Source: Deltaproteobacteria bacterium
Lineage (GTDB): Bacteria; Desulfobacterota; DSM-4660; Desulfatiglandales; HGW-15
Direction: 5' to 3'
Assembly (NCBI GenBank): GCA_019310525.1
Contig: JAFDEE010000012.1
Location: forward strand, 1 to 64,000
DNA: 64,000 nucleotides
This document shows positions 1 through 64,000 of the stretch, piece after piece (positions within the stretch are counted from its first letter, which is position 1; every line of letters starts with the position of its first letter). The translations under genes and the position numbers were made by a program. The notes beneath the pieces were generated by a model. That model was given only the letters and a program-made list of their open reading frames with translations, did not search any database and was not told where the DNA came from.

Positions 1-437
1 AGAAGTCGAATCTCTTCCAGCAACTCGAAGGAAAGTTTCTGGGCCTCGTCGATGATGAGCACGAAATTTTTTTGCTGCTGATAATTTTTCTTAAGGAAGT
101 CCTCGAATTCAAACAAAAAATCCGCCTTGGATTTGAATTGCAGTTTTTTCTTCAGGGCCGAAGAGACGAGGTATTTCAGGAAATCATGAGGAGTGAGGAC
201 AGGATTTGAAAGGTACACATACTCTATGTCTTCATCCAGTTCCGAGAGGAGGGTCTGCACCATGGTAGTCTTTCCTGTTCCCACCTCTCCTGTCAGCAAT
301 ATGAACCCCTTCCGCTCATGCACCCCATAACTCAAGAGAGCAAGGGCCTCCCTGTGACTCTCGCCGAGGTAGAGGTACCTTGCCGATGGATTCAGGTTGA
401 ACGGTTTTTCCTTGAGGCCGTAATATTCAGTATACAT
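1..437 (-). CDS. XrtA/PEP-CTERM-locus AAA ATPase (ExeA-like), 3' part missing
   Basis: The ATG at 437-435 opens a frame running off the left edge; about 145 residues are visible. The protein starts MYTEYYGLKEKPFNLNPSAR, the typical opening of ExeA-like ATPases found in XrtA/PEP-CTERM exopolysaccharide loci. A Walker A motif (GEVGTGKTT) lies near residues 48-56 and a Walker B segment (VLIIDEAQ) near 128-135. In this family the ATPase is thought to support EPS assembly or export, but its exact role is unknown. It is the last visible gene of the minus-strand EPS series that includes the chain-length determinant upstream. The identity of the family is secure from the N-terminus and motifs; the C-terminal region cannot be seen. 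Confidence 0.85.
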   Translation of the reverse strand, partial: MYTEYYGLKEKPFNLNPSARYLYLGESHREALALLSYGVHERKGFILLTGEVGTGKTTMVQTLLSELDEDIEYVYLSNPVLTPHDFLKYLVSSALKKKLQFKSKADFLFEFEDFLKKNYQQQKNFVLIIDEAQKLSFELLEEIRL

Positions 438-450
438 AAGATTCTTCAGA

Positions 451-655
451 ATTTAAGGATCCAAGAGGCCAAGTGATTCTTCTAAGAAGCCATCCCTCGT
501 ATCCACACCTTCCACTCGAACCCTTTCTTACAGCAGGGTTCAAGGGTCCAAGGGGTCAAGGGGCCAAGTGACTCTCCCAAAAAACCATCCCTCGTATCGG
601 AACTTCCTCACTTGAACCCTCGAACCCTAGACCACTCGGACCCTTTCTTTTACAA
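451..655. repeat. Two degenerate units of the 119-bp G/C-rich repeat
   Basis: Two copies of the unit that is tandemly repeated at 2739-3091: a G-rich half (TTCAAGGGTCCAAGGGG, then CCAAGTGA), a conserved centre (CCATCCCTCGTAT), and a C-rich half (CACTTGAACCCTCGAACCC). The halves are partly complementary, so RNA from either strand can fold into a hairpin. The second unit runs into the stop codon of the chain-length determinant gene at 650. Confidence 0.75.
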
Positions 656-2215
656 CAGCCGGCTCAACATCATCCGTGTAAGATATGCTGTCCTGTCAAG
701 CCCCTTAAAAGCCACAACAATACCTGCAAAGCAAAGAATAAAACCTACCGCAATAGAGAGGCCCATCAGCAGGCCTTTTCGTTTCATGGCCCTGCGTTCC
801 GCCTCAGTGTATCGGATCGGCATGCTGAGCAGGACTGGGAGTCCCAGGGCCTGCTCCAGTTCATCCGGGTCTTTGAAGGATGTATCCAGCATCTCCACGA
901 GATACCCTGTTCCAATCCCGAGCCCGACGGCGAGAACCAGGGTCAGCAAGAAAATTCTGGGAATGTCGGGTTCCACAGGCAATTCCGGCATCCTCGCAGG
1001 GTCAAGAACCGTGAACTGCTCACCTTTCTGTTTTCTTTCCATGCTGACGGCGATCTCCGCCTCCAGCTTTCTGTTCAGCACCGAATTATAGATATTCCTG
1101 AGGTTGTCATAGTCTCTTTTCAAAGAAAGGAGTTCCTGTTCCCGCTTGGGAGTATTTTCCACATAAGTCTGGTACCTGGCGATCTGGGCCTTGGTTTTCG
1201 CGATCTCTGAGCGCAAGGCGGATATTTCCAGGACCAACTCCCTCAACTGCTTCTCCATGGGAGTCTCTTCCGCCGGACCTTTCTTTATCGTTTCGGCGGG
1301 TCCACCCGGGCCACCCTGCTGTCGCTGCTCGATATCGGCGATCATCTTTTTCAACCGGATCACATCAGGATGGTTCTCGGTGTATTTCGCCTGGAGTGCT
1401 GCAAGCTGGTTCCGAAGGACCGTTATGTCCCTGGGAACCCCTTCTCCTGACTTGGAGACCACCACTTCAGACTCCCGGATCCGCCGACCGGCCTCCGCTA
1501 TCTCTTTCTGCAACATGATTCTCCGGTTTTCGGCATCCCGGAGATTGTTCTGTAGTTGATCCAGTTGCCCCTGGAGCCGTTCAAGGATCTTGAGGTTGGA
1601 GTCCAGTTGCTCGGGAAGCCCTCCCATGTACCGCTCCCGGTAATCCTTGAGTTCCTGTTCTTTCTGGTCGAGTTTTCTCTTGAGTCCGGCCAGCTCATCA
1701 GCCAGAAAATCCGATGTGCCAAGGGCCTGTGCCTCCCGGATCTTGAGATTTTCGGTGATAAAATTGGAGGCAAGGGCATTGGTGACTACCATGGCGGTTT
1801 TCGGATCACTGTCCCGGAAAGCTATTGTGAAGGCTCCGGCCTCCTTTCTTCTCCCCCCCCTGCTCACCTCTATGTTGATCCGCTTTCTCATTCTCTCGAC
1901 TTTCTCAAACAAGGAGATATCTCCGTCCTGGAAGAGATGATACTGCTTGATGATTTTTTCCAGGTTGGTGCGACTCATCACCTGCTGAGAGATGGTCATC
2001 AATCTTGAGTCCAGGTCGGTCGAAACGATCTCCTGGACGTAATTTTCCGGGACCTTTTGGCGTTGAACCAGAATCAGGGTCTCGGCTTCGTAAATACTGG
2101 GAGCCCATAAAATGTAAGAAAAACCTCCGAGGACAACCAGGAGAAAGGGGATGATCATCCAGTACTTTCGCCGGTCTGCCATGTCCAGGTATCTCGTAAG
2201 ATCAAATTGTTCCAT
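650..2215 (-). CDS. XrtA-system polysaccharide chain-length determinant (Wzz/GNVR family)
   Basis: A 521-residue inner-membrane protein expected to control the length of the exported polysaccharide. There is a short cytoplasmic N-terminus, a membrane helix around residues 18-38, a large periplasmic region with a long coiled coil (about 165-250, rich in Leu/Lys/Glu heptads), and membrane helices near 425-447 and 484-505. The layout and length fit the PEP-CTERM/XrtA chain-length proteins rather than the shorter classical Wzz. No fused tyrosine-kinase domain is present, and no separate kinase gene lies between it and the neighbouring export genes. It sits 213 bp upstream of the ATPase gene and 900 bp downstream of the beta-barrel gene, both gaps being filled with dispersed repeats. 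Confidence 0.88.
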   Translation of the reverse strand: MEQFDLTRYLDMADRRKYWMIIPFLLVVLGGFSYILWAPSIYEAETLILVQRQKVPENYVQEIVSTDLDSRLMTISQQVMSRTNLEKIIKQYHLFQDGDISLFEKVERMRKRINIEVSRGGRRKEAGAFTIAFRDSDPKTAMVVTNALASNFITENLKIREAQALGTSDFLADELAGLKRKLDQKEQELKDYRERYMGGLPEQLDSNLKILERLQGQLDQLQNNLRDAENRRIMLQKEIAEAGRRIRESEVVVSKSGEGVPRDITVLRNQLAALQAKYTENHPDVIRLKKMIADIEQRQQGGPGGPAETIKKGPAEETPMEKQLRELVLEISALRSEIAKTKAQIARYQTYVENTPKREQELLSLKRDYDNLRNIYNSVLNRKLEAEIAVSMERKQKGEQFTVLDPARMPELPVEPDIPRIFLLTLVLAVGLGIGTGYLVEMLDTSFKDPDELEQALGLPVLLSMPIRYTEAERRAMKRKGLLMGLSIAVGFILCFAGIVVAFKGLDRTAYLTRMMLSRLL

Positions 2216-2738
2216 GAATAACCTCGATGGAAATCAACCGCCATTCCAATCTGAACGGCTTGAGGGTTCAGAGGGGCAAGGGTTCAAGTGAATCATTTTA
2301 CTGAAATCCTTTTCCTTCACTCGACTCCTGGACCCATTGGATCCTTGAACCCTGACTTATACGAGGGTCCGAGGGGCCAAGGGGTCAAGTGAAAAAGCGT
2401 AGAGGCTGGCTTATAAGCCTCCAACAACCACTTGAACCCTAATCAAAAAACGATCGAACTAAAGTCTTCGCCTGAAGCCGCAGATTTCTAGCATTCCCAG
2501 AATAGGCATCAAAATAAAGTCCCATCCCCGGCAATCTATTGAGAAACCGGTTTTTCATGCCGAGGAATTACTTCATATTCCTATGTTTCGGCAAAACTTA
2601 AAGCTAACTTTAACTGGAAATAACTATAACACAATCAGGGTGTATACGGTAGGGAACATTGATTGATTCTGGTTGGCGTTTTTGACTGGTCGTATCATTG
2701 AGTGCACATGAATTCCTTCGATATCTAACCGATTAAAA
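2216..2738. other. Intergenic stretch with dispersed repeat and R-box copy
   Basis: No gene. Positions about 2255-2440 hold the TTCAAGG/CTTGAACCC fold-back repeat. About 2441-2520 holds the linked box containing AACGATCGAACTAAAGTC and TTCGCCTGAAG, also found near 6720, 30010, 33190 and 57345. The remaining AT-rich part (2540-2738) may carry the promoter for the chain-length gene, but no convincing -35/-10 or -24/-12 pair was identified. Confidence 0.6.
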
Positions 2739-3091
2739 GGATTCAAGGGGTCAAGGGGTCAAGGGGCCAAGTGATTCCCCCAAAAACCATCCCTCGTATC
2801 GGAACTTTCTCACTTGAACCCTCGAACCCTAGACCACTCGGACCCTCTCTTACAACAGGATTCAAGGGGTCAAGGGGCCTAGGGGTCAAGTGATTCCCCT
2901 AAAAACCATCCCTCGTATCGGAACTTCTTCACTTGAACCCTCGAACCCTCGGCCACTCGAACCCTCTCTTACAACAGGATTCAAGGATCCAAGGGGCCTA
3001 GGGGCCAAGTGGTTCTCCCCAAAAACCATCCCTCGTATCGGAACTTCCTCACTTGAACCCTCGAACCCTAGACCACTCGGACCCTCTCTTA
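2739..3091. repeat. Three tandem copies of a 119-bp repeat
   Basis: Units start at 2739, 2858 and 2977, an exact 119-bp period; the third is cut at about 3091, 20 bp before the stop codon of the beta-barrel gene. Each unit has the G-rich half (ATTCAAGG..CAAGGGGCC..AAGTG), the constant centre CCATCCCTCGTATCGGAACT, and the C-rich half (CACTTGAACCCTCGAACCC). The units are about 90% identical by eye, suggesting recent duplication. Two diverged units lie at 451-655. Confidence 0.9.
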
Positions 3092-3111
3092 TGGACCCTT
3101 TCTTATTCTGT

Positions 3112-4410
3112 CTACCATCTGAAAAGCCGACTGCCCCTGAGTGTCAACATTACCTTGTTGACCGTGTAGTCCTCCGTATTGATATCGTCGTCCCTATCAG
3201 CTCGGCTGTAATCAAGAGAAAGGGCAAACCATCGCATAAAATTCCAACTCAGGCCGAGATTTCCCCGGAAGGTATTCCACTTCCTGTTGCTCTGGTCCTC
3301 CTTGTCCCATCTGAATCGAGCCCCTGCGTTTGCGGACAGGGATTCCAGGAGTTGGTAGTGCATCGTGACTCCCCCGCTCCGAAACCGGGTGAATCCTCTT
3401 CTTTCCGCATCCTGATAGGATTCACTCCAGCCCCCCTGCCCAATCAATTGAACATCACCCCGCTCAAAACGCCGGCTTAAAGAGACGCTGTAATCAAGCC
3501 CACTTTCATCAGGAGTTCGAGTATTTTTCTGGACAAAATAGCCCGCGCTGGCCGTCAAGGTCGTATTGGGAGAAAATGTATGGGTGATTCCGACATTCCC
3601 GTCATGGACATCATAATCCTCGGAATTCCCTTCAAAATCCCGTGTGGAATAAGTATAACTTACGAAACCGGTGCTATGTGGATTAAAGCGGTGCAGGTAC
3701 TTGATTCCTGACTCATACCCATCATAGTCATCGCCAGGTTGAGAGGTGTCGTCCCGCCAGAAATCCGCCTTTATGTACCGGCCGGTCAATTCCAGGCCGT
3801 GCTTTTCATTGAACCAATACGTGAGGGTACTGAAGGCGTTCTGGCTCAGGCTGTCATCGATGGTGAGATCTTCATTCTCCAGGCGGGATTGCCCGTAACC
3901 GACTGAAAGGACGTTTTCGGGGCCGAAGGTGAATCGCAGGGTAACATTGCCGTTGTTTCGCCAGTAAGTATTCCGGGTATTCCTTACGCCCTGGATATCT
4001 TCCTGTTCTTCAATGGGCTCTTCCGATCTCGTATAAGAATCCGAAAAGACCAACTCCAGATTCGGTCCCAGTTCATGTCGGAGATTCAGCCGGCCGGAAT
4101 GCCTGACGGTATCGTTCCGGCTGTACTTATTATAACGCACAAAGGAGGGGGAATAATGAAGTGCCAGTTCTGTCTTCTCTGAGCGCAGGGAGAGATCGAA
4201 CCCCGGTGAAACCGACGTGATATAATCCGATCGTTCATTCGTGCTGTTCAGGTAAATATTGTCATTGTAAGTTTCGCTTACCGTGATGCTGGGAGTGAAA
4301 TCGACCTGATTTCCACAAAAGGAGACCGGCGGCGCCAGTAAGCAGCCCAGTATTACCGGGAACCAAATGAAGAGAACCTTCCTGACCGATGAAACTCGAT
4401 CCTTGCTCAT
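3112..4410 (-). CDS. XrtA/PEP-CTERM-associated outer-membrane beta-barrel protein
   Basis: About 432 residues. I chose the ATG at 4410 because AGGAGGGGG lies just before it and the resulting N-terminus is a clear signal peptide (hydrophobic stretch VLFIWFPVILGCLLAPPVSF). An upstream in-frame start at 4485 would overlap the export gene. The mature part opens VDFTPSITVSETYNDNIYLN, typical of the PEP-CTERM-associated outer-membrane family, and continues as alternating aromatic/polar beta strands ending in a C-terminal Phe-Arg-Trp. It probably forms a porin-like barrel used in EPS secretion. It directly follows the export protein gene (52-bp gap), so the two are likely co-transcribed. Confidence 0.85.
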   Translation of the reverse strand: MSKDRVSSVRKVLFIWFPVILGCLLAPPVSFCGNQVDFTPSITVSETYNDNIYLNSTNERSDYITSVSPGFDLSLRSEKTELALHYSPSFVRYNKYSRNDTVRHSGRLNLRHELGPNLELVFSDSYTRSEEPIEEQEDIQGVRNTRNTYWRNNGNVTLRFTFGPENVLSVGYGQSRLENEDLTIDDSLSQNAFSTLTYWFNEKHGLELTGRYIKADFWRDDTSQPGDDYDGYESGIKYLHRFNPHSTGFVSYTYSTRDFEGNSEDYDVHDGNVGITHTFSPNTTLTASAGYFVQKNTRTPDESGLDYSVSLSRRFERGDVQLIGQGGWSESYQDAERRGFTRFRSGGVTMHYQLLESLSANAGARFRWDKEDQSNRKWNTFRGNLGLSWNFMRWFALSLDYSRADRDDDINTEDYTVNKVMLTLRGSRLFRW

Positions 4411-4462
4411 CTTTCCCCCTCCTCTTTGCCTTACACTCCTATGTTTACCCCCCAGACCTTCC

Positions 4463-5068
4463 TCAGGGGACCACAATCGTATCACCCGGTTTTAAAATTA
4501 CATTCTGTTCGATATTTTTTCCCGCAATGTATTCCTTGTAATTGAAATGAAGCTGGGTCTCCTTGCCCCCTTCTCTTCGAATAATCAGGACGTTTTTCTC
4601 ATCCGCCCATTCCGCAAAACCACCCGCGTTGGAGAGGGCTTGCAAAACCGTCATGTCGGGCGCCAGACCGTAAGGTCCGGGTCTGACCACCTTCCCGATA
4701 GTATAGATGATTCGGCTTCTACTCTCTTTGACAATCACTGTAACTTCAGGTGCCGTGATATAGTTCTTTAGTTTCTCGGTGATGGTATCTTTCAACTCAG
4801 TAACGGTTTTTCCTTCCGCCATGATCTCACCGATCAAGGGAAATGTAATCCTGCCATCAGGCATCACTGTGATATCCCTGGTAAGCTCCGTTTCCTTCCA
4901 CACGAAAATGTTCAGGAGATCGTTGGGGCCGATGAGGTAATGTGAGTCCCCGTCCTTGGGCTGGGACTGGGCGGCGGCTTGAATCAAAGGAAAGGTGGTG
5001 AGAAAGCAAAAAACGGCCAAAATAATCCCCAAAGAAAATCTCTTTTTGCTGTTCTTCCGGTGTTTCAT
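4463..5068 (-). CDS. XrtA-system exopolysaccharide export protein (Wza-like)
   Basis: A 201-residue periplasmic or outer-membrane export protein. It has an N-terminal signal sequence (LGIILAVFCFLTTFPLIQAAA), a poly-export domain (YLIGPNDLLNIFVWKETELT through the VTVIVKE strand, residues about 43-110) and a SLBB-type domain (YTIGKVVRPGPYGL, residues about 117-150). The family forms the outer-membrane exit route for polysaccharide. The ATG at 5068 lies in the second copy of a 26-bp direct duplication, and the good Shine-Dalgarno sequence is not next to it but before the first copy (see the leader ORF). Translation is therefore probably coupled. Confidence 0.88.
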   Translation of the reverse strand: MKHRKNSKKRFSLGIILAVFCFLTTFPLIQAAAQSQPKDGDSHYLIGPNDLLNIFVWKETELTRDITVMPDGRITFPLIGEIMAEGKTVTELKDTITEKLKNYITAPEVTVIVKESRSRIIYTIGKVVRPGPYGLAPDMTVLQALSNAGGFAEWADEKNVLIIRREGGKETQLHFNYKEYIAGKNIEQNVILKPGDTIVVP

Positions 5069-5094
5069 CGGCTGCTGTTCTTCCGGTGTTTCAT
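5065..5094 (-). CDS. Nine-codon leader ORF created by a tandem duplication of the export-gene start
   Basis: A 26-bp unit (AGCCGATGAAACACC then GGAAGAACAGC) occurs twice in tandem, so the start codon of the export gene is duplicated. The first ATG (5094) is 8 nt after a strong AGGAGGTGA ribosome site (5111-5103). It opens MKHRKNSSR and stops at TGA, which overlaps the real start as ATGA. Because 26 is not a multiple of three, the first ATG is out of frame with the export protein. Whether it is translated is inferred. Confidence 0.6.
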   Translation of the reverse strand: MKHRKNSSR

Positions 5095-5146
5095 CGGCTG
5101 GTTCACCTCCTCATCGGGGATTTGATGTATCATTAAATGCAACGAA

Positions 5147-6163
5147 TCAACTCCCCTGGGGTTTTTCTATACCCAGATTGATTACCTTGTACCACAATGC
5201 CTTATAACTGATTTTTAAAATTTTTGCAGCCTCAGTTTTGTTCCATCCCGTCATTCTCAATGCGTGAAGGATTGCCTTCCTCTCAATATACTCAGTAGCC
5301 TTTCGCTTGACTTCCTTTAGGGCCAAAGGCCCCTTTTCCGACTCATCTCCCGGGACCAGTGCCTCAGCCGGTTGTGCCGAGGAATCTCCACCCCCCGCGC
5401 CCACCTCACCGATGATATTCCTTTCCAGCCCTTCGGATATCGTCTTCGGGTCATCCCCTATGACCAACTTAAGGATCGTACTGGAGAGTTCCCTAACATT
5501 GCCGGGCCAAGAGTACCTCAAAAAGAGGTCCATCATTTTACTATCGATCCCGGATATGCCACCGAAACCCAATTCTTTCCTGTATTTCTCCAGAAAGTAA
5601 TCCGCCAGCAGGGGAATGTCTTCTTTCCTTTCCCTCAAGGGAGGCAACTCGACCCGAATGATATTCAGTCGGTAATAGAGATCTTCCCTGAAAAGGCCCT
5701 TCTTGATATTGCGGGAAAGATCCTGATTTGTGGAGGAAATCACCCAGGTATTGACTCTGACATCCTGCGTTCCACCAAGTCGGGTAAATTCTCCACTCTG
5801 AAGGACCTGCAATAACTTGGCCTGTAACACCATCGGCATATCGCCGATCTCGTCCAGGAAAATCACCCCATCGGATGCAAGCTCGAATTTTCCGGGCTTG
5901 CGCCGTTCCGCCCCTGTGAAAGCCCCCTTCTCATAGCCAAACAGTTCGCTTTCCAGCAGGGCATGGGGCAAAGCAGCACAATTCACCTTCACGAAGGGGT
6001 TCTCTCTCCTGGAAGAGGCCCCATGAAGCAGCCGGGCAACCACTTCCTTTCCTGTACCGGTTTCTCCCAAAATAAGGACGCTCAGGGCCGTATCCGACAC
6101 GACCCGGATCAGTTCGCGGATTTTCTGGATCGAGGGATGGTTCCCCAGCAACTGGTGTTCCAT
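5147..6163 (-). CDS. Sigma-54-dependent activator without a sensory domain
   Basis: 338 residues: an AAA+ sigma-54 interaction domain almost from the first residue, followed by a Fis-type helix-turn-helix (residues about 300-335, TGWNKTEAAKILKISYKAL). Walker A is GETGTGKE (33-40), the sigma-54 contact loop GAFTGA is intact (80-85), and Walker B is VIFLDEIGD. There is no receiver, PAS or GAF region, so activity must be set by expression, by a partner protein or by ligand binding to the AAA+ core. It lies 52 bp upstream of the EPS export leader on the same strand and probably regulates this or a related EPS operon. Family identification is secure; the target is inferred. Confidence 0.88.
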   Translation of the reverse strand: MEHQLLGNHPSIQKIRELIRVVSDTALSVLILGETGTGKEVVARLLHGASSRRENPFVKVNCAALPHALLESELFGYEKGAFTGAERRKPGKFELASDGVIFLDEIGDMPMVLQAKLLQVLQSGEFTRLGGTQDVRVNTWVISSTNQDLSRNIKKGLFREDLYYRLNIIRVELPPLRERKEDIPLLADYFLEKYRKELGFGGISGIDSKMMDLFLRYSWPGNVRELSSTILKLVIGDDPKTISEGLERNIIGEVGAGGGDSSAQPAEALVPGDESEKGPLALKEVKRKATEYIERKAILHALRMTGWNKTEAAKILKISYKALWYKVINLGIEKPQGS

Positions 6164-6316
6164 GATGTGGTAATTTTTTTCATATTATTCGACACTTGTC
6201 AATCGAGAATGAATATTGGCAGGAAAAACCTGGGCTGAAACGGTAGTTTCAGAGGTTAAAAAGGGGGGAACAAATATGCGAATCAATAAGCTACTATCGA
6301 TTGAAGCCGATAGCTC

Positions 6317-6538
6317 GAGACCTTCGAAAAATGCCCCCTTTTGCCCAATCTTCCGCCTTCGCCAAGGCTACGGCGTGACCAGGCTGCGTCAGGCTCAAAC
6401 CGGGGACCCACCCGTTGGGTGGGGAGTCCAAGTGAAGCGCGGACAAATTTTAATCCTCGAAATACTCGATGTATTCCTGTGGTTAAAATTTTCGCCTTCC
6501 TTGACCTTGAACAAAATTGAACGTTTTTCAAAGGTCTC
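6317..6538. mobile_element. MITE-like element, family 3 (GAGACCTT...AAGGTCTC ends)
   Basis: 222 bp bounded by inverted ends GAGACCTTCGAAAAATG and CGTTTTTCAAAGGTCTC. The interior shares long stretches with 43007-43204, including TTTTGCCCAATCTTCCGCC, the segment around CTACGGCGTGAC, and the AATGTATTCCTGTGGTTAAA to GACCTTGAACAAAATT part. It has no transposase. Short frames across it are not genes. Confidence 0.75.
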
Positions 6539-6544
6539 AGCTCT

Positions 6545-6787
6545 AAGGCCGAGGGTTCAAGGGGAAATCATCTTTCCTTAAATCCCGATTTCTCACTCGA
6601 CCTCTGGAATCCTTGCACCCTGACTTATCCAGGGTCCGAGGGGCCCCAGAAAAAAATACATATAAACCAGCTTAATTGGCCCTACAACAATCACTCGGCC
6701 ACTTGAACCCTATTATAAAAACGATCGAACTAAAGTCTTCGCCTGAAGGCGCGGGTTTCTCCCATTCCCAAAATGGGACATTAAAAA
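6545..6787. repeat. Fold-back repeat plus R-box, ending in a stop codon
   Basis: Copy of the dispersed array: a degenerate TTCAAGGGG/CACTTGAACCC part, then AACGATCGAACTAAAGTC, TTCGCCTGAAGG, and a terminal hairpin TCCCATTcccaAAATGGGA followed by CATTAAA. The terminal TTA (6781-6783) is the stop codon of the minus-strand gene that follows. The same end supplies the stop of hslU. Confidence 0.7.
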
Positions 6788-7101
6788 TCGGAGCATAGAA
6801 GGAATCCCCATGCACTCCTTCGTTCTCCCTGTCGCCTGCGGTCCTTCCCACTTCGATAATCCTGGAGATTCACGAGTTCACCTTGTTTTTGCCTTCGGTC
6901 CATACCACACCTGCGATCCGTTCCACTCCTCCTATCGGGAATCTTTCTTCGATCTTCTCCAGAGCGTCTTTCAGGGATATATCCCGCATAAGAAAAACGC
7001 CGGCGGTCCATCCCGGAACGCCTCCCGCCATTGTCAACAAGGTTGAACACTACCTGCTGCTCGCTCACGGTTTTAAATCCCTTCCCGCATCTCATAAACA
7101 T
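6781..7101 (-). CDS. Small RRSGxDRR-repeat protein, function unknown
   Basis: 106 residues with a highly basic, repetitive body: GGRRSGMDRRR, PERRSGEDRRK, PDRRSGTDRRC, GMDRRQ, YRSGKDRRRQGERRS. Short proteins and tails with this RRxGxDRR pattern are common in deltaproteobacteria, but I know of no established function; binding of nucleic acid or an anionic surface such as polysaccharide is only a guess. The start is uncertain: the ATG at 7101 and an in-frame ATG at 7095 both lack a clear ribosome site. The stop codon lies in the R-box element. It sits between the sensor-less activator and the pseudo-receiver regulator, both facing the same way. Confidence 0.5.
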   Translation of the reverse strand: MFMRCGKGFKTVSEQQVVFNLVDNGGRRSGMDRRRFSYAGYIPERRSGEDRRKIPDRRSGTDRRCGMDRRQKQGELVNLQDYRSGKDRRRQGERRSAWGFLLCSDF

Positions 7102-7715
7102 TTAAAAAATCATTTACCTTAATTCTGTAAAGTTTAAATATATCCATCGCCTCTGCCTTTGGATGAATCATTTTGTGTATTGGAGGGGTATATTGAAATA
7201 CCTCCCAATGCCTGCCACAGCAATGTTAGTCGCCCCACCCTCGCCTCGCCCTTCACCCGGTCGGAGTTGATGAAAAGAACTAACATGGGCCTCCCCTCAT
7301 CTTCCAAAACAGGACCGGATTACCGTTGCTTTCATTTTTATTGAGCAACACCCGTGCCATCCTGTCCGGGATACGAAGAAAAGGTCTAGCCAAATATCTT
7401 TTGAATAATAAAATAGTTGCAGAAAAAAACAAGAGGTAAAACAGGGTATTCCGATTCCGCCGAGTTAGTGTGGAAATAATTGCCGCTTTTTTGTGAAATG
7501 ATATCTCATGAAATAGTATTTTTTTTCATAAAAACAGACAGGGGCAAATCCGGGGTTAGATGTGAATTTTTAGAGGATTCAAGGGTTCAAGGGGCCGAGG
7601 GGTCAAGTGAAGGACTGACAAACATAAGGATTTCGACAACTGGATAGATTAGAGGGGACCAAATACATGACCAAGTCACTTACAAAACCTTTGCACCCTC
7701 GAACCCTTTCTTTTG
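7102..7715. other. AT-rich intergenic region, no certain gene
   Basis: Two overlapping tiny minus-strand frames exist: 7280-7360 (26 residues, MARVLLNKNESNGNPVLFWK...) and 7134-7286 (50 residues, MLVLFINSDRVKGEARVGRL..., preceded by GGGGAGG). They overlap as ATGTTAG. Neither resembles a family I know and neither is strong enough to call. Positions 7570-7710 carry another TTCAAGGG/CAAGTGA fold-back repeat that ends at the stop of the next gene. Confidence 0.4.
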
Positions 7716-9128
7716 TCAAGGCGTAAGGCCGAATTCATCGATCCGGTTCAAGAGAGTCTTGTAACTTACTTTCAATAATGCAGCCGCCTTTTTCCTGTTC
7801 CATTGCGTCTTTTTCAAGGCCTCAAGAATGGCCTTGCTCTCCGCTTCCGAGATGTATTCCTTGGTAATTTTCTTGAGGGAAAAATCCTCATCCTTGAATG
7901 CGTTCATCAACTTTTCGTCGTCCCATAGTTCCGGAAACACGCCACCGTCTGGATAAGGGACCTTGTCCTGATCGTCGGGTTCCTCCTGGGACACCTCAAG
8001 CTCCTGGAAGATGAACCTCCAATCCCTGAGGACAATAGCCCTTCGAACGACGTTTTCCAGCTCCCTTACGTTTCCGGGCCACCCGTAAGACCGGAGGTAA
8101 TCTACTACCTCTGAAGGAACATCCAATAGTTCCTTCCTGAACTCGTAACAATACTTGTTCAGAAAATAGTGGGTCAGAATCGGGATATCCTCCCTCCGTT
8201 CCCTCAATAACGGGGCGTGGATCCGGGCCACGTCCAGGCGGTAAAACAGATCTTTTCTGAACTCACCCTCCCGCACCTTTTGTTCCAGATTTGAATTAGT
8301 AGCTGCCACGACTCTCGCATCAATGACCTTGTCCCTCGTATCACCCAACCGCGAAAAAACTTTTTCTTCTAAAACCTGCAACAGTTTTACCTGGAGGGGC
8401 AAGGAGAGATCTCCGATCTCGTCTATAAAAAGCGTCCCCCCATCAGCCAGCTCGAATCTTCCAGGTTTATCCTGGTGGGCCCCGGTGAAAGCCCCCTTTT
8501 GAAAACCAAAGATTTCACTCTCCAGGAGATCGTCCGGCAGGGCGCTACAGTTAATTTTGACCAAGGGACCGCTTCTTCGGAGGGAATAGCGATGGATGGA
8601 TCTCGCGATCAATTCCTTTCCTGTACCGCTTTCCCCGGTGATTAGTACGGTAATGTCCTTATCCGCCACCCGGCGGATCTTTTTCCTGATTTCTGAAATC
8701 GCCCGGGATCCCCCCACGAGGATCGGAAACTCCATATCAGTACTCTCCCGGGCGATCTTTTCTTCCTCAAGCGCCTCTCGAAGAATCCCATGGATTGCAT
8801 CTGGAGCGGGATTTACGGGCAGAATGTGGACACCCTCAAAAGCCATGTCTTCCGTACTACCCGGCAATTTTCCCTTCCCGCCAAGGACCAGTATCGGCAT
8901 AAATACATTCAGGATCTTCAACTTGTGGATACATTCACCCAGCACCCGCCTACCAAGACTCGGGCCAAGAACGGCCGCGTCCGGACCCGCCACTTCAACT
9001 TCACTCACAGTAATGGAAGGCTCTCCTTCAAAAACAGACTCAAAACCTGCCGCCCTCAAAAGAGCCATGATCTTGTGGCGCACCAACAGGTCAGGCTCGA
9101 TAAGCAGGATTTTGGTCTCGTTCATCAT
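7716..9128 (-). CDS. Sigma-54-dependent regulator with a pseudo-receiver domain
   Basis: About 470 residues in NtrC layout: receiver-like domain (1-120), AAA+ sigma-54 interaction domain (about 138-365, GESGTGKE Walker A, GAFTGA intact, FIDEIGD Walker B) and Fis-type HTH at the C-terminus (TQWNRKKAAALLKVSYKTL). The receiver is degenerate. The usual acidic pair reads IEPD, and the phosphoacceptor position in the PDAAVLG strand (around residue 55) is glycine instead of aspartate, so conventional phosphorylation is unlikely. I chose the ATG at 9128, preceded by GAGG. It follows the hybrid kinase gene by 28 bp on the same strand, suggesting a shared operon despite the missing phosphosite. Confidence 0.88.
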   Translation of the reverse strand: MMNETKILLIEPDLLVRHKIMALLRAAGFESVFEGEPSITVSEVEVAGPDAAVLGPSLGRRVLGECIHKLKILNVFMPILVLGGKGKLPGSTEDMAFEGVHILPVNPAPDAIHGILREALEEEKIARESTDMEFPILVGGSRAISEIRKKIRRVADKDITVLITGESGTGKELIARSIHRYSLRRSGPLVKINCSALPDDLLESEIFGFQKGAFTGAHQDKPGRFELADGGTLFIDEIGDLSLPLQVKLLQVLEEKVFSRLGDTRDKVIDARVVAATNSNLEQKVREGEFRKDLFYRLDVARIHAPLLRERREDIPILTHYFLNKYCYEFRKELLDVPSEVVDYLRSYGWPGNVRELENVVRRAIVLRDWRFIFQELEVSQEEPDDQDKVPYPDGGVFPELWDDEKLMNAFKDEDFSLKKITKEYISEAESKAILEALKKTQWNRKKAAALLKVSYKTLLNRIDEFGLTP

Positions 9129-9156
9129 GGTCAAGCCTCGCTAGTGATTAAGCCCT

Positions 9157-11574
9157 TCACCCTTCCAGGGCCCTGGAAATCGTGTGGCTGAGTTCTTCGA
9201 TTCCGCAAGGTTTTGTCAAATAGCCTTTGATCCGGCCCTTGATCTCATCCGTTATTCCGTCAGGGCCTGACTCCTCGTAGCCGGAAACGATAATGATCCG
9301 GGCGTTCTGATCCGTTTTCATGATCTCGTTGATGCAAGCCAGCCCGTCCATCTCAGGCATGCTCCTGTCCATAAGCACCAGGTCGGGCGCCACCTTCGGA
9401 TAATTACGAACTGCCTCAAGGGGTTTCTCAAATGGGATCGTCTGGTAGCCCAGACTACGAGTCAGGTTGGACAAAGCTTCCAGGGTGGTGGGTTCGTCAT
9501 CTACGATCAGGATCTTCTGGCCTTGGCCCATCTTTAATTGCTTCGGGGGTTTCTCTTCCTGCACATTTGATGGTTTAACGGGAGGGAGAGTGATAGTGAA
9601 TTCAGTGCCTTCTCCCGGCTTGGAGGAAACGGAAATCGTGCCCTTGTGTTCTTCTATGATGCCATGGGTGGTGGACAATCCAAGGCCGGTTCCCTTCCCC
9701 ACTTCCTTGAGCGTGAAAAAGGGATCAAACACCTTTTCAATGGTCTCCTGATCCATGCCATGGCCCGTATCCCTGACCCTGGCCACCACTCTGCCGTTGA
9801 CCCGCTTGGCTTCCACCGCCAACACGCCCCCCCCGGGCATGGCATCCCTTGCATTGGTGAAAAGGTTCATAAAAACCTGGCTCAGGAGCGACTGGTTTCC
9901 CGCCACGAAAAGTCCTTTCTCCAGGTTCACCCTGATTTCGATATTCTTATCAAACACCTTTTTGATTATCTCACAGGTCTTGGAAATCACTTCTGAGAGG
10001 TCCACGTCCGTTATCTGGTATCCGTCCCCCCGTCTTGAAAAGTGAAGCAGGTTGTTTATGAGGTCTACGCCTTTTTCTACCGAGTCGTAGATGTTTTTTG
10101 CCAGTTCTTTGACTTCCTGGTTTTCTCCGTACAAGAGTTCCAGGTATTCAACATTTCCCGAGATGGCCTGGAGGATGTTCCTGAAATTATGGGCCGTTCC
10201 GCCTGCAAAGGCCCCGATGGATTCCATTTTTTGGGATACAAGGAGCTGCCTTTGGAGGGCCTTTTGTTCTTCCTCAGCCTTCCTCTTGTCCGTAACGTCA
10301 TCGAAAATCGCAACAATTTCCCCGGAAGGCAGCCGGTAAACATCATATTCTCTCCAGCACATCTTTTCCCTATCCTGCTGGAAGGTCAAGGAATAATGCT
10401 CCGGCTTTCCGGTACGCCAAACGTTCCTGAACACTTCGAACAGTCCGCTTTCACGAAGCACAGGGAAGACTTCGGATACCTGCTTTCCCAGGACATCGAC
10501 TTTTCTGACCTTCTCTATCCGTTCATTGGCTCGATTCAGATCCAGGATAAGGAAGTCCTTCCCTCCTTCGATAACCTTGAAAACCGCTACACCGCTCCTC
10601 ATATTGTCAAATATGGCCTTGAACCGGGCTTCACTTTTTCTAAGCCGTCTCTCTGTCTCCTTGAGACTTCGTGTTCTCTCCTCAACAAGTTTCTCTGCAT
10701 CAGCATAAAGCAAAGCGTTTTCAATGGCGACGGCTGCGGGTCCGCTCAAGGCTATCAACAAAGAAATATCCTCTTTCCTGAAACCGTATGGTTTTTTCAA
10801 AGAGTCTACATAGATTACCCCCCTGATACTGGAGCGGCTGATCAAAGGGACGCACATGACGCTCCGGATATTCATCAGGATCATGCTGCGGGACGGATCA
10901 GGAGTCTCACCATCCAGGGTATCCATAAAACTTACCGGTCTCCTTTCCCTGATCACTCGTTGCACGATGGTCCTGCTGAAAGTCCTTTCCAGGTCTTTTT
11001 CTCCTGTGACTGATTTTGCGATGACCTTGGATATCTTTCCGGTTTTGCTATCCACCAGAATGATGGCTCCTCTGTCGATCCGCTTGAGAAGCTCAAAGAT
11101 CGCATGAAGCACTTTTTCAAGGATCGTATTGATATCCAGAGATTCCATCAAGGCGTTGGATACCTTGTATATAAGTTCCAGGTTCTTGGGAGAAGTAGCC
11201 GGACGGTTGAAAAGGCCGGTGTCATCCAGATCTTCAGCCACAAAATCATATTTCTCTCTGCTTATCGAGTCCTTGGAAAGAGCTTTCCCGATGGACAGAA
11301 CCAGATTCCCCAGCCTTATCGGCACCCCTTCGCCGATCTCGCACTCCTTTCCAGGGACCATGGGTTTCGACCCGATAAAGGTGCCGTTCGTGCTCTCAAG
11401 GTCGATCCCGAAAAAATGCTCACCCCTCTTGATGATCTCCAAATGCTTCCGGGAGACCGATTTGTCAGACAAGAAGACATGGTTTTCCCTGGAGCGGCCT
11501 ATAAGAACTCTATCTTCAGACAAGGCGTAAATCTTGCCCTTCTCGGAGCCGTTCATCAAGAAAATCTTCATCAT
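9157..11574 (-). CDS. Hybrid sensor histidine kinase: FHA-GAF-PAS-HisKA-HATPase-REC
   Basis: 805 residues. An N-terminal FHA domain (GRSRENHVFLSDKSVSRKH, then STNGTF; about 1-100) is followed by GAF (about 130-290), PAS (about 310-430), the dimerisation/phosphoacceptor region (GAFAGGTAHNFRNILQ, His near 455), an ATPase domain (N box FTNARDAM, G box DTGHGM, GKGTGLGLS) and a C-terminal receiver with intact DDE and phospho-Asp (DLVLMDRSMP). There are no membrane helices, so it is cytosolic. FHA domains bind phosphothreonine, which suggests cross-talk with Ser/Thr phosphorylation or recruitment to a phosphorylated partner. Its own receiver, the lone receiver downstream of the membrane protein gene, and the pseudo-receiver activator form a plausible relay; the wiring is inferred. 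Confidence 0.9.
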   Translation of the reverse strand: MMKIFLMNGSEKGKIYALSEDRVLIGRSRENHVFLSDKSVSRKHLEIIKRGEHFFGIDLESTNGTFIGSKPMVPGKECEIGEGVPIRLGNLVLSIGKALSKDSISREKYDFVAEDLDDTGLFNRPATSPKNLELIYKVSNALMESLDINTILEKVLHAIFELLKRIDRGAIILVDSKTGKISKVIAKSVTGEKDLERTFSRTIVQRVIRERRPVSFMDTLDGETPDPSRSMILMNIRSVMCVPLISRSSIRGVIYVDSLKKPYGFRKEDISLLIALSGPAAVAIENALLYADAEKLVEERTRSLKETERRLRKSEARFKAIFDNMRSGVAVFKVIEGGKDFLILDLNRANERIEKVRKVDVLGKQVSEVFPVLRESGLFEVFRNVWRTGKPEHYSLTFQQDREKMCWREYDVYRLPSGEIVAIFDDVTDKRKAEEEQKALQRQLLVSQKMESIGAFAGGTAHNFRNILQAISGNVEYLELLYGENQEVKELAKNIYDSVEKGVDLINNLLHFSRRGDGYQITDVDLSEVISKTCEIIKKVFDKNIEIRVNLEKGLFVAGNQSLLSQVFMNLFTNARDAMPGGGVLAVEAKRVNGRVVARVRDTGHGMDQETIEKVFDPFFTLKEVGKGTGLGLSTTHGIIEEHKGTISVSSKPGEGTEFTITLPPVKPSNVQEEKPPKQLKMGQGQKILIVDDEPTTLEALSNLTRSLGYQTIPFEKPLEAVRNYPKVAPDLVLMDRSMPEMDGLACINEIMKTDQNARIIIVSGYEESGPDGITDEIKGRIKGYLTKPCGIEELSHTISRALEG

Positions 11575-11606
11575 GAAGTCAGCCCTCCGTGAATATAAAA
11601 CTGCTT

Positions 11607-11984
11607 TCAGGAAACTCGCCCCAAAAGAGCTTCGATGTGCTGCTTGAGATCTGCTATTCGAACGGGTTTGGCCAGCACAAGATCGGCCCGCTTCTCAATG
11701 GCGGCTGCTTCGGGTTCCCGGCCATAGCCCGTAATGGCAATGACGGGCAAATCGGGGTTCTTTTCCTTCAAGGCCGTGACCACCCCAACACCGCTTACGT
11801 AAGGCATGACGATGTCCGTGATGACAAGATCATAGCCGCCGGCCTCAAGTTTTTTCAGGCCCTCCATCCCATCGGATGCGCTAATCACCTCATAACCGAG
11901 GTATTCAAGGTGTTTGATAAGCATCGCCAGGACATCGGGATCGTCCTCGATGATCAGAATGACCTTCTTTCCTTCCTTTCCCAT
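11607..11984 (-). CDS. Single-domain response regulator
   Basis: 125 residues consisting only of a receiver domain: acidic pocket IIEDD near residue 11, phospho-Asp in YDLVITDIVMP (about 55), conserved Thr in VIAITGYG and Lys in LVLAKPVRI. With no output domain it probably passes phosphate on or acts by protein contact. It lies 6 bp after the coiled-coil membrane protein gene and 32 bp before the hybrid kinase gene, so it is almost certainly co-expressed with both. Confidence 0.9.
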   Translation of the reverse strand: MGKEGKKVILIIEDDPDVLAMLIKHLEYLGYEVISASDGMEGLKKLEAGGYDLVITDIVMPYVSGVGVVTALKEKNPDLPVIAITGYGREPEAAAIEKRADLVLAKPVRIADLKQHIEALLGRVS

Positions 11985-11990
11985 GTATTT

Positions 11991-13181
11991 CTACCTTCCC
12001 CGGGATTTTATCCGATTAAAATTTTCTAAAAATGCAAGGTCTTTGTCCTGGGTATTCTTGGTCCCAACGGCCACCACGGTGATCTTTGCATCCGAATTTT
12101 TCTGGAAATAAAGCCTTCCGGAGTAAGCAAATTCTGTCTCGAGAATATTCATCTTCCCCCTCTTGCCAAAAACCTTTCGCTTCACGGGGACTGCGGAATC
12201 GTCCTCGTTTAGTTTGTGGATGATTTCCTCGGCCTTGATCTGGACTTCATCGGGGAGAGATACAAAACCTTCCAAGGCCCGTTCGGTGAAAGCGAGGTTC
12301 TTGTAAAGCACTCGGAATCTCTTGTCCGTTATATCCGATTTTTTTTTCCTTTTCTTGGGCTTCTGAGACTTTTCCTTGACATTGAGCAACTCTTCCCTGA
12401 GTTCCCGGACCTGGTTTTCCATCTCCTCCTTGCGCCGTTTTTGAGATTCCAGTCCGGCCTCCAACTTTTCCATTTCTTCAAGAAGACCGTCGATGTCCTT
12501 GGAAAGGCCCTCCTTGTCTTCCCTCAGCTTCTCAATCCGCTCCTGATAGGACTTCTCATGGGCCTTCACTTCGGAGAGATTGGATTCAGCTACCTTCAAT
12601 TGCTCCGAGAGGTGCCGGACCATCTTCTCCTGTTCCGCCGCCTGCTTCTCCGCAACCAGCATTCCCTTACGGATGAAGGCGCGAAGGATCAGTGCCGCGG
12701 TCAATACGTAAAGAACCAGCACACCATTGGACAGCCAACTGTTATGCTTTATTCGGAGATCCACAGACAACACCAGTCCATCGTTGAGGATCCGGTAATT
12801 TTCTGCAGCAACCTCCGTATAATCAAGGGGCTTCCTGGAAAATAGAGTCAATCCGTCCGGCCCCTCCAGACTCGTACCCTCATCCTGGAACCCCCCTGGA
12901 TAAAGGATATGACCATCCCGGGTTTTGACCAGGATACTCATCTGTATTCCCAGGGAATACATAAAATTATGGCGCAGGTAAGCTTCTATATTCCGGTTGA
13001 CCTCTTCTCTGACACTGTACCGGCCTTCAAAAAGGGCCTCCTGGTTTTGAATGAGGATGCCGTTCAACTCGGCGGTTTCACGGCTTTTAAGCCATCCTTC
13101 CAGGCCCTGCAGGGTCAGAATATAGGCCAGGGGAGGCAGAAGGACGCAAAGAAAAAGAACTTTGAAAGGGAAACGCTTCAT
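11991..13181 (-). CDS. Two-helix membrane protein with coiled coil and possible RelE-like C-terminal domain
   Basis: 396 residues. Membrane helix about 6-25 (VLFLCVLLPPLAYILTL), an extracytoplasmic domain of about 120 residues, a second membrane helix about 148-168, then a long cytoplasmic coiled coil (about 170-275) and a basic linker. The last 100 residues (about 288-385) have the order seen in RelE/ParE-fold proteins: a helix pair with SLPDEVQIKAEEIIHKLN, a Lys/Arg-rich strand, then short strands ending ITVVAVGTKN. That assignment is my inference from the pattern; the usual catalytic arginines are not clear. It resembles a receptor without a kinase domain, lying between the PrsT-like gene (16 bp) and the lone receiver (6 bp). 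Confidence 0.7.
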   Translation of the reverse strand: MKRFPFKVLFLCVLLPPLAYILTLQGLEGWLKSRETAELNGILIQNQEALFEGRYSVREEVNRNIEAYLRHNFMYSLGIQMSILVKTRDGHILYPGGFQDEGTSLEGPDGLTLFSRKPLDYTEVAAENYRILNDGLVLSVDLRIKHNSWLSNGVLVLYVLTAALILRAFIRKGMLVAEKQAAEQEKMVRHLSEQLKVAESNLSEVKAHEKSYQERIEKLREDKEGLSKDIDGLLEEMEKLEAGLESQKRRKEEMENQVRELREELLNVKEKSQKPKKRKKKSDITDKRFRVLYKNLAFTERALEGFVSLPDEVQIKAEEIIHKLNEDDSAVPVKRKVFGKRGKMNILETEFAYSGRLYFQKNSDAKITVVAVGTKNTQDKDLAFLENFNRIKSRGR

Positions 13182-13197
13182 GGACCCGGCAATCCCC

Positions 13198-15516
13198 TCA
13201 AGAAGAGGCTCCTGATGCTTCCAGTTCTTTCAACAACCGCCGTGCCTTATCCGAACCCTCGAAATTCGGGTCAAGTTCAAGGGCTTTTTGCAGGTATTCT
13301 CTAGCCTCCCTTTCCTTTTCGCTCTTGTAATAGGCCATACCCAGGTGATAGTTAACCATCGCATTGTCCGGCTGGTACTGTAGGCTGTCCTTCAGTTCGG
13401 CAATCGCGTTGAGATAGCTGCCCTTCTTATAGTATACCCACCCAAGCGTATCCATCACATTCGGGTTCTTGGGCATCTTTTCCTTGGCCATTTGGGCATA
13501 TTTGAGGGCCTCGTCAAGGTTACCACCCCTCTTGACAAGATTCCAAGCCAGGTTATTGGCGGCGGGGGCGAAATTTTCATTGATTTCAAGGGCTTTTCGA
13601 TAATAGGCCTCAGCCTTGGCCCCCTCCCCCTTTTGGTCATAAATCGTCCCCAGGGTCATATATCCGGGGACGAAATCAGGCTTTTTTTTCAAAATAGTCT
13701 CGTATTGCTTTACTGCCTCATCCACATTTCCAGCCGCCATGTACAAACCGGCAAGGGCAATGTAAGGAGGCAGGAGAGATGGATCGAGTTCGACGGCTTT
13801 CTCGAAATGCCGCTTTGCGGATTCCAGGTCCTTTTTCCCCGCCATGATACGGCCTTGAAGATATTGAATGGAGGCCAGGAGTTTTGGTGTTCCCTTGACC
13901 TTTTCCGCATGACGACTGCAAAGCTCATAGGCCTCGTCCACTTTTTTGTCCCGAATATAGGCACCCACCAGCAAGTCCAAGGCCGTGATATTCTTGGGGT
14001 CCAGTTCCAGGGCCTTACGAAAACTTTCCATGGCCTTGGCGGGACGTTTGGTAAAGTTGTAAACGAGGCCAAGCTTGACGTACGCAGGGGCATAAGTCGG
14101 ATTTACCTCCAGGGCCTTCCTGAAGGCTTTCTCTGCTCCAGTGGGGTTCTTTCCAATCATCTCCAGATTGCCCTGAAGAATGTATGCCTTGGGATTACGG
14201 GGAGATATCTTTAGTATGCTATCGATCTGCTCCCTCGCCAGATCCATCTCGTGGCCCCTGATATAGAAATCGGCCAAGATCATTCTAGCCCCAACCAGGC
14301 GGGGATTAAGTTCCACTGCTTTTACCAATGCCTTTTGGGCGAGATTCTTCTTGCCCTTGCCCAAAAGGGCCAGGGCCTTGTAATAATAGGCTCCGGCATG
14401 GCGGGGGGCGTCATGAATCACCGAATCAAATCTCTCAATCGCCTGGTCAAACTCCTTTCGGACCAAGTAGAGTCTTCCCTTCAGAAAATTAGCCCCGATA
14501 TGCCCCTTGTCCTTTTCGAGAATCCGGTCAATCGTCTTTTCGGCCTCCGTCCATTTCTTGAACCTGAAATGAAGATCAGCCAGGCTCATGAGTATATTGA
14601 CGTCGTCTTTCTTCAATGCCAGGGCACGATTCACGGCATCCAGGGCCTTTTCGTACGATCTCTGCCTGGCATAAAAGCCCGCCAGGGTCATGAGGGAGGT
14701 GACTTCTCCCTTGGGGGCGGACTCAACGGCCTTCTTGTAAGTCTTTTCGGCCTTTTTCCGCTCTCCTCTGCTCTCGTAAAACATGGCCAGGACATTCAGG
14801 CTCTGAGAATCAGAACCTGTTGTATTGATCATTTTCTTAAGCGTCTCTTCGGCCTTGTTCCACCGGCCCATGGAACCGTAAAGCCTGGATAGCTCGACAT
14901 AAGCGACCCGTGAGGACGAATCCAACGAAAGGACCTTATGGTAGGCCTCCTCCGCTTTCTCCTTCTCTCCCTTCATCAGGTAAAGACGGGCTATCGAAAG
15001 ACGCGCATGAAAACTCCTGGGATCGATCTCGATAACTTTTCCGAGTGTTTTCAATGCATTATCGATATCTTTTTCCTGGACCTGTATTCCGGCGAGCAAT
15101 TTAAGGGCCTCGACATTGTCCGGGGATTTCTCCAGGATCTTGTCTACCTTCTTCTCCGCCTCATCCGGTTTTCTGGCGAGCAAATAGATCTGCCCCAGTT
15201 TGAGTTGGGCCTTCACATTTCCCGGGTTGGCCGAGACGGCCTGAGAAAATGCCTGGAAGGCCTGCCTACCTTGTTTCAGCCTCAAATAGACCTCTCCAAG
15301 CTCGTAATAGGCTGCATCGTGCTTGGGGTTCAATTGGACAACATTTTTGTACTCAATGACCGCCTTTTTCAACTCACCATCCCGGACATACTGCCTGGCC
15401 TTTTCAAGGTGTTTGGTTATTTTCTCTTCACTGCTCGCGCACCCTGAGGCTAAGGCCACTCCGGCGATCATCACAAGAATCCACAGGATCTTTCTTCGCC
15501 TGCTTCTGTTTTTCAT
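13198..15516 (-). CDS. prsT: PEP-CTERM/XrtA-system TPR lipoprotein, PrsT-like
   Basis: 772 residues from the ATG at 15516, preceded by GGGGG; an upstream in-frame start at 15570 would add 18 residues before the signal peptide and is unlikely. The N-terminus is a lipoprotein signal with lipobox ASGC. The rest is about twenty TPR repeats of 34 residues (for example ALKTLGKVIEIDPRSFHARL and KAMESFRKALELDPKNITAL). Length, lipobox and repeat content match PrsT of PEP-CTERM systems, proposed to act in EPS or protein-sorting assembly at the membrane. It heads the series PrsT, coiled-coil membrane protein, receiver, hybrid kinase, regulator, all closely spaced. Confidence 0.8.
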   Translation of the reverse strand: MKNRSRRRKILWILVMIAGVALASGCASSEEKITKHLEKARQYVRDGELKKAVIEYKNVVQLNPKHDAAYYELGEVYLRLKQGRQAFQAFSQAVSANPGNVKAQLKLGQIYLLARKPDEAEKKVDKILEKSPDNVEALKLLAGIQVQEKDIDNALKTLGKVIEIDPRSFHARLSIARLYLMKGEKEKAEEAYHKVLSLDSSSRVAYVELSRLYGSMGRWNKAEETLKKMINTTGSDSQSLNVLAMFYESRGERKKAEKTYKKAVESAPKGEVTSLMTLAGFYARQRSYEKALDAVNRALALKKDDVNILMSLADLHFRFKKWTEAEKTIDRILEKDKGHIGANFLKGRLYLVRKEFDQAIERFDSVIHDAPRHAGAYYYKALALLGKGKKNLAQKALVKAVELNPRLVGARMILADFYIRGHEMDLAREQIDSILKISPRNPKAYILQGNLEMIGKNPTGAEKAFRKALEVNPTYAPAYVKLGLVYNFTKRPAKAMESFRKALELDPKNITALDLLVGAYIRDKKVDEAYELCSRHAEKVKGTPKLLASIQYLQGRIMAGKKDLESAKRHFEKAVELDPSLLPPYIALAGLYMAAGNVDEAVKQYETILKKKPDFVPGYMTLGTIYDQKGEGAKAEAYYRKALEINENFAPAANNLAWNLVKRGGNLDEALKYAQMAKEKMPKNPNVMDTLGWVYYKKGSYLNAIAELKDSLQYQPDNAMVNYHLGMAYYKSEKEREAREYLQKALELDPNFEGSDKARRLLKELEASGASS

Positions 15517-16006
15517 TTTTCCCCCGTATATCGAATTCAAACCAAAATAAGATCCAAAATCAAAACTCACCTAATGAAGTAAAAAGTGAAGTCTCTTTTC
15601 TCCCAAAAAGCGGCGGCTTCAAGCGACTGAACTTGGCCTGCTGAATAAATCCAGCTCTCACTGCAGCCATACTGCTGTTTTCAAACAGCACTCATCGAGG
15701 CAAATCGGGGAAAAGCTTTGACTCGTGTCGAAGGGTATCCACTCGCAAGAGCCGCATTCATCCAATACCGAATCGACTCCTAATATATTTTTATCGTCAG
15801 AGAAACGCACAAAATAAAGTATAGCATGAAAAATTTGCAGGATTCAATTTTAGGCGCCGCGGGAAATTGCCAATCCGGAACGGACAAAACGAACCATTTA
15901 TGGATGGCAGCCAAGCAATTTCGTATCATCTCCTATTCCACCCCCCCTTGAATTGAAACCATTTCCAGTCGGTGGGCTGGCAGATTCAAAAAGGGGACAT
16001 GGAGCC
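15517..16006. other. Intergenic region upstream of the PrsT-like gene
   Basis: No gene. Contains a small hairpin around 15670-15687 (GCTGTTTtcAAACAGC) and a lone copy of the family-2 MITE end at 15893-15908 (CCATTTATGGATGG). The promoter of the PrsT-like operon should be here, but no clear sigma-70 or sigma-54 site was recognised. Confidence 0.5.
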
Positions 16007-16103
16007 CCACGAGTAAACCCGTGGTTATCCACCTTAGGCTTTGGGCGACATCACGCCGTAGCACAACAATTGTTTGCACATTCATCCACGGGCAAGCCCG
16101 TGG
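16007..16103. repeat. Pair of REP-like palindromes
   Basis: Two related palindromes: CCACGAGTAAACCCGTGG (16007-16024) and the perfect CCACGGGCAAGCCCGTGG (16086-16103), separated by about 60 bp. This arrangement resembles repetitive extragenic palindromes. No associated transposase gene is in the window. Confidence 0.55.
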
Positions 16104-16121
16104 TCTTACGCGAAGGCGGAT

Positions 16122-16168
16122 AAAAAAAGGCCTGTTCAATAAGGGATTCTTCCCTCTTGCAGGCCTTT
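16122..16168 (-). terminator. Rho-independent terminator after the tRNA pair
   Basis: On the minus strand AAAGGCCTG pairs with CAGGCCTTTTTTT across an internal hairpin (GAGGGAAGAATCCC), giving a stem followed by a run of T. It is 13 bp downstream of tRNA-Cys. Confidence 0.75.
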
Positions 16169-16180
16169 TCCGTTTCTTTA

Positions 16181-16256
16181 TGGAGGCGGCAACCGGATTC
16201 GAACCGGTGAATAACGGTTTTGCAGACCGCTGCCTTAGCCACTTGGCTATGCCGCC
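16181..16256 (-). tRNA. tRNA-Cys (GCA)
   Basis: 76 nt including an encoded CCA. Acceptor arms GGCGGCA/TGCCGCC, anticodon loop CTGCAAA with anticodon GCA, and T arm GGTTCGAATCC. Downstream of tRNA-Gly by 14 bp, probably one transcript. Confidence 0.95.
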
Positions 16257-16270
16257 TTTCTTTTTGATAA

Positions 16271-16346
16271 TGGAGCGGGAAACGGGACTCGAACCCGCGA
16301 CAACCACGTTGGCAACGTGGGGCTCTACCAACTGAGCTATTCCCGC
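16271..16346 (-). tRNA. tRNA-Gly (GCC)
   Basis: 76 nt with encoded CCA. Acceptor arms GCGGGAA/TTCCCGC, anticodon stem CCACG/CGTGG with loop TTGCCAA (anticodon GCC), and T arm GGGTTCGAGTCCC. Confidence 0.95.
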
Positions 16347-16423
16347 ATAGATATACGGCATTCTATAAAATCTTTTCGGTTTGTCAATGAAAAACCGTGG
16401 TGAGGGAAACGTGATCATCCCCC

Positions 16424-16999
16424 TCAATCACCGTGGAAAAAGACCTCCCTGAACCGCAGGAAATATTCCCATCCCGACCACAAGGTCAAGCCCAAGGCCG
16501 CCCAAAGAAAAACCATGCCTATCAGATGAAAATCCACGTGAAAGTATTCGTAATGGAGACAAAGGCCTATCGTGGCCACTGATTGAAAAATGGTCTTGTA
16601 TTTGCCCAGAGAACTTGCCTGGATCACGGTCCCTTCTTTTGCGGCGATACTTCGAAGACCGGTTACGGCCAGTTCCCTCCCCACAATCAACATCACCACC
16701 CACGCCGGAATACGATCCAAGGGGATGAGAAGGATCATGGTGGCCGAAACAAGGATCTTGTCGGCCAATGGGTCCAGAAATTTGCCCAAGGCCGTGACAT
16801 TTCCATGTTTTCGGGCGAAATACCCATCTAAAAAGTCGGTCACGAAGGCAAGACCGAAGAAGAGGGCCGACAGGAAACTTCCCAATCTGCCCTGAAAATT
16901 CAGGCAGGCAGCCACCAAGGGGATACAGAAAAACCTGAAGAGAGTAAGGGTATTAGGCAGGTTCAGTAAAACATCCCGACTATCTTTCCTTCCGCCCAT
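16424..16999 (-). CDS. pgsA: CDP-diacylglycerol-glycerol-3-phosphate 3-phosphatidyltransferase
   Basis: 191-residue inner-membrane enzyme that makes phosphatidylglycerol phosphate, the committed step to phosphatidylglycerol and cardiolipin. The CDP-alcohol phosphotransferase signature is complete: DGYFARKHGNVTALGKFLDP contains the DG-AR-G-D-D pattern (about residues 58-77). It opens NLPNTLTLFRFFCIPLV, typical of PgsA, and four or more hydrophobic segments follow. The gene starts 6 bp after the transglycosylase stop and is followed by the two tRNAs. Confidence 0.93.
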   Translation of the reverse strand: MGGRKDSRDVLLNLPNTLTLFRFFCIPLVAACLNFQGRLGSFLSALFFGLAFVTDFLDGYFARKHGNVTALGKFLDPLADKILVSATMILLIPLDRIPAWVVMLIVGRELAVTGLRSIAAKEGTVIQASSLGKYKTIFQSVATIGLCLHYEYFHVDFHLIGMVFLWAALGLTLWSGWEYFLRFREVFFHGD

Positions 17000-17005
17000 G
17001 GGATG

Positions 17006-17596
17006 CTATCTGGTCGGGATGCCTGACCGAAAACGCTCGTAGTAGGTCAGCACCCTTTTTACGTAGGTCATTGTTTCAGGATAGGGAGGGATTCCATTGA
17101 AGGCCTCCACCGTCTCCGGGCCGGCATTGTAAGCTGCCAGGGCCAACTTTTTATCCTGGTTAAATCGCTCCAACAGGAGCCTCAGGTAACGGGTCCCCCC
17201 GATGATATTCTCCCTGGGATCAAAGGGATTGGAAACCTTCATGGCATAGGCCGTCTCCGGCATAAGCTGCATCAATCCGCGGGCCCCCTTCTTCGAGACC
17301 GCCCTGCGGTCGAAATCGGACTCGGCCTTGATCACCGCCCGGATGAGATGGGGATCCACACGGAACCTCCTGGCGGCCTGAAGGATAATACGATCATAGT
17401 CCCTGACGTTGAGTTCGTCTCGTCTCGGGCGGCTTCGTATATAAAGCTTGTACCGGGGGTCAGATTTGATATTCGAGAAGTGCCAGACCCCGTTTTTGTC
17501 ACAATAGCGGTAAATGTCCGCCGAAGCAATTGGAACGGCGACCCAAAGGATCAGGAAACAGACCAGCAGGGATTCTTTAGGCTTTGCTGCCCGCAT
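17006..17596 (-). CDS. Lytic transglycosylase (SLT family) with N-terminal DUF4124-like region
   Basis: 196 residues from the ATG at 17596, preceded by GGAGGAAG; a TTG at 17617 would overlap the transaldolase gene more and lacks that site. There is a signal peptide (LLVCFLILWVAVPIASA), a short region IYRYCDKNGVWHFSN of the DUF4124 type, and an SLT transglycosylase domain: AVIKAESDFDRRAVS with the catalytic Glu, then GLMQLMPETA and ALAAYNAGP. It should cleave peptidoglycan glycan strands in the periplasm. It follows the transaldolase stop by 2 bp. Confidence 0.9.
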   Translation of the reverse strand: MRAAKPKESLLVCFLILWVAVPIASADIYRYCDKNGVWHFSNIKSDPRYKLYIRSRPRRDELNVRDYDRIILQAARRFRVDPHLIRAVIKAESDFDRRAVSKKGARGLMQLMPETAYAMKVSNPFDPRENIIGGTRYLRLLLERFNQDKKLALAAYNAGPETVEAFNGIPPYPETMTYVKRVLTYYERFRSGIPTR

Positions 17597-17598
17597 GG

Positions 17599-18240
17599 TT
17601 ATCCCATCTTCCTCCAATCGGCCAGGAATTTCTCAAGTCCTATATCCGTCAGGGGATGATTGATCAGTTGCTCCATAACCTTGAATGGAATCGTAGCAAT
17701 ATCCGCGCCAATCAAAGCCGCCTCCAGTACGTGGACAGGGTTCCTTACGCTGGCGACCAGGACCTCGGTCTCATAGCCGTAATTTTCATAGATGGTCATA
17801 ATCTGCTCAACGAGACTCATTCCCCTCTGACTGATATCATCCAGCCTCCCGATAAAAGGGCTGATGTAAGAGGCGCCCGCCTTGGCGGCCATGAGGGCCT
17901 GGATAGGCGAGAAACATAAAGTCACATTGGTACGGATCCCATCTTCGGAAAGGGTCTTCACAGCCCTGAGCCCTTCTTTAATGAGAGGGATCTTTACCAC
18001 GATATTCTCCGCCAAAGCTGCCAGATCCCTCGCCTCCCGAACCATTCCCTCGGCATCAGTGCTGACGACTTCAGCATTCACCGGACCGTCTACAATACTG
18101 CAAATCTCCTGGATGAGTTCCTTGAAGTCCCGGCCCTCTCTGGCGACAAGACTGGGATTCGTGGTCACACCGTCCAAAAGTCCCATTTCGTTGGCCTTCT
18201 TGATCTCCTCAATGTTGGCCGTATCGATAAAAAATTTCAT
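17599..18240 (-). CDS. Transaldolase of the fructose-6-phosphate aldolase (TalC/Fsa) family
   Basis: 213 residues from the ATG at 18240, preceded by GGGAGG; upstream codons in frame to 18264 are not supported by a ribosome site. The start [16 protein letters not shown] and segments [23 protein letters not shown] (Schiff-base lysine) and SPFIGRLDD are hallmarks of this short transaldolase group. It acts in the non-oxidative pentose phosphate pathway or as an aldolase; sequence reading alone cannot separate the two activities. Confidence 0.92.
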
Positions 18241-18333
18241 GATTCCTCCCGTATCAATCGGCATCCCGATACTGCAATGTTAATGACCGTCTTGACATTT
18301 TACCTTTTTCAAAGATCTCTTCCACTTGACCTC

Positions 18334-18900
18334 TCAACCACTCATCCCTCTTACCTCTTGAACCCTTCCATTCAGCGGCAGGACCTCCTGCCCATCTTCC
18401 GCGAGACGGTCAAGCAATTCTCGGACAGTGATATTAAAAAAAGGATGGACCACCTCCGGAGCGATATCAGCCAAAGGGACGAGGACAAAACGCCTCAAGT
18501 GCATGAGGGGATGTGGGACCTCAAGTCCCTCCTCCCGGATAACCTGATCACCATACAACAAGATATCCAAATCAATGACGCGAGGGCCCCATTTCTCCAC
18601 CCGCACACGACCCATTTCCCTTTCAATAGCCAATAACCTGGTGAGCAGTATCCGGGCCTCCACTTCCACGTCCAGGGCAACAGCCCCGTTTACGTACCAA
18701 TCCTGCTCTATCACCCCAACAGGCCTGGTGTGGTACCAATCGGACACCCGGATGACGCGGCATCCCGGAAGCCTTTCGATCCTGTCCACGGCCACATGAC
18801 AGTGCTTGAGGCTGTCTCCCAGGTTGGACCCTATTCCTATGTAAGCCGTGACCCGTTTCACCTCAGTGGGAAACCCGTGGCCGCTATGATGGAAGCCCAT
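18334..18900 (-). CDS. folK: 2-amino-4-hydroxy-6-hydroxymethyldihydropteridine diphosphokinase
   Basis: About 188 residues from the ATG at 18900; a GTG at about 18858 (VKRVTAYIGIGSNLG) is an alternative start. It transfers pyrophosphate from ATP to the pterin in folate synthesis. The family signature is present (AYIGIGSNLGD, RPVGVIEQDWYVNGAVAL, KWGPRVIDLDILLYG). The last 10 or so residues (RVQEVRGMSG) are encoded by a copy of the dispersed TTCAAGAGG repeat, so the tail looks acquired. It follows dapL by 9 bp. Confidence 0.9.
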   Translation of the reverse strand: MGFHHSGHGFPTEVKRVTAYIGIGSNLGDSLKHCHVAVDRIERLPGCRVIRVSDWYHTRPVGVIEQDWYVNGAVALDVEVEARILLTRLLAIEREMGRVRVEKWGPRVIDLDILLYGDQVIREEGLEVPHPLMHLRRFVLVPLADIAPEVVHPFFNITVRELLDRLAEDGQEVLPLNGRVQEVRGMSG

Positions 18901-18909
18901 AATCCATGG

Positions 18910-20076
18910 TCAAAACTGAAGCCCCTTTATTCTTTCTATCGCCTCGGCCAAACGCGCCCGGGTCTGGGTGAGGGCGATCCGAAAATATCCTTCCCCTGGA
19001 TCCCCGAACCCGTTCCCCGGGGTCACCACCACCCCCTTGTCCAGGAAACGGCTTGTCAACTCGGCCGAAGTCATTCCACCTGGGACCCGGACCCAGAGAT
19101 AAAAGGTGGCTTTCGGGGCATCCACCTCGAAGCCGGCCTCACGCAGTCCCTGAACCATCATGTCACGCCGCCGGGAATAGATATCTCTCATCTCCTCAAC
19201 GCAGGACTGATCCTGCTTCAAGGCGGCGATCCCTGCCAGTTGAACGGCTTGGAAGGCCCCGGAATCGATGTTGCTCTTGATCGCCCCCAGTCCCTCTATG
19301 GCCTCCCGGTTGCCCACGGCAAAACCGATCCTCCAGCCCGTCATATTGTAGGTCTTTGAAAGAGAGTGAAATTCGAGACCCACCTCTTTCGCCCCTTCTG
19401 TTTCCAGGAAGCTGGGAGGGCGGTACCCGTCGAAGGCCATTTCCGTATAGGCGGCGTCGTGACAGACAAGGATCCTGTTTTTCGCGGCAAAGTCAACCAC
19501 CCTCTCGAAAAACGCCCCATCCGCCACCGCCGAGGTGGGATTGTTGGGGTAATTTATGAACATCAACCGGGCCTTCTCAGCCACGTCCCTCGGGATCGCA
19601 TCAAGATCGGGCAGGAAGTCGTTCTCCCGCAGCAGGGGCATGAAATAAGACTCACCTCCTGCAAACAGCGTGGCGATATGGTAGACCGGATAGGCCGGCG
19701 AGGGCACCAGGGCGACATCCCCTGGATCGACGAAAGCAAGGGGCAAATGGGCAATGCCCTCCTTACTGCCGATCAGAATGACCACCTCACTGCCCGGGTC
19801 CAATTCCACCCCAAACCGGCTTTTGTACCAATCCGCCACGGTCTCCCTAAACGCCGCCATCCCGGAATAGCTGGGGTACCGATGATTGGCCGGATCCCTC
19901 ACCGCCTCCAAAAGGGCCTCGATGATATGATCCGGAGTGGGCAGATCGGGATCCCCCACTCCCAGATCGATAATATCCACCCCCCTGGCCTGCACCTCCG
20001 CCTTCTTGCGGTCGATTTCCTTGAAAAGATAGGGGGGAAGTCGTTTGAGTCTCTGGGCTTTTTCAAACACCGTCAT
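18910..20076 (-). CDS. dapL: LL-diaminopimelate aminotransferase
   Basis: 388-residue PLP-dependent class I aminotransferase. The PLP lysine lies in [12 protein letters not shown]; the substrate loop [10 protein letters not shown] and the C-terminal arginine motif ([14 protein letters not shown]) are present. The sequence alone would fit several aminotransferases, but its position directly after dapB, dapA, dapF and lysA argues for DapL, which converts tetrahydrodipicolinate to LL-diaminopimelate in one step. No dapD, dapC or dapE gene is seen nearby, in line with that shortcut. Starts [18 protein letters not shown], as in DapL of this type. Confidence 0.88.
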
Positions 20077-20104
20077 GTTTTCCTTTCCACCTTGTCAGGA
20101 ATTA

Positions 20105-20124
20105 GTTTCCATCCATAAATGGCC
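20105..20124. repeat. Solo family-2 MITE end
   Basis: GTTTCCATCCATAAATGGCC, matching the inverted ends of the element at 51421-51559. It lies in the 120-bp dapB-dapL gap; no partner end is nearby. Confidence 0.5.
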
Positions 20125-20196
20125 TTTTTACGCAATCTCTTCGTCAAAATGAGGGTTTGTCGCTTCAAGCAGAGGCTGACATGTTCTCTTCACCAC

Positions 20197-21000
20197 CTAG
20201 CGGAGACCCAGCACATCCTGCATATCATAGAGGCCCGGAGGCTGCCCTACGACCCACGCTGCCGCGCGCACGGCACCGCGGGCGAAGTTGTCACGGTTAT
20301 GGGCCCGGTGAACGAGTTCCAGCCTCTCTCCGATTCCCCCGAACATCACCGTGTGCTCGCCGGTGATGTCCCCGGCCCGCCAACTCTGGATACCGATCTC
20401 CTCCTCGGATCTCTCCCCCGTGATTCCCTTTCTCTCGTAGACCGCCACCCTGTCCAGGTCACGTCCTACGGCCTCCGCCAGGATACGGGCCAGGGCCATG
20501 GCCGTTCCGCTTGGGGCATCCTTCTTGAATCGATGGTGGACTTCCAGGATCTCCATGTCATAGTCCTTCCCGAGGATCCTGGCCATCTCTCCAGCGATTC
20601 GGAACATCACATTGACCCCGACGCTCATGTTGGGGGCCATGACGCACCGGATGCCTTTTGCCTGCTCTCGAACTTCCGCGAGCATGTTCCCATCGAACCC
20701 CGTGGTGCCTATGACCATGGCCAACCCCTTTTTGAGAGCGAGTCTCAGGTGGTCCAGGGTCGCCTGGGGGGTCGTGAAGTCGATAAGGACATCCCCCCGG
20801 TCGATCACTTCTTCGAGGGATCCTGCCAGAGGTATTCCAAGGTTTCCGAGACCCGCGACGTGTCCCGCGTCCTGGCCGATCTCCGGATGATCCTGCCTTT
20901 CAAAGGCCGCGGCGAGTTCAACTTCCCCGCTCCGGCGGACCATGTGGAGGATACGGTTTCCCATCCTGCCCGCTGCACCTGCAATGATGGCTTTAACCAT
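20197..21000 (-). CDS. dapB: 4-hydroxy-tetrahydrodipicolinate reductase
   Basis: 267 residues. N-terminal NAD(P)-binding motif AGAAGRMG, GTTGF substrate segment, and the catalytic EVHHRFKKDAPSGTAM motif are all present. Reduces the DapA product with NAD(P)H. The gene is 50 bp after dapA. Confidence 0.95.
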   Translation of the reverse strand: MVKAIIAGAAGRMGNRILHMVRRSGEVELAAAFERQDHPEIGQDAGHVAGLGNLGIPLAGSLEEVIDRGDVLIDFTTPQATLDHLRLALKKGLAMVIGTTGFDGNMLAEVREQAKGIRCVMAPNMSVGVNVMFRIAGEMARILGKDYDMEILEVHHRFKKDAPSGTAMALARILAEAVGRDLDRVAVYERKGITGERSEEEIGIQSWRAGDITGEHTVMFGGIGERLELVHRAHNRDNFARGAVRAAAWVVGQPPGLYDMQDVLGLR

Positions 21001-21050
21001 GGCTGCTCTCCTTCATATCTTGTCCCCGCGCCTTGTCCTACGCCAAGCTC

Positions 21051-21923
21051 TCAAATCAATCCATAATCTTTTAGTACCGACTTGAGCCTCTCAAGGTTTG
21101 CCGGAGCCATGGGAAAAAGTGGAAGCCTCATTTCCGCGTCGATCTTTCCCATGAGGGCAGCCGCAGTTTTAACAGGTATGGGATTGGTCTCGAAAAACAT
21201 GGCCCGGCACAGGGGAAGAAGCCGATAATAAAGCTCCCTGGCTTTTTCCACCTCCCCGTCCAACCATGCCTGGACCATGTCGGCGTTCTCCCGCGGCACG
21301 ATATTAGCGACCACGGAAATCACTCCTTTCCCCCCGATTGCGAGAACAGGCAGGGTCAGGTTGTCGTCCCCGGACAGGAGGGTGATATTGTCCCCCGCCA
21401 GTCGAACAATCTCCGCCATCTGGCCGAGGTTGCCGGAGGCCTCCTTGACGGCCACGACCTCGGGAAGTTCCGCGAGCCGGGCCACAGTCTCAGGAAGCAT
21501 GTTGACACTGGTCCTTCCGGGCACATTGTAAAGGACCTGGGGGAGGGGAACGGCCTTGGCTATGGCCGCGTAATGCTGGAAAAGCCCCTCCTGGGTCGGT
21601 TTGTTATAGTAAGGCGTGACCTGAAGTGTCGCATCGGCCCCCGCCTTTTTGGCGTGTTCCGTCAATTCAATGGCCTCACGAGTGCTGTTTCCTCCTGTAC
21701 CGGCAATAACGGGGATTCTCTTATTGACCGCGTCAACGGCGATATCGATTACATGGCAATGCTCCTCCACGCTCAGGGTCGCCGATTCCCCGGTAGTCCC
21801 GCAGGGAACAATCGCACTCGTTCCGTTCTCGATCTGAAATTCAATCAACTCCCGGTAGGCGTCCTCGTCCACCTTACCGTTTTTAAAGGGTGTCACTATC
21901 GCGACGATGGATCCTTGAAACAT
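21051..21923 (-). CDS. dapA: 4-hydroxy-tetrahydrodipicolinate synthase
   Basis: 290 residues from the ATG at 21923, preceded by GGAGG; the frame extends upstream but that would be untypical. Condenses pyruvate with aspartate semialdehyde. Schiff-base lysine in VVAVKEASG, GTTGES motif, catalytic tyrosine in LYNVPGRT. Normal length. Confidence 0.96.
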   Translation of the reverse strand: MFQGSIVAIVTPFKNGKVDEDAYRELIEFQIENGTSAIVPCGTTGESATLSVEEHCHVIDIAVDAVNKRIPVIAGTGGNSTREAIELTEHAKKAGADATLQVTPYYNKPTQEGLFQHYAAIAKAVPLPQVLYNVPGRTSVNMLPETVARLAELPEVVAVKEASGNLGQMAEIVRLAGDNITLLSGDDNLTLPVLAIGGKGVISVVANIVPRENADMVQAWLDGEVEKARELYYRLLPLCRAMFFETNPIPVKTAAALMGKIDAEMRLPLFPMAPANLERLKSVLKDYGLI

Positions 21924-21984
21924 GTGTACCTCCAAAGTCAAGGAATGGTGTTGGAAAAAATAATAAACGGGTGGGGTTTACAGC

Positions 21985-22833
21985 TTACAGGGCTTCCCGG
22001 CAAAGCCGTCCCTTGTAGACAAGGGAGGTGTTTCCTTCGAGCCACACCTCCCTGAACCGGTCTCCCTCCTGGGTAAAGTGGACATGGAGTATTTCTCCGC
22101 CCCTTGTCCGCACCCTCACCGGGGAGCGAACCATGCCCCTCGAAGCGGCCACAAGGGCCGAAGCGATGGAACCTGTCCCGCAGGCAAGGGTTTCGTCCTC
22201 CACGCCCCTTTCATAGGTCCTGACCTCTATGGATCCCTGGTCCAACACCTTCATGAAATTTACGTTTGTCCCTCCGGGGGAAAAGGCGGAATGATGGCGT
22301 ATGGCCCTTCCCTCCTCCACAACAGGATGGCCCGACAGGTCATCGACCTGGATGACCACATGGGGGACGCCGGTGTTGATGAAATCCCAGTGAATCCAAG
22401 TCGGTTCCGGGGAGAGGGCGATATTCCGCTCCAGGCCGCCGGGTGTCGGCATCAAGACCTTTACCACGCGCCCCTTGACCTCTGCGGAAACCGGACCCAC
22501 CCGGGTCTCGAAGGTCATCCTGGATCCAGCGATCCCCTTTAAGTAGGCGAAACGGGCGACACAACGCCCCCCGTTGCCGCACATCTCCACCTCCCCTCCA
22601 TCGGCGTTGAAAAAACGCCAGGCAAAATCATATTGCTCCGAGCCGACCACCGCGATGAGGCCGTCGGCCCCGACGGACTCCCTCCGGCGGCAAACGCGCG
22701 CCACCAAGGTCTCAAGCTCCCCGTCGCGGACCACCCCTTCGCGGTTGTCGAAGATGATGAAATCGTTACCGCTGCCGCTCATCTTCCAGAACTCGATCCA
22801 ATCAGTGGATGTGGAATCTTGATTTTCCGGCAT
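21985..22833 (-). CDS. dapF: Diaminopimelate epimerase
   Basis: 282 residues. Interconverts LL- and meso-diaminopimelate. Both catalytic cysteines are visible, in NADGGEVEMCGNGGRCVA and ETLACGTGSIA. Start MPENQDSTS is preceded by AGGGGAG. In the cluster lysA-dapF-dapA-dapB-dapL. Confidence 0.95.
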   Translation of the reverse strand: MPENQDSTSTDWIEFWKMSGSGNDFIIFDNREGVVRDGELETLVARVCRRRESVGADGLIAVVGSEQYDFAWRFFNADGGEVEMCGNGGRCVARFAYLKGIAGSRMTFETRVGPVSAEVKGRVVKVLMPTPGGLERNIALSPEPTWIHWDFINTGVPHVVIQVDDLSGHPVVEEGRAIRHHSAFSPGGTNVNFMKVLDQGSIEVRTYERGVEDETLACGTGSIASALVAASRGMVRSPVRVRTRGGEILHVHFTQEGDRFREVWLEGNTSLVYKGRLCREAL

Positions 22834-22870
22834 TGTATCTTAACTCCCCTGGGAAAATATCCCTTCCTAA

Positions 22871-24139
22871 TCAAGCCGCGGGCTGTTCCAAAAAATCGGG
22901 GATCCTCTCTCCCTTTACGAGGTCTTCATAGGTTTCCCGTTCCCGGATGATCTCGAACTCTCCCTCCCGAACCATCACCTCCGGAACCCTGGGCCTCGAA
23001 TTGTAATTGGATGCCATGGTGAACCCATAAGCCCCCGCACTCATCACCGCGAGAAGATCACCAGGCTCCGCCTCCTCGATCTCTCTGTCCTTTGCCAGGA
23101 AGTCACCTGATTCGCATATCGGGCCCACAATATCCACCTTTACCTTCTCCCGCCCTTTGATATTTACGTGCTGGATACCATGGTAGGATCCATAAAGGCT
23201 CGGCCTCACCAGGTCATTCATTGCTGCATCCACGATGACGAAGCGCTTCCGCTCTGTGGATTTCGTGTACAGGACCCTGGTAACCAGGATTCCCGCATTC
23301 CCCATGATCACCCGCCCCGGCTCCAAAATCAGGGTGAGGTGATCCATGTCCAACTCCTCCTTGAGGGCCGCCGCATACTCCTTTGGGTGGGGAGGGGCCT
23401 CTTTGTCGTAAGTGATCCCCAGGCCCCCGCCGAGGTCCAGGTAGGATATCCGAATACCCGCAGCCGTGAGCTTGTCAATTAGAACCTTCAGACGCTTGAG
23501 CGCATCTACAAAGGGACTGACCTGTGTGAGCTGGGATCCGATGTGACAGGAAACCCCTGCGACCCTGATATGGTCCAATCCGGCTGCCCGGGTATACTCT
23601 TCAAAAGAATGAAGGATATCAATCCCGAACTTGTTCTCCCTCAGACCCGTAGAGATGTAAGGATGGGTCAAGGGGTCTACGTCGGGATTCACCCGGATGG
23701 CGATGGGAGCCACCTTTCCCATCCTCCCTGCCACCTCATTGAGCAGTCTGATTTCCTGGGAAGATTCAGCGTTAAAAAGGAGTATCCCGGACTGCAGAGC
23801 ATACTCCATGTCCTCGGCCCTCTTGCCCACACCGGAATAGACGATCTTGCCCGGCTCCACTCCTGCCTTCAAGGCCCTGTAAAGCTCACCGCCGGATACG
23901 ATGTCCATGCCCGCCCCTTCCCGGACGAACAACCGTAGAATCGCCAGGTTGGAATTGGACTTCATGGAGAAGCAGATCAGATGCCTCATGCCTTCAAAGG
24001 CCTGATCAAAGGCCCTGAAATGTTGGATCAGGGTGGCATGGGAGTAAAGGTAAAAAGGAGTGCCCACCTCCTCAGCGATCCTGGAAACGGGGACCTCTTC
24101 GCAATAAAGCTCTTTGTCTCGATATAGGAAATGGTGCAT
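22871..24139 (-). CDS. lysA: Diaminopimelate decarboxylase
   Basis: 422-residue PLP enzyme making lysine from meso-diaminopimelate. PLP lysine in CFSMKSNSNLA, glycine-rich DLGGGLG, ILEPGR, and the Cys-containing GPICESGD segment near the C-terminus, followed by AGAYGFTMASNYNSRPR. First gene of the lysine group, downstream of a small lipoprotein and argH. Confidence 0.96.
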   Translation of the reverse strand: MHHFLYRDKELYCEEVPVSRIAEEVGTPFYLYSHATLIQHFRAFDQAFEGMRHLICFSMKSNSNLAILRLFVREGAGMDIVSGGELYRALKAGVEPGKIVYSGVGKRAEDMEYALQSGILLFNAESSQEIRLLNEVAGRMGKVAPIAIRVNPDVDPLTHPYISTGLRENKFGIDILHSFEEYTRAAGLDHIRVAGVSCHIGSQLTQVSPFVDALKRLKVLIDKLTAAGIRISYLDLGGGLGITYDKEAPPHPKEYAAALKEELDMDHLTLILEPGRVIMGNAGILVTRVLYTKSTERKRFVIVDAAMNDLVRPSLYGSYHGIQHVNIKGREKVKVDIVGPICESGDFLAKDREIEEAEPGDLLAVMSAGAYGFTMASNYNSRPRVPEVMVREGEFEIIRERETYEDLVKGERIPDFLEQPAA

Positions 24140-24194
24140 GGCTCTTGATGTAGTATCCCTTAAATTCTACAATCCGATTGAAGAGAACGACCAT

Positions 24195-24416
24195 TCCGGT
24201 CAAAAGTTGTTTAAGGGTTCAAGTAAAAGGTCTTGGAAACAATGGATTTCAAGGTCATACTGGTGGAAATTCAACCTTTCTGCAATTAAGATGATCGTAA
24301 GATCACGAAAAGACACTTGCCCCCTTGGCCTCTCGAACCCTTTGGAAAAACCCAAACTGATGTCTTCTCCTTGAAAGCAGACTTGGTCACAGAAAGATCC
24401 AGGCTCCTTGCGACTC
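24195..24416. repeat. Degenerate fold-back repeat between lysA and the lipoprotein gene
   Basis: Contains AGGGTTCAAGTAAAAGG and, downstream, CACTTGCCCCCTTGGCC and TCTCGAACCCTTTGG, a diverged member of the dispersed family. No gene is visible in the gap 24140-24416. Confidence 0.5.
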
Positions 24417-24872
24417 TTACCCCGAACCTGTCTCAGGGATTTCAATCCGATTGGAGGGCGGGCCGATCACGCCCTCAGGACCGATCAGATAGACTTTGAA
24501 GAAATAGACCCTTTTCTCGATCGGAGCCGGGAACCGGAAATAAAAGGTTTGCCCCTTGATGGCCTCCTTTCCGAAGGTGCGGTATTCCTGAAAGGCGATC
24601 GGGCAATCCTTGCAAGGGAGATTGTCCTGAGGGTATACAGCAAAATACACCCTCCCCCCTTGGATGGAATCCCCTGCCCCTTCCCGTGCTCCGGGGCCCT
24701 CAATCCGACCCCTTAAATGAAAGGATCCTCCTATCCATTTACCCTGTAAGTCGGCCACCCTCAAGAAAAATTTTTCCTTGGGGATAAAAGGAGGACTCTT
24801 TTTCCCACAAGAAGAAAAGAAAAAAAAGGCTGCACAAAGGCCCACGATGCTGACAAACAGCGTCCTATTATT
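24417..24872 (-). CDS. Small lipoprotein between argH and lysA
   Basis: About 151 residues from a TTG at 24872 that has AAGGAG seven bases upstream and overlaps the end of argH by 5 bp. A lipoprotein signal ends in the lipobox FSSC, followed by GKKSPPFIPKE. The rest is predicted beta-rich with a CKDC pair and ends in FKVYLIGPEGVIGPPSNRIE. Short lipoproteins beside lysA are common in proteobacteria (compare LptM, a small lipoprotein next to lysA in E. coli), but this one is longer and clear homology is not shown. Envelope location is secure; function unknown. Confidence 0.75.
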   Translation of the reverse strand, partial: NNRTLFVSIVGLCAAFFFFSSCGKKSPPFIPKEKFFLRVADLQGKWIGGSFHLRGRIEGPGAREGAGDSIQGGRVYFAVYPQDNLPCKDCPIAFQEYRTFGKEAIKGQTFYFRFPAPIEKRVYFFKVYLIGPEGVIGPPSNRIEIPETGSG

Positions 24873-26250
24873 CAATGGACAACTCCTTCTTCGCCCGTTC
24901 AAGACTCTCTTTTACGGCCTCCGGGCCGGTCCCACCGGGCAGGTTCCGTTTTCTCACACAAGATTCCGGGTCGAGCCAATCGTATACGTCCCCATCGATT
25001 CTTCCGCTGAAACGCTTCATTTCCTCCAGGGTCAACTGGTTCAGTTCCTTTCCTTGCTCAATGGCGAAAAGGACCATTCTTCCAACGGACTCATGGGCCT
25101 GGCGAAAAGTCTCCCCCTTCAACACGAGGTAGTCCGCCAGGTCAGTGGCCGCCAGGTATCCTTCCGCCACAGCATCCCGCATCCTTTTCCGGTTGAAGGT
25201 CACGCCTCCAAGGAGCCTGGCAAGCACCTCCAGGCATTCCTCGATGGTGTCCACGGTGTCGAAAAGGGGTTCCTTGTCTTCCTGCATGTCCTTGTTGTAG
25301 GACATGGGTAGGCCTTTCATCACTGTCAGGAGTCCCATCAGGTGGCCGTAAACGCGCCCCGTCTTTCCCCGGATGAGTTCGAGGACATCCGGGTTCTTCT
25401 TCTGGGGCATGATGCTGCTCCCGGTACAGAAGGCATCCGGCAGGTTCACGAAATCGAATTCCCGGGTGGACCAGAGGATCAATTCCTCACTCAGGCGGCT
25501 GAGGTGCATCATCAACAAGGAGGCGGCAAAGAGATATTCCAGGATGAAATCCCTGTCGCTCACCGCATCCATACTGTTTTGGGAGATCTCGGAAAAACCA
25601 AGCTCCTCCGCCGCCATCTGCCGGTCCAGGGCGAAGGTGGTTCCGGCCAGGGCCGCGCTCCCCAGGGGGAGCACATCCGTGCCCTCAAGGGCATGAGAGA
25701 ACCGTCTTAGGTCCCTTCGGAGCATCTCGTAATAAGCCAGGAGATGATGGGACACCAGCACGGGTTGCGCCCGCTGCATGTGTGTGTATCCGGGCAGTAT
25801 CAGGTCGAGATTCCTCTCCGCTAGATCCACCAGGGCACCCTGAAGCCCCTTGATGAGGCGGACGGCCCTTTGGGCGGCCTCTCGCACGTAGAGCCTCATG
25901 TCCAACGCTACTTGGTCGTTCCGGGACCTGCCTGTGTGAATCTTCTCGCCCAAGGGGCCTACTCGCTCGATAAGGGATTTTTCCACCAGGGTGTGGATGT
26001 CTTCGTGGGACCCGTCTTCCTGGAGGTTCCCCTCTTCCAGTTCCTTCTTGATCGCGGCCAGGGCTTCAAGGATTTGTGAGGCCTCTTGTTCCGAGAAGAC
26101 CTTCTGCTTGGCGAGCACTCTGCAATGGGCCATGCTGCCCAAGATGTCCTGGGCATAAAGACGCCTGTCGAAGCGAAGGGATGCGTTGAACCGGTCCACC
26201 ATTTCGTCCGTATCTTCCTGAAATCGTCCTCCCCAGACCTTTTTCGTCAT
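24868..26250 (-). CDS. argH: Argininosuccinate lyase
   Basis: 460 residues. Last step of arginine synthesis. Starts MTKKVWGGRFQEDTDEMVDR; the signature loop TGSSIMPQKKNPD with the catalytic serine is intact, as is GRSRNDQVALDMRL. Lies 64 bp downstream of argG. Confidence 0.96.
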   Translation of the reverse strand: MTKKVWGGRFQEDTDEMVDRFNASLRFDRRLYAQDILGSMAHCRVLAKQKVFSEQEASQILEALAAIKKELEEGNLQEDGSHEDIHTLVEKSLIERVGPLGEKIHTGRSRNDQVALDMRLYVREAAQRAVRLIKGLQGALVDLAERNLDLILPGYTHMQRAQPVLVSHHLLAYYEMLRRDLRRFSHALEGTDVLPLGSAALAGTTFALDRQMAAEELGFSEISQNSMDAVSDRDFILEYLFAASLLMMHLSRLSEELILWSTREFDFVNLPDAFCTGSSIMPQKKNPDVLELIRGKTGRVYGHLMGLLTVMKGLPMSYNKDMQEDKEPLFDTVDTIEECLEVLARLLGGVTFNRKRMRDAVAEGYLAATDLADYLVLKGETFRQAHESVGRMVLFAIEQGKELNQLTLEEMKRFSGRIDGDVYDWLDPESCVRKRNLPGGTGPEAVKESLERAKKELSIE

Positions 26251-26314
26251 TCCTTTCTCCCTCGATGCCGGAGACCATCGTCTCCCCTGTGCTTCCCTCC
26301 CAAATCAGGCACCG

Positions 26315-27520
26315 TCATCTTCGACCCATGAGCCTCGCGATCCTCAACCTCAAGGCGTTCAACCGGATAAAACCTTCGGCATCCCTTTGGTTGAAGACCT
26401 CATCCTCTTCAAAGGTAGCCACTTCGGGGTCATAAAGGGACTTATCCGACTTTCTCCCCACCACGATACAGTTCCCCTTGTAAAGTTTCAAGCGGACCAC
26501 TCCAGTCACGTCCCTCTGGGATTCGTCGATCAGGGCCTGGAGCATCCTCCTCTCAGGGCTGAACCAGTATCCGTAATAAATCATTTCAGCATAACGGGGA
26601 ATCAAGCTGTCCCTGATGTGCATGACCTCCCGGTCGAGGGTGATAGACTCCATGGCCTGGTGGGCCACCCTCAACACCGTTCCACCCGGCGTCTCATAGA
26701 CCCCCCTGGATTTCATGCCAACGTAACGGTTTTCCACCATGTCCAACCGGCCGATTCCGTTTCGGCCTCCAAGGTCGTTGAGGTGGGCCAGGAGCCGGGC
26801 CGGGCTCATGGGCTGGCCGTCCACCGCCACCGGATCCCCTCCCCGGAACTCGATCTCCGTGTAGGTGGGACGATCGGGCGCTTCTTCCGGTGAAACACTC
26901 AGGACGAACATGTCCTGGCTGGGTTCATTCCAGGGGTCCTCCAGGATGCCTCCTTCAAAACTGATGTGAAGAAGGTTACGGTCCGTAGAATAGGGTTTCT
27001 CCTTGGTCACGGGTACGGGGATACCGTGGGTCCGGGCGTATTGCACCAGGTCTTCCCTGCCTTTGAAATCCCAGATCTTCCATGGTGCGATGATCTTGAG
27101 ATCCGGCGCAAGGGCCATGTAAGCCATTTCGAAACGGACCTGATCGTTTCCTTTTCCCGTGGCCCCGTGACTCACGGAGTCGGCCCCGAATTTCCGGGCC
27201 ACCTCCACCTGCCGCATAGCGATCAGAGGACGCGCCAGGGAGGTCCCGAGCAGATACCCTGACTCATAGACGGCATTCGCCCTGAAAGCCGGCCAAACAA
27301 AGTCCCGGACAAACTCCTCCTTGAGGTCCTCGATTACAACATCTTCCGCCCCCGTGGCCATCGCCTTTTCCCTGAGGCCACTGGTCTCTTCGCCCTGACC
27401 CACATCAGCCGAATAGGCGATAACAGGGCATTGATAAACCTCCCTGAGCCATGACAAAATCACAGAGGTGTCCAAGCCCCCTGAATAAGCAAGCACGATT
27501 TTCTTGATTTCCTCACTCAA
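26315..27520 (-). CDS. argG: Argininosuccinate synthase
   Basis: 401 residues. Ligates citrulline and aspartate using ATP. N-terminal pyrophosphatase loop [10 protein letters not shown], then [13 protein letters not shown], and the C-terminal [19 protein letters not shown] regions are typical. Normal length. Confidence 0.96.
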
Positions 27521-27633
27521 TCTCTCTTCCTCCCAAATTCCGAAAAGCCGGCTTCTTCCCTCTCTCCCCTGACCGGTGGTCCATCAACCGGCGAACTTTC
27601 CTTTCCGGCCCAGCATCTCCCTCGGAGCCCTGC

Positions 27634-28839
27634 TCATAGCGACCCCAGGATTTCATCAAGGGCCCGGACCAGGAGGTCGATCTCCTCCCGGGTCACGATG
27701 AGGGGCGGAACGAAACGGAGCACGGTCTCCTGGGCGTTGTTGATCAGGAAACCCCTCTCTCTGCAAGCGTCCACGACAGGGGCACAAGGCACCTCCAATT
27801 CCATGCCCAAAATAAGACCAAGACCCCGGACCTCCCTCACCAGGGAGTGCCTTTCCCGGAGCCCCTCCAATCTTTCCTTGAAATAGTACCCGATCTCCCT
27901 GCAATGATCCACCCAGCCGTCTTCAATGAGGCTTTTCAGCACTGCCTTTGCCACCGCCGTCACCAAGGGAGTTCCCCCGAAGGTGGTGGCATGACTCCCC
28001 GGGCCGAAGGCTTCGCTCAAGGCCTCCACGCCCAGCATGGCCCCGATGGGAAGCCCGTTTCCCAGGGCCTTGGCCAGGGTCATGATGTCCGGGGTCACCC
28101 CGAAATGCTCATGGGCGAAAAGCCTTCCGGTCCGGCCCAGGCCGACCTGGACCTCATCGAATATGAGAAGCAGGTCATTGCCCCTACATAACTCCCGAAC
28201 TCCCTTGAGGTAGTCGGGATCGGGACACACTACACCGCCTTCGCCCTGGATGGGTTCCAGCATCACGGCGCAAACGGAATCATCGATCGCCTTTTCCAGG
28301 GCCTCGAGATCGTTGAAAGGCACGTAACCGAAACCATTGAGGAGAGGATCGTAACCCACCTGAATCTTCGCCTGCCCCGTAGCGGAGAGGGTGGCCATGG
28401 TCCGGCCGTGAAAGGATCCTTCCATGGTCAGGATCCGGTGTCGTCCAGGGCCGAATTTCTCCCTTGAATACCGCCGGGCCAGCTTGATGGCCGCCTCGTT
28501 CGCCTCTGCGCCGCTGTTACAGAAAAAGACCCTGTCCGCAAAGGAGTGTTTGACCAAAAGCTCGGCCAGCTCCACCTGGGGTCCGGTATAGTAAAGGTTC
28601 GATACATGGATCAATTCCCTGGATTGGCGTTCCAGGACGTCGCTGACGAGCGGCGAACTGTGCCCCAGGGAACAGACTGCAATGCCTGCAACAAAATCAA
28701 TGTACTCCTTGCCCTTTTCATCCCAGAGCCGGCACCCTTTTCCCCGCGTGAAAACCACCGGGGTCCTCTTGTAGGTGGGGAACAGGACCCGATCGGCCGT
28801 TTCCATGGTATCCCGAACCCTCACATGATTCTCATCCAT
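27634..28839 (-). CDS. argD: Acetylornithine aminotransferase
   Basis: 401 residues, class III PLP aminotransferase. GAEANEAAIKLAR, DEVQVGLGRTG and the PLP lysine in MTLAKALGNGLPIGA are present. In the arg series it most likely acts on N-acetylornithine; some family members also serve in the succinyl-diaminopimelate route, which is not needed if DapL is used. Confidence 0.93.
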   Translation of the reverse strand: MDENHVRVRDTMETADRVLFPTYKRTPVVFTRGKGCRLWDEKGKEYIDFVAGIAVCSLGHSSPLVSDVLERQSRELIHVSNLYYTGPQVELAELLVKHSFADRVFFCNSGAEANEAAIKLARRYSREKFGPGRHRILTMEGSFHGRTMATLSATGQAKIQVGYDPLLNGFGYVPFNDLEALEKAIDDSVCAVMLEPIQGEGGVVCPDPDYLKGVRELCRGNDLLLIFDEVQVGLGRTGRLFAHEHFGVTPDIMTLAKALGNGLPIGAMLGVEALSEAFGPGSHATTFGGTPLVTAVAKAVLKSLIEDGWVDHCREIGYYFKERLEGLRERHSLVREVRGLGLILGMELEVPCAPVVDACRERGFLINNAQETVLRFVPPLIVTREEIDLLVRALDEILGSL

Positions 28840-28932
28840 TTTTCCCCTCGATTCGCTGTTTCGTTGTTCTCTTCCGACAATGAAGCCCCCCGCTCTTCTC
28901 TTAAATTAGGATTCCCGATCCCACGCCGGAAC

Positions 28933-30072
<1,140 letters not shown>

Positions 30073-30075
<3 letters not shown>

Positions 30076-31479
30076 AAGGATATAGCGACTCAAGTTCTCG
30101 TCCTCGAAGATATCCTTGAGCTTTTCCACCACGTAGTCCCGGTCGATCACAATGCGTTTCTCCGCCATATCCGGCGCGTCGAAGGAGATCTCGTCCAGGA
30201 GTTTCTCCATGACCGTGTGGAGACGTCTAGCCCCGATATTCTCCATCCGTTCATTGACCTTGCTGGCGATAGACGCGATCTCCTCAATGGCCTCATCCTC
30301 GAACACCAATTCCACACCTTCGGTTTCCAGGAGGGCCTTGTACTGGGTGATCAGGGCGTTACGGGGCTCCTTGAGAATCCGCACGAAATCCTTCTCGGTG
30401 AGGGAGTCCAGTTCGACACGGATAGGGAAGCGCCCCTGGAGCTCGGGGAGGAGATCCGAGGGTTTGCTCACGTTGAAGGCCCCGGCAGCTATAAAAAGGA
30501 TGTGATCCGTCTTGATCATGCCGTACTTGGTGATGACCGTGGAGCCTTCCACGATGGGAAGGAGGTCCCGCTGCACGCCTTCCCTGGATACGTCGGGGCC
30601 GTACTTGGACTCGGAGCCCGCGACCTTGTCCAGTTCGTCCAGGAAGATGATGCCGTTTTGCTCCGTCATCCGGACGGCCTCCTGGATAACATGGTCCATG
30701 TCGATAAGCTTCTGAGATTCGTTCTGGAATAGGATCTCCATGGCTTCCGGGATCTTCACCCTCCTCTTCTTTTTACGGGAGGGGAAAATGTTGCCGAAGA
30801 CCTCCTTGATGTTGAATTCCATCTCCTCAAGGCCGGCATTGGAAAAGATCTCCACCATGGGCGAACTCCTATCCTCGACCTCGAGTTCCACATAGCGCTC
30901 ATCCAGTTTACCGCTTCTCAGCAATCTCCTCAGCTTCTCACGGGTGGAATTGCTTTCCTGCCGGTCTGTCCGAACGACCTCCAGCACCTTTTCCTTCTCA
31001 CCCTCTTCCTCGACCCGTGGATCTTCCCTCCTTTTCGGGAGAAGGATGTCCAGCAGTCTCTCCTCGGCCAATTCCCGGGCCTTGGCCTTGACCTTTTCCT
31101 GTTCCTCCCTCTTAGCCATGTTGACGGCGAGTTCAGCAAGGTCCCTGATCATGGACTCCACGTCACGGCCCACGTATCCTACCTCGGTGAATTTCGTGGC
31201 CTCCACCTTCAAGAAGGGAGACTTGGCCAGTCTGGCGAGCCGCCGGGCGATTTCCGTCTTCCCCACTCCCGTGGGACCGATCATGATGATGTTCTTGGGG
31301 GCGATTTCATCCCGCAACTCCGGAGGGACCTGTTGGCGTCTCCACCGATTCCGCAAGGCGATGGCCACGGAACGCTTGGCGGAGTTCTGCCCCACGATGT
31401 ACTTGTCCAGCTCCGAGACGATCTCCCTGGGCGTCAGGACCTGGTTGAATCCGTCCCGCTTGACGATGTTCATATCCAT
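30073..31479 (-). CDS. hslU: ATP-dependent protease ATPase subunit HslU
   Basis: 468 residues. Clp/HSP100 ATPase that unfolds substrates for HslV. Walker [10 protein letters not shown], Walker [10 protein letters not shown], a long intermediate domain (about 120-240), sensor region [14 protein letters not shown], and the conserved C-terminal tail ending LSRYIL that docks into HslV. I chose the ATG at 31479, two bases after the hslV stop, with AGAAGGGG upstream. Confidence 0.96.
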
Positions 31480-31481
31480 TA

Positions 31482-32033
31482 TCACCCCTTCTCGCCGATT
31501 TCATGGATGACGATCTGATCGTTGGTGTATAGACAAATGGAGGCCGTGATCTTCATGGCCTCAAGGGCTATGGTATAAGCGTCCAGGTTGGAATGGCTGA
31601 CGAGGGCCCGGGCCGCGGCAAGTGCGAAACCCGCCCCCGAACCGATGGCCGCAACGTTCTCATCGGGCTCGATGACATCCCCGGTTCCCGAGATGATAAA
31701 GGTGGATGCCTCGTCCATGGCGAGCAGAAGGGCCTCTAGCCTTTTGAGGATCTTGTCCGTTCTCCAGTCCTTGGCCAGCTCCACCGCGGAACGAGTAAGA
31801 TTCCCGTTGAATTTCTCCAGTTTTCCTTCAAGGCGCTCGAAGAGATTGAAGGCATCTGCGGCGGCCCCGGCAAAACCGACCAGGATACGATCCTTGTACA
31901 TAAAACGGACCTTTACCGCCTTGTGTTTCATGATGGTGTTATCGAGGGTCACCTGGCCGTCTCCGGCCATGACGGACCTTCCGTCCTTTCGAACGGCCAA
32001 GATAGTCGTCGCTCTGATATCCGTTCTCTTCAT
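31482..32033 (-). CDS. hslV: ATP-dependent protease peptidase subunit HslV
   Basis: 183 residues. Proteasome-type threonine peptidase. The short propeptide MKRTDIRA precedes the catalytic threonine in [25 protein letters not shown] and [15 protein letters not shown] are typical. Overlap-like spacing with hslU indicates co-translation. Confidence 0.96.
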
Positions 32034-32048
32034 CCTGATCCTCTTTCC

Positions 32049-32975
32049 TCAGCCGCGCGGGTGGGCCTTGTCATAAACCGCCATGAGCCTGTCGAGGCTC
32101 ACGTGGGTGTACTTCTGTGTAGCCGAAAGGTTTGCATGGCCCAAAAGCTCCTGGACCGATCTCAGGTCGGCCCCGCCATCCAGCAGATGGGTCGCAAAGG
32201 TATGTCTCAGGGCATGGGGGCTGATCTCGCTCATGAGGGCGCACTCCCGACCGTATTTCTTTACGATCGTTAAAATGCTCCGGGTCGAGAGGCGCATGCC
32301 GCGGTAATTCAAGAAAAGGGGGCCCTCATTCTTTCCTTTTCCCTGTTTTCTCCTCAACGAAGAGGTGGCCTCCAGGTAAGCCTCGACCGCCTGGAGAGCC
32401 TTCTTTCCAATGGGTACGATCCTTTCCCTATTGCCTTTCCCGATCACGCGGACCAAGCGCTGTTCGAAATCAATGCTGGAGACATCCATCCCCGCCAGTT
32501 CACTGACCCGCAACCCGCAGGAATATAACACCTCCAAGACGGCCAAGTCCCTTAAACCCAGAGGATGATCTCTTTCGGGCATCTCCAGCAGCCGGAACAT
32601 CTCGTCCACTGGAAGGTGGGCGGGGATGCTCTTTTCCACCTTGGGGGTCGAGATCTCAGCGGCAGGATTGCTTTGAAGGACACCCTTCCTGGCGAGATAA
32701 GCCATGAAGGTGCGGACGGCCGAAAGCTTCCTGGCTATGGTGACCCTCTTGTAATTCCCGTAAAGGCCGCTCAAGTACTCGCGGAGGAGCGCAAAATCGA
32801 CCCCATTCAGGCCATGTTTCGGGCCCCCTTCAGGACCCGCCCGCTCCTCCTTTTCCCTCAAGAATCGAAGGAACTGCAATAGATCACTCCTGTAAGCCCG
32901 AATGGTATGGGCGGAGTAACCTTTCTGGCTACTGAGGTACCCGATGAATTCTTCCACCAGCGCTTCCGCCGTCAT
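32049..32975 (-). CDS. xerC: Tyrosine recombinase XerC
   Basis: 308 residues. Site-specific recombinase that, with XerD, resolves chromosome dimers. An N-terminal SAM-like DNA-binding domain (EEFIGYLSSQKGYSAHTIRAY) is followed by the catalytic domain with GLRVSEL (Arg), the RVIGKGNRERIVPI lysine hairpin, HALRHTFATHLL (His-x-x-Arg), GHANLS and the tyrosine in TQKYTHV. Encoded 15 bp before hslV; the xerC-hslV-hslU order is common in bacteria, so this is likely the housekeeping enzyme rather than a phage integrase. Confidence 0.93.
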   Translation of the reverse strand: MTAEALVEEFIGYLSSQKGYSAHTIRAYRSDLLQFLRFLREKEERAGPEGGPKHGLNGVDFALLREYLSGLYGNYKRVTIARKLSAVRTFMAYLARKGVLQSNPAAEISTPKVEKSIPAHLPVDEMFRLLEMPERDHPLGLRDLAVLEVLYSCGLRVSELAGMDVSSIDFEQRLVRVIGKGNRERIVPIGKKALQAVEAYLEATSSLRRKQGKGKNEGPLFLNYRGMRLSTRSILTIVKKYGRECALMSEISPHALRHTFATHLLDGGADLRSVQELLGHANLSATQKYTHVSLDRLMAVYDKAHPRG

Positions 32976-33011
32976 TTGCCGGAGCTTCCTATCCTTTGGA
33001 AAAAATTAGTA

Positions 33012-33039
33012 ATTTAACACATTTTCATTATTTGGCAAC
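33012..33039 (-). promoter_or_regulatory. Candidate sigma-70 promoter for xerC-hslVU
   Basis: Minus strand: TTGCCA (33039-33034), 16-bp spacer, TAAATT (33017-33012), 36 bp before the xerC start, in an AT-rich stretch. A short palindrome (CAACGA..TCGTTG) overlaps the -35 side. Confidence 0.4.
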
Positions 33040-33141
33040 GAAAAAATCGTTGACTTTAAACAAATCTTGACTTTGTTTGATATGTTGATGTAACGTTGAT
33101 AATTCTTTTATCTGAATTTTGCATAAACAATCTTGAACCCG

Positions 33142-33348
33142 TTAATGCCCCAATCTGGGAATGGGAGAAAATCTCTAGCCTTTAGACGAAGACTTTAGTT
33201 CGATCGTTTTTATAATAGGGTTCAAGGATCCAAGGGTTCAAGTGGCCGAGTGATTGGTGGAGCCTTCCAAGCCTGCCTCTGGGCATTTCACTTGACCCCT
33301 TGAACCCTCGACCCCTTGGCCCCTAAAACTATCGGCTTCAGCCGATAG
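33142..33348 (-). repeat. Full-length dispersed element, inverted relative to 29870-30075
   Basis: Read on the minus strand it aligns over about 200 bp with the copy at hslU, from CTATCGGCTGAAGCCGATAG (a perfect palindrome, 33329-33348) through CCAAGGGG, GGAAGGCTCCACC, CGATCGAACTAAAGTC and TTTTCTCCCATTCCC to GGGGCATTAA. Confidence 0.85.
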
Positions 33349-33384
33349 TAGTTTACTTTTCGCCCTTTCTCCATTTGGGGGCGC

Positions 33385-33410
33385 CTTGAAGGGCTGAGAG
33401 GCCCTTCAAG
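33385..33410 (+). promoter_or_regulatory. Perfect hairpin in the leader of the EF-G-like gene
   Basis: CTTGAAGGGC pairs perfectly with GCCCTTCAAG across a 6-nt loop, followed by AGGTTTTA. It could be a terminator or attenuator in the 5' leader, but the T run is poor. It lies 137 bp before the start codon. Confidence 0.4.
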
Positions 33411-33546
33411 AGGTTTTACACCCTTCTTGTTATTTACTCAATTCCCGATTGAGGAAAATCGGGGCGAAAACTCGGGTCATCCATACATACCCCCACCATC
33501 AACTCAAATAGGCCAAGGGGATAAAAAATCTGGAAAGGAACGGACC

Positions 33547-35625
33547 ATGGAAAGGAAAAGTGAGCTATTGCGGAACGTCGGTTTCGTGGCCCATGTGGGC
33601 TCCGGCAAGACCTCACTGGCGGAAGCCATGCTCTTTAACGGAAAAGCCGTAACCCGGCTCGGCAAGGTGGACGAAGGCACTTCGAACCTGGACTTTGAAC
33701 CCGAGGAAGTGAAAAGGAAAATCACCATCAGTACGGCCGTCCACCATTGCACCTGGAAAAAACATGTGATCAACCTGATCGACATGCCGGGGGACGACAA
33801 CTTTCTCTCGGATACCAGGCTGTCACTCCAGGCCACCGATGGCCTGGTCGTGGTTCTGGACGCCACGGCGGGCGTGAAGATCGGGACGGAAAAGGTCTGG
33901 GGGTTCGCCGACGAGCAGGAACTGCCCCGGATCGTCTTCGTGAACAAGATGGACAGGGAGAGGGCGGATTTTTTCTCCGTGATCGATGGGATGAGCGAGA
34001 CCTTTGATGCCAAGCTCACGCCCATATTTCTGCCTATTGGGGCCGAGGACGATTTCAAAGGGATTATCGACCTCATCAAGATGAAGGCTTACCTATACTC
34101 CAAGGACGGCAGCGGGGATTTCAAGGAAGCCGACATCCCCGGAGACATGTCGGACACGGTCGAGGAGTGGCGGGAGAAGATGATCGAGAACATCGTTGAG
34201 GCCAACGATGAACTCATGGAGAAATATCTCGAGGGTGAAGAACTATCCACCAAGGAAATCGAAGAGACCTTTTACCAGGGTTTCAAGAGCGGCATGCTGG
34301 TTCCGATCGCCTGCGGTTCGGCGATGTTGAACATAGGAGTGCCCCATCTCATGAATCTGGTCGTCCAGGGGCTCCCCTCACCGCTCGAGAGAAAACCTCC
34401 GGAAGGGAAAAAACCCGGAACGGATGAACAGATCACCGTGAAACCTGCCGTGGATGGTCCTTTTGCGGGAATCGTCTTCAAAACCATGGCGGATCCCTTC
34501 GCAGGCAAGTTGAGCCTGGTCAGGGTCTATTCGGGCACCCTACAGGCCGAGTCCACGGTTTACAACCCCAATAAGGACTTCAAAGAAAAATTCGGCCAGA
34601 TCTTCCTCCTGGAGGGTAAGAAGCAGCAATCCGTTGAAAGCGCCATCCCCGGAGATATCATCGCCATCCCCAAGCTCAAGGAAACCCAGACCGGGCATAC
34701 CCTCTGCCAGGAGACCGATCCCGTCATTTTTACACCCGCAGAACCCCTCCCGCCCGTAATCTCTTACGCCGTTGAAGCCAAGGTCAAGGGAAGCGAGGAC
34801 AAGGTTTTCTCTTCCCTGAGCAAGCTGCTCGACGAAGACCCCACCCTGAAACTGGAAAGGGACCAGACGACCTCCGAGATCATCGTCTCCGGAACCGGGC
34901 AGATTCACCTGGAAGCCACGTGCGAAAAAGTCAACCGGAAATTCGGCGTGGAGGTCAACCTGAAACCCGTCAAGGTCCCTTACCTGGAAACCATCAAAAA
35001 GCCCGTCAAGCAGGTGATTTACAGGCACAAGAAGCAATCCGGCGGGCGGGGGCAATTCGCCGAGGTGCATTTCGACGTCACACCCCTCGAACGAGGTCAG
35101 GGTTTCGAGTTCGAAGAGGCCCTGGTCGGCATGAATGTCCCAAGGAACTTCGTCCCGGCCGTTGAAAAGGGGCTTCAGGAGGCGATCCAGGTGGGAGTCC
35201 TGGCAGGCTACCCCATCGTCGACCTCAAGGTACGGTTCTATGACGGAAAATCCCACGACGTGGATTCATCGGAAATGGCCTTCAAAATCGCGGCGAGCAT
35301 GTGCCTGAAAAAGGCCCTCCAGGAGGCCAACCCGGTGCTTCTCGAACCCATCATGAAAATGGAAATCACGGTACCCGAAGAGGTCATGGGAGACGTGATG
35401 GGAGACCTGAATGGGAGGAGAGGCCGTGTCCTCGGAATGGAAAGCAAGGGCAAGTACCAGGTGATCATGGCCCAGGCCCCCATGGCCGAGGTCCTTACCT
35501 ATGCGCTGGACCTGAACGCCATGACCGCCGGGAGGGGAACCTTCACCATGGAGCATTCCCACTACGAGGAGGTCCCCGCGCAACTGGCCGAAAAGGTGAT
35601 CGCTGAGGCCAAGGCTGCGGAATAA
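33547..35625 (+). CDS. Elongation factor G-like GTPase (EF-G paralogue group)
   Basis: 692 residues from the ATG at 33547 (AAAGGA upstream); the frame extends 40 codons further, through non-coding repeat sequence. All EF-G domains are present. The P-loop is AHVGSGKT (15-22), and G4 is NKMD, but G3 reads DMPGDD (79-84) where canonical EF-G has DTPGH: the histidine needed for fast GTP hydrolysis is aspartate (83). This, and the short switch I, place it with EF-G paralogues (EF-G2/FusA2-like) rather than with the essential translocase, which is presumably encoded elsewhere. Role in translation or ribosome rescue is unknown. mog follows 4 bp later. Confidence 0.85.
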   Translation: MERKSELLRNVGFVAHVGSGKTSLAEAMLFNGKAVTRLGKVDEGTSNLDFEPEEVKRKITISTAVHHCTWKKHVINLIDMPGDDNFLSDTRLSLQATDGLVVVLDATAGVKIGTEKVWGFADEQELPRIVFVNKMDRERADFFSVIDGMSETFDAKLTPIFLPIGAEDDFKGIIDLIKMKAYLYSKDGSGDFKEADIPGDMSDTVEEWREKMIENIVEANDELMEKYLEGEELSTKEIEETFYQGFKSGMLVPIACGSAMLNIGVPHLMNLVVQGLPSPLERKPPEGKKPGTDEQITVKPAVDGPFAGIVFKTMADPFAGKLSLVRVYSGTLQAESTVYNPNKDFKEKFGQIFLLEGKKQQSVESAIPGDIIAIPKLKETQTGHTLCQETDPVIFTPAEPLPPVISYAVEAKVKGSEDKVFSSLSKLLDEDPTLKLERDQTTSEIIVSGTGQIHLEATCEKVNRKFGVEVNLKPVKVPYLETIKKPVKQVIYRHKKQSGGRGQFAEVHFDVTPLERGQGFEFEEALVGMNVPRNFVPAVEKGLQEAIQVGVLAGYPIVDLKVRFYDGKSHDVDSSEMAFKIAASMCLKKALQEANPVLLEPIMKMEITVPEEVMGDVMGDLNGRRGRVLGMESKGKYQVIMAQAPMAEVLTYALDLNAMTAGRGTFTMEHSHYEEVPAQLAEKVIAEAKAAE

Positions 35626-35629
35626 GGAA

Positions 35630-36130
35630 ATGGGCGCCAAATTCAGGGCCGGGATCCTGACCGTGAGCGACAAGGGCTCTCTCGGACTCAGGAAAGACGA
35701 AAGCGGACGAGTGGCCGAGGAGATCCTGACCTCGGAGGGATTTCCGGTATTAAAGCGGGAAATCGTTCCCGATGATCTTCAGGCCATTGCGGAAACGCTT
35801 TCATCCTGGGCGGATTCAGGGGAGATGGACCTGATCGTCACCTCAGGCGGAACCGGCCTGAGTCCCAGGGATGTCACTCCCCAGGCCACGGAACGAGTAA
35901 TCGATTACCCCGTGCCGGGGATGGCGGAGGCCATGAGGGCGGAAAGCCTGAAGAAGACTCCTCATGCCATGATCTCCCGGGCCGTGGCGGGGGTAAGGGG
36001 AGCTTGCCTGATCATCAATCTCCCGGGAAGTCCGGCGGGCGTAAAGGAAAACCTGGCCGTCGTGCTTCCTGCCTTGAAACACGCCCTCTCGAAATTGGGG
36101 GGAGATCCTTCCGACTGCGCCGTACCCTGA
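35630..36130 (+). CDS. mog: Molybdopterin adenylyltransferase (MogA/MoaB family)
   Basis: 166 residues. Activates molybdopterin by adenylation in molybdenum cofactor synthesis. The motif TSGGTGLSPRDVTPQAT and the end segment INLPGSPAGVKENL are diagnostic. It begins 4 bp after the EF-G-like stop, so the two are co-transcribed although functionally unrelated. Confidence 0.92.
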   Translation: MGAKFRAGILTVSDKGSLGLRKDESGRVAEEILTSEGFPVLKREIVPDDLQAIAETLSSWADSGEMDLIVTSGGTGLSPRDVTPQATERVIDYPVPGMAEAMRAESLKKTPHAMISRAVAGVRGACLIINLPGSPAGVKENLAVVLPALKHALSKLGGDPSDCAVP

Positions 36131-36198
36131 AGAGTCCATCTCTCGGGCCATCGCTGGCAAGCACAGCCGTAGCAAGGCGAATCCAGGGTCACCTTCTC

Positions 36199-36522
36199 TT
36201 ATCCGCCCCTGGTCTCCTCGGTCAACCATTTCAGATAATCCGGATTGCCCCTCACGATGGGAAGGGCAAGGATCTCCGGCACTTCATAGGAATGGATATT
36301 GCGGACGGTCTCCTCCAGGTCGTCGTAAAGGTCTTCTCTTGTCTTCAGCAGGCAGAGCCATTCCTCCGAGCTTTCAATGTTTCCCCGCCACCAGTACGTG
36401 CTCCTGACGGGGCCGATGATCTGCACACAGGCGGCAAGCCTCTCCTCCAGAAGACGCCCGGCGATCCGCTCAGCCTCCTCTCTCTTCTCAACCGTCACGA
36501 ATACTTGCAGATACCCGCTCAT
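36199..36522 (-). CDS. cutA: Divalent cation tolerance protein CutA
   Basis: 107 residues from the ATG at 36522, preceded by GGGGAGG; the frame opens earlier but within the preceding gene's tail region. Trimeric PII-like fold. LAACVQIIGPVRSTYWWRG, LCLLKTR and SYEVPEILALPI are the family marks. The physiological role is debated (copper or other metal tolerance). Follows the giant gene by 31 bp. Confidence 0.93.
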   Translation of the reverse strand: MSGYLQVFVTVEKREEAERIAGRLLEERLAACVQIIGPVRSTYWWRGNIESSEEWLCLLKTREDLYDDLEETVRNIHSYEVPEILALPIVRGNPDYLKWLTEETRGG

Positions 36523-36553
36523 GAAAGCCTCCCCGCCGACCTTCTGTTCTCTT

Positions 36554-39500
36554 TCACCCTCCACATCCTCCACACTTGATGCGGGTCATTGTCTCATCGA
36601 ATCTCCTGGCCACCAAGTTCTCAAATTCCTTCCCGGAATACAGGCGGTTCTTCTGAAGGTACCACTTGATACTTTCCCAGTAGTCCAGAAGTTCCTGCTC
36701 ATCCGTTATCCGATTCAAGATCTCTTCGATTTCCTCCAGTTTTTCCCGCCGCAGGTGATCCTTACGCAACTCAAACAGATCGTTCAAGCGGTGCCTCTGC
36801 TCATCGGAGAACCCAATCTCCAATGCCCGGTCCATCAGATCGTTGTACAGGCCGGTGATCTCCTCGAAATCTTCGATGAAGGACATCTTGATCTTGACCT
36901 GGTCGATCATGAGATCGGTGATCTCCTTCATCCGCTCCTCAAAGGCCTTTTCCAGTTGCTGTTCATAGTCTTCGGTATGGAAAGGAACCTTTCTGAGGGA
37001 ACGAAGACTGTAGTGGTAGTAATTCTTCAACTGGTCAAGGTCCGTAACGGTCCTCATATAGGCGATCTTTTTGGAGATGTTGACCTTGTCGGAAAAATCC
37101 ACCGAAAGGACCTTCCGAGACTTGTCCAGCCGGAGCAACATCCCGGTCCTTGCCTTGAAAAATTGGTTTAAGTAAGTATCACTCTTCCAAAGCTGCTCGG
37201 CGGATATTTTGTTCAAGGCGTCATTGACCGCCTCATAGCGCTTTTCAATCTGATCGCCAAGGGCCAAGAAATTGAGACAAACGGGCCTCCCTTCCCCTTG
37301 CTCAAAGGACCGAGCCCCCAGGATAGCGAGAAAAAGGAGCTTGATGATGTTCGCGTAGTTCAGATAGGTGCTGACATGTTCAAAACCGTATATCCGGACC
37401 TCGTCCCGCACCAGGCGGTGCAGGATATAATGACGGGCATCCTCGGGGAGGACCCGAAAGCTGTTGTAAATACGAAGGGCCTCGAAGAGTTCCTTTTCAA
37501 AGGAGGCATAGCCGATACCGTAATAGCTCCTTTTCTTGTAAATGTACTTGAGGGGAACCTTTACGAGTAGATCCGCCATCTCGGGGAACTCAACGTGCCG
37601 GATCCCCCGAAGTCTCAATATCCTTTCCAGGGCGTAGATCATCTTCCCGGACTCGACATACTGCTCTTCATCTTCTTTGCGCCACTCAAAGGACTCGAAA
37701 TAATGGGCGGGAGAAACGCCGTCAGGGAGACCGTCTCTGCGATAGGCCTCCAGGGCGCAATAGATGTGACCCTTTGCCGCGTAAATCTCCCTCAGGTGGG
37801 CCTCCGGTGTGGTCTTACCCTCAAGGATCCTATGGCACAAGGTTCGATATTGAAAGATGCGCCTGGCCAAGTCCTCCAGGATCAGGTCCTCCCTCATGGA
37901 AGAGAACATGGTAAAGGAACTGACGAAAAACGCATCGAAGACATCCTTGTCTCCCCAGTCGAGGGCGTCCTGAATGGCAAAGAGGGAATACTCTCCCCGT
38001 ATCATATGATGGAGAAGATCGTGGTTTTTCACCAGATAAATCAGGTAGTCTGCCGCCTCTTTTCCCATCCCGTATCGTTGCGGGATCTTTTCCCTTTCTA
38101 AAAAGAGGGCCCCGGCCTGGGCATGGTCCGCGGGATGGATTTGGTCCTGGTATTTTTCCCGTAACTCGGGAATCAAGCCGATGTCCCTAAACAGGAAAGA
38201 CTTGAGCAGCGCATCGAAGAGGGGAGGAATTTCCCTGATCCGGCTTACGATCTTCTCAAGGGTCTCGATCTGGAATTCGTTCAGGCCGACGATTCCTGCG
38301 GCCAGGGGACCGAACTCCCTCTGGGCCAATTTATGCAGGCTTTCCGTGTCCTGGAAGCTTCCCCTGTCTTTACGAATGAGGGCCTGGAGTCTCCTCGTGC
38401 TGCCCAGGATGTGCCCTATCAAGGATGATTTAAGATAACCCTTTACTGGCAACCGGATATCCCTCAGCGCCATGAATTCAGGAAGCACGAAGTGGAGGAT
38501 GGAAGGGGCATGCCGGAAGAGCAGGATCAAGTCAGAGTAGATATGGTCCGGCTGGAAAATCACTCCGGTGAAGTGTTCCTTCAGGGCCTCCCTCAACTTC
38601 CCGGCATCCTCGGCCCATTTCCTCTGCCTTTCCGGCAATCTGAACCCCTCGTCCTCCTGGGCCACAAGCCTTAGGTGACTCTGATAGAAACTTTCCAGTC
38701 TGGCGAAGAGGCGCTCCATCTGCTTGAGATCCTCGGTGGGGATCTCCGATATCTTCCGGCCGAGGGATCTATTGATCAAGCGATCTAGCTCATCGATGTT
38801 TTCATCCAGGTCGATGTAATCGACATCCAGGGCCTGGGTCTTCTGGTTGACCTTCAACTGGAAACCGGTCCCCACGATGAAAGCCGTATGATTTTCATAG
38901 AGTTGGTCGCTCAGGCGCTGAAGGGTGGGGAAATCGAGGTATTTGACCTTGACGGCGTGGGTTTCCTCCTCGACCCGCCGCAGATAATGGCCGATTTCTT
39001 CTGGTTCCACATTTCCCAATACATTGTTGAAGTTGACGATCTCGCTGCGGACCACGTTGGCGGTTATCCACAGAAGAAGAAAGACGAGCCGGCTGTTGAT
39101 CTTTTCGAAGAGGTGAACCGTACCATGAAACTCCAGGTTCAGCAGCTTGCGGTAAAAAATGGAGAAACGGAGGGGATCCTCCTGGTAATACAACTCCTCG
39201 AATCGATCAATGATGGCAAGCAGATCGATGACACTCTCGATCTGTTTCAGTTTTTCAACATCGTAGTCGGCCAGGGCCTCCTTTTCCATCCGCCCCTTGC
39301 TGCGGAGCTCGGACCAGGTGTCAAGGAACTGGAAGAGGTTCATCATCTTGAGCAACTTTCGAATAACCTTGCTCCGGATCCCGCCTCCTGCGCTCATTTG
39401 CTCGTCCAACAGCCGATCCCAATCCATCTCCCGATTGGTGACAACCTTGACCATCGACTCGTACAGGTCGAATAGCTCCGCCAGTTCTTCCTGATTCAGG

Positions 39501-41269
39501 TCGGATTGTTTGGAAGCCGCGGTTTCCGCCATGCTCATGAGACGGCAAAAACGAAGCAGGTTCAGGGCCTGGAGGGGGGGCTGGCTTCTGGCAAGGTCGG
39601 ATACAGCCTTCAAAGTCCTCTCGTTCATTTTCCCCGAAAGGATCCGGCCCATGGGGGTGTGGCCTACGACGATGAGGAAAAGCTCTCTCAATTCCCCAGG
39701 GGTGAATCCGAAAAGGGACAGCACTTCGAGGTGCTTCAGCAAGGGGGTCCTGGGTCCCTCTATGTTGTCCGGATTGAGATATCCCTTGATCCGCTGAAGG
39801 CGATTGACCTTGGACATCAACCGCAGCACATCGTTCAGGGCGGGGTACCGTTTTTTCTTGTTTTCCAGGGGTTCTTTCAACCTCTCAAAAAAAAGCCCCG
39901 GCAGGGAAGAATGATCCCCGCTCCTGATCCTTTTCAAGACCGTGAGGGTCCGGACGGCATAATCGAAGGTGTCCCGATAATCGGAAAGGAGGGCAAGGGG
40001 ACAGCCGCTCAACTGGGATTCCCGCACCTCCTGGGTCAACTTGCTCAATGTGGTAGCCAGGGGCTTTTTCTGGCCCAGGTATATCAGCATGTAGCCGGGG
40101 GTATACCCCGTAACCGTAAAACGCCGGCTCCACTCCTCCCGGATGGAGTCCGGGAGGAGTGGTTTAAGGAAAATTTTATCGAAATAGTTAGACAGGACCT
40201 TCGCCCAGGTCTTGTCCTGGTCATAGGCGAAATCATCTTCTAGGTGAAGGTTCAGGTAGGGGAGATCATTGATTTCCTGGAATGATATCTCTTCAGGGCT
40301 CCGCCCTCCGAGAAGCTTGTCCCATATCTCTTTTTCCACGTAAGGGGGGTTCAGGAAACTCTGAAAATCATACACATTGACCTGAAGAGGGCCTTCTCCA
40401 GCCTGGTATTTCTTTTTCGTCTTGAAAAGGTGGGTGAAGAGCAGAAAGTTCTTCATTTCCTGCTCGGTCCGAAAGGCAACCTCAACAACCTGGTTCGTTT
40501 TCAGGGTGAAACGATTGGCGACGATGAAGATCTCTCCATCGGGCTTCAACAGACCGTATATCTTTCCCAGCATGTAGTAGGCATAGTCCTCCAGGCGCCT
40601 CTTGGTCAGGGTTCCCTCATAGCGGGGAATATACTTTTCCATAAAGAGCACCTGGTAGATATCCTTCGGCAGGATGACCAGGTCCAGGGAAGTTCGGGTG
40701 GATCTCAGTTTCTCAAAGGAGTCGAATACGATGAATTGGTGTTCTTTGAATCGGAGTGAGAGATCGTTCACTATGAGATCATCAGCGTGGGTCAGTATGC
40801 CTATCTTATGACTCTCCTTGAGATATTTCGTGCGATGAAATCGGATGATCTTGCTGATCTCATCCGTCTTGCTCTTGATGTTGCTGAGAGAAGAGGAAAC
40901 CAGGTGAAGGGGGATCAGGTAATAGGGTTTTCCCTGCCGGGAGAACCTCTTCAATAGGCCGATACTCCGGTAGATCCGGTTGATTTCCCGGTAATGTTTG
41001 CGGATTTGAGTCGGATCCTGGAAATCGATGGACTGAATGAGATCTATCTCTTTGGGTCTCAACCTGTCATAGACCTCAAAAAACCCGAACCCGTAGGCAT
41101 TCCCTCCAAAACGACTGGGAATCTGTGAAGGATGCTTGTGGGCGGCAATGGTCCCGGCAGGGATATCGGAAGGCTCGATCCCCAGGGCTTCGAATTCTTC
41201 GGCCTTTATGAAGTCGAAGGAATCCGCAACCCAAAAAGCTTCCTGTGGCAGCAAATCCTTGGTTGCCAT
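36554..41269 (-). CDS. Very large protein of unknown function with GlnD-type HD-like region
   Basis: 1571 residues. I do not recognise the whole protein. Residues about 150-270 look like a degenerate Rossmann methyltransferase core: KIGILTHADDLIV, LDLVILPKDIY, then LLKPDGEIFIVANRF, but without a clear SAM-binding glycine motif. Residues about 1025-1140 resemble the HD region of the uridylyltransferase GlnD: FRDIGLIP, ADHAQAGALFLE (1048 on) and LVKNHDLLHH (1080 on). The first metal-ligand His-Asp pair reads Arg-Asp, so a classical phosphohydrolase site is incomplete. The remainder is Leu/Glu/Arg-rich helical with coiled-coil stretches near the C-terminus, ending in CGGCGG. No signal peptide or membrane helix, so cytosolic. 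cutA follows. Confidence 0.8.
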   Translation of the reverse strand: MATKDLLPQEAFWVADSFDFIKAEEFEALGIEPSDIPAGTIAAHKHPSQIPSRFGGNAYGFGFFEVYDRLRPKEIDLIQSIDFQDPTQIRKHYREINRIYRSIGLLKRFSRQGKPYYLIPLHLVSSSLSNIKSKTDEISKIIRFHRTKYLKESHKIGILTHADDLIVNDLSLRFKEHQFIVFDSFEKLRSTRTSLDLVILPKDIYQVLFMEKYIPRYEGTLTKRRLEDYAYYMLGKIYGLLKPDGEIFIVANRFTLKTNQVVEVAFRTEQEMKNFLLFTHLFKTKKKYQAGEGPLQVNVYDFQSFLNPPYVEKEIWDKLLGGRSPEEISFQEINDLPYLNLHLEDDFAYDQDKTWAKVLSNYFDKIFLKPLLPDSIREEWSRRFTVTGYTPGYMLIYLGQKKPLATTLSKLTQEVRESQLSGCPLALLSDYRDTFDYAVRTLTVLKRIRSGDHSSLPGLFFERLKEPLENKKKRYPALNDVLRLMSKVNRLQRIKGYLNPDNIEGPRTPLLKHLEVLSLFGFTPGELRELFLIVVGHTPMGRILSGKMNERTLKAVSDLARSQPPLQALNLLRFCRLMSMAETAASKQSDLNQEELAELFDLYESMVKVVTNREMDWDRLLDEQMSAGGGIRSKVIRKLLKMMNLFQFLDTWSELRSKGRMEKEALADYDVEKLKQIESVIDLLAIIDRFEELYYQEDPLRFSIFYRKLLNLEFHGTVHLFEKINSRLVFLLLWITANVVRSEIVNFNNVLGNVEPEEIGHYLRRVEEETHAVKVKYLDFPTLQRLSDQLYENHTAFIVGTGFQLKVNQKTQALDVDYIDLDENIDELDRLINRSLGRKISEIPTEDLKQMERLFARLESFYQSHLRLVAQEDEGFRLPERQRKWAEDAGKLREALKEHFTGVIFQPDHIYSDLILLFRHAPSILHFVLPEFMALRDIRLPVKGYLKSSLIGHILGSTRRLQALIRKDRGSFQDTESLHKLAQREFGPLAAGIVGLNEFQIETLEKIVSRIREIPPLFDALLKSFLFRDIGLIPELREKYQDQIHPADHAQAGALFLEREKIPQRYGMGKEAADYLIYLVKNHDLLHHMIRGEYSLFAIQDALDWGDKDVFDAFFVSSFTMFSSMREDLILEDLARRIFQYRTLCHRILEGKTTPEAHLREIYAAKGHIYCALEAYRRDGLPDGVSPAHYFESFEWRKEDEEQYVESGKMIYALERILRLRGIRHVEFPEMADLLVKVPLKYIYKKRSYYGIGYASFEKELFEALRIYNSFRVLPEDARHYILHRLVRDEVRIYGFEHVSTYLNYANIIKLLFLAILGARSFEQGEGRPVCLNFLALGDQIEKRYEAVNDALNKISAEQLWKSDTYLNQFFKARTGMLLRLDKSRKVLSVDFSDKVNISKKIAYMRTVTDLDQLKNYYHYSLRSLRKVPFHTEDYEQQLEKAFEERMKEITDLMIDQVKIKMSFIEDFEEITGLYNDLMDRALEIGFSDEQRHRLNDLFELRKDHLRREKLEEIEEILNRITDEQELLDYWESIKWYLQKNRLYSGKEFENLVARRFDETMTRIKCGGCGG

Positions 41270-41392
41270 AGCCGCTCAAGTCCTCTGATCTGAATCAGGT
41301 CCATCCGGGGGACCTTACCGGGAAGCCCTAGACCGTGTCTCCTTGGGGGGGTACAGGAAGGAAACCCGGGGACACCCCAAGAACATAAAAGA

Positions 41393-42919
41393 TCATTGCT
41401 CACCGCCATAACGCTTCTTGACCTCGGCCCGGTCGATGGAACCATCCTTCAGGAGGGGAAGTTCCCTTACGAATTCCACGTAGGAAGGTTTCTTGTAACG
41501 GGCTATCCGCTCTCCGACGAAATCGATGAGTTCCTGAGCATCAAGTCGCTCCCCCTCCCTGAGCTGGCACACGGCCTTGATACCTTCCTTCCATTTTGGA
41601 TCCGGGACCCCGAAAACAACGGTCTTTTCCACGGCGGGATGCTGCAGGATCACCTTCTCCACCTCGGCCGGGTAAACGTTCTCTCCTCCCGGCTTGATCA
41701 GTTCCTTCTCCGCGCTCCTCCCCGCATACCAGAGATACCCCTCGTCGTCGAAACGTCCCAGATCACCGGTGTGGTGCCACCCTTCCCGAAAGGTGTGGGT
41801 TGTCTCTTCGGGCAGTCCCCAATACCCCTTGAATACCATGGGGCCTTTTACCGTTATCTCGCCCACCTCGCCCCGGGCCACGGGACGATCATATTCATCC
41901 ACCAGCCTGACATCGATCATGGGGAGCATCCGCCCGGCGGCCCCGGGCCTCTCGTCGTAAGGACCGAAAGAGACCAGGCAGGATGTCTCTGTTTGTCCGT
42001 ACATGGAATAAAAGGTTCCTTCACTTGCTTTCTGGTACCTTTCTATGGTTTCGGGGGTTTCGATCCCCGTCACAGCCCGCAACGGGCTGATGTCAACTCC
42101 TTTCTTTTCCCCCTCGTCCAGGAGTGAGGAGAGGATCGGGGTAAAAACCATGGTGAAAGACGCCTCTTTCTCCCTGATGATATCGACGGCCCGGACCGCG
42201 TCGAATCCCTTCATTTGAACGTTCAGGGCTCCCGCGTGGAAGGCGGCGGTGGTCATGAACAATCCCCCCACGTGGAAAAAGGGCAAAAAATTAAGGTGGA
42301 CATCCTTCGACGTCACATTCATCAGGTAGTCAAAATGCATATCGGCCCAAAGCAAATTGGCGTGGCTCAAGAGAGCGCCCCGCGGTTTTCCGGCAACCGC
42401 CGCCGTATGAATAATGACCAGCCCGTCTTCCGCGCCCACATCCGGTGGGGAAAAATCGCCGCTCTTTTCCATCAAACTGGAAAAAGGAGGATATTGTCCT
42501 CCTTCGGTGCGTTCCAGGCTGAAACAGGATTTCACAAAAGGCAAATTTTCACGGAGATCTCCGATGACCGCCTGGTTCTCGTCGTCAACGAATACCACGA
42601 CAGGCTTGCAATTCTCGAGGTTATAACGGACCTCCTCCTTGGACAACCTCCAACTGATGGGAACCAGGATCGCCCCAAGAGCGGCCGTGGCCCCTAAAAG
42701 GAGAAAATACTCCAGGCTGTTCTTGGCCAGCACGCCCACCCTGTCCCCTTTTTTAACATCTTTTTCCCGGAGCCCGAGGGCCAAACGCTCGACCTGTTCC
42801 AGGTATTCTGAAAAGGTCAGGGAACGCTCATCCTCCACCCCGTACCAGGCTTCCTTGTCTCCGAAAGTCACCGCATTGCGTTTGATTAGATCATAAAAGG
42901 TAAAATCATAAATTCCCAT
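41393..42919 (-). CDS. AMP-forming acyl-CoA ligase family protein lacking the A10 lysine
   Basis: 508 residues of the adenylate-forming superfamily. The A5 segment SMYGQTETS, the A7/A8 region HHTGDLGRFDDEGYLWYAGR and the GGENVYPAEVE motif are good. Two key places are odd: the phosphate loop reads IIHTAAVAGKPRGALLSH rather than T-S/T-GTTG-PKG, and the C-terminal motif reads LPLLKDGSIDR, where position 494 is serine instead of the lysine used for adenylation. It could therefore be a thioesterification-only or altered enzyme. Acid substrate unknown; the family would make fatty or aromatic acyl-CoA. Confidence 0.85.
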   Translation of the reverse strand: MGIYDFTFYDLIKRNAVTFGDKEAWYGVEDERSLTFSEYLEQVERLALGLREKDVKKGDRVGVLAKNSLEYFLLLGATAALGAILVPISWRLSKEEVRYNLENCKPVVVFVDDENQAVIGDLRENLPFVKSCFSLERTEGGQYPPFSSLMEKSGDFSPPDVGAEDGLVIIHTAAVAGKPRGALLSHANLLWADMHFDYLMNVTSKDVHLNFLPFFHVGGLFMTTAAFHAGALNVQMKGFDAVRAVDIIREKEASFTMVFTPILSSLLDEGEKKGVDISPLRAVTGIETPETIERYQKASEGTFYSMYGQTETSCLVSFGPYDERPGAAGRMLPMIDVRLVDEYDRPVARGEVGEITVKGPMVFKGYWGLPEETTHTFREGWHHTGDLGRFDDEGYLWYAGRSAEKELIKPGGENVYPAEVEKVILQHPAVEKTVVFGVPDPKWKEGIKAVCQLREGERLDAQELIDFVGERIARYKKPSYVEFVRELPLLKDGSIDRAEVKKRYGGEQ

Positions 42920-43006
42920 TGGTTTACCCTCCAGAAATCATGGTGAGGAAAACAGGGACCGCCGCAACAAACGGGCACACCTCCCCGCCCCTTGCAAGTT
43001 TACTGG

Positions 43007-43204
43007 GAGACCTTTGTAAAACGCTCCCTTTTGCCCAATCTTCCGCCTTCGCTATGGCTACGGCGTGACAAGCCCGCCAGACAGCCGGCGGACAAGCGGC
43101 GTCAGGCTCAAATTTTAATACTCGAAATACTTCAATGTATTCCTGTGGTTAAAATTTTCGCCTTCCTTGACCTTGAACAAAATTAAACGTTTTTCAAAGA
43201 TCTC
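43007..43204. mobile_element. MITE-like element, family 3
   Basis: 198 bp, ends GAGACCTTTGTAAAACG and CGTTTTTCAAAGATCTC. Shares its interior with 6317-6538. No coding capacity. Confidence 0.75.
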
Positions 43205-43302
43205 GTCTTTCATGCTTCTCGAGATCCGGAAGCAATAGAATCGCCCCGGTGATATCTTCCATCGGGTGGAATTTTCCCCGGTGTTCGGCAGAAAATCCTG
43301 AG

Positions 43303-43442
43303 CAGGCTGTTGTAAAACTACTGCGTTTGCAAATGCTGCGTATATATTCGGCTCAAAATGCTCATTTACTAAATGCAAACTCCGCCATTCAGCCTCATTT
43401 CGCCTTGCCTCAGGTGCACCTGCTACGTTTTTCAACAACATG
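43303..43442. mobile_element. MITE-like element, family 1 (copy A)
   Basis: 140 bp with inverted ends CAGGCTGTTGTAAAACTA and CGTTTTTCAACAACATG. Aligns end to end with 51100-51240 in the opposite orientation, including AAAATGCTCATTTA and TCTTGCCTCAG-like blocks. The rest of the gap 42920-43604 has no gene. Confidence 0.8.
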
Positions 43443-43604
43443 CTAAGGAATTTTGCGGTACTTGAGGGATCGTTGTGGGGATGAACGCTCCCCGGTGGAT
43501 CAAGGGAATGCCCGCCTTCAATCTTGGAACAACGCTTGCAGTCCTTCGGGCAAAAAGGAATGCCGGCATCCACAGAGCCATGGGAAAAACCTGGGGAACC
43601 GGGG

Positions 43605-44114
43605 TCAGTTCTCCGCCGCCGACTCCCTCCGCAGCTCCTCCTCGAATTCGGCGAAAAAACGATCTTTCTCCTTCCAATCGGGCCCGAATCTCCGATTGAA
43701 ATGTCCTCCCAGCTTCTCGAAGAGTTTTCTCCAAAGCTGATTTTTGCTGACTCCCGCGACCACTTCCTCAAGAAAAGGACGTAGTTCGGAGATCTTTTCC
43801 TTGGGGAGAAAGGAGATGGCCCCGAGTCTGATCGACTGTTTCAAGGCCTTGGGGGTCAAGGCGTGTGCCGTGAGCATGACTGTCGGGAAGCCTCGGGCCA
43901 CGGAATCCTTCAGAAGCTCGAACCCGTTCACTCCCATGATATCGAGGACGACGGCGTCATAGGTATAACCCAGCAGGTATTGGAGGGCGGTCTCGTAGTT
44001 CGTCGCCTTGTGAAGGATGCACATATCAAGCTCTTCCTCCACAACCTCGAGCACGTCCGGTTCATCATCCACCACAAGGATCATCTTGTCTTGCAAAGGG
44101 CTCTGGTCGTTCAT
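43605..44114 (-). CDS. Receiver-domain protein with short C-terminal extension
   Basis: 169 residues. Receiver: MILVVDDEPDVLEVVEEEL, phospho-Asp in YDAVVLDIMGVNGFELL, Thr in VMLTAH, Lys in SFLPKEKI. The 50-residue tail (NQLWRKLFEKLGGHFNRRFGP onwards) is helical with no DNA-binding motif. It is the last of three signalling genes on this strand, 139 bp after the histidine kinase, and may be its partner. Confidence 0.85.
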   Translation of the reverse strand: MNDQSPLQDKMILVVDDEPDVLEVVEEELDMCILHKATNYETALQYLLGYTYDAVVLDIMGVNGFELLKDSVARGFPTVMLTAHALTPKALKQSIRLGAISFLPKEKISELRPFLEEVVAGVSKNQLWRKLFEKLGGHFNRRFGPDWKEKDRFFAEFEEELRRESAAEN

Positions 44115-44253
44115 TCCGCTCTCAACCCCCTTTCGCTTAAGGTTGGCGGTTGCAGAAGGCGCGTCTTATTTGATTTATAACAAAATTTCCTTCCCCGGTC
44201 AAACCGGGCGAAAAGGGAAAAGGCAAGATCAAAGGGGGTTTTATGGAAAGGGT

Positions 44254-45501
44254 TCAGCGCACGGATTTGGGCTGGAGGGGGAGAGTGAAGGTGAAGGTGC
44301 TTCCCTGTTTTCCATCGCTGATGACCCTGATGCTCCCCCGGTGGGCTTCAACAGCCATCCGGCAGAACGTCAATCCCAGTCCCGTAGTGTAAAGACGGGT
44401 CCCCGTCTCCCTTTTCAGTTGATGATACTTGTCAAAGATGCTCTCCTGGTATTCCGGGGGAATCCCGGGGCCGTTGTCCTTCACGTAAAACTCGATTTTC
44501 GATTTATCCGGGAAGTGGAAACCCGCCTCAATGGTCTCACCGGCGGGGGAATACTGAATAGCATTGCTCAGAAGATTCTGTAATATCCGAAGGAGAATAT
44601 CCCGGTCGGCCCATAGAAATTCTCTGGAATCGGATTCCGGGATATCCTCCTGCACGCGTAAGTCCTTGGACTTCGTGAGTCCAAAGACCCGGGCCACCGC
44701 CTCTTTAAATATGTCCCGTGGATCGATACGCTCGTAAACGAGCTGAAGTTTGCCTTCCTCAATCCGTGAGATGTCCAGAAGGTTGGAAACCATCCGGTAG
44801 AGGGTATCGCAGCCGGATTGAGCAGCGCGTACGAACTCCAAGTTCTCCCCGTTCAACGTATAGGATAAGATATCCAGGTTTGCCACGATCTCGGAAATGG
44901 GGCCTTTCAAATCATGGATCATCATATTATAGAGGTCTGTCTTGAGCCTTTCGAGCTTTCGCAACTCTCTGTTTTTCTGCTGGAGTATGCGTCCTTTCTT
45001 TTTGAGGGACTCGGCCAGGCGCTGGTTTTCAAGGGCTCCGATAACCTGTCCTGCAAGGCAGAGAAGACCTTCCTGTTCTGCGGCAGAGAATATATCGTCT
45101 CCCAGTTTATCCGTCACGCTGAGGACCCCGATCACTTTCTCATCCACGATGATGGGAACCAGTAGAAAGGCAGCACCCCGGTAACGGTCAAAACGTTTAT
45201 GGAACCGGCGACTCCTGTGGATATCGTCCACCCGTAGAGGCTTCTTGTGCCGAACGACCCAGCTCGAAGGGCTCTCCTCTTCCAGGGACTGACGAACGCC
45301 GACCAGTTCCGGTTTGGTCGAGGCCGCCACTTCCAGATTTTTACGCCCCTTTATAAGCATGATGGAACCACTCTTGGCCTTCATGCAGCGGACGATCTCA
45401 CGGAGAATCTTTTCAAGCTTATCGTTGAAGGCCAAACGACGATCCCGGGAAATGCCGTTTATCGCCATGAGGGCTTTCAATATTAAGGTGTCACGTTCCA
45501 T
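44254..45501 (-). CDS. GAF-domain sensor histidine kinase
   Basis: 415 residues, soluble. GAF domain about 20-165 (KSGSIMLIKGRKNLEVAAS, FLLVPIIVDEKVIGVLSVTD), coiled linker, H box MMIHDLKGPISEIVANLD with phosphoacceptor His near 200, N box LLSNAIQYSPAG, and G boxes DNGPGIPPEYQ and TTGLGLTFCR. The GAF ligand is unknown. Starts 18 bp after the receiver-TPR gene. Confidence 0.92.
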   Translation of the reverse strand: MERDTLILKALMAINGISRDRRLAFNDKLEKILREIVRCMKAKSGSIMLIKGRKNLEVAASTKPELVGVRQSLEEESPSSWVVRHKKPLRVDDIHRSRRFHKRFDRYRGAAFLLVPIIVDEKVIGVLSVTDKLGDDIFSAAEQEGLLCLAGQVIGALENQRLAESLKKKGRILQQKNRELRKLERLKTDLYNMMIHDLKGPISEIVANLDILSYTLNGENLEFVRAAQSGCDTLYRMVSNLLDISRIEEGKLQLVYERIDPRDIFKEAVARVFGLTKSKDLRVQEDIPESDSREFLWADRDILLRILQNLLSNAIQYSPAGETIEAGFHFPDKSKIEFYVKDNGPGIPPEYQESIFDKYHQLKRETGTRLYTTGLGLTFCRMAVEAHRGSIRVISDGKQGSTFTFTLPLQPKSVR

Positions 45502-45519
45502 GGCAATGTCCTTACACCA

Positions 45520-46668
45520 TCAGCACTGTTTGAGTAATTCTCTCGCTTCCTCATGATCCCTGTCGATTTCAAGGATCTCAACAATGATCTTTTCAGCCAG
45601 GATGGGTTTTTTAAGGGATAGATAGAGCTTGGCCAGATACAACCGGATTTCAATGTTCCCCTTGTCCATCTGGACCGCATGAGTCAGGAAATTCAGGGCC
45701 TTTGTCTGGTGTCCCATCTTCATCAGGACCTTACCCAGTTTGAAAGGAAGATCCCAACGATTGGAATTCTCTTCCGTGAGAGATTCCAGGAGTTTTGCGG
45801 CGTATTCATCCATGCCTTTCTCGGCACAGAAATCAGCGATCTGCTCCTTGATCTCAGAGGTAGCGCCCGGAAGCGCCAGGACCCTGTCGAAGACCTCTGC
45901 GGCCTTTTTGAACAGCTTCTTTGCGGCAAGGACCTTCCCGAAGTTGATTCCACGATGCAGTTGGCGGGGGCTCACCTTCATCGCTTTTTCGAAATATTGA
46001 GCCGCCTTGTCGATATCACCCGCCTTCAGGTACAATTCACCGAGGTAATGAAAGGCAAAAACATCCAGGCAATTCATCTTGGCCGCCTTCAATAACCATT
46101 TCTCGGCCTCCTTGTACTCCCCCTTTTTAAAATAGAAGTATCCCAGTTCGCGGATGGGACGGGTCGAATTCGGATTAAGCTCCATGGCCTTGCGGGTTTC
46201 CCGGATGGCGCCTTCAAGGTCCCCCTTCTCCTCGTACTTGCGGGCTCTTTTCAGGTGAACCACCACTGGAGGAGGATTGTTGGCCTTTTCAATGACATCG
46301 GCCACCTTTCCTTCAAGGACTTTTATGGTGAGGGGTTTAAGGATGAAGGCATCGATCTCGGATTCCCCGATTTCCGCCACGTAGTCTTCGTAGGCCTGGG
46401 CGGAGATCATGATCACGGGGAGATCCCGCAATTCCCTGTCCTCCCGTATGACCCTCAAAACCTCCGCTCCCGTCATCACGGGCATAATGTAATCCATTAG
46501 AACCAGGTCCACTGATTCCTTTTGCAATACAGCTAATGCCTCTTTTCCGTTATTGGCGAAAAGAAATCGCTTTCCGTAACCCATCACTTTCATCATCGCG
46601 TGGATCGACTGGCACATGGGAACGGAATCATCTACGATGAGAACCGTCATGTTATGGATATCGATCAT
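45520..46668 (-). CDS. Response regulator with receiver and TPR domains
   Basis: 382 residues from the ATG at 46668, preceded by GGAG at 7 bp; the frame is open a further 220 codons, but that stretch is antisense to the racemase gene. Receiver about 1-130 (TVLIVDDSVPMCQSI, phospho-Asp in VDLVLMDYIMP, Lys in AFILKPLT), then about seven TPR units (AIRETRKAMELNPNSTRPIR, KAAQYFEKAMKVSPRQLHRG). Output is thus protein-protein contact, not DNA binding. First gene of the three-gene signalling operon. Confidence 0.9.
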   Translation of the reverse strand: MIDIHNMTVLIVDDSVPMCQSIHAMMKVMGYGKRFLFANNGKEALAVLQKESVDLVLMDYIMPVMTGAEVLRVIREDRELRDLPVIMISAQAYEDYVAEIGESEIDAFILKPLTIKVLEGKVADVIEKANNPPPVVVHLKRARKYEEKGDLEGAIRETRKAMELNPNSTRPIRELGYFYFKKGEYKEAEKWLLKAAKMNCLDVFAFHYLGELYLKAGDIDKAAQYFEKAMKVSPRQLHRGINFGKVLAAKKLFKKAAEVFDRVLALPGATSEIKEQIADFCAEKGMDEYAAKLLESLTEENSNRWDLPFKLGKVLMKMGHQTKALNFLTHAVQMDKGNIEIRLYLAKLYLSLKKPILAEKIIVEILEIDRDHEEARELLKQC

Positions 46669-47008
46669 ATGCCGACTCCGCTGGTACTCAAGATGCCATC
46701 CTGCTTCGATCAAGAAAATCATCAGATATAATTGAAATTTATATATCCTCGGGGTCCATAAATCAAGCCTCCGCTCCTCCCAATTCCGGTGTATGTCCGC
46801 CCTTTCTGCCAAGCGGATCCCGTAGCGGCTTTCAAAATCCGGTGAATAGATATATACTCGCTTTATACCCAGGGCTTGAAACACCCTCCATGGCTTACAT
46901 TTCGGCAAAAGTGGGATAAGGGATTCTCTTTTTTTGAAAGGCGTCTGCCCGGGGTGGTCCTCTTTGCCCCGAATCAAGAATCTGCGATTAACAGGAGGGA
47001 TATTTTCA
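46669..47008. other. Divergent intergenic region
   Basis: 340 bp between the minus-strand signalling operon and the plus-strand racemase-radical SAM operon. Must carry promoters for both. It has AT-rich TATATA tracts near 46740 and 46855, but no site matches a consensus well enough to call. Confidence 0.4.
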
Positions 47009-48145
47009 ATGAGACCCCTTGAAGGCGTTAAGGTCATTGAGCTTTCAGGACTTGCTCCCGCCCCCTTCTGCGGGATGATCCTTGCCGATTTCGGGGCCGA
47101 CGTCACCGTCATAGGCCGACCCTCCCACAGAGAAGCCGAAATTCCCAACGCCATGTCAAGGAATCCATTTGAGCGGGGTAAGCGGCTCATCAAGCTGGAC
47201 CTCAAAACGGATGCGGGCATAGAAATCCTGAAAAGGATGATCAGGCAGTCCGACGTGCTCCTCGAACCCTTTCGTCCCGGGGTCATGGAGGGCCTCGGGG
47301 TGGGCCCGGATGACGCCTTGGCCCTGAATCCTGGGCTCATCTATGCCAGGCTCACCGGGTGGGGGCAGGAAGGCCCTTACGCTCGGATGGCTGGACACGA
47401 CATCAATTACATCGGTCTATCAGGGGCACTGTCCCTGTTCAGGCGGAAAGGGGAGAAACCTCTGCCTCCCTGCAATCTTCTCGGGGATTTCGCAGGAGGA
47501 GGGCTGCTCTGCGCCCTTGGGATCCTTTTGGCCCTGATCGAGAGGGGCCGGTCAGGAGAGGGGCAGATCATTGATTCGGCCATGCTGGATGGGACGACAT
47601 ACCTTTTGACCCTGTTCTACGGGCTTCTCGCCAACGGCCTTATGGGCCTTGAGATCGGGACCAACCTGCTGGACGGAGGCGCCCCCTTCTATCAGGTTTA
47701 CGAGACGGCGGACGGAAAATTCATGGCGGTCGGAGCACTGGAAAAACATTTCTACGAAAAACTGCTCAAAGAGCTGGGTCTGGACCCGGCCACCCTTCCA
47801 CCACAAAATGACCCGGCTTTCTGGCCCGAAACAAGGGATCTCTTCGAAAAATTATTCAAGGAGAAAACCCGAGAGGAATGGACGGCCGTCTTTGAAGGAA
47901 AAGACGCCTGTGTCACGCCTGTTCTGGAACTGGACGAAGTAAACCTGCATCCCCAAAACAAGGGACGTAGACTCCTGTCATATGCCAACGGGTATCTCCA
48001 GCCCTCTCCTGCACCGAAACTGTCGAGGACCCCCGGTGAAATCCGCGAGAGAAGAAATTCGGGGGATCCGCGGGAAATTCTGCTGGGTCTGGGATATCGT
48101 GATGAAACCATCAAGGATTTTTACTCCAGAGGGGTCATCCAATAG
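47009..48145 (+). CDS. CaiB/BaiF family CoA enzyme, alpha-methylacyl-CoA racemase-like
   Basis: 378 residues from the ATG at 47009, preceded by AGGAGGG; the open frame upstream is not needed. Starts MRPLEGVKVIELSGLAPAPF, the family opening. AGHDINYIGLSGAL and NLLGDFAGGGL match the His and Asp pair regions of alpha-methylacyl-CoA racemases more than those of CoA transferases. Such enzymes epimerise 2-methylacyl-CoA thioesters. It is 3 bp upstream of a B12-binding radical SAM gene, so the two likely act in one pathway; substrate unknown. Confidence 0.88.
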   Translation: MRPLEGVKVIELSGLAPAPFCGMILADFGADVTVIGRPSHREAEIPNAMSRNPFERGKRLIKLDLKTDAGIEILKRMIRQSDVLLEPFRPGVMEGLGVGPDDALALNPGLIYARLTGWGQEGPYARMAGHDINYIGLSGALSLFRRKGEKPLPPCNLLGDFAGGGLLCALGILLALIERGRSGEGQIIDSAMLDGTTYLLTLFYGLLANGLMGLEIGTNLLDGGAPFYQVYETADGKFMAVGALEKHFYEKLLKELGLDPATLPPQNDPAFWPETRDLFEKLFKEKTREEWTAVFEGKDACVTPVLELDEVNLHPQNKGRRLLSYANGYLQPSPAPKLSRTPGEIRERRNSGDPREILLGLGYRDETIKDFYSRGVIQ

Positions 48146-48148
48146 GCG

Positions 48149-49849
48149 ATGAAAAAAGTCCTGCTCATCTATCCCTACTTTATCGACGATCGCATTCACG
48201 TAGAGGAAATCTCACCTCCTCCGATTGGACTTTACTCGGTGGCGGCCGTCTTGAAAGAAAAGGACTATGATGTGGAAATCCTGGACTGGCACGAGATGTC
48301 GGGCAGAACCGGTGAGATGAAAGAGATCTTGCGGGACAGGAAACCCGATGTCATCGGGGTTTCCCTGTTCCACGGAAACCGGTGGGGCGGCATTGAGGTC
48401 GCCCGTATCGCCAAGGCGATCGACCCGGGAATCACGATCGTATTCGGGGGTATCGGGGCGACCTTCTTATGGGAACATCTGCTGGCCAACTTCCGGGATA
48501 TCGATTTCGTCGTCCTGGGAGAGGGTGAACACAGCTTTTTACGGCTCCTGCAATACCTGGAACGGGAAGGGAGTCCCGGTGCGCCGGATATCCCGGGCAT
48601 CGCTTACAGGGATCATGGAATCCCCAACAAGACAAGCGATCCCGAACCCATCAAGGACCTGGATGCCCTTCCGATCCCCGCCAAGTACTATGCTTACCAG
48701 CATGTCTCTTCAAGTCGGGGCTGCGCTTGGGATTGTGCCTTTTGTGGATCCCCAAAATTCTGGGGAAGGAGAATCCGGTTCCGTTCCCCCCGGCACTTCG
48801 TCGAGGAGTTGAGCCTGCTTTACCAAAGGGGACATACTTTTTTCTACTTTTCAGACGACACCTTTACCCTGGACAGGGAAAGGGCGATCGGGATCTGCAA
48901 GTCGATCCTGGAACAGGGGCTGGACATCACCTGGTATGCCATATCCCGGGTCGACTGCGTGGATGAAGAAATTCTCTATTGGATGAGAAAGGCGGGATGC
49001 ATTCAAATCAGCTACGGGATCGAAAGCGGCTCCGAGCGGATACGAAGGGTGCTGAACAAGCGGATCAATAGGAATGACATTTTAAGGGCCTTTCGCCTCA
49101 CGAGGCGTTACGGTATCCTGCCCCGGGCCTATTTCATGTACGGCTCTCCGGGAGAGACGGACGAAACAATTGGAGAGACCATCACCTTGATTAATGAAAT
49201 CAAGCCGCTGAGCACCATATTCTATGTCTTGGATCTCTTCCCTGGAACCCGGCTCTTCGAGAGCGTGAAAGAAAGGATGGGTCTTACGGATGAAATCTGG
49301 CTTAAAAAGATCGAGGGGATCCTTTACTTCGAGGTGGACCCTGCAATCTCGAGACAAAAAATCCTGGATTACGGGAAAAGGCTCCGGGAGGCATTTTACA
49401 ATCATCTCCACCTTTTTGCAGATGCCGATGAAATGGATCTCGTCGACCGAAAGGATCTCTACCCCTTTCATGCCGACTTCTTATCCAGGCTGGCCATGAC
49501 CTTCAGCCATGGCGATTACGCCAGGGTGCCATCCATCAAAGGAAGAGAGACGATAGCGCAGAACCTCTATGAAAGCTCCCTTAGATATCACCCAAACCAA
49601 AGGGCCTATCTGGGTCTTGCGATCATCAAGCAGAAAAGGAGAGCCTTCAGGGACTCTCTCGTCGTGCTCAACAAGGGGCTTCGTCTCTTTCCGGAAAGCA
49701 AATCCCTTCATGTATGTGCAGGCATCAGCCACATGAACCTGGGGGAATACGATCTCGCCCTTTCTCACTTCTCTCCATACAAGGGATCCCCCGAGGTTGA
49801 ACCCTACCTCTCCCATTGTCGAAAAGCCTTGGCCCATGGGGTCCGATAA
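48149..49849 (+). CDS. B12-binding-domain radical SAM protein with TPR-like C-terminus
   Basis: 566 residues. Cobalamin-binding-type domain at 1-150 (KVLLIYPYF, PPPIGLYSVAAVLKEKDYDVEI, FGGIGATF), but no DxHxxG motif was seen. Radical SAM core with C192-x3-C196-x2-C199 (RGCAWDCAFCGSPKFWG), GIESGSERI and MYGSPGETDET. The C-terminal 120 residues look like TPR helices (SSLRYHPNQRAYLGLAIIKQ, VVLNKGLRLFPESKSLHVCA). Class B enzymes of this kind methylate or rearrange carbon centres. Starts 3 bp after the racemase-like gene. Confidence 0.9.
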   Translation: MKKVLLIYPYFIDDRIHVEEISPPPIGLYSVAAVLKEKDYDVEILDWHEMSGRTGEMKEILRDRKPDVIGVSLFHGNRWGGIEVARIAKAIDPGITIVFGGIGATFLWEHLLANFRDIDFVVLGEGEHSFLRLLQYLEREGSPGAPDIPGIAYRDHGIPNKTSDPEPIKDLDALPIPAKYYAYQHVSSSRGCAWDCAFCGSPKFWGRRIRFRSPRHFVEELSLLYQRGHTFFYFSDDTFTLDRERAIGICKSILEQGLDITWYAISRVDCVDEEILYWMRKAGCIQISYGIESGSERIRRVLNKRINRNDILRAFRLTRRYGILPRAYFMYGSPGETDETIGETITLINEIKPLSTIFYVLDLFPGTRLFESVKERMGLTDEIWLKKIEGILYFEVDPAISRQKILDYGKRLREAFYNHLHLFADADEMDLVDRKDLYPFHADFLSRLAMTFSHGDYARVPSIKGRETIAQNLYESSLRYHPNQRAYLGLAIIKQKRRAFRDSLVVLNKGLRLFPESKSLHVCAGISHMNLGEYDLALSHFSPYKGSPEVEPYLSHCRKALAHGVR

Positions 49850-49990
49850 AAAAACCGTTTTGTTCCGGGGAAGCTTCTGAGGAGGCTCCCCCCGCCCATT
49901 TTACCTGCCCCATGGGAACCATGCCCCGGCAAAAAATCCGGGATTTACAACAGGCGCCCGTAGTCCCCTTCATCTCTTTCTCATTAACTT

Positions 49991-50392
49991 CTACGGCGGA
50001 TCCACCGCACCTGTTTCCTTTTCCAACCGGGTTTTCCCGATTAGTGAGAGTATTACCTCCGGCATGCCCTTTCTTTCGACCACAACCGTGTAAAGCAGAA
50101 TGAGAAACTGCACGCCACAAATTATGGATTCCAGATAAAAAAAGCTCCTTGGTGTTTTCACCACGATAAGGGCGGGTGTCAATAGAGCGGTACCTGCCAG
50201 GAGCACGTACCGGAAAAAGATCCTTGACTTTCCGGACCGCTGCCGGAAAAGAGCGGATATCTTCAGCAGGACGAACACGATTACGATATCCGCTCCACTC
50301 CAGAGGATACCCTGCACCTTGGAACTCAACAGGTAGAGACGGGTGTCAAAATGACCCGCAACCCACAGAAGAAGGGAACAAAGATTATACAT
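49991..50392 (-). CDS. Small membrane protein, unknown
   Basis: 133 residues with about four hydrophobic helices (IVIVFVLLKISALF, YVLLAGTALLTPALIVV, LESIICGVQFLILLYTVVV). No recognisable motif. Its start overlaps the end of the larger membrane protein gene by 8 bp, so the two are translated together and probably form a complex. Confidence 0.65.
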   Translation of the reverse strand: MYNLCSLLLWVAGHFDTRLYLLSSKVQGILWSGADIVIVFVLLKISALFRQRSGKSRIFFRYVLLAGTALLTPALIVVKTPRSFFYLESIICGVQFLILLYTVVVERKGMPEVILSLIGKTRLEKETGAVDPP

Positions 50393-51014
50393 GTTTTCCT
50401 TCCATAATTCTCTTCAACAGAAAATACGCCCGTATACCGTAAACAGCCACGACCCACTCGAAAAGGATCCAGAACACCCCGCAGATTCGAATATAGAAAA
50501 GCGAAATGCGTGTCACTCCCTTTGAATGAACAACCCCTTCTTTTGCCAAAGAGAGGAGACCGTACTCCAAGAGTCCGAAGAGGAGACCGAGAAAGACCAC
50601 GAGGAGGGGGATAGCCCAAGCCGTCCACTTTCCCTTTTCCTCCTTCTCTTCACCGGTCTTCAAGGGGTGTTTTCCTTCTCCGGCATCCTCCCTAAGAACA
50701 TGAAAGATACGTATTACATAGAGCATGATAAGGCCTTCCAGGGAGACCCAAACCGTGCAAAAGAGATCCCAAACCCCCCATCTATAAAGACCTCGCCGAA
50801 AGGCGGATTCAAGGCCTAAAAACCCTCGCAGAAAATTTTCTCCAAAGAGCATTAACCAGCAAAGGATGAAAAAAATTAACAGGAAAGAAAAGACGAGGCT
50901 TTTCTGAGAAACTTTTCTGTTTTTCAAATAAAGAAACCCCCACCGGACGTAAATCAGGATTACACCTTCGGCAAAGGTCCAAAACAAGGCCATCGTGTTA
51001 ACAAATAATTTCAT
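50385..51014 (-). CDS. Membrane protein, unknown
   Basis: 209 residues with about five helices (FWTFAEGVILIYVRWGFLYL, SLVFSFLLIFFILCWLMLF, VWVSLEGLIMLYVIRIF, WAIPLLVVFLGLLFGLLEY, FWILFEWVVAVYGIRAYFLL). The two segments FWTFAEGVILIYVRW and FWILFEWVVAVYGIR, about 170 residues apart, are similar and suggest an internal duplication. A charged loop (about 110-128) divides the protein. Function unknown. Confidence 0.7.
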   Translation of the reverse strand: MKLFVNTMALFWTFAEGVILIYVRWGFLYLKNRKVSQKSLVFSFLLIFFILCWLMLFGENFLRGFLGLESAFRRGLYRWGVWDLFCTVWVSLEGLIMLYVIRIFHVLREDAGEGKHPLKTGEEKEEKGKWTAWAIPLLVVFLGLLFGLLEYGLLSLAKEGVVHSKGVTRISLFYIRICGVFWILFEWVVAVYGIRAYFLLKRIMEGKHV

Positions 51015-51099
51015 TCCCTCTCCATCACTGATTCCAAAGTCTTAGAGAAGGACCGCGAAGGCCCATTGTTCAGCAAAAGAATTACCTCTCCATCCCTAA

Positions 51100-51240
51100 C
51101 AGGTTGTTGAAAAACATAGCGAGCGTTGCTGAGGCAAGATAAAATGAAGCTTAAGGGAGGAGTTTACATCCAATAAATGAGCATTTTAAGCCTCAATTTA
51201 ACCCGAACATCAACAAGCGCAGTAGTTTTTCAACAACCTG
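51100..51240. mobile_element. MITE-like element, family 1 (copy B)
   Basis: 141 bp; inverted ends CAGGTTGTTGAAAAACATAG and AGTAGTTTTTCAACAACCTG. Reverse complement aligns along its whole length with 43303-43442. Confidence 0.85.
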
Positions 51241-51420
51241 TTGAAATGACCTATGGGAACATACAGCAAACCCAAAAAGATCACCATTGTTTTCTTGAGG
51301 GCCAAGCCTATTTGATAAGAAAAAACAATGGTTTCACGATATGAAACTATTTTGCGTTTCCCGTCATGCTGCAGAAAACATGACCGAAATTTCCGGTTGA
51401 CTCTCTTCAAAACCTATTTC

Positions 51421-51559
51421 GTGTCCATCCATAAATAGGCAATTTTATTCAAGGTCAAGGAAGGCGAAGATTTTAACCACAGGAATACATTGAAGTATTT
51501 CGAGGATTAAAATCTGAGCCTGACGCAGAGATTGAAAAGGGCCATTTATGGATGGACAC
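51421..51559. mobile_element. MITE-like element, family 2
   Basis: 139 bp; near-perfect inverted ends GTGTCCATCCATAAATAGGC and GCCATTTATGGATGGACAC. The interior (TTCAAGGTCAAGGAAGGCGA, CCACAGGAATACATTGAAGT) is the reverse complement of the core of the family-3 elements. Solo ends occur at 15893 and 20105. Confidence 0.85.
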
Positions 51560-52084
51560 TATTTCCTTGTTCCAGATGTGTCTCCTTTGCAGGAACCGTA
51601 TCTGAAAGCGAACCAACTTCCATCAACGGCCATTCTTGAGAGGGGGATAATACACCCTTTCCCCAAGCCATTGGCTGATACATTGAACCTGAGAGTACGA
51701 GAAGAAAAATCGCTCTTGCATGTTCATCGGCAGTCAGTGTCGCCCTTACGACGTGTCATACAAGCCCACAATATATTGATGGGTACACGTTCATGCAGGC
51801 TCTGTTTCCATCTAAATTTCGAGGGAAGACCTGCGAAAAGCCATAAAGCACAATGGATGGTTTCACAAAAAGACTTCCATAATCCTGGTTACACAGCGTT
51901 CTCAAGGCCCTGTCGAATTCCTATTCTCATCCCTCTCATTACACCATTTTCATGCTATTCCTCTTGCGTTCAATAAAGATCCACAAAGGGCAATTTTTCG
52001 CCATTTCCAAAGCCAAGAACAATAATTCCCAACCGATAAAATCAGATCGAAGTCATATTTTAATAAATAACCTGATGTTTGTTC
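51560..52084. other. Intergenic, no gene recognised
   Basis: A plus-strand frame starts inside the MITE end and runs to 51976, but its composition (many Pro, Leu, Ser, no motif) does not look like a protein. The complementary strand shows nothing I recognise. It may be a degraded gene. Confidence 0.4.
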
Positions 52085-52114
52085 TTGACTTTTTCAATCT
52101 AATTGCTTTATCTT
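52085..52114 (+). promoter_or_regulatory. Candidate sigma-70 promoter of the AT-hook gene
   Basis: TTGACT (52085-52090), 18-bp spacer, TATCTT (52109-52114), then an AT-rich leader and GGGAGG before the ATG at 52147. Confidence 0.5.
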
Positions 52115-52146
52115 TTAATATAAACAAAAAAGGGAGGTAGTCATTT

Positions 52147-52518
52147 ATGAAAGCACTGAAAAAAGACCTTCAGGCCATGGTAAAGAATTTAAAAACCTTA
52201 ACCTCTAAAGTCGAGAAGATGGTAAAAAATATCGATAAGCTCGACAAAGGTACGGCCGCCAAAGCACCGGCGAAAAGGGGCCGTCCGGCAGCTGCAAAGA
52301 AGGTAAAAAAGGCCGCCCCGGCAAGAGGAAGGAAGAAAGAGTCTACGGCCATGGACACGGTTTACAGCATCGTGGCCAAAAGCAGGAAAGGGGTCAATAC
52401 GGCCACCATCAAAGAGAAGACAGGATTTAACGATAAGAAGATCTGGAACGCCATTAACAGGCTGAAGACCCAGGGCAAGATCAAAAGCGCACGCAAAGGC
52501 GTCTACATAAAAATCTAA
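52147..52518 (+). CDS. Small basic DNA-binding protein: coiled coil, AT-hook, winged helix
   Basis: 123 residues. N-terminal coiled coil (LQAMVKNLKTLTSKVEKMVK, about 8-38), a histone H1-like basic stretch with an AT-hook core (KRGRPAAAKK, about 43-52, followed by PARGRKK), and a C-terminal winged-helix segment (VYSIVAKSRKGVNTATIKEK, IWNAINRLKTQGKIKSARKG). The arrangement suggests a nucleoid-associated or regulatory DNA-binding protein that works as an oligomer. It stands alone with its own promoter-like sequence and strong ribosome site. Confidence 0.8.
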   Translation: MKALKKDLQAMVKNLKTLTSKVEKMVKNIDKLDKGTAAKAPAKRGRPAAAKKVKKAAPARGRKKESTAMDTVYSIVAKSRKGVNTATIKEKTGFNDKKIWNAINRLKTQGKIKSARKGVYIKI

Positions 52519-52576
52519 GTGAGGCCCTGGGAGCACTTTTCACACCGGAAATTCCTTTTTCCGATATCGAACTTTC

Positions 52577-52622
52577 AACAAGAGAGAACCCAGTACAACA
52601 GGGCACTGGATTCTCTCTTGTT
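52577..52622 (+). terminator. Long inverted repeat after the AT-hook gene
   Basis: AACAAGAGAGAACCCAGT (52577-52594) pairs with ACTGGATTCTCTCTTGTT (52605-52622), 17 of 18 positions, 9-nt loop. There is no T run, so termination is plausible but not certain. Confidence 0.5.
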
Positions 52623-52699
52623 AACCTTCCTCGCTGCTATTCACTGAAAAAGAAGCGGACCATTGATTTCGGGAATCGGGGAAGGATGGGGCGCACCTG

Positions 52700-52731
52700 A
52701 AAAAAAGGCTCGGGTGAAGTTCACCCGAGCC
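52700..52731 (-). terminator. Rho-independent terminator of tRNA-Arg
   Basis: Minus strand: GGCTCGGGTGAA/TTCACCCGAGCC perfect stem (52707-52731) followed by a run of seven T, 14 bp after the tRNA. Confidence 0.9.
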
Positions 52732-52745
52732 CTGTTTCATCATGG

Positions 52746-52822
52746 TGGTGCGCCCAGCAGGATTCGAACCTGCGACCTACGGATTCGTAGTCCGTCACTC
52801 TATCCAGCTGAGCTATGGGCGC
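52746..52822 (-). tRNA. tRNA-Arg (ACG)
   Basis: 77 nt with encoded CCA. Acceptor GCGCCCA/TGGGCGC, anticodon stem ACGGA/TCCGT with loop CTACGAA (anticodon ACG), T arm GCAGGTTCGAATCCTGC. Confidence 0.95.
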
Positions 52823-52950
52823 AATGGTTTCTCACAGCCCCTTCATTTCAGAGAGCATGTAAAAAGAATCATATCAAACGTGGGTCTGTCAAGCAAGAAA
52901 AGTACGCTATCCCTTCGGTACCGTGGCATCCGCTGATAGAAAAATAAGGA

Positions 52951-53457
52951 TCACTGATCCAGATGTCCCGGCGGGGATCCATCCCTTATCCGTCTGATAA
53001 TCTCTGTTGTGGAATGGCCGGAGACAAAGGGTATGGAACGGACCTCACCTCCCGCCTTTATTACCAGGTCACCTCCTATTATTTTGTCCACCGGCCAATC
53101 CCCACCCTTTACCAGGACGTCCGGCATAAGGGAACGGATCACTTCCAAAGGAGTCTCCTCATCGAAAAGGGTGACGGCATCCACGAATTCAAGGGCCGAG
53201 AGGAGTTCAGCACGCTCCTCCTCCGGCATGACAGGCCTTCCGGGCCCCTTGATAGCGCGTACGGAACGGTCGCTGTTGACAGCTACGATCAGGTAGTCAC
53301 CTAATTTCCGCGCCTCTGAAAGGTACCGGACATGACCCCGGTGCAAGAGGTCGAAACAACCGTTGGTGAATACTATTCTTTTCCCTCGGCCCTTGAGGTT
53401 CCCAATATCATCCCCAAGGGCCTTTATCGATTTTATCTTCCGCAGGTAAGATTCCAT
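52951..53457 (-). CDS. D-glycero-beta-D-manno-heptose 1-phosphate adenylyltransferase (HldE C-terminal type)
   Basis: 168 residues, stand-alone nucleotidyltransferase like the C-terminal half of HldE (RfaE2). [20 protein letters not shown] carries the HxGH motif, [18 protein letters not shown] and VKGGDW are family marks, and [12 protein letters not shown] closes it. It would make ADP-heptose for LPS core synthesis. The kinase half is not in the window. Downstream of the YjbQ-family gene by 80 bp. Confidence 0.92.
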
Positions 53458-53537
53458 TTACCAGTTTTCAAAAAAGGGGTCGCGAGGGAAACATTCCCGA
53501 TGAAGAAAAACGGGATGCCCCCCGGACAGGAAGACCA

Positions 53538-53927
53538 TCATACCTTGACATATGCCTTTCGTGATCGGGGGCCGTCGAATTCACAAAAGAAGATCTTTTG
53601 CCAGGTTCCGAGTATCAACCGGCCTTCTTCCACGATAACGGAGACCGAACTGCCCATCATTGAAGCCTTGATATGGCTGTCCGCGTTCCCTTCCATGTGG
53701 CGGTATCCGGCATGGGGAGGCACCAGGTCGTTCAATCTGGTGAGAATGTCGACGCAGACCGCCGGGTCCGCCCCTTCATTAATGGTGATCCCCGCAGTGG
53801 TGTGGGGCACGTAAACCGTGCAAATTCCTTCAGTCACGGAGTTCCGATGAATAATGTCCTGCACGGAGGCGGTGATATCCACCATCTCGATCCTTGATCG
53901 TGTATTGATCCGGATGATCTCGGGCAT
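53538..53927 (-). CDS. YjbQ (UPF0047) family protein
   Basis: 129 residues from the ATG at 53927, preceded by GGAGG; 16 upstream codons are in frame but lack such a site. Motifs: VYVPHTTAGITINEGADP and YRHMEGNADSHIKASMMGSS, with the conserved His and Glu of the family. Members are annotated as secondary thiamine-phosphate synthases on the basis of limited data; the true role is uncertain. Confidence 0.9.
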   Translation of the reverse strand: MPEIIRINTRSRIEMVDITASVQDIIHRNSVTEGICTVYVPHTTAGITINEGADPAVCVDILTRLNDLVPPHAGYRHMEGNADSHIKASMMGSSVSVIVEEGRLILGTWQKIFFCEFDGPRSRKAYVKV

Positions 53928-54090
53928 ATTGCTCAACCTCCCAGCACTTTTCAGCAAGCTGTTGGTGCTCATCAAAGTCTGGTTTTCTCTGGGCTCCCCT
54001 CCGGGCCATGATTCATAAAAGGCCCGGCCGTTTCCGAGGATCCGGGGGTCGATGAGTACAAAAAGCTCAAAGGAAAAGCAACGGCGACCC

Positions 54091-55290
54091 CTAAGGTAAA
54101 ATGATCAAAGGCTCATCCCGGTCCTGCCCGGTTGTGATGTCCTTTTCACTGGAAAATTCATTGGAAAAGGCCTGAATGGGCTCAAGGGTCCTTTCGAGTA
54201 TAAACATCAGAAAGGGATTCGTTTCCAAAAGTGACGATGCTTTCCCCATAGAAGCGGCCGCCACGAGGGATGTCCGGGCCAGTGACTCCTCCCCCATCTT
54301 GAAGAGGACATAGGCCTGCTCCTCGAGACGATACTTTAAAAGGTGACGTCTCTCTTCCGTAAAGTATTCGGCAATGGCCTTTTCCTTGAGCCTCCTGATG
54401 CGTTCCGCCGTTTGTTCTTCAGTGAGAAGAATCAGGCTTTTCTCGACTTCATCGATCTCCTTCAAAAGGGCCTTTGTTGTTTCCAAGTCCAGGAACCAGG
54501 AGGCCATAGTTTTATGGGAGAAAAGGGCTTCCATTCGAGTTGCAGTGAGCACATCATCGGCTATATTTTTCAGGAGGATATGATCGTAAATAGGGGCATG
54601 ATCCAGAGGAGCGGCACTATCCAGGATCCGGGGTCTGAGAGCCAGGTAACGCTGCACGGACTCCGCAGGAGCGGAGCCATGGAAATCGTAAGCCTTTTCG
54701 AGAACGGCTGCGGCGTGGGAGAGGGAAGTTTCAATCACCGCATCGAAATTGCGCAAAAAGATCTCTCGGACTTCTCTAAACTGTTTCCCGCTGCATTCTC
54801 CATAAATAAAATCCGAGATCCCCTGCTCATCGCCCACCAAACCCATTCCAACGTGGTATCCGGCGGGTATCCGAGGCATGGCCACCAAGACGGATCGATT
54901 GCCTGCACCGTCCACCGCGCCAAGCCAGGCACGGGGCTCGGGCCGTCTTGCCTTTAAGGAAGAAAGCCCGGTGCCCTGCTTTTCTTCTTCGATATAGACC
55001 GTGATTCCCTTTTGTTTCAACTTGAATATCGTCTTTTTAAGGATCTTCTGAACGCTTTTCTGTGGAAAAGCTTTTTGGATTGAAGGAATCAATTCCACGG
55101 CCCTGGGAAAATCCAGAGGCATTCTCTCAAGGAAGGCCACGGCCATTGCCGGGCTCGTGATCCGCTCCTGTAAATCTTCAGGAGAAAGGCAGGAAAGATC
55201 CCCGATAAGCTGTTCCAAGCGGGCTTCTTCGCCGGCCGCCAGCGGAGGGAATTCCGGCCTCTTTTTCGACCTTTTCTTTTTCCTTTTCAT
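54091..55290 (-). CDS. Conserved-looking protein of unknown function
   Basis: 399 residues from the ATG at 55290, preceded by GGGAGG; earlier codons are in frame but unlikely. N-terminus very basic (MKRKKKRSKKRPE), then mostly helical, with a short beta-containing centre (AWLGAVDGAGNRSVLVAMPR, about 125-190) and a long helical C-terminal half including DEVEKSLILLTEEQTAERIR. No known motif, signal peptide or membrane helix. Divergent from rnc. Confidence 0.7.
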   Translation of the reverse strand: MKRKKKRSKKRPEFPPLAAGEEARLEQLIGDLSCLSPEDLQERITSPAMAVAFLERMPLDFPRAVELIPSIQKAFPQKSVQKILKKTIFKLKQKGITVYIEEEKQGTGLSSLKARRPEPRAWLGAVDGAGNRSVLVAMPRIPAGYHVGMGLVGDEQGISDFIYGECSGKQFREVREIFLRNFDAVIETSLSHAAAVLEKAYDFHGSAPAESVQRYLALRPRILDSAAPLDHAPIYDHILLKNIADDVLTATRMEALFSHKTMASWFLDLETTKALLKEIDEVEKSLILLTEEQTAERIRRLKEKAIAEYFTEERRHLLKYRLEEQAYVLFKMGEESLARTSLVAAASMGKASSLLETNPFLMFILERTLEPIQAFSNEFSSEKDITTGQDRDEPLIILP

Positions 55291-55468
55291 CAATCCCGCC
55301 TCCCGGGCATTTAGACAGAAAAGATTTATAGCAGAGAGCATCATCAATATCAAACTAAAGATCCCCAGGCGGACCCGCCGGGGTCCCGGGATTTACTTGA
55401 CTTGGGTGTCAGAGGATTTCTATAGTGTCTCTTGTCGAGAAAAAGGTCGAGACAGGGACCAAGCTGAT

Positions 55469-56194
55469 ATGAACCATTCCATTGAAAACAAAGATTTTCA
55501 CGACTTGATGGATAGGCTCGGGTACCGGTTCAAAAATCCAAACCTGCTGGCGGAAGCCTTTCGCCATTCATCCTTTGTAAACGAAATCGGCGAGGAGGAT
55601 GTCCGGGACAATGAACGTCTTGAATTCCTGGGCGATGCTGTCCTGGATCTCGCCATCAGTGATATCCTTATGGAGCTCTTCGACTCAGCAAGGGAAGGAG
55701 ACCTGTCCAAGTACAGGGCATCTGTGGTCAATGAGAAAACCCTGTCCTTGGTGGCAAAAGAGCTCGGGCTGGGAGATTTTCTCCTCCTTGGGAAAGGTGA
55801 GGAATTGACAGGGGGCCGCAGGAAACCGAGTATTCTGGCGGATACCGTGGAGGCCCTTTTGGGTGCCGTATACCTGGACGGGGGCTTCGAGGCGAGTAAA
55901 GAAATCATAAGGCGGTTCTTTACTCCACATCTAGAAAAAATCGTCTCAAGAGAGGGATTGAATGATTTCAAAAGTCTCCTCCAGGAATACACCCAGGCCG
56001 CCTTCAAGACCCGGCCCCAATACGTGCTTGTCAAGGAAAGCGGCCCGGCCCACCGAAAGGTCTTCCGGGTGGCCCTTCGGCTGCAAGGAAAAACAATGGC
56101 CGAAGCGGAGGGAAGAAGCAAGAAAGAGGCGGAGCAGAAGGCGGCGAAGGAGGCGTTTCTTTGTCTAAAAAACGAGCGGGAACTCCTCTCATAG
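55469..56194 (+). CDS. rnc: Ribonuclease III
   Basis: 241 residues from the ATG at 55469; the open frame upstream overlaps the divergent gene. Nuclease domain with NERLEFLGDAVLDLAI and ADTVEALLGAVYLDGG, holding the metal-binding acidic residues, then a C-terminal dsRNA-binding domain (DFKSLLQEYTQ to AEQKAAKEAFL). Processes rRNA and structured mRNAs. Overlaps the next gene by 34 bp. Confidence 0.95.
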   Translation: MNHSIENKDFHDLMDRLGYRFKNPNLLAEAFRHSSFVNEIGEEDVRDNERLEFLGDAVLDLAISDILMELFDSAREGDLSKYRASVVNEKTLSLVAKELGLGDFLLLGKGEELTGGRRKPSILADTVEALLGAVYLDGGFEASKEIIRRFFTPHLEKIVSREGLNDFKSLLQEYTQAAFKTRPQYVLVKESGPAHRKVFRVALRLQGKTMAEAEGRSKKEAEQKAAKEAFLCLKNERELLS

Positions 56195-57225
56195 TTCCTA
56201 TATTCATTCCTAACCAGGGATGCCCCCACCGATGCGTTTTCTGCCAGCAAGAGCGGATCACTGCCTGTTCACACGAACTCGTCTCTACCCGAAGAATCCG
56301 TGACATCGTCGAAACGGCCATGCATTCAAGCGGCTTCCGGACCCGGCGGCCCCGCGAGATCGCATTTTTCGGAGGCACCTTTTCGGGTCTGCCGGTTTCA
56401 GAAATAATCCGGCTCCTGGATGCCGTAAGACCCTACCTGGAAAGGGGAGAGTTTGATTCCATCCGGGTCTCCACCCGCCCCGACACATTGGATGAAGAGC
56501 GGCTCGAGATCTTGAGCCGTTTCGGAGTCTCGACAATCGAACTGGGCGCCCAGTCCATGGATGATGAAGTGCTGGAAAAAAGTCGAAGGGGGCACAGCGC
56601 GGAGGACACCGTAAGGGCCGTCGGACTCCTCAAAGAGCGGGGATTCAAAGTAGGGCTCCAATTGATGCCCGGTCTGCCGGGAGATTCGGAGGCACGTTTC
56701 CGCGACACTATTGAAAAAGTGCTCAAGCTGACGCCTCACATGGTCCGCCTTTATCCGGCGATCGTCATCAGGGGAACCCGGATGGCCCAAATGTTTCGGG
56801 AAGGGACTTACCGCCCCCTGAATCTCGAAGATGCAGTCAGGCTTTGCGCGGATAGTTGTATTCGGCTTGAAAGCCAGGGCATTCCTGTAATTCGGATCGG
56901 CCTCATGTCTTCCTCCTCTTTGCGTGCGGAAGGACAGATTCTGGCAGGACCTTGGCACGAAGCCTTCGGGCACTTAGTCCGTACCATGATCCATCAAAAA
57001 AACATCGGCCCCCTGCTCCCCGAATACGGGATTGCAGAAAAAATCCGGCTGAGGGTCCCCGCGAGGGAAATTTCCCTCGTCCGGGGGCATAGGAATCAAG
57101 GCTTGCACTGGATTAAGAAGAGAACCGGGGCAGGAGCGGTTGAAGTGATCCCTTACGGGATCCATGAGCCGGGGAGGATCAAGGTAGAAATCCTGGAATT
57201 CAAGGAAGGCCGTTTCAAGTCATGA
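56161..57225 (+). CDS. Elp3-like radical SAM protein
   Basis: 354 residues from a TTG at 56161 that has AAGGAGG upstream inside rnc. Radical SAM cluster C21-x3-C25-x2-C28 (NQGCPHRCVFCQQE), then FFGGTFSGLP, ELGAQSMDDEVL and QLMPGLPGDS as in Elp3/YhcC-type enzymes, with a C-terminal extension but no acetyltransferase domain. Placed between rnc and era, so co-expressed with RNA processing genes; a tRNA or other RNA substrate is conceivable but not shown. Confidence 0.88.
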   Translation: MSKKRAGTPLIVPIFIPNQGCPHRCVFCQQERITACSHELVSTRRIRDIVETAMHSSGFRTRRPREIAFFGGTFSGLPVSEIIRLLDAVRPYLERGEFDSIRVSTRPDTLDEERLEILSRFGVSTIELGAQSMDDEVLEKSRRGHSAEDTVRAVGLLKERGFKVGLQLMPGLPGDSEARFRDTIEKVLKLTPHMVRLYPAIVIRGTRMAQMFREGTYRPLNLEDAVRLCADSCIRLESQGIPVIRIGLMSSSSLRAEGQILAGPWHEAFGHLVRTMIHQKNIGPLLPEYGIAEKIRLRVPAREISLVRGHRNQGLHWIKKRTGAGAVEVIPYGIHEPGRIKVEILEFKEGRFKS

Positions 57226-57239
57226 CCATTCCGGTTCGG

Positions 57240-57395
57240 AATGGATTTAGGGTTCCAACGGTTCAAGCGAAAACCATTTCACCTCAAATTCTTTTCTCTC
57301 ACTCGACCTCAGGACCCCTTAAATCCTTGAACCTTATAAAAAACGATCGAACGGCACAGGTTTCTCTCATTCCCCGAATGGGGCAATAAAGGGGT
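57240..57395. repeat. Dispersed repeat and shortened R-box before era
   Basis: GGGTTCCAACGGTTCAAGCG, CTCACTCGACC, TCCTTGAACC, AACGATCGAAC (the AAAGTC part is deleted) and the terminal CATTCCCCGAATGGGGCAAT hairpin. It separates the Elp3-like gene from era. Confidence 0.65.
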
Positions 57396-57411
57396 TACAG
57401 GCAGAAGGGAC

Positions 57412-58314
57412 ATGAAAAAAAACGACAAAGAGAAGTTTTTGTCTGGATTTATCGCCATCGTCGGTCCCCCCAACGTTGGCAAATCGACCCTTCTGAACCG
57501 TCTCTTAGGGCGGAAGGTGGCGATTGTATCCCCCAAACCCCAGACCACACGAAACCGCGTACTGGGGGTGTACCATGAAAAAGGATGCCAAATGGTCTTC
57601 CTGGATACACCGGGAATTCACCGCACCAGGACCCCCCTCCACAAAAGCATGGTTGCCTCGGCCCAAGCGGCCCTTGTGGAGGTGGATCTCGTGACCATGA
57701 TGATCGATATGACCCGCCCCGACGACCCCGAAGCCACCCGCATCCTCAGGGATCTCAAAAGGGTGGGAAACCCCGCCATCCTGGCGATCAATAAAATCGA
57801 CCGCGGGAGTCCGGAACGACTTTTGCCCATCATGGAGACCTTCAGCCGCCTGCACGATTTCAAGGCCATCGTCCCTATCTCAGCCCTCAAGGGAGAAGGA
57901 ATCCGGGAATTCCTGGCTGAACTCAGGGCCAGACTCACACCGGGGCCACCCTTCTTCCCCGAATCCATGACCACGGACCAGACGGAACCCTTTTTGGTCT
58001 CTGAATTCATTCGTGAAAAGGTCTACCTTTTTACCCGAAAGGAACTCCCATACTCAGCGGCCGTCACCGTGGAGGGGATTGAAGAGGCCAAAGGGAGGAC
58101 CTTGATGCGTATCCATGCGAAAATACATGTGGAGTCCGAGTCCCAGAAGGCCATCTTGATCGGCAAAGGAGGAAATATGATCAAGGCCATCGGCCAATCG
58201 GCGAGAAAGGAGATTGAACGGGTCTTCGGGGTAAAAGTCTACCTGGATCTCATGGTCCGGGTAGAGAAAAACTGGAGCAAGGATCCTAAGGCCTTGAGAA
58301 AGTTAGGATATTAG
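57412..58314 (+). CDS. era: GTPase Era
   Basis: 300 residues. G1 GPPNVGKST, G2/G3 PQTTRNRV and FLDTPGIH, G4 NKID, and C-terminal KH domain (ILIGKGGNMIKAIGQSARKE) binding 16S rRNA 3' end. Functions in 30S maturation. Good ribosome site AGAAGGG. Confidence 0.96.
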   Translation: MKKNDKEKFLSGFIAIVGPPNVGKSTLLNRLLGRKVAIVSPKPQTTRNRVLGVYHEKGCQMVFLDTPGIHRTRTPLHKSMVASAQAALVEVDLVTMMIDMTRPDDPEATRILRDLKRVGNPAILAINKIDRGSPERLLPIMETFSRLHDFKAIVPISALKGEGIREFLAELRARLTPGPPFFPESMTTDQTEPFLVSEFIREKVYLFTRKELPYSAAVTVEGIEEAKGRTLMRIHAKIHVESESQKAILIGKGGNMIKAIGQSARKEIERVFGVKVYLDLMVRVEKNWSKDPKALRKLGY

Positions 58315-58430
58315 CAACATCATAGGTGTCTGAAATAGAGTCATTTCACACCTCATGTCTAATAAAATCAGAGAGATACCCATATGTCGGTCCCTTTAAA
58401 ATTCAAATTTTATGGAGGAGGACCCCTTAA

Positions 58431-58462
58431 AAAAAGCCAACCCGGGTAAGGTTGGCTTTTTT
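58431..58462. terminator. Bidirectional terminator between era and the NtrC-type regulator
   Basis: AAAAAGCCAACC/GGTTGGCTTTTTT stem with loop CGGGTAA. T/A runs on both sides mean it can act for era on the plus strand and possibly for the convergent regulator. Confidence 0.88.
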
Positions 58463-58616
58463 CTTTAGGAGGAAAGAGTCTTTTTCTGTTTCGGCTATTA
58501 ATAGAGCAAGATGCTTGCCAAAAAGGTCAAATTAAAAACAATAATTGCAACCTATTGTTATCACTTTGTTTTTCTAGATACTTAAACTGAAACAATTTCC
58601 AAATAAAATTCGCCCG

Positions 58617-58703
58617 GTACAACATTTTGTACCGAAAAACAGGGAATGTCCCCACAGCTATTTGTAATAAGCTGAAATAATTAAACAATTTTCGGTACAA
58701 AAT
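58617..58703. repeat. Inverted repeats with GGTACAA core
   Basis: A palindrome GGTACAACATTTTGTACC (58617-58634) overlaps ATTTTGTACCGAAAA (58624-58638), whose exact inverse TTTTCGGTACAAAAT lies at 58689-58703 just before the stop codon of the regulator gene. It may be a transcript-end hairpin or a small mobile fragment. Confidence 0.55.
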
Positions 58704-58706
58704 ATT

Positions 58707-60077
58707 TTACCCCTCAATCACTATATTGTACTTCTTCATCTTGTGTTGAATGAGGCTCTTGGTGATTCCAAGCCGTTCGGCTGCGTGGGCCTGCACATTG
58801 TTGCTTTCCCTCAAGGCCCTCCGAATCAATTTCTCTTCGATTTCCTCCAGGGTCTTCTGGAGAGGGGCGCCGGGTGGTATGAATTTTTCGACGTCCAGCT
58901 CCGTTTCTCTCTTCGACAGTTCCGGAGGGAGGTCATCGATTCCTATGATCCCATCGCCGTTTAATACAACCGCCCGCTCGACAACATTTTCCAACTCCCT
59001 GACGTTTCCCGGCCAGTGGTAGCTATAGAGGGCCTTCCAGGCCTCAGGGCTCACCTCCACATTCTCCTTTCCCTCGTCCCGGCCGTATTTGTGGATAAAA
59101 TGGTTGACCAGGAGGCGGATATCCTCCATGCGCTCCATGAGGGAAGGCACCTGGATATGGATGACGTTCAACCGAAAATACAGGTCCTCCCTGAAAAGAC
59201 CCTGTGCCACATCCTCCTTTATGTTCCGGTTGGAGGCCGATAGAACCCGGACATCCACCTTGATGGTCTTCGTGCCTCCTACCCTTTCGAACTCCATCTC
59301 CTGGAGCACCCTCAGGAGTTTTACCTGGAGGGATGGAGGCATATCCCCGACTTCATCCAGGAAAAGGGTCCCGCCGTCCGCCAGTTCGAACCGGCCCTTT
59401 TTCATGGCCGACGCCCCGGTAAAAGCGCCCTTTTCATGTCCGAAGAGTTCACTTTCGAGAAGGGACTCGGTCAAGGCCCCGCAGTTGATGGAAATAAAGG
59501 GTTTGTCCCTGCGGGGGCTCTCGTAGTGGATAGCCTTGGCGATGAGTTCCTTTCCGGTCCCGGACGGACCCGTGATAAGCACCGAGGCCCTGGATTGAGC
59601 GACCTTGCCGATTAGATCATAGATCTCCAGCATGGGTTTGCTCTTTCCAATGATGTTGCCGTAACGATAACGGTCGAGAAGTGCCTGGCTGAGCCTGAGG
59701 TTTTCCTTTATGAGGCGGTGGTTTTCAAGGGCCTTTTTGACAGTAAGCTTGAGTTCTTCGTTCCGAAAGGGCTTGGTGATATAATCGTAGGCCTGCCGCC
59801 GCATGGCTTCGACGGCCATCTCGATGGTCCCGTAAGCCGTCATCATGATGACCGGCAGTTCGGGCTTGATCTTCTTGGCCTCTTCGAGGAGTTCCATGCC
59901 GCTCATCCCGGGCATCTTCATATCCGTGATAACGAGATCCAGGTCGGAATCACGGATCATACCAAGGGCTTCCTTGGCATTGTCCGTCGTCCTGATCTCG
60001 TAGCCTTCCGGTCCCAGCAGGGCCTCCAATACCACGAGGTAGTTTTTCTCGTCATCCACGATGAGGATGGTATCCAT
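58707..60077 (-). CDS. NtrC-family sigma-54-dependent response regulator
   Basis: 456 residues: intact receiver (TILIVDDEKNY, phospho-Asp in LDLVITDMKMP, Lys in YITKPF), AAA+ domain (GPSGTGKE, GAFTGA, LFLDEVGD) and Fis-type HTH (NVQAHAAERLGITKSLIQHK). Transcribed 76 bp after the membrane histidine kinase, its obvious partner. Confidence 0.95.
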   Translation of the reverse strand: MDTILIVDDEKNYLVVLEALLGPEGYEIRTTDNAKEALGMIRDSDLDLVITDMKMPGMSGMELLEEAKKIKPELPVIMMTAYGTIEMAVEAMRRQAYDYITKPFRNEELKLTVKKALENHRLIKENLRLSQALLDRYRYGNIIGKSKPMLEIYDLIGKVAQSRASVLITGPSGTGKELIAKAIHYESPRRDKPFISINCGALTESLLESELFGHEKGAFTGASAMKKGRFELADGGTLFLDEVGDMPPSLQVKLLRVLQEMEFERVGGTKTIKVDVRVLSASNRNIKEDVAQGLFREDLYFRLNVIHIQVPSLMERMEDIRLLVNHFIHKYGRDEGKENVEVSPEAWKALYSYHWPGNVRELENVVERAVVLNGDGIIGIDDLPPELSKRETELDVEKFIPPGAPLQKTLEEIEEKLIRRALRESNNVQAHAAERLGITKSLIQHKMKKYNIVIEG

Positions 60078-60153
60078 GGGATTTCGACTCCCCCCTCCCC
60101 CTTAAATTGATAAACTGCGCCCCAAGGGCCCGTTCCTTTCCTTCAGGACGGAC

Positions 60154-61581
60154 TTATGGGTTGCGCGGCAAACGAACCAGGATCCTCGTCCCCTGGTTCA
60201 CCCGGCTTTCAATGGAAATCCGCCCGTTGTGACCTTCCACGATCTTCTTCACGATGGAAAGTCCCAACCCACTTCCCCTTTCCTTGGTGGTGAAAAAGGG
60301 ATTGAAAATTTTCCTCAGGTTTTCGGGACTGATCCCGCAGCCGGAATCTCTAATGGCCACCAGATAATTGCCGTTTCCTTCGCCGACATGGATGTCGATC
60401 CGCCCCCCGTCATCCATGGCCTGTATAGCATTGATGAGGAGGTTCTGAAAGGCCCGGTAGAGTTGGTCATGATCCGCCGACAGTTCCAAGGGTTGCTCCC
60501 CGATGTTATGGCTCACCGTGATCCCCCTTTTCTCCAGTTCCGGTTCAAGGAAGGAAAGGTTCTTCCGAAGGATCTCTCCCAGGTTGCACGGATGAAGATT
60601 GGGTTCCTGGGGTCGAGCGAAATCGAGGAATTCGGTAACGATCTGGTTGAGACGGGTGGATTCCTCCGTGATGACCTCTGAGAGCTTTTTCTGGGTCTCA
60701 TCTGTATTGGGCATGCTCCCCAACAATTCCGCCGTGCTGCGTATAATGCCCAGAGGATTCTTGATTTCGTGGGAGACCCCGGCCACCATCTCACCCAGGG
60801 CAGCCAGGCGTTCCGCCTGGTGGAGTTGGGCCTCCAGTTCCCGCCTCTCCCGGGCCCGTTGCTCGATAACGGTCTCGGCCTTGTGTACAATTAATAAAAG
60901 GACCACGAAAATCAATCCCATGATGAGGATGGAAAGCCCGATGACCAGAAATTGGAACCGCACGATGGATTCATACTGGGGGGTCAGATCCTGGATGAGT
61001 TCGAAGACACCCCCGATGTGTCCTTTGTCCCCTGTGAATGGATCCACGTCCTGGAAAGGGATGTAAGTCCGCAACTTCCGCGTTCCACCCATCTCCAACC
61101 CCAGGCCCCAGAGTTCGAAACTGCTGGATATGAGCCGCGAGGAACTCTCCCCCTTCACTGCCTTCAGGTACCCGGCGGTTTTATTGCACTCTTTACCGAT
61201 TAGTCCCCTATCCGTGCTGTAAGCGATGACCCCCTTTCCGATGTCATAGATGTTGACCAGGTCCACGTTGAAGCCGTGGATGGTGTTTCGGACCACCCGG
61301 TCCATCAGTTCGTACTGTTCCTCTTCCCTCAGACGGATCTGCCCGTATCTCCTGTAAACAGGGATTACGAAATTTTGAAAGACTTGGTGGTTGAGATTCT
61401 GGCCGACCAGAAGGGCGTAATTTTCATAACTCCTCAAGAGAATCTCCTTGGCCTGCTGGGAAATGACCATGGAAAAAGGAAAGCTGAAAATCACCAAAAC
61501 GATGAAGCTCGCCCATGCGAAAAATTTGACCAGACGAAATTGTTTCCCTTCTGAAGGCGCTTTCTGCGAAGCAGGCACCAT
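60154..61581 (-). CDS. Membrane sensor histidine kinase
   Basis: 475 residues from the ATG at 61581 (GAGGA upstream). Two membrane helices (about 20-42 and 218-240) flank an extracytoplasmic sensor of about 175 residues, with CACHE-like features (NYALLVGQNLNHQVFQNF, VNIYDIGKGVIAYSTD). Then the linker, H box GVSHEIKNPLGIIRSTAE, N box LLINAIQAM, and G boxes DSGCGIS and FTTKERGSGLGLS. NtrB/AtoS-type, signalling to the adjacent sigma-54 regulator. Confidence 0.93.
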   Translation of the reverse strand: MVPASQKAPSEGKQFRLVKFFAWASFIVLVIFSFPFSMVISQQAKEILLRSYENYALLVGQNLNHQVFQNFVIPVYRRYGQIRLREEEQYELMDRVVRNTIHGFNVDLVNIYDIGKGVIAYSTDRGLIGKECNKTAGYLKAVKGESSSRLISSSFELWGLGLEMGGTRKLRTYIPFQDVDPFTGDKGHIGGVFELIQDLTPQYESIVRFQFLVIGLSILIMGLIFVVLLLIVHKAETVIEQRARERRELEAQLHQAERLAALGEMVAGVSHEIKNPLGIIRSTAELLGSMPNTDETQKKLSEVITEESTRLNQIVTEFLDFARPQEPNLHPCNLGEILRKNLSFLEPELEKRGITVSHNIGEQPLELSADHDQLYRAFQNLLINAIQAMDDGGRIDIHVGEGNGNYLVAIRDSGCGISPENLRKIFNPFFTTKERGSGLGLSIVKKIVEGHNGRISIESRVNQGTRILVRLPRNP

Positions 61582-61660
61582 GAACGATTTCCTCAACAAA
61601 AAAATTCTCCCTTTGGCGGCTTTTCGGGAGAGCCGGGGAGGCCTTTAAAGATTTCCAATA

Positions 61661-61689
61661 GTTATAACACCTGAATCTGGCATAAACAA
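61661..61689 (-). promoter_or_regulatory. Candidate sigma-70 promoter for the kinase-regulator pair
   Basis: Minus strand TTGTTT (61689-61684), 17-bp spacer, TATAAC (61666-61661), 79 bp before the kinase start. The -35 half lies in a 26-bp motif shared with 33112-33137. Confidence 0.4.
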
Positions 61690-62149
61690 TCTTGAATCTC
61701 CTAAAAAATTTATTAGTGGCCAGGCCCTTAGGACCTACGCCCTGGAGGGAAAGGTAAAAATTTTGACCGCCTCGTGAGGGATGCCAAGCGGTGGAGGCAC
61801 CATACATTGAAAGGGCATGGGGATCTTTTCCTCGTTCCCGGTCTTACGGCCTGGAAGGATGGCTCAAGCAGGGGCCGATGACCCCTTTTCTGGAGTGACC
61901 GGCGGGATTATCAGTGGGGGAAGCCGCAGTTCACCCGCCGAAGGCCGTGACGGAGGCGGAAGATTCAGGCAAAGTCAGGCGTTTTGAAAAGGTCTCGTAT
62001 TGACTTGCCCTGAATCTTCCGTGTAATCTCACGGGACGAAATTCGGCTCGGGTCTCCTCTTTTGACCCGGGCGATCAATCTCCAGGATTGTTTTGAAAAA
62101 CACCCGTTGGGCCATCTTGAACGATCCCGTTCAGAAGGAAAGATAAAGG
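61690..62149 (+). other. Structured non-coding leader upstream of the radical SAM gene
   Basis: No gene. Contains stem CGGCGGG/CCCGCCG (61900-61940) enclosing GTGGGGGAAGCCGCAG, and a near-perfect 20-bp inverted repeat GGAAGATTCAGGCAAAGTCA against TTGACTTGCCCTGAATCTTCC (61958-62020). Could be a regulatory leader or riboswitch-like element; no known class was matched. Confidence 0.4.
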
Positions 62150-63439
62150 ATGGTGACAAGAGACTATGAATTCCTCCCTGCAATGCTCTTTGCCGATGGG
62201 GAGGGCCGCATATATGATCACCCCCATTTACGGATGGTGGGGTTTTCCGGGGACACCCCCTGTCTCCCGGAAAGGGAGGACCTGGTTCTTCTACCTGAAT
62301 TCAGCAAACTCTTCTTCCTCCCGAAATGCCCTCCCTTGGGGCTGAACCCCGACACGGGGAAAATCGAGGTTGTGCGGGAGACCGAGATAGAAGGTAAAAA
62401 CGCACCTTGCTTTGCCGTCGCCGCCTTTCTGGAACCCGGAATGGTCCGCACACATCTCCCCGCCGCGGATTACCGGGCCAAGGATTACGTACTCCCCATG
62501 TGGGCCTATACCGCCGTAGGATTCAAGGATGATCGATACTGGGCCTCGGCCTTCAGGATCGAGTATAACCATCGCTGGGATCCCCGCCGTTATGACGACC
62601 TTGAGCTTGTCCCGGCCATCGAGTCTTTTCAAAATAAATACCCCGCAGGCCCCCTGACCCGGCATCTGATTGACTGCGCCACCCTGAATCACTGCTTTGC
62701 GGCCAAGAACCTCTTCATGAAACGATGGGAAGCCCCCCTCCCCGTCAGCCGCACCTGTAACGCAGAGTGTCTGGGTTGTCTTTCCCTTCAAGGTTATGGC
62801 TCCTGCGAGGCGTCCCACCACCGCATTTCCTTCCGCCCCTCCAGGGAAGAGATCGTGGATCTGGCCGTTCGCCACCTCGAGGAAGCCCCCGACGCCATCG
62901 TGAGCTTCGGTCAGGGATGTGAAGGGGAACCCCTTATGGAATACCGGCTCATCGCGGAAAGCATCCGCGAGATTCGGAGACGCACCGGGAAGGGCACCAT
63001 CAACCTCAACACTAATGGATCCAGGCCCGAGCGGGTCCGGGAAATCGCCCGAAGCGGCCTGGACTCGATCCGGATCAGCCTGTGCAGCGCGAGGCCGGAG
63101 GTCTACCGGGCCTACACCCGGCCAAGGGGCTTCGATTTCGAGGATGTCCTCCAATCCATCTCCCTATCCCGGGAAATGGGCCTCTACACCATGGTCAATT
63201 ACCTGGTCTTCCCGGGGATAAGCGACCAGGAAGAGGAACTTACCGCCCTCGAGAAACTGGTGGAAAGAACGGGGGTCCAATTCATCCACTTGAAAAACCT
63301 GTGCATAGACCCGGAACTTTATCTAAGAAGCATACCCAGAACGGATTCACCCGCCATGGGTATGAGGCAGCTGGCAGGAATTGTTAAGAAAAATTTACCG
63401 GAAGTCGAGTTGGGGTATTTCAATCGGGCCGTAAGGTGA
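62150..63439 (+). CDS. Radical SAM protein with unusual N-terminal domain
   Basis: 429 residues. The radical SAM cluster is late: C203-x3-C207-x2-C210 (SRTCNAECLGCLS), followed by IVSFGQGCEGEPLM, TINLNTNGS, SIRISLCS and MVNYLVFPG. The N-terminal 195 residues (VTRDYEFLPAMLFADGEGRI onward) have several cysteines (38, 60, 87) and no domain I recognise. No SPASM-type cysteine cluster at the C-terminus. Start preceded by AAGGAAAG. Substrate unknown. Confidence 0.85.
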   Translation: MVTRDYEFLPAMLFADGEGRIYDHPHLRMVGFSGDTPCLPEREDLVLLPEFSKLFFLPKCPPLGLNPDTGKIEVVRETEIEGKNAPCFAVAAFLEPGMVRTHLPAADYRAKDYVLPMWAYTAVGFKDDRYWASAFRIEYNHRWDPRRYDDLELVPAIESFQNKYPAGPLTRHLIDCATLNHCFAAKNLFMKRWEAPLPVSRTCNAECLGCLSLQGYGSCEASHHRISFRPSREEIVDLAVRHLEEAPDAIVSFGQGCEGEPLMEYRLIAESIREIRRRTGKGTINLNTNGSRPERVREIARSGLDSIRISLCSARPEVYRAYTRPRGFDFEDVLQSISLSREMGLYTMVNYLVFPGISDQEEELTALEKLVERTGVQFIHLKNLCIDPELYLRSIPRTDSPAMGMRQLAGIVKKNLPEVELGYFNRAVR

Positions 63440-63449
63440 GATGCTTATC

Positions 63450-63646
63450 GAGACCCTTGAAATAACCAGGCCGTGAGACCGGAAACGAGGGAAAGACCCC
63501 CATGCCCCTTCAGTGGATATTCAAAATACTTCAATGTATGGTGCCTCTACCGCTTTGTATCCTAAACGGAGCGGTTGAAATTTCCGTGTTCCATTCCTGG
63601 CCGGAGACTTGATCTTGAACAAAATTGAACGTTTTTCAAAGGCCTC
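63450..63646. mobile_element. Degenerate family-3 MITE-like element
   Basis: Left end GAGACCCTTGAAATAAC, right end CGTTTTTCAAAGGCCTC, with internal AATACTTCAATGTAT and TTGAACAAAATTGAACG shared with the copies at 6317 and 43007; the middle differs. Confidence 0.6.
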
Positions 63647-63652
63647 ATTGTT

Positions 63653-64000
63653 TCATAAGCCGATCGTCTTCCGATACCGCATACAGTTCTTGCCCTCGTT
63701 GTTGTGGTCCGCGAAGGTGAGTTTTTCAATGTTTCGGTAGGCCTTTTTTCGGGCATCCTCCAGAGTGGAATCGCCGGCGATCACATGGAGGACCCTTCCC
63801 CCGAAGGTCACCAGCCCCTTTTCGGGGTCTTCGTCGACCCCGGCGAAATAGACGGCGACTCCCTTTTCCAGATCCTCGAGACCCAGGATCTTGTGTCCCT
63901 TTCCATACCTGCCGGGGTAGCCCTTGTTCCATCCCCGGGAGGCCTTGGACCGACCCTCCATGGCGATCACGTCCACATAATATTGCTTGTTCCAGACCTG
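63653..64000 (-). CDS. purD: Phosphoribosylamine-glycine ligase, C-terminal part only
   Basis: The frame enters from the right edge; about 115 C-terminal residues are visible. GWNKGYPGRYGKGHKI, VTFGGRVLHVIAGDSTLEDA and the end YRKTIGL match the C-terminal domain of GARS (PurD), which makes glycinamide ribonucleotide in purine synthesis. The ATP-grasp part lies outside the window. Confidence 0.85.
   Translation of the reverse strand, partial: QVWNKQYYVDVIAMEGRSKASRGWNKGYPGRYGKGHKILGLEDLEKGVAVYFAGVDEDPEKGLVTFGGRVLHVIAGDSTLEDARKKAYRNIEKLTFADHNNEGKNCMRYRKTIGL

Follow-up and report, generated by a model that had tools for sequence, protein, structure and literature searches.

The window (the whole stretch of 64,000 nucleotides that was analysed) encodes a protein of 1571 residues that is best explained, with a probability of roughly one half, as a large cytosolic, non-catalytic regulator or scaffold built from dead enzyme folds. 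Its role is probably exerted by binding of a ligand, an RNA or a partner and not by chemistry. This reading was adopted because the histidine of the HD doublet, the last HD aspartate and the glycine-rich SAM loop are all missing, yet the sequence is strongly conserved. A regulatory or scaffold protein had already been suggested in a preliminary description, which fits the loss of catalytic residues; the architecture is well supported, and it is the function itself that we infer. The features are listed below, where the codon of residue n starts at 41269-3(n-1).

36554..41269, minus strand: open reading frame of 1571 amino acids, with the ATG at 41269 and the stop codon at 36554-36556.
41015..41221, minus strand: N-terminal segment, residues 17-85, with the signature LGIxPxDIPxGT..HPS..SRFGGNAYGFGxFE.
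40814..41014, minus strand: winged-helix-like basic segment, residues 86-152, with strands 107-109 and 115-120 and the motif RFSSxGKPYYLIP (secondary structure of the model).
40010..40813, minus strand: degenerate class I methyltransferase-like domain, residues 153-420 (Foldseek and model).
39350..39997, minus strand: pseudo-HD module 1, residues 425-640 (HMM homology to module 2; conserved H537, R542, G546, K547, R573 and E582).
38591..39349, minus strand: helical region with a beta hairpin after module 1, residues 641-893 (models; INFNP and FIxGTGFxL..LDVDYID; repeat of 1235-1571).
37775..38590, minus strand: pseudo-HD module 2 of the GlnD type, residues 894-1165 (FRDIG at 1027, H1049, H1083, H1088; hhalign, PDB sequence and fold matches).
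36860..37774, minus strand: helical region with a beta hairpin after module 2, residues 1166-1470 (model; second copy of the region that follows module 1).
36557..36859, minus strand: C-terminal helices, residues 1471-1571 (model), ending in CGGCGG.

The uninterrupted frame of about 4.7 kb in the preliminary description is open over all 1571 codons and lies on the minus strand, which had not been stated. Its coding status is certain, as homologues were found in 19 of 21 relatives from its own family and order and, across the phylum, in 32 of the 296 genomes sampled. No significant match to the protein was found in Pfam, NCBIfam, PADLOC or PHROGs, and a Pfam search with 13 full members and 57 members cut to two regions also gave nothing significant; the N-terminal region of the cut members showed scattered weak matches to the methyltransferase clan in single members. 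A BirA match with an E-value of 0.14 was dismissed as noise. The profile of the whole protein found nothing real among PDB sequences, and the A-adding enzyme described below was reached only by the trimmed profile of module 2. The earlier remark that no described protein is known to have this layout therefore held, as no full-length match to any characterised family was found. The best reading of these searches is that known folds have been assembled into a new family which none of the searched libraries describes.

Structures were predicted with AlphaFold2 from 72 aligned sequences, with a mean pLDDT of 86 for residues 1-960 and a pLDDT of 87 for residues 620-1571. When the N-terminal model was searched against the PDB with Foldseek, the best 50 matches were all methyltransferases or methyltransferase-like proteins (probability 0.91-1.00, best E-value 1.6e-3). 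At the position of motif I, the first strand is followed by T160-H-A-D-D164 (THADD), and a conserved glycine is present in no lineage. Model, fold search and column counts thus agree with the Rossmann methyltransferase pattern without the SAM glycine motif that had been noticed from the sequence: the fold of class I SAM methyltransferases is there, and the glycine-rich SAM loop is not. The best explanation is that this domain is incapable of the usual mode of SAM binding.

Two features in front of this domain were missed before, the winged-helix-like segment and the glycine-rich N-terminal motif, which is the most conserved part of the whole protein and was kept even in the shortest members. 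G30, G39, P47, G55, G56, Y59, G60, G62 and E65 are invariant in the 72 sequences, as are several residues at 97-120. The most conserved parts are this motif (HPS..RFGGNAYGFG..E), the winged helix and the charged set of module 1 (H537, R542, K547, E582). The AlphaFold confidence is lowest at the motif (60-73 for residues 41-70), as would be expected of a loop that becomes ordered upon binding, with the caveat that invariant columns give no covariation signal. The winged-helix identity of residues 86-152 is suggested by the order of the elements in the model, and the segment carries a mean charge of +8.9 per 100 residues in the 72 members.

For the C-terminal half, the segments quoted in the preliminary description were located at residues 1027-1031 (FRDIG), 1048-1056 (DHAQAGALF) and 1079-1088 (LVKNHDLLHH). 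They follow the order of the GlnD HD domain, and the replacement of the first histidine by arginine is correct for the sequence of the window; in the family this residue is mostly glutamine. The HD-like region that had been placed at about 1025-1140 was supported by a confident model and by the profile-profile search, and the HD-type domain spans residues 894-1120. In hhalign, a GlnD profile built from the same taxonomic order aligned with residues 894-1086 over 139 columns, from the IPEF of GlnD (here LPEF) through the HD region, with a p-value of 3.4e-9, while controls with reversed and shuffled columns gave 0.2-0.5. In the PDB fold search with the C-terminal model, the Aquifex tRNA A-adding enzyme accounted for each of the ten top matches (best E-value 4.4e-4, probability 1.0). 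As the alignments cover only parts, TM-scores to single PDB entries were low, reaching 0.51 at most (normalised to the target). The sequence profile of residues 890-1165 found the same Aquifex A-adding enzyme or poly(A) polymerase among PDB sequences with an E-value of 1.3e-3, 'lfqdigk' being aligned with 'LFHDIGK'. When the module 2 profile was searched against the window's own genome, it matched only its own gene and then, weakly, two GlnD genes (E-values 0.14 and 0.34). The GlnD profile, the Aquifex sequence and fold matches and the GlnD matches in the same genome therefore confirm the HD-like region.

The catalytic residues of this module have largely been lost. At the histidine position of the HD doublet (1028), 71 of the 72 members have a residue other than histidine, namely Gln, Arg, Tyr or Asn; its acidic partner is mostly retained. 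The final HD aspartate is absent everywhere and is replaced by small or hydrophobic residues. Nearly all of the Syntrophobacterales members sampled retain H998, H1049 and H1083, though without the HD histidine and the last aspartate; the assignment of H998 as the first HD ligand is an alignment judgement made by spacing. In Desulfatiglandales, H998 is lost and H1049 mostly lost. Thus, the metal site H...HD...D of HD-superfamily phosphohydrolases is not present, and of the features of GlnD in this region the HD fold was found while the intact doublet and the metal ligands were not. About 30 residues of module 2, including the DH..GA part (around 1047-1050), are deleted in several Desulfarculaceae members (L035, L037-L043).

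Judged by sequence homology, residues 425-905 and 906-1571 are a tandem duplication giving two pseudo-HD modules, which is new here and had escaped the preliminary description. In the models, the order of helices and strands from residue 425 recurs after about 990. An HMM of residues 940-1240 matched 425-660 in 67 of the 72 members at E<0.01 (best 9e-10) and in none of the 72 reversed sequences. Similarly, the two helical-plus-hairpin regions matched each other in 26 and 23 of the 72 members, compared with 1 and 0 of the reversed ones. Since one reversed control in the hhalign comparison of the two halves scored absurdly (5e-17 over 18 columns), the claim rests on the HMMER searches with their clean reversed controls. 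The helical region 641-893 was also considered as GlnD_UR and rejected, as the profile comparison was not significant (p=0.18). The protein of the window does end in CGGCGG, but none of the others among the 72 members shares this ending, so it is not a family feature.

In module 1, H537, R542, G546, K547, R573 and E582 are invariant or nearly so. This module has six conserved basic positions, in addition to H537 and E582, whereas module 2 has only one, which suggests that module 1 may retain a ligand pocket and that module 2 may now be structural. A Walker-type loop at GRILSGK (541-547) was rejected, as G541 is unconserved and the segment is largely helical. The conserved charges of module 1, together with the three histidines of module 2 that persist in Syntrophobacterales, could also be read as a sign of an enzyme still active with an unusual site, either a methyltransferase-like cleft that uses the N-terminal glycine motif as its cofactor loop or module 1 with H537 and E582. 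The most conserved part of the protein, GGNAYGFG, does adjoin the methyltransferase-like domain in sequence. However, the doublet histidine and last aspartate are missing almost everywhere, SAM motif I is absent, and the conserved set fits no known catalytic motif. An active enzyme is considered improbable, although missing motifs are compatible with a non-canonical activity.

The Aquifex matches bring in another explanation, namely an RNA-binding, probably tRNA-related protein, in which the HD and helical body would hold a tRNA or another structured RNA, much as class II tRNA nucleotidyltransferases do with their body and tail, and the winged helix would form a second contact. Strong fold matches of the C-terminal half were obtained only to the A-adding enzyme, which the sequence profile found as well. 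Class II enzymes have been reported to bind tRNA through their body and tail domains, which contact its acceptor and T arms (PMC3925840). The winged helix is basic, and the beta subunit of bacterial glycyl-tRNA synthetase (GlyRS) offers a precedent. Nevertheless, the protein as a whole, with -0.6 charges per 100 residues, is neutral, and its module 2 is acidic. Furthermore, the head of class II tRNA nucleotidyltransferases or poly(A) polymerases gave no Pfam match, the model of residues 620-1571 contains no beta-sheet head, and the common part is the HD fold itself, which GlnD uses on a protein substrate. This explanation is therefore rated as rather doubtful, slightly ahead of an active enzyme.

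The homologues in the same family and order were full-length or split, with one copy per genome and mostly 42-61% identity; those sampled across the phylum were likewise always single, some being split over contigs. With a profile built from the N-terminal 404 residues, the gene was detected in 38 of 395 genomes, again always as a single copy. Within Desulfobacterota the gene occurs in Desulfatiglandales, Syntrophobacterales, Desulfarculaceae and one further group, whereas about 90% of the sampled phylum lacks it. Named records with members include Desulfatiglandales (among them strain NaphS2), Syntrophobacteraceae (Desulforhabdus and an uncultured Desulfosoma) and Desulfarculales. It has been retained by the majority of members in several sulphate-reducing and syntrophic orders: it was found in all 13 genomes of family f18, which we take to be Desulfarculaceae, and in 25 of 35 genomes of Syntrophobacterales, the order of Desulforhabdus, where the gaps fall mostly in one genus. 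In the Syntrophobacteraceae genus g264 (order of G277), 7 of 10 genomes are without the gene while the order mostly retains it. Members share 30-60% identity over 1500 residues, and the tree of the 72 members fits the taxonomic groups with the fewest changes possible. Because the gene is single-copy and its tree tracks taxonomy, it has been inherited vertically with occasional loss. Nor does this pattern resemble the variable, island-like occurrence of a known defence-system protein, for which PADLOC gave no match either. A viral origin was rejected, as no relative was found among the viral contigs searched. One member with 53% identity (L063) comes from a contig of 4.5 kb that bears the label Candidatus Aminicenantes; it is likely a binning error. 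The shortest members, L146 and L147 (genomes G086 and G111), have about 1253 and 1147 residues and are missing some of the middle and of the C-terminus.

In the window, an AMP-forming acyl-CoA synthetase-like gene (41393-42919, same strand) lies 123 bases upstream of the gene, and a CutA-like gene on the minus strand (about 36199-36522) lies 31 bases downstream and is possibly co-transcribed with it. The GC3 of the gene is similar to that of its neighbours. CutA adjacency is limited to five members, all from the window's own family (the window gene, L046, L052, L055 and L076). According to neighbour names read from the sequences, Desulfatiglandales members are often downstream of a branched-chain-type ABC transporter and acyl-CoA synthetase operon, Syntrophobacteraceae members have VanZ/PgpA/DegP-like genes nearby, one small group is near RadA and MnmG, and another is near a histidine kinase. 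A conserved operon partner was therefore rejected, since no gene is common to the neighbourhoods of all lineages. Gene context gives no function by guilt by association, and the variation of the neighbours between lineages, which points to no partner, counts against the regulator or scaffold reading. Elsewhere in the window's own genome (G000:C20:15576-20999), two differing, intact-looking GlnD genes (L119 and L120) lie head to head, both with GGYGRREL-like and HDIGKG motifs.

The preliminary description had proposed that the protein may sense nitrogen or nucleotide status; in this reading it would work with PII and GlnD. Among the bacterial families tested, GlnD is indeed the closest to module 2, and this resemblance is what the proposal has in its favour. 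GlnD also has ACT domains. It has been described as ubiquitous in proteobacteria, with a nucleotidyltransferase and an active HD domain (PMC4285133). In the present protein, the nucleotidyltransferase domain (GGYGRxEL..DxD) gave no Pfam match, and the N-terminal profile gave p=0.34 against GlnD. No Pfam match was obtained for the two C-terminal ACT domains, and in the model the C-terminal region consists of helices and a single hairpin. There are no adjacent nitrogen genes, and the distribution is unlike that of GlnD: the gene is missing from most of the sampled phylum and occurs in genome G014, which gave no GlnD_UR match at E<=1e-5. Because the working domains of GlnD are missing and the phyletic pattern differs, the nitrogen reading is unsupported and is regarded as very unlikely.

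A non-catalytic regulator or scaffold could work as follows. The N-terminal glycine-rich signature and the basic winged-helix-like segment lead into the methyltransferase-like domain, and the two tandem HD modules of the GlnD or class II A-adding-enzyme type, together with the helical, hairpin-bearing region behind each of them, make up a long helical body. Conservation suggests that H537, R542, K547, R573 and E582 of module 1 may line a pocket in which a phosphate-bearing ligand or the end of an RNA is bound. A partner might be contacted by the N-terminal motif together with the winged helix, and occupancy of the pocket could alter how the ends of the long body are presented to that partner. 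More tentatively, and with less confidence than the general reading, the protein may represent a new bacterial class of pseudoenzyme hub, in which a dead methyltransferase and tandem dead HD modules would form a ligand- or tRNA-responsive scaffold of about 1500 residues in a process not yet described.

The protein is of interest as a large, strongly conserved, single-copy component of anaerobes relevant to sulphur and carbon cycling, and as a case of an HD-type module that has been duplicated and has lost its catalytic residues to varying degrees across a phylum. The N-terminal GGNAYG motif and the H/R/K/E set of module 1 supply residues that can be tested. Should the pocket of module 1 prove to bind RNA or a nucleotide, this module would join the short list of dead HD domains known to be retained as binding modules.

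Four known systems can be compared with this protein. With the HD region of GlnD it has in common the order LPEF/IPEF, HDIGK-like, DH..GA-like and LVxxH, and it differs from GlnD in having neither nucleotidyltransferase nor ACT domains, in the loss of the HD histidine and last aspartate, in its duplication and in its fusion to a methyltransferase-like domain. The class II tRNA A-adding enzyme or poly(A) polymerase of Aquifex aeolicus (3wfo-3wfs) gave the best fold matches of the C-terminal half and the sequence match in the HDIGK region, at 13-15% identity over aligned columns; unlike it, the present protein has no nucleotidyltransferase head, has lost the HD doublet and is duplicated. Residues 153-420 have the fold of class I SAM methyltransferases, especially the N-terminal domain of anamorsin/Dre2 (4m7r), a methyltransferase-like domain in which the glycine-rich SAM element is missing too (PMC3440578); the present protein lacks the Fe-S domain of anamorsin/Dre2 and carries HD modules. 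Finally, the HD domain of the bacterial GlyRS beta subunit, in which the doublet is Ser-Lys for His-Asp and a conserved cavity affects aminoacylation, is a precedent for an HD fold that has lost catalysis but persists as a binding or allosteric cavity (PMC8464048), although the searches with the present protein returned no sequence or fold match to it and there is no aminoacylation context.
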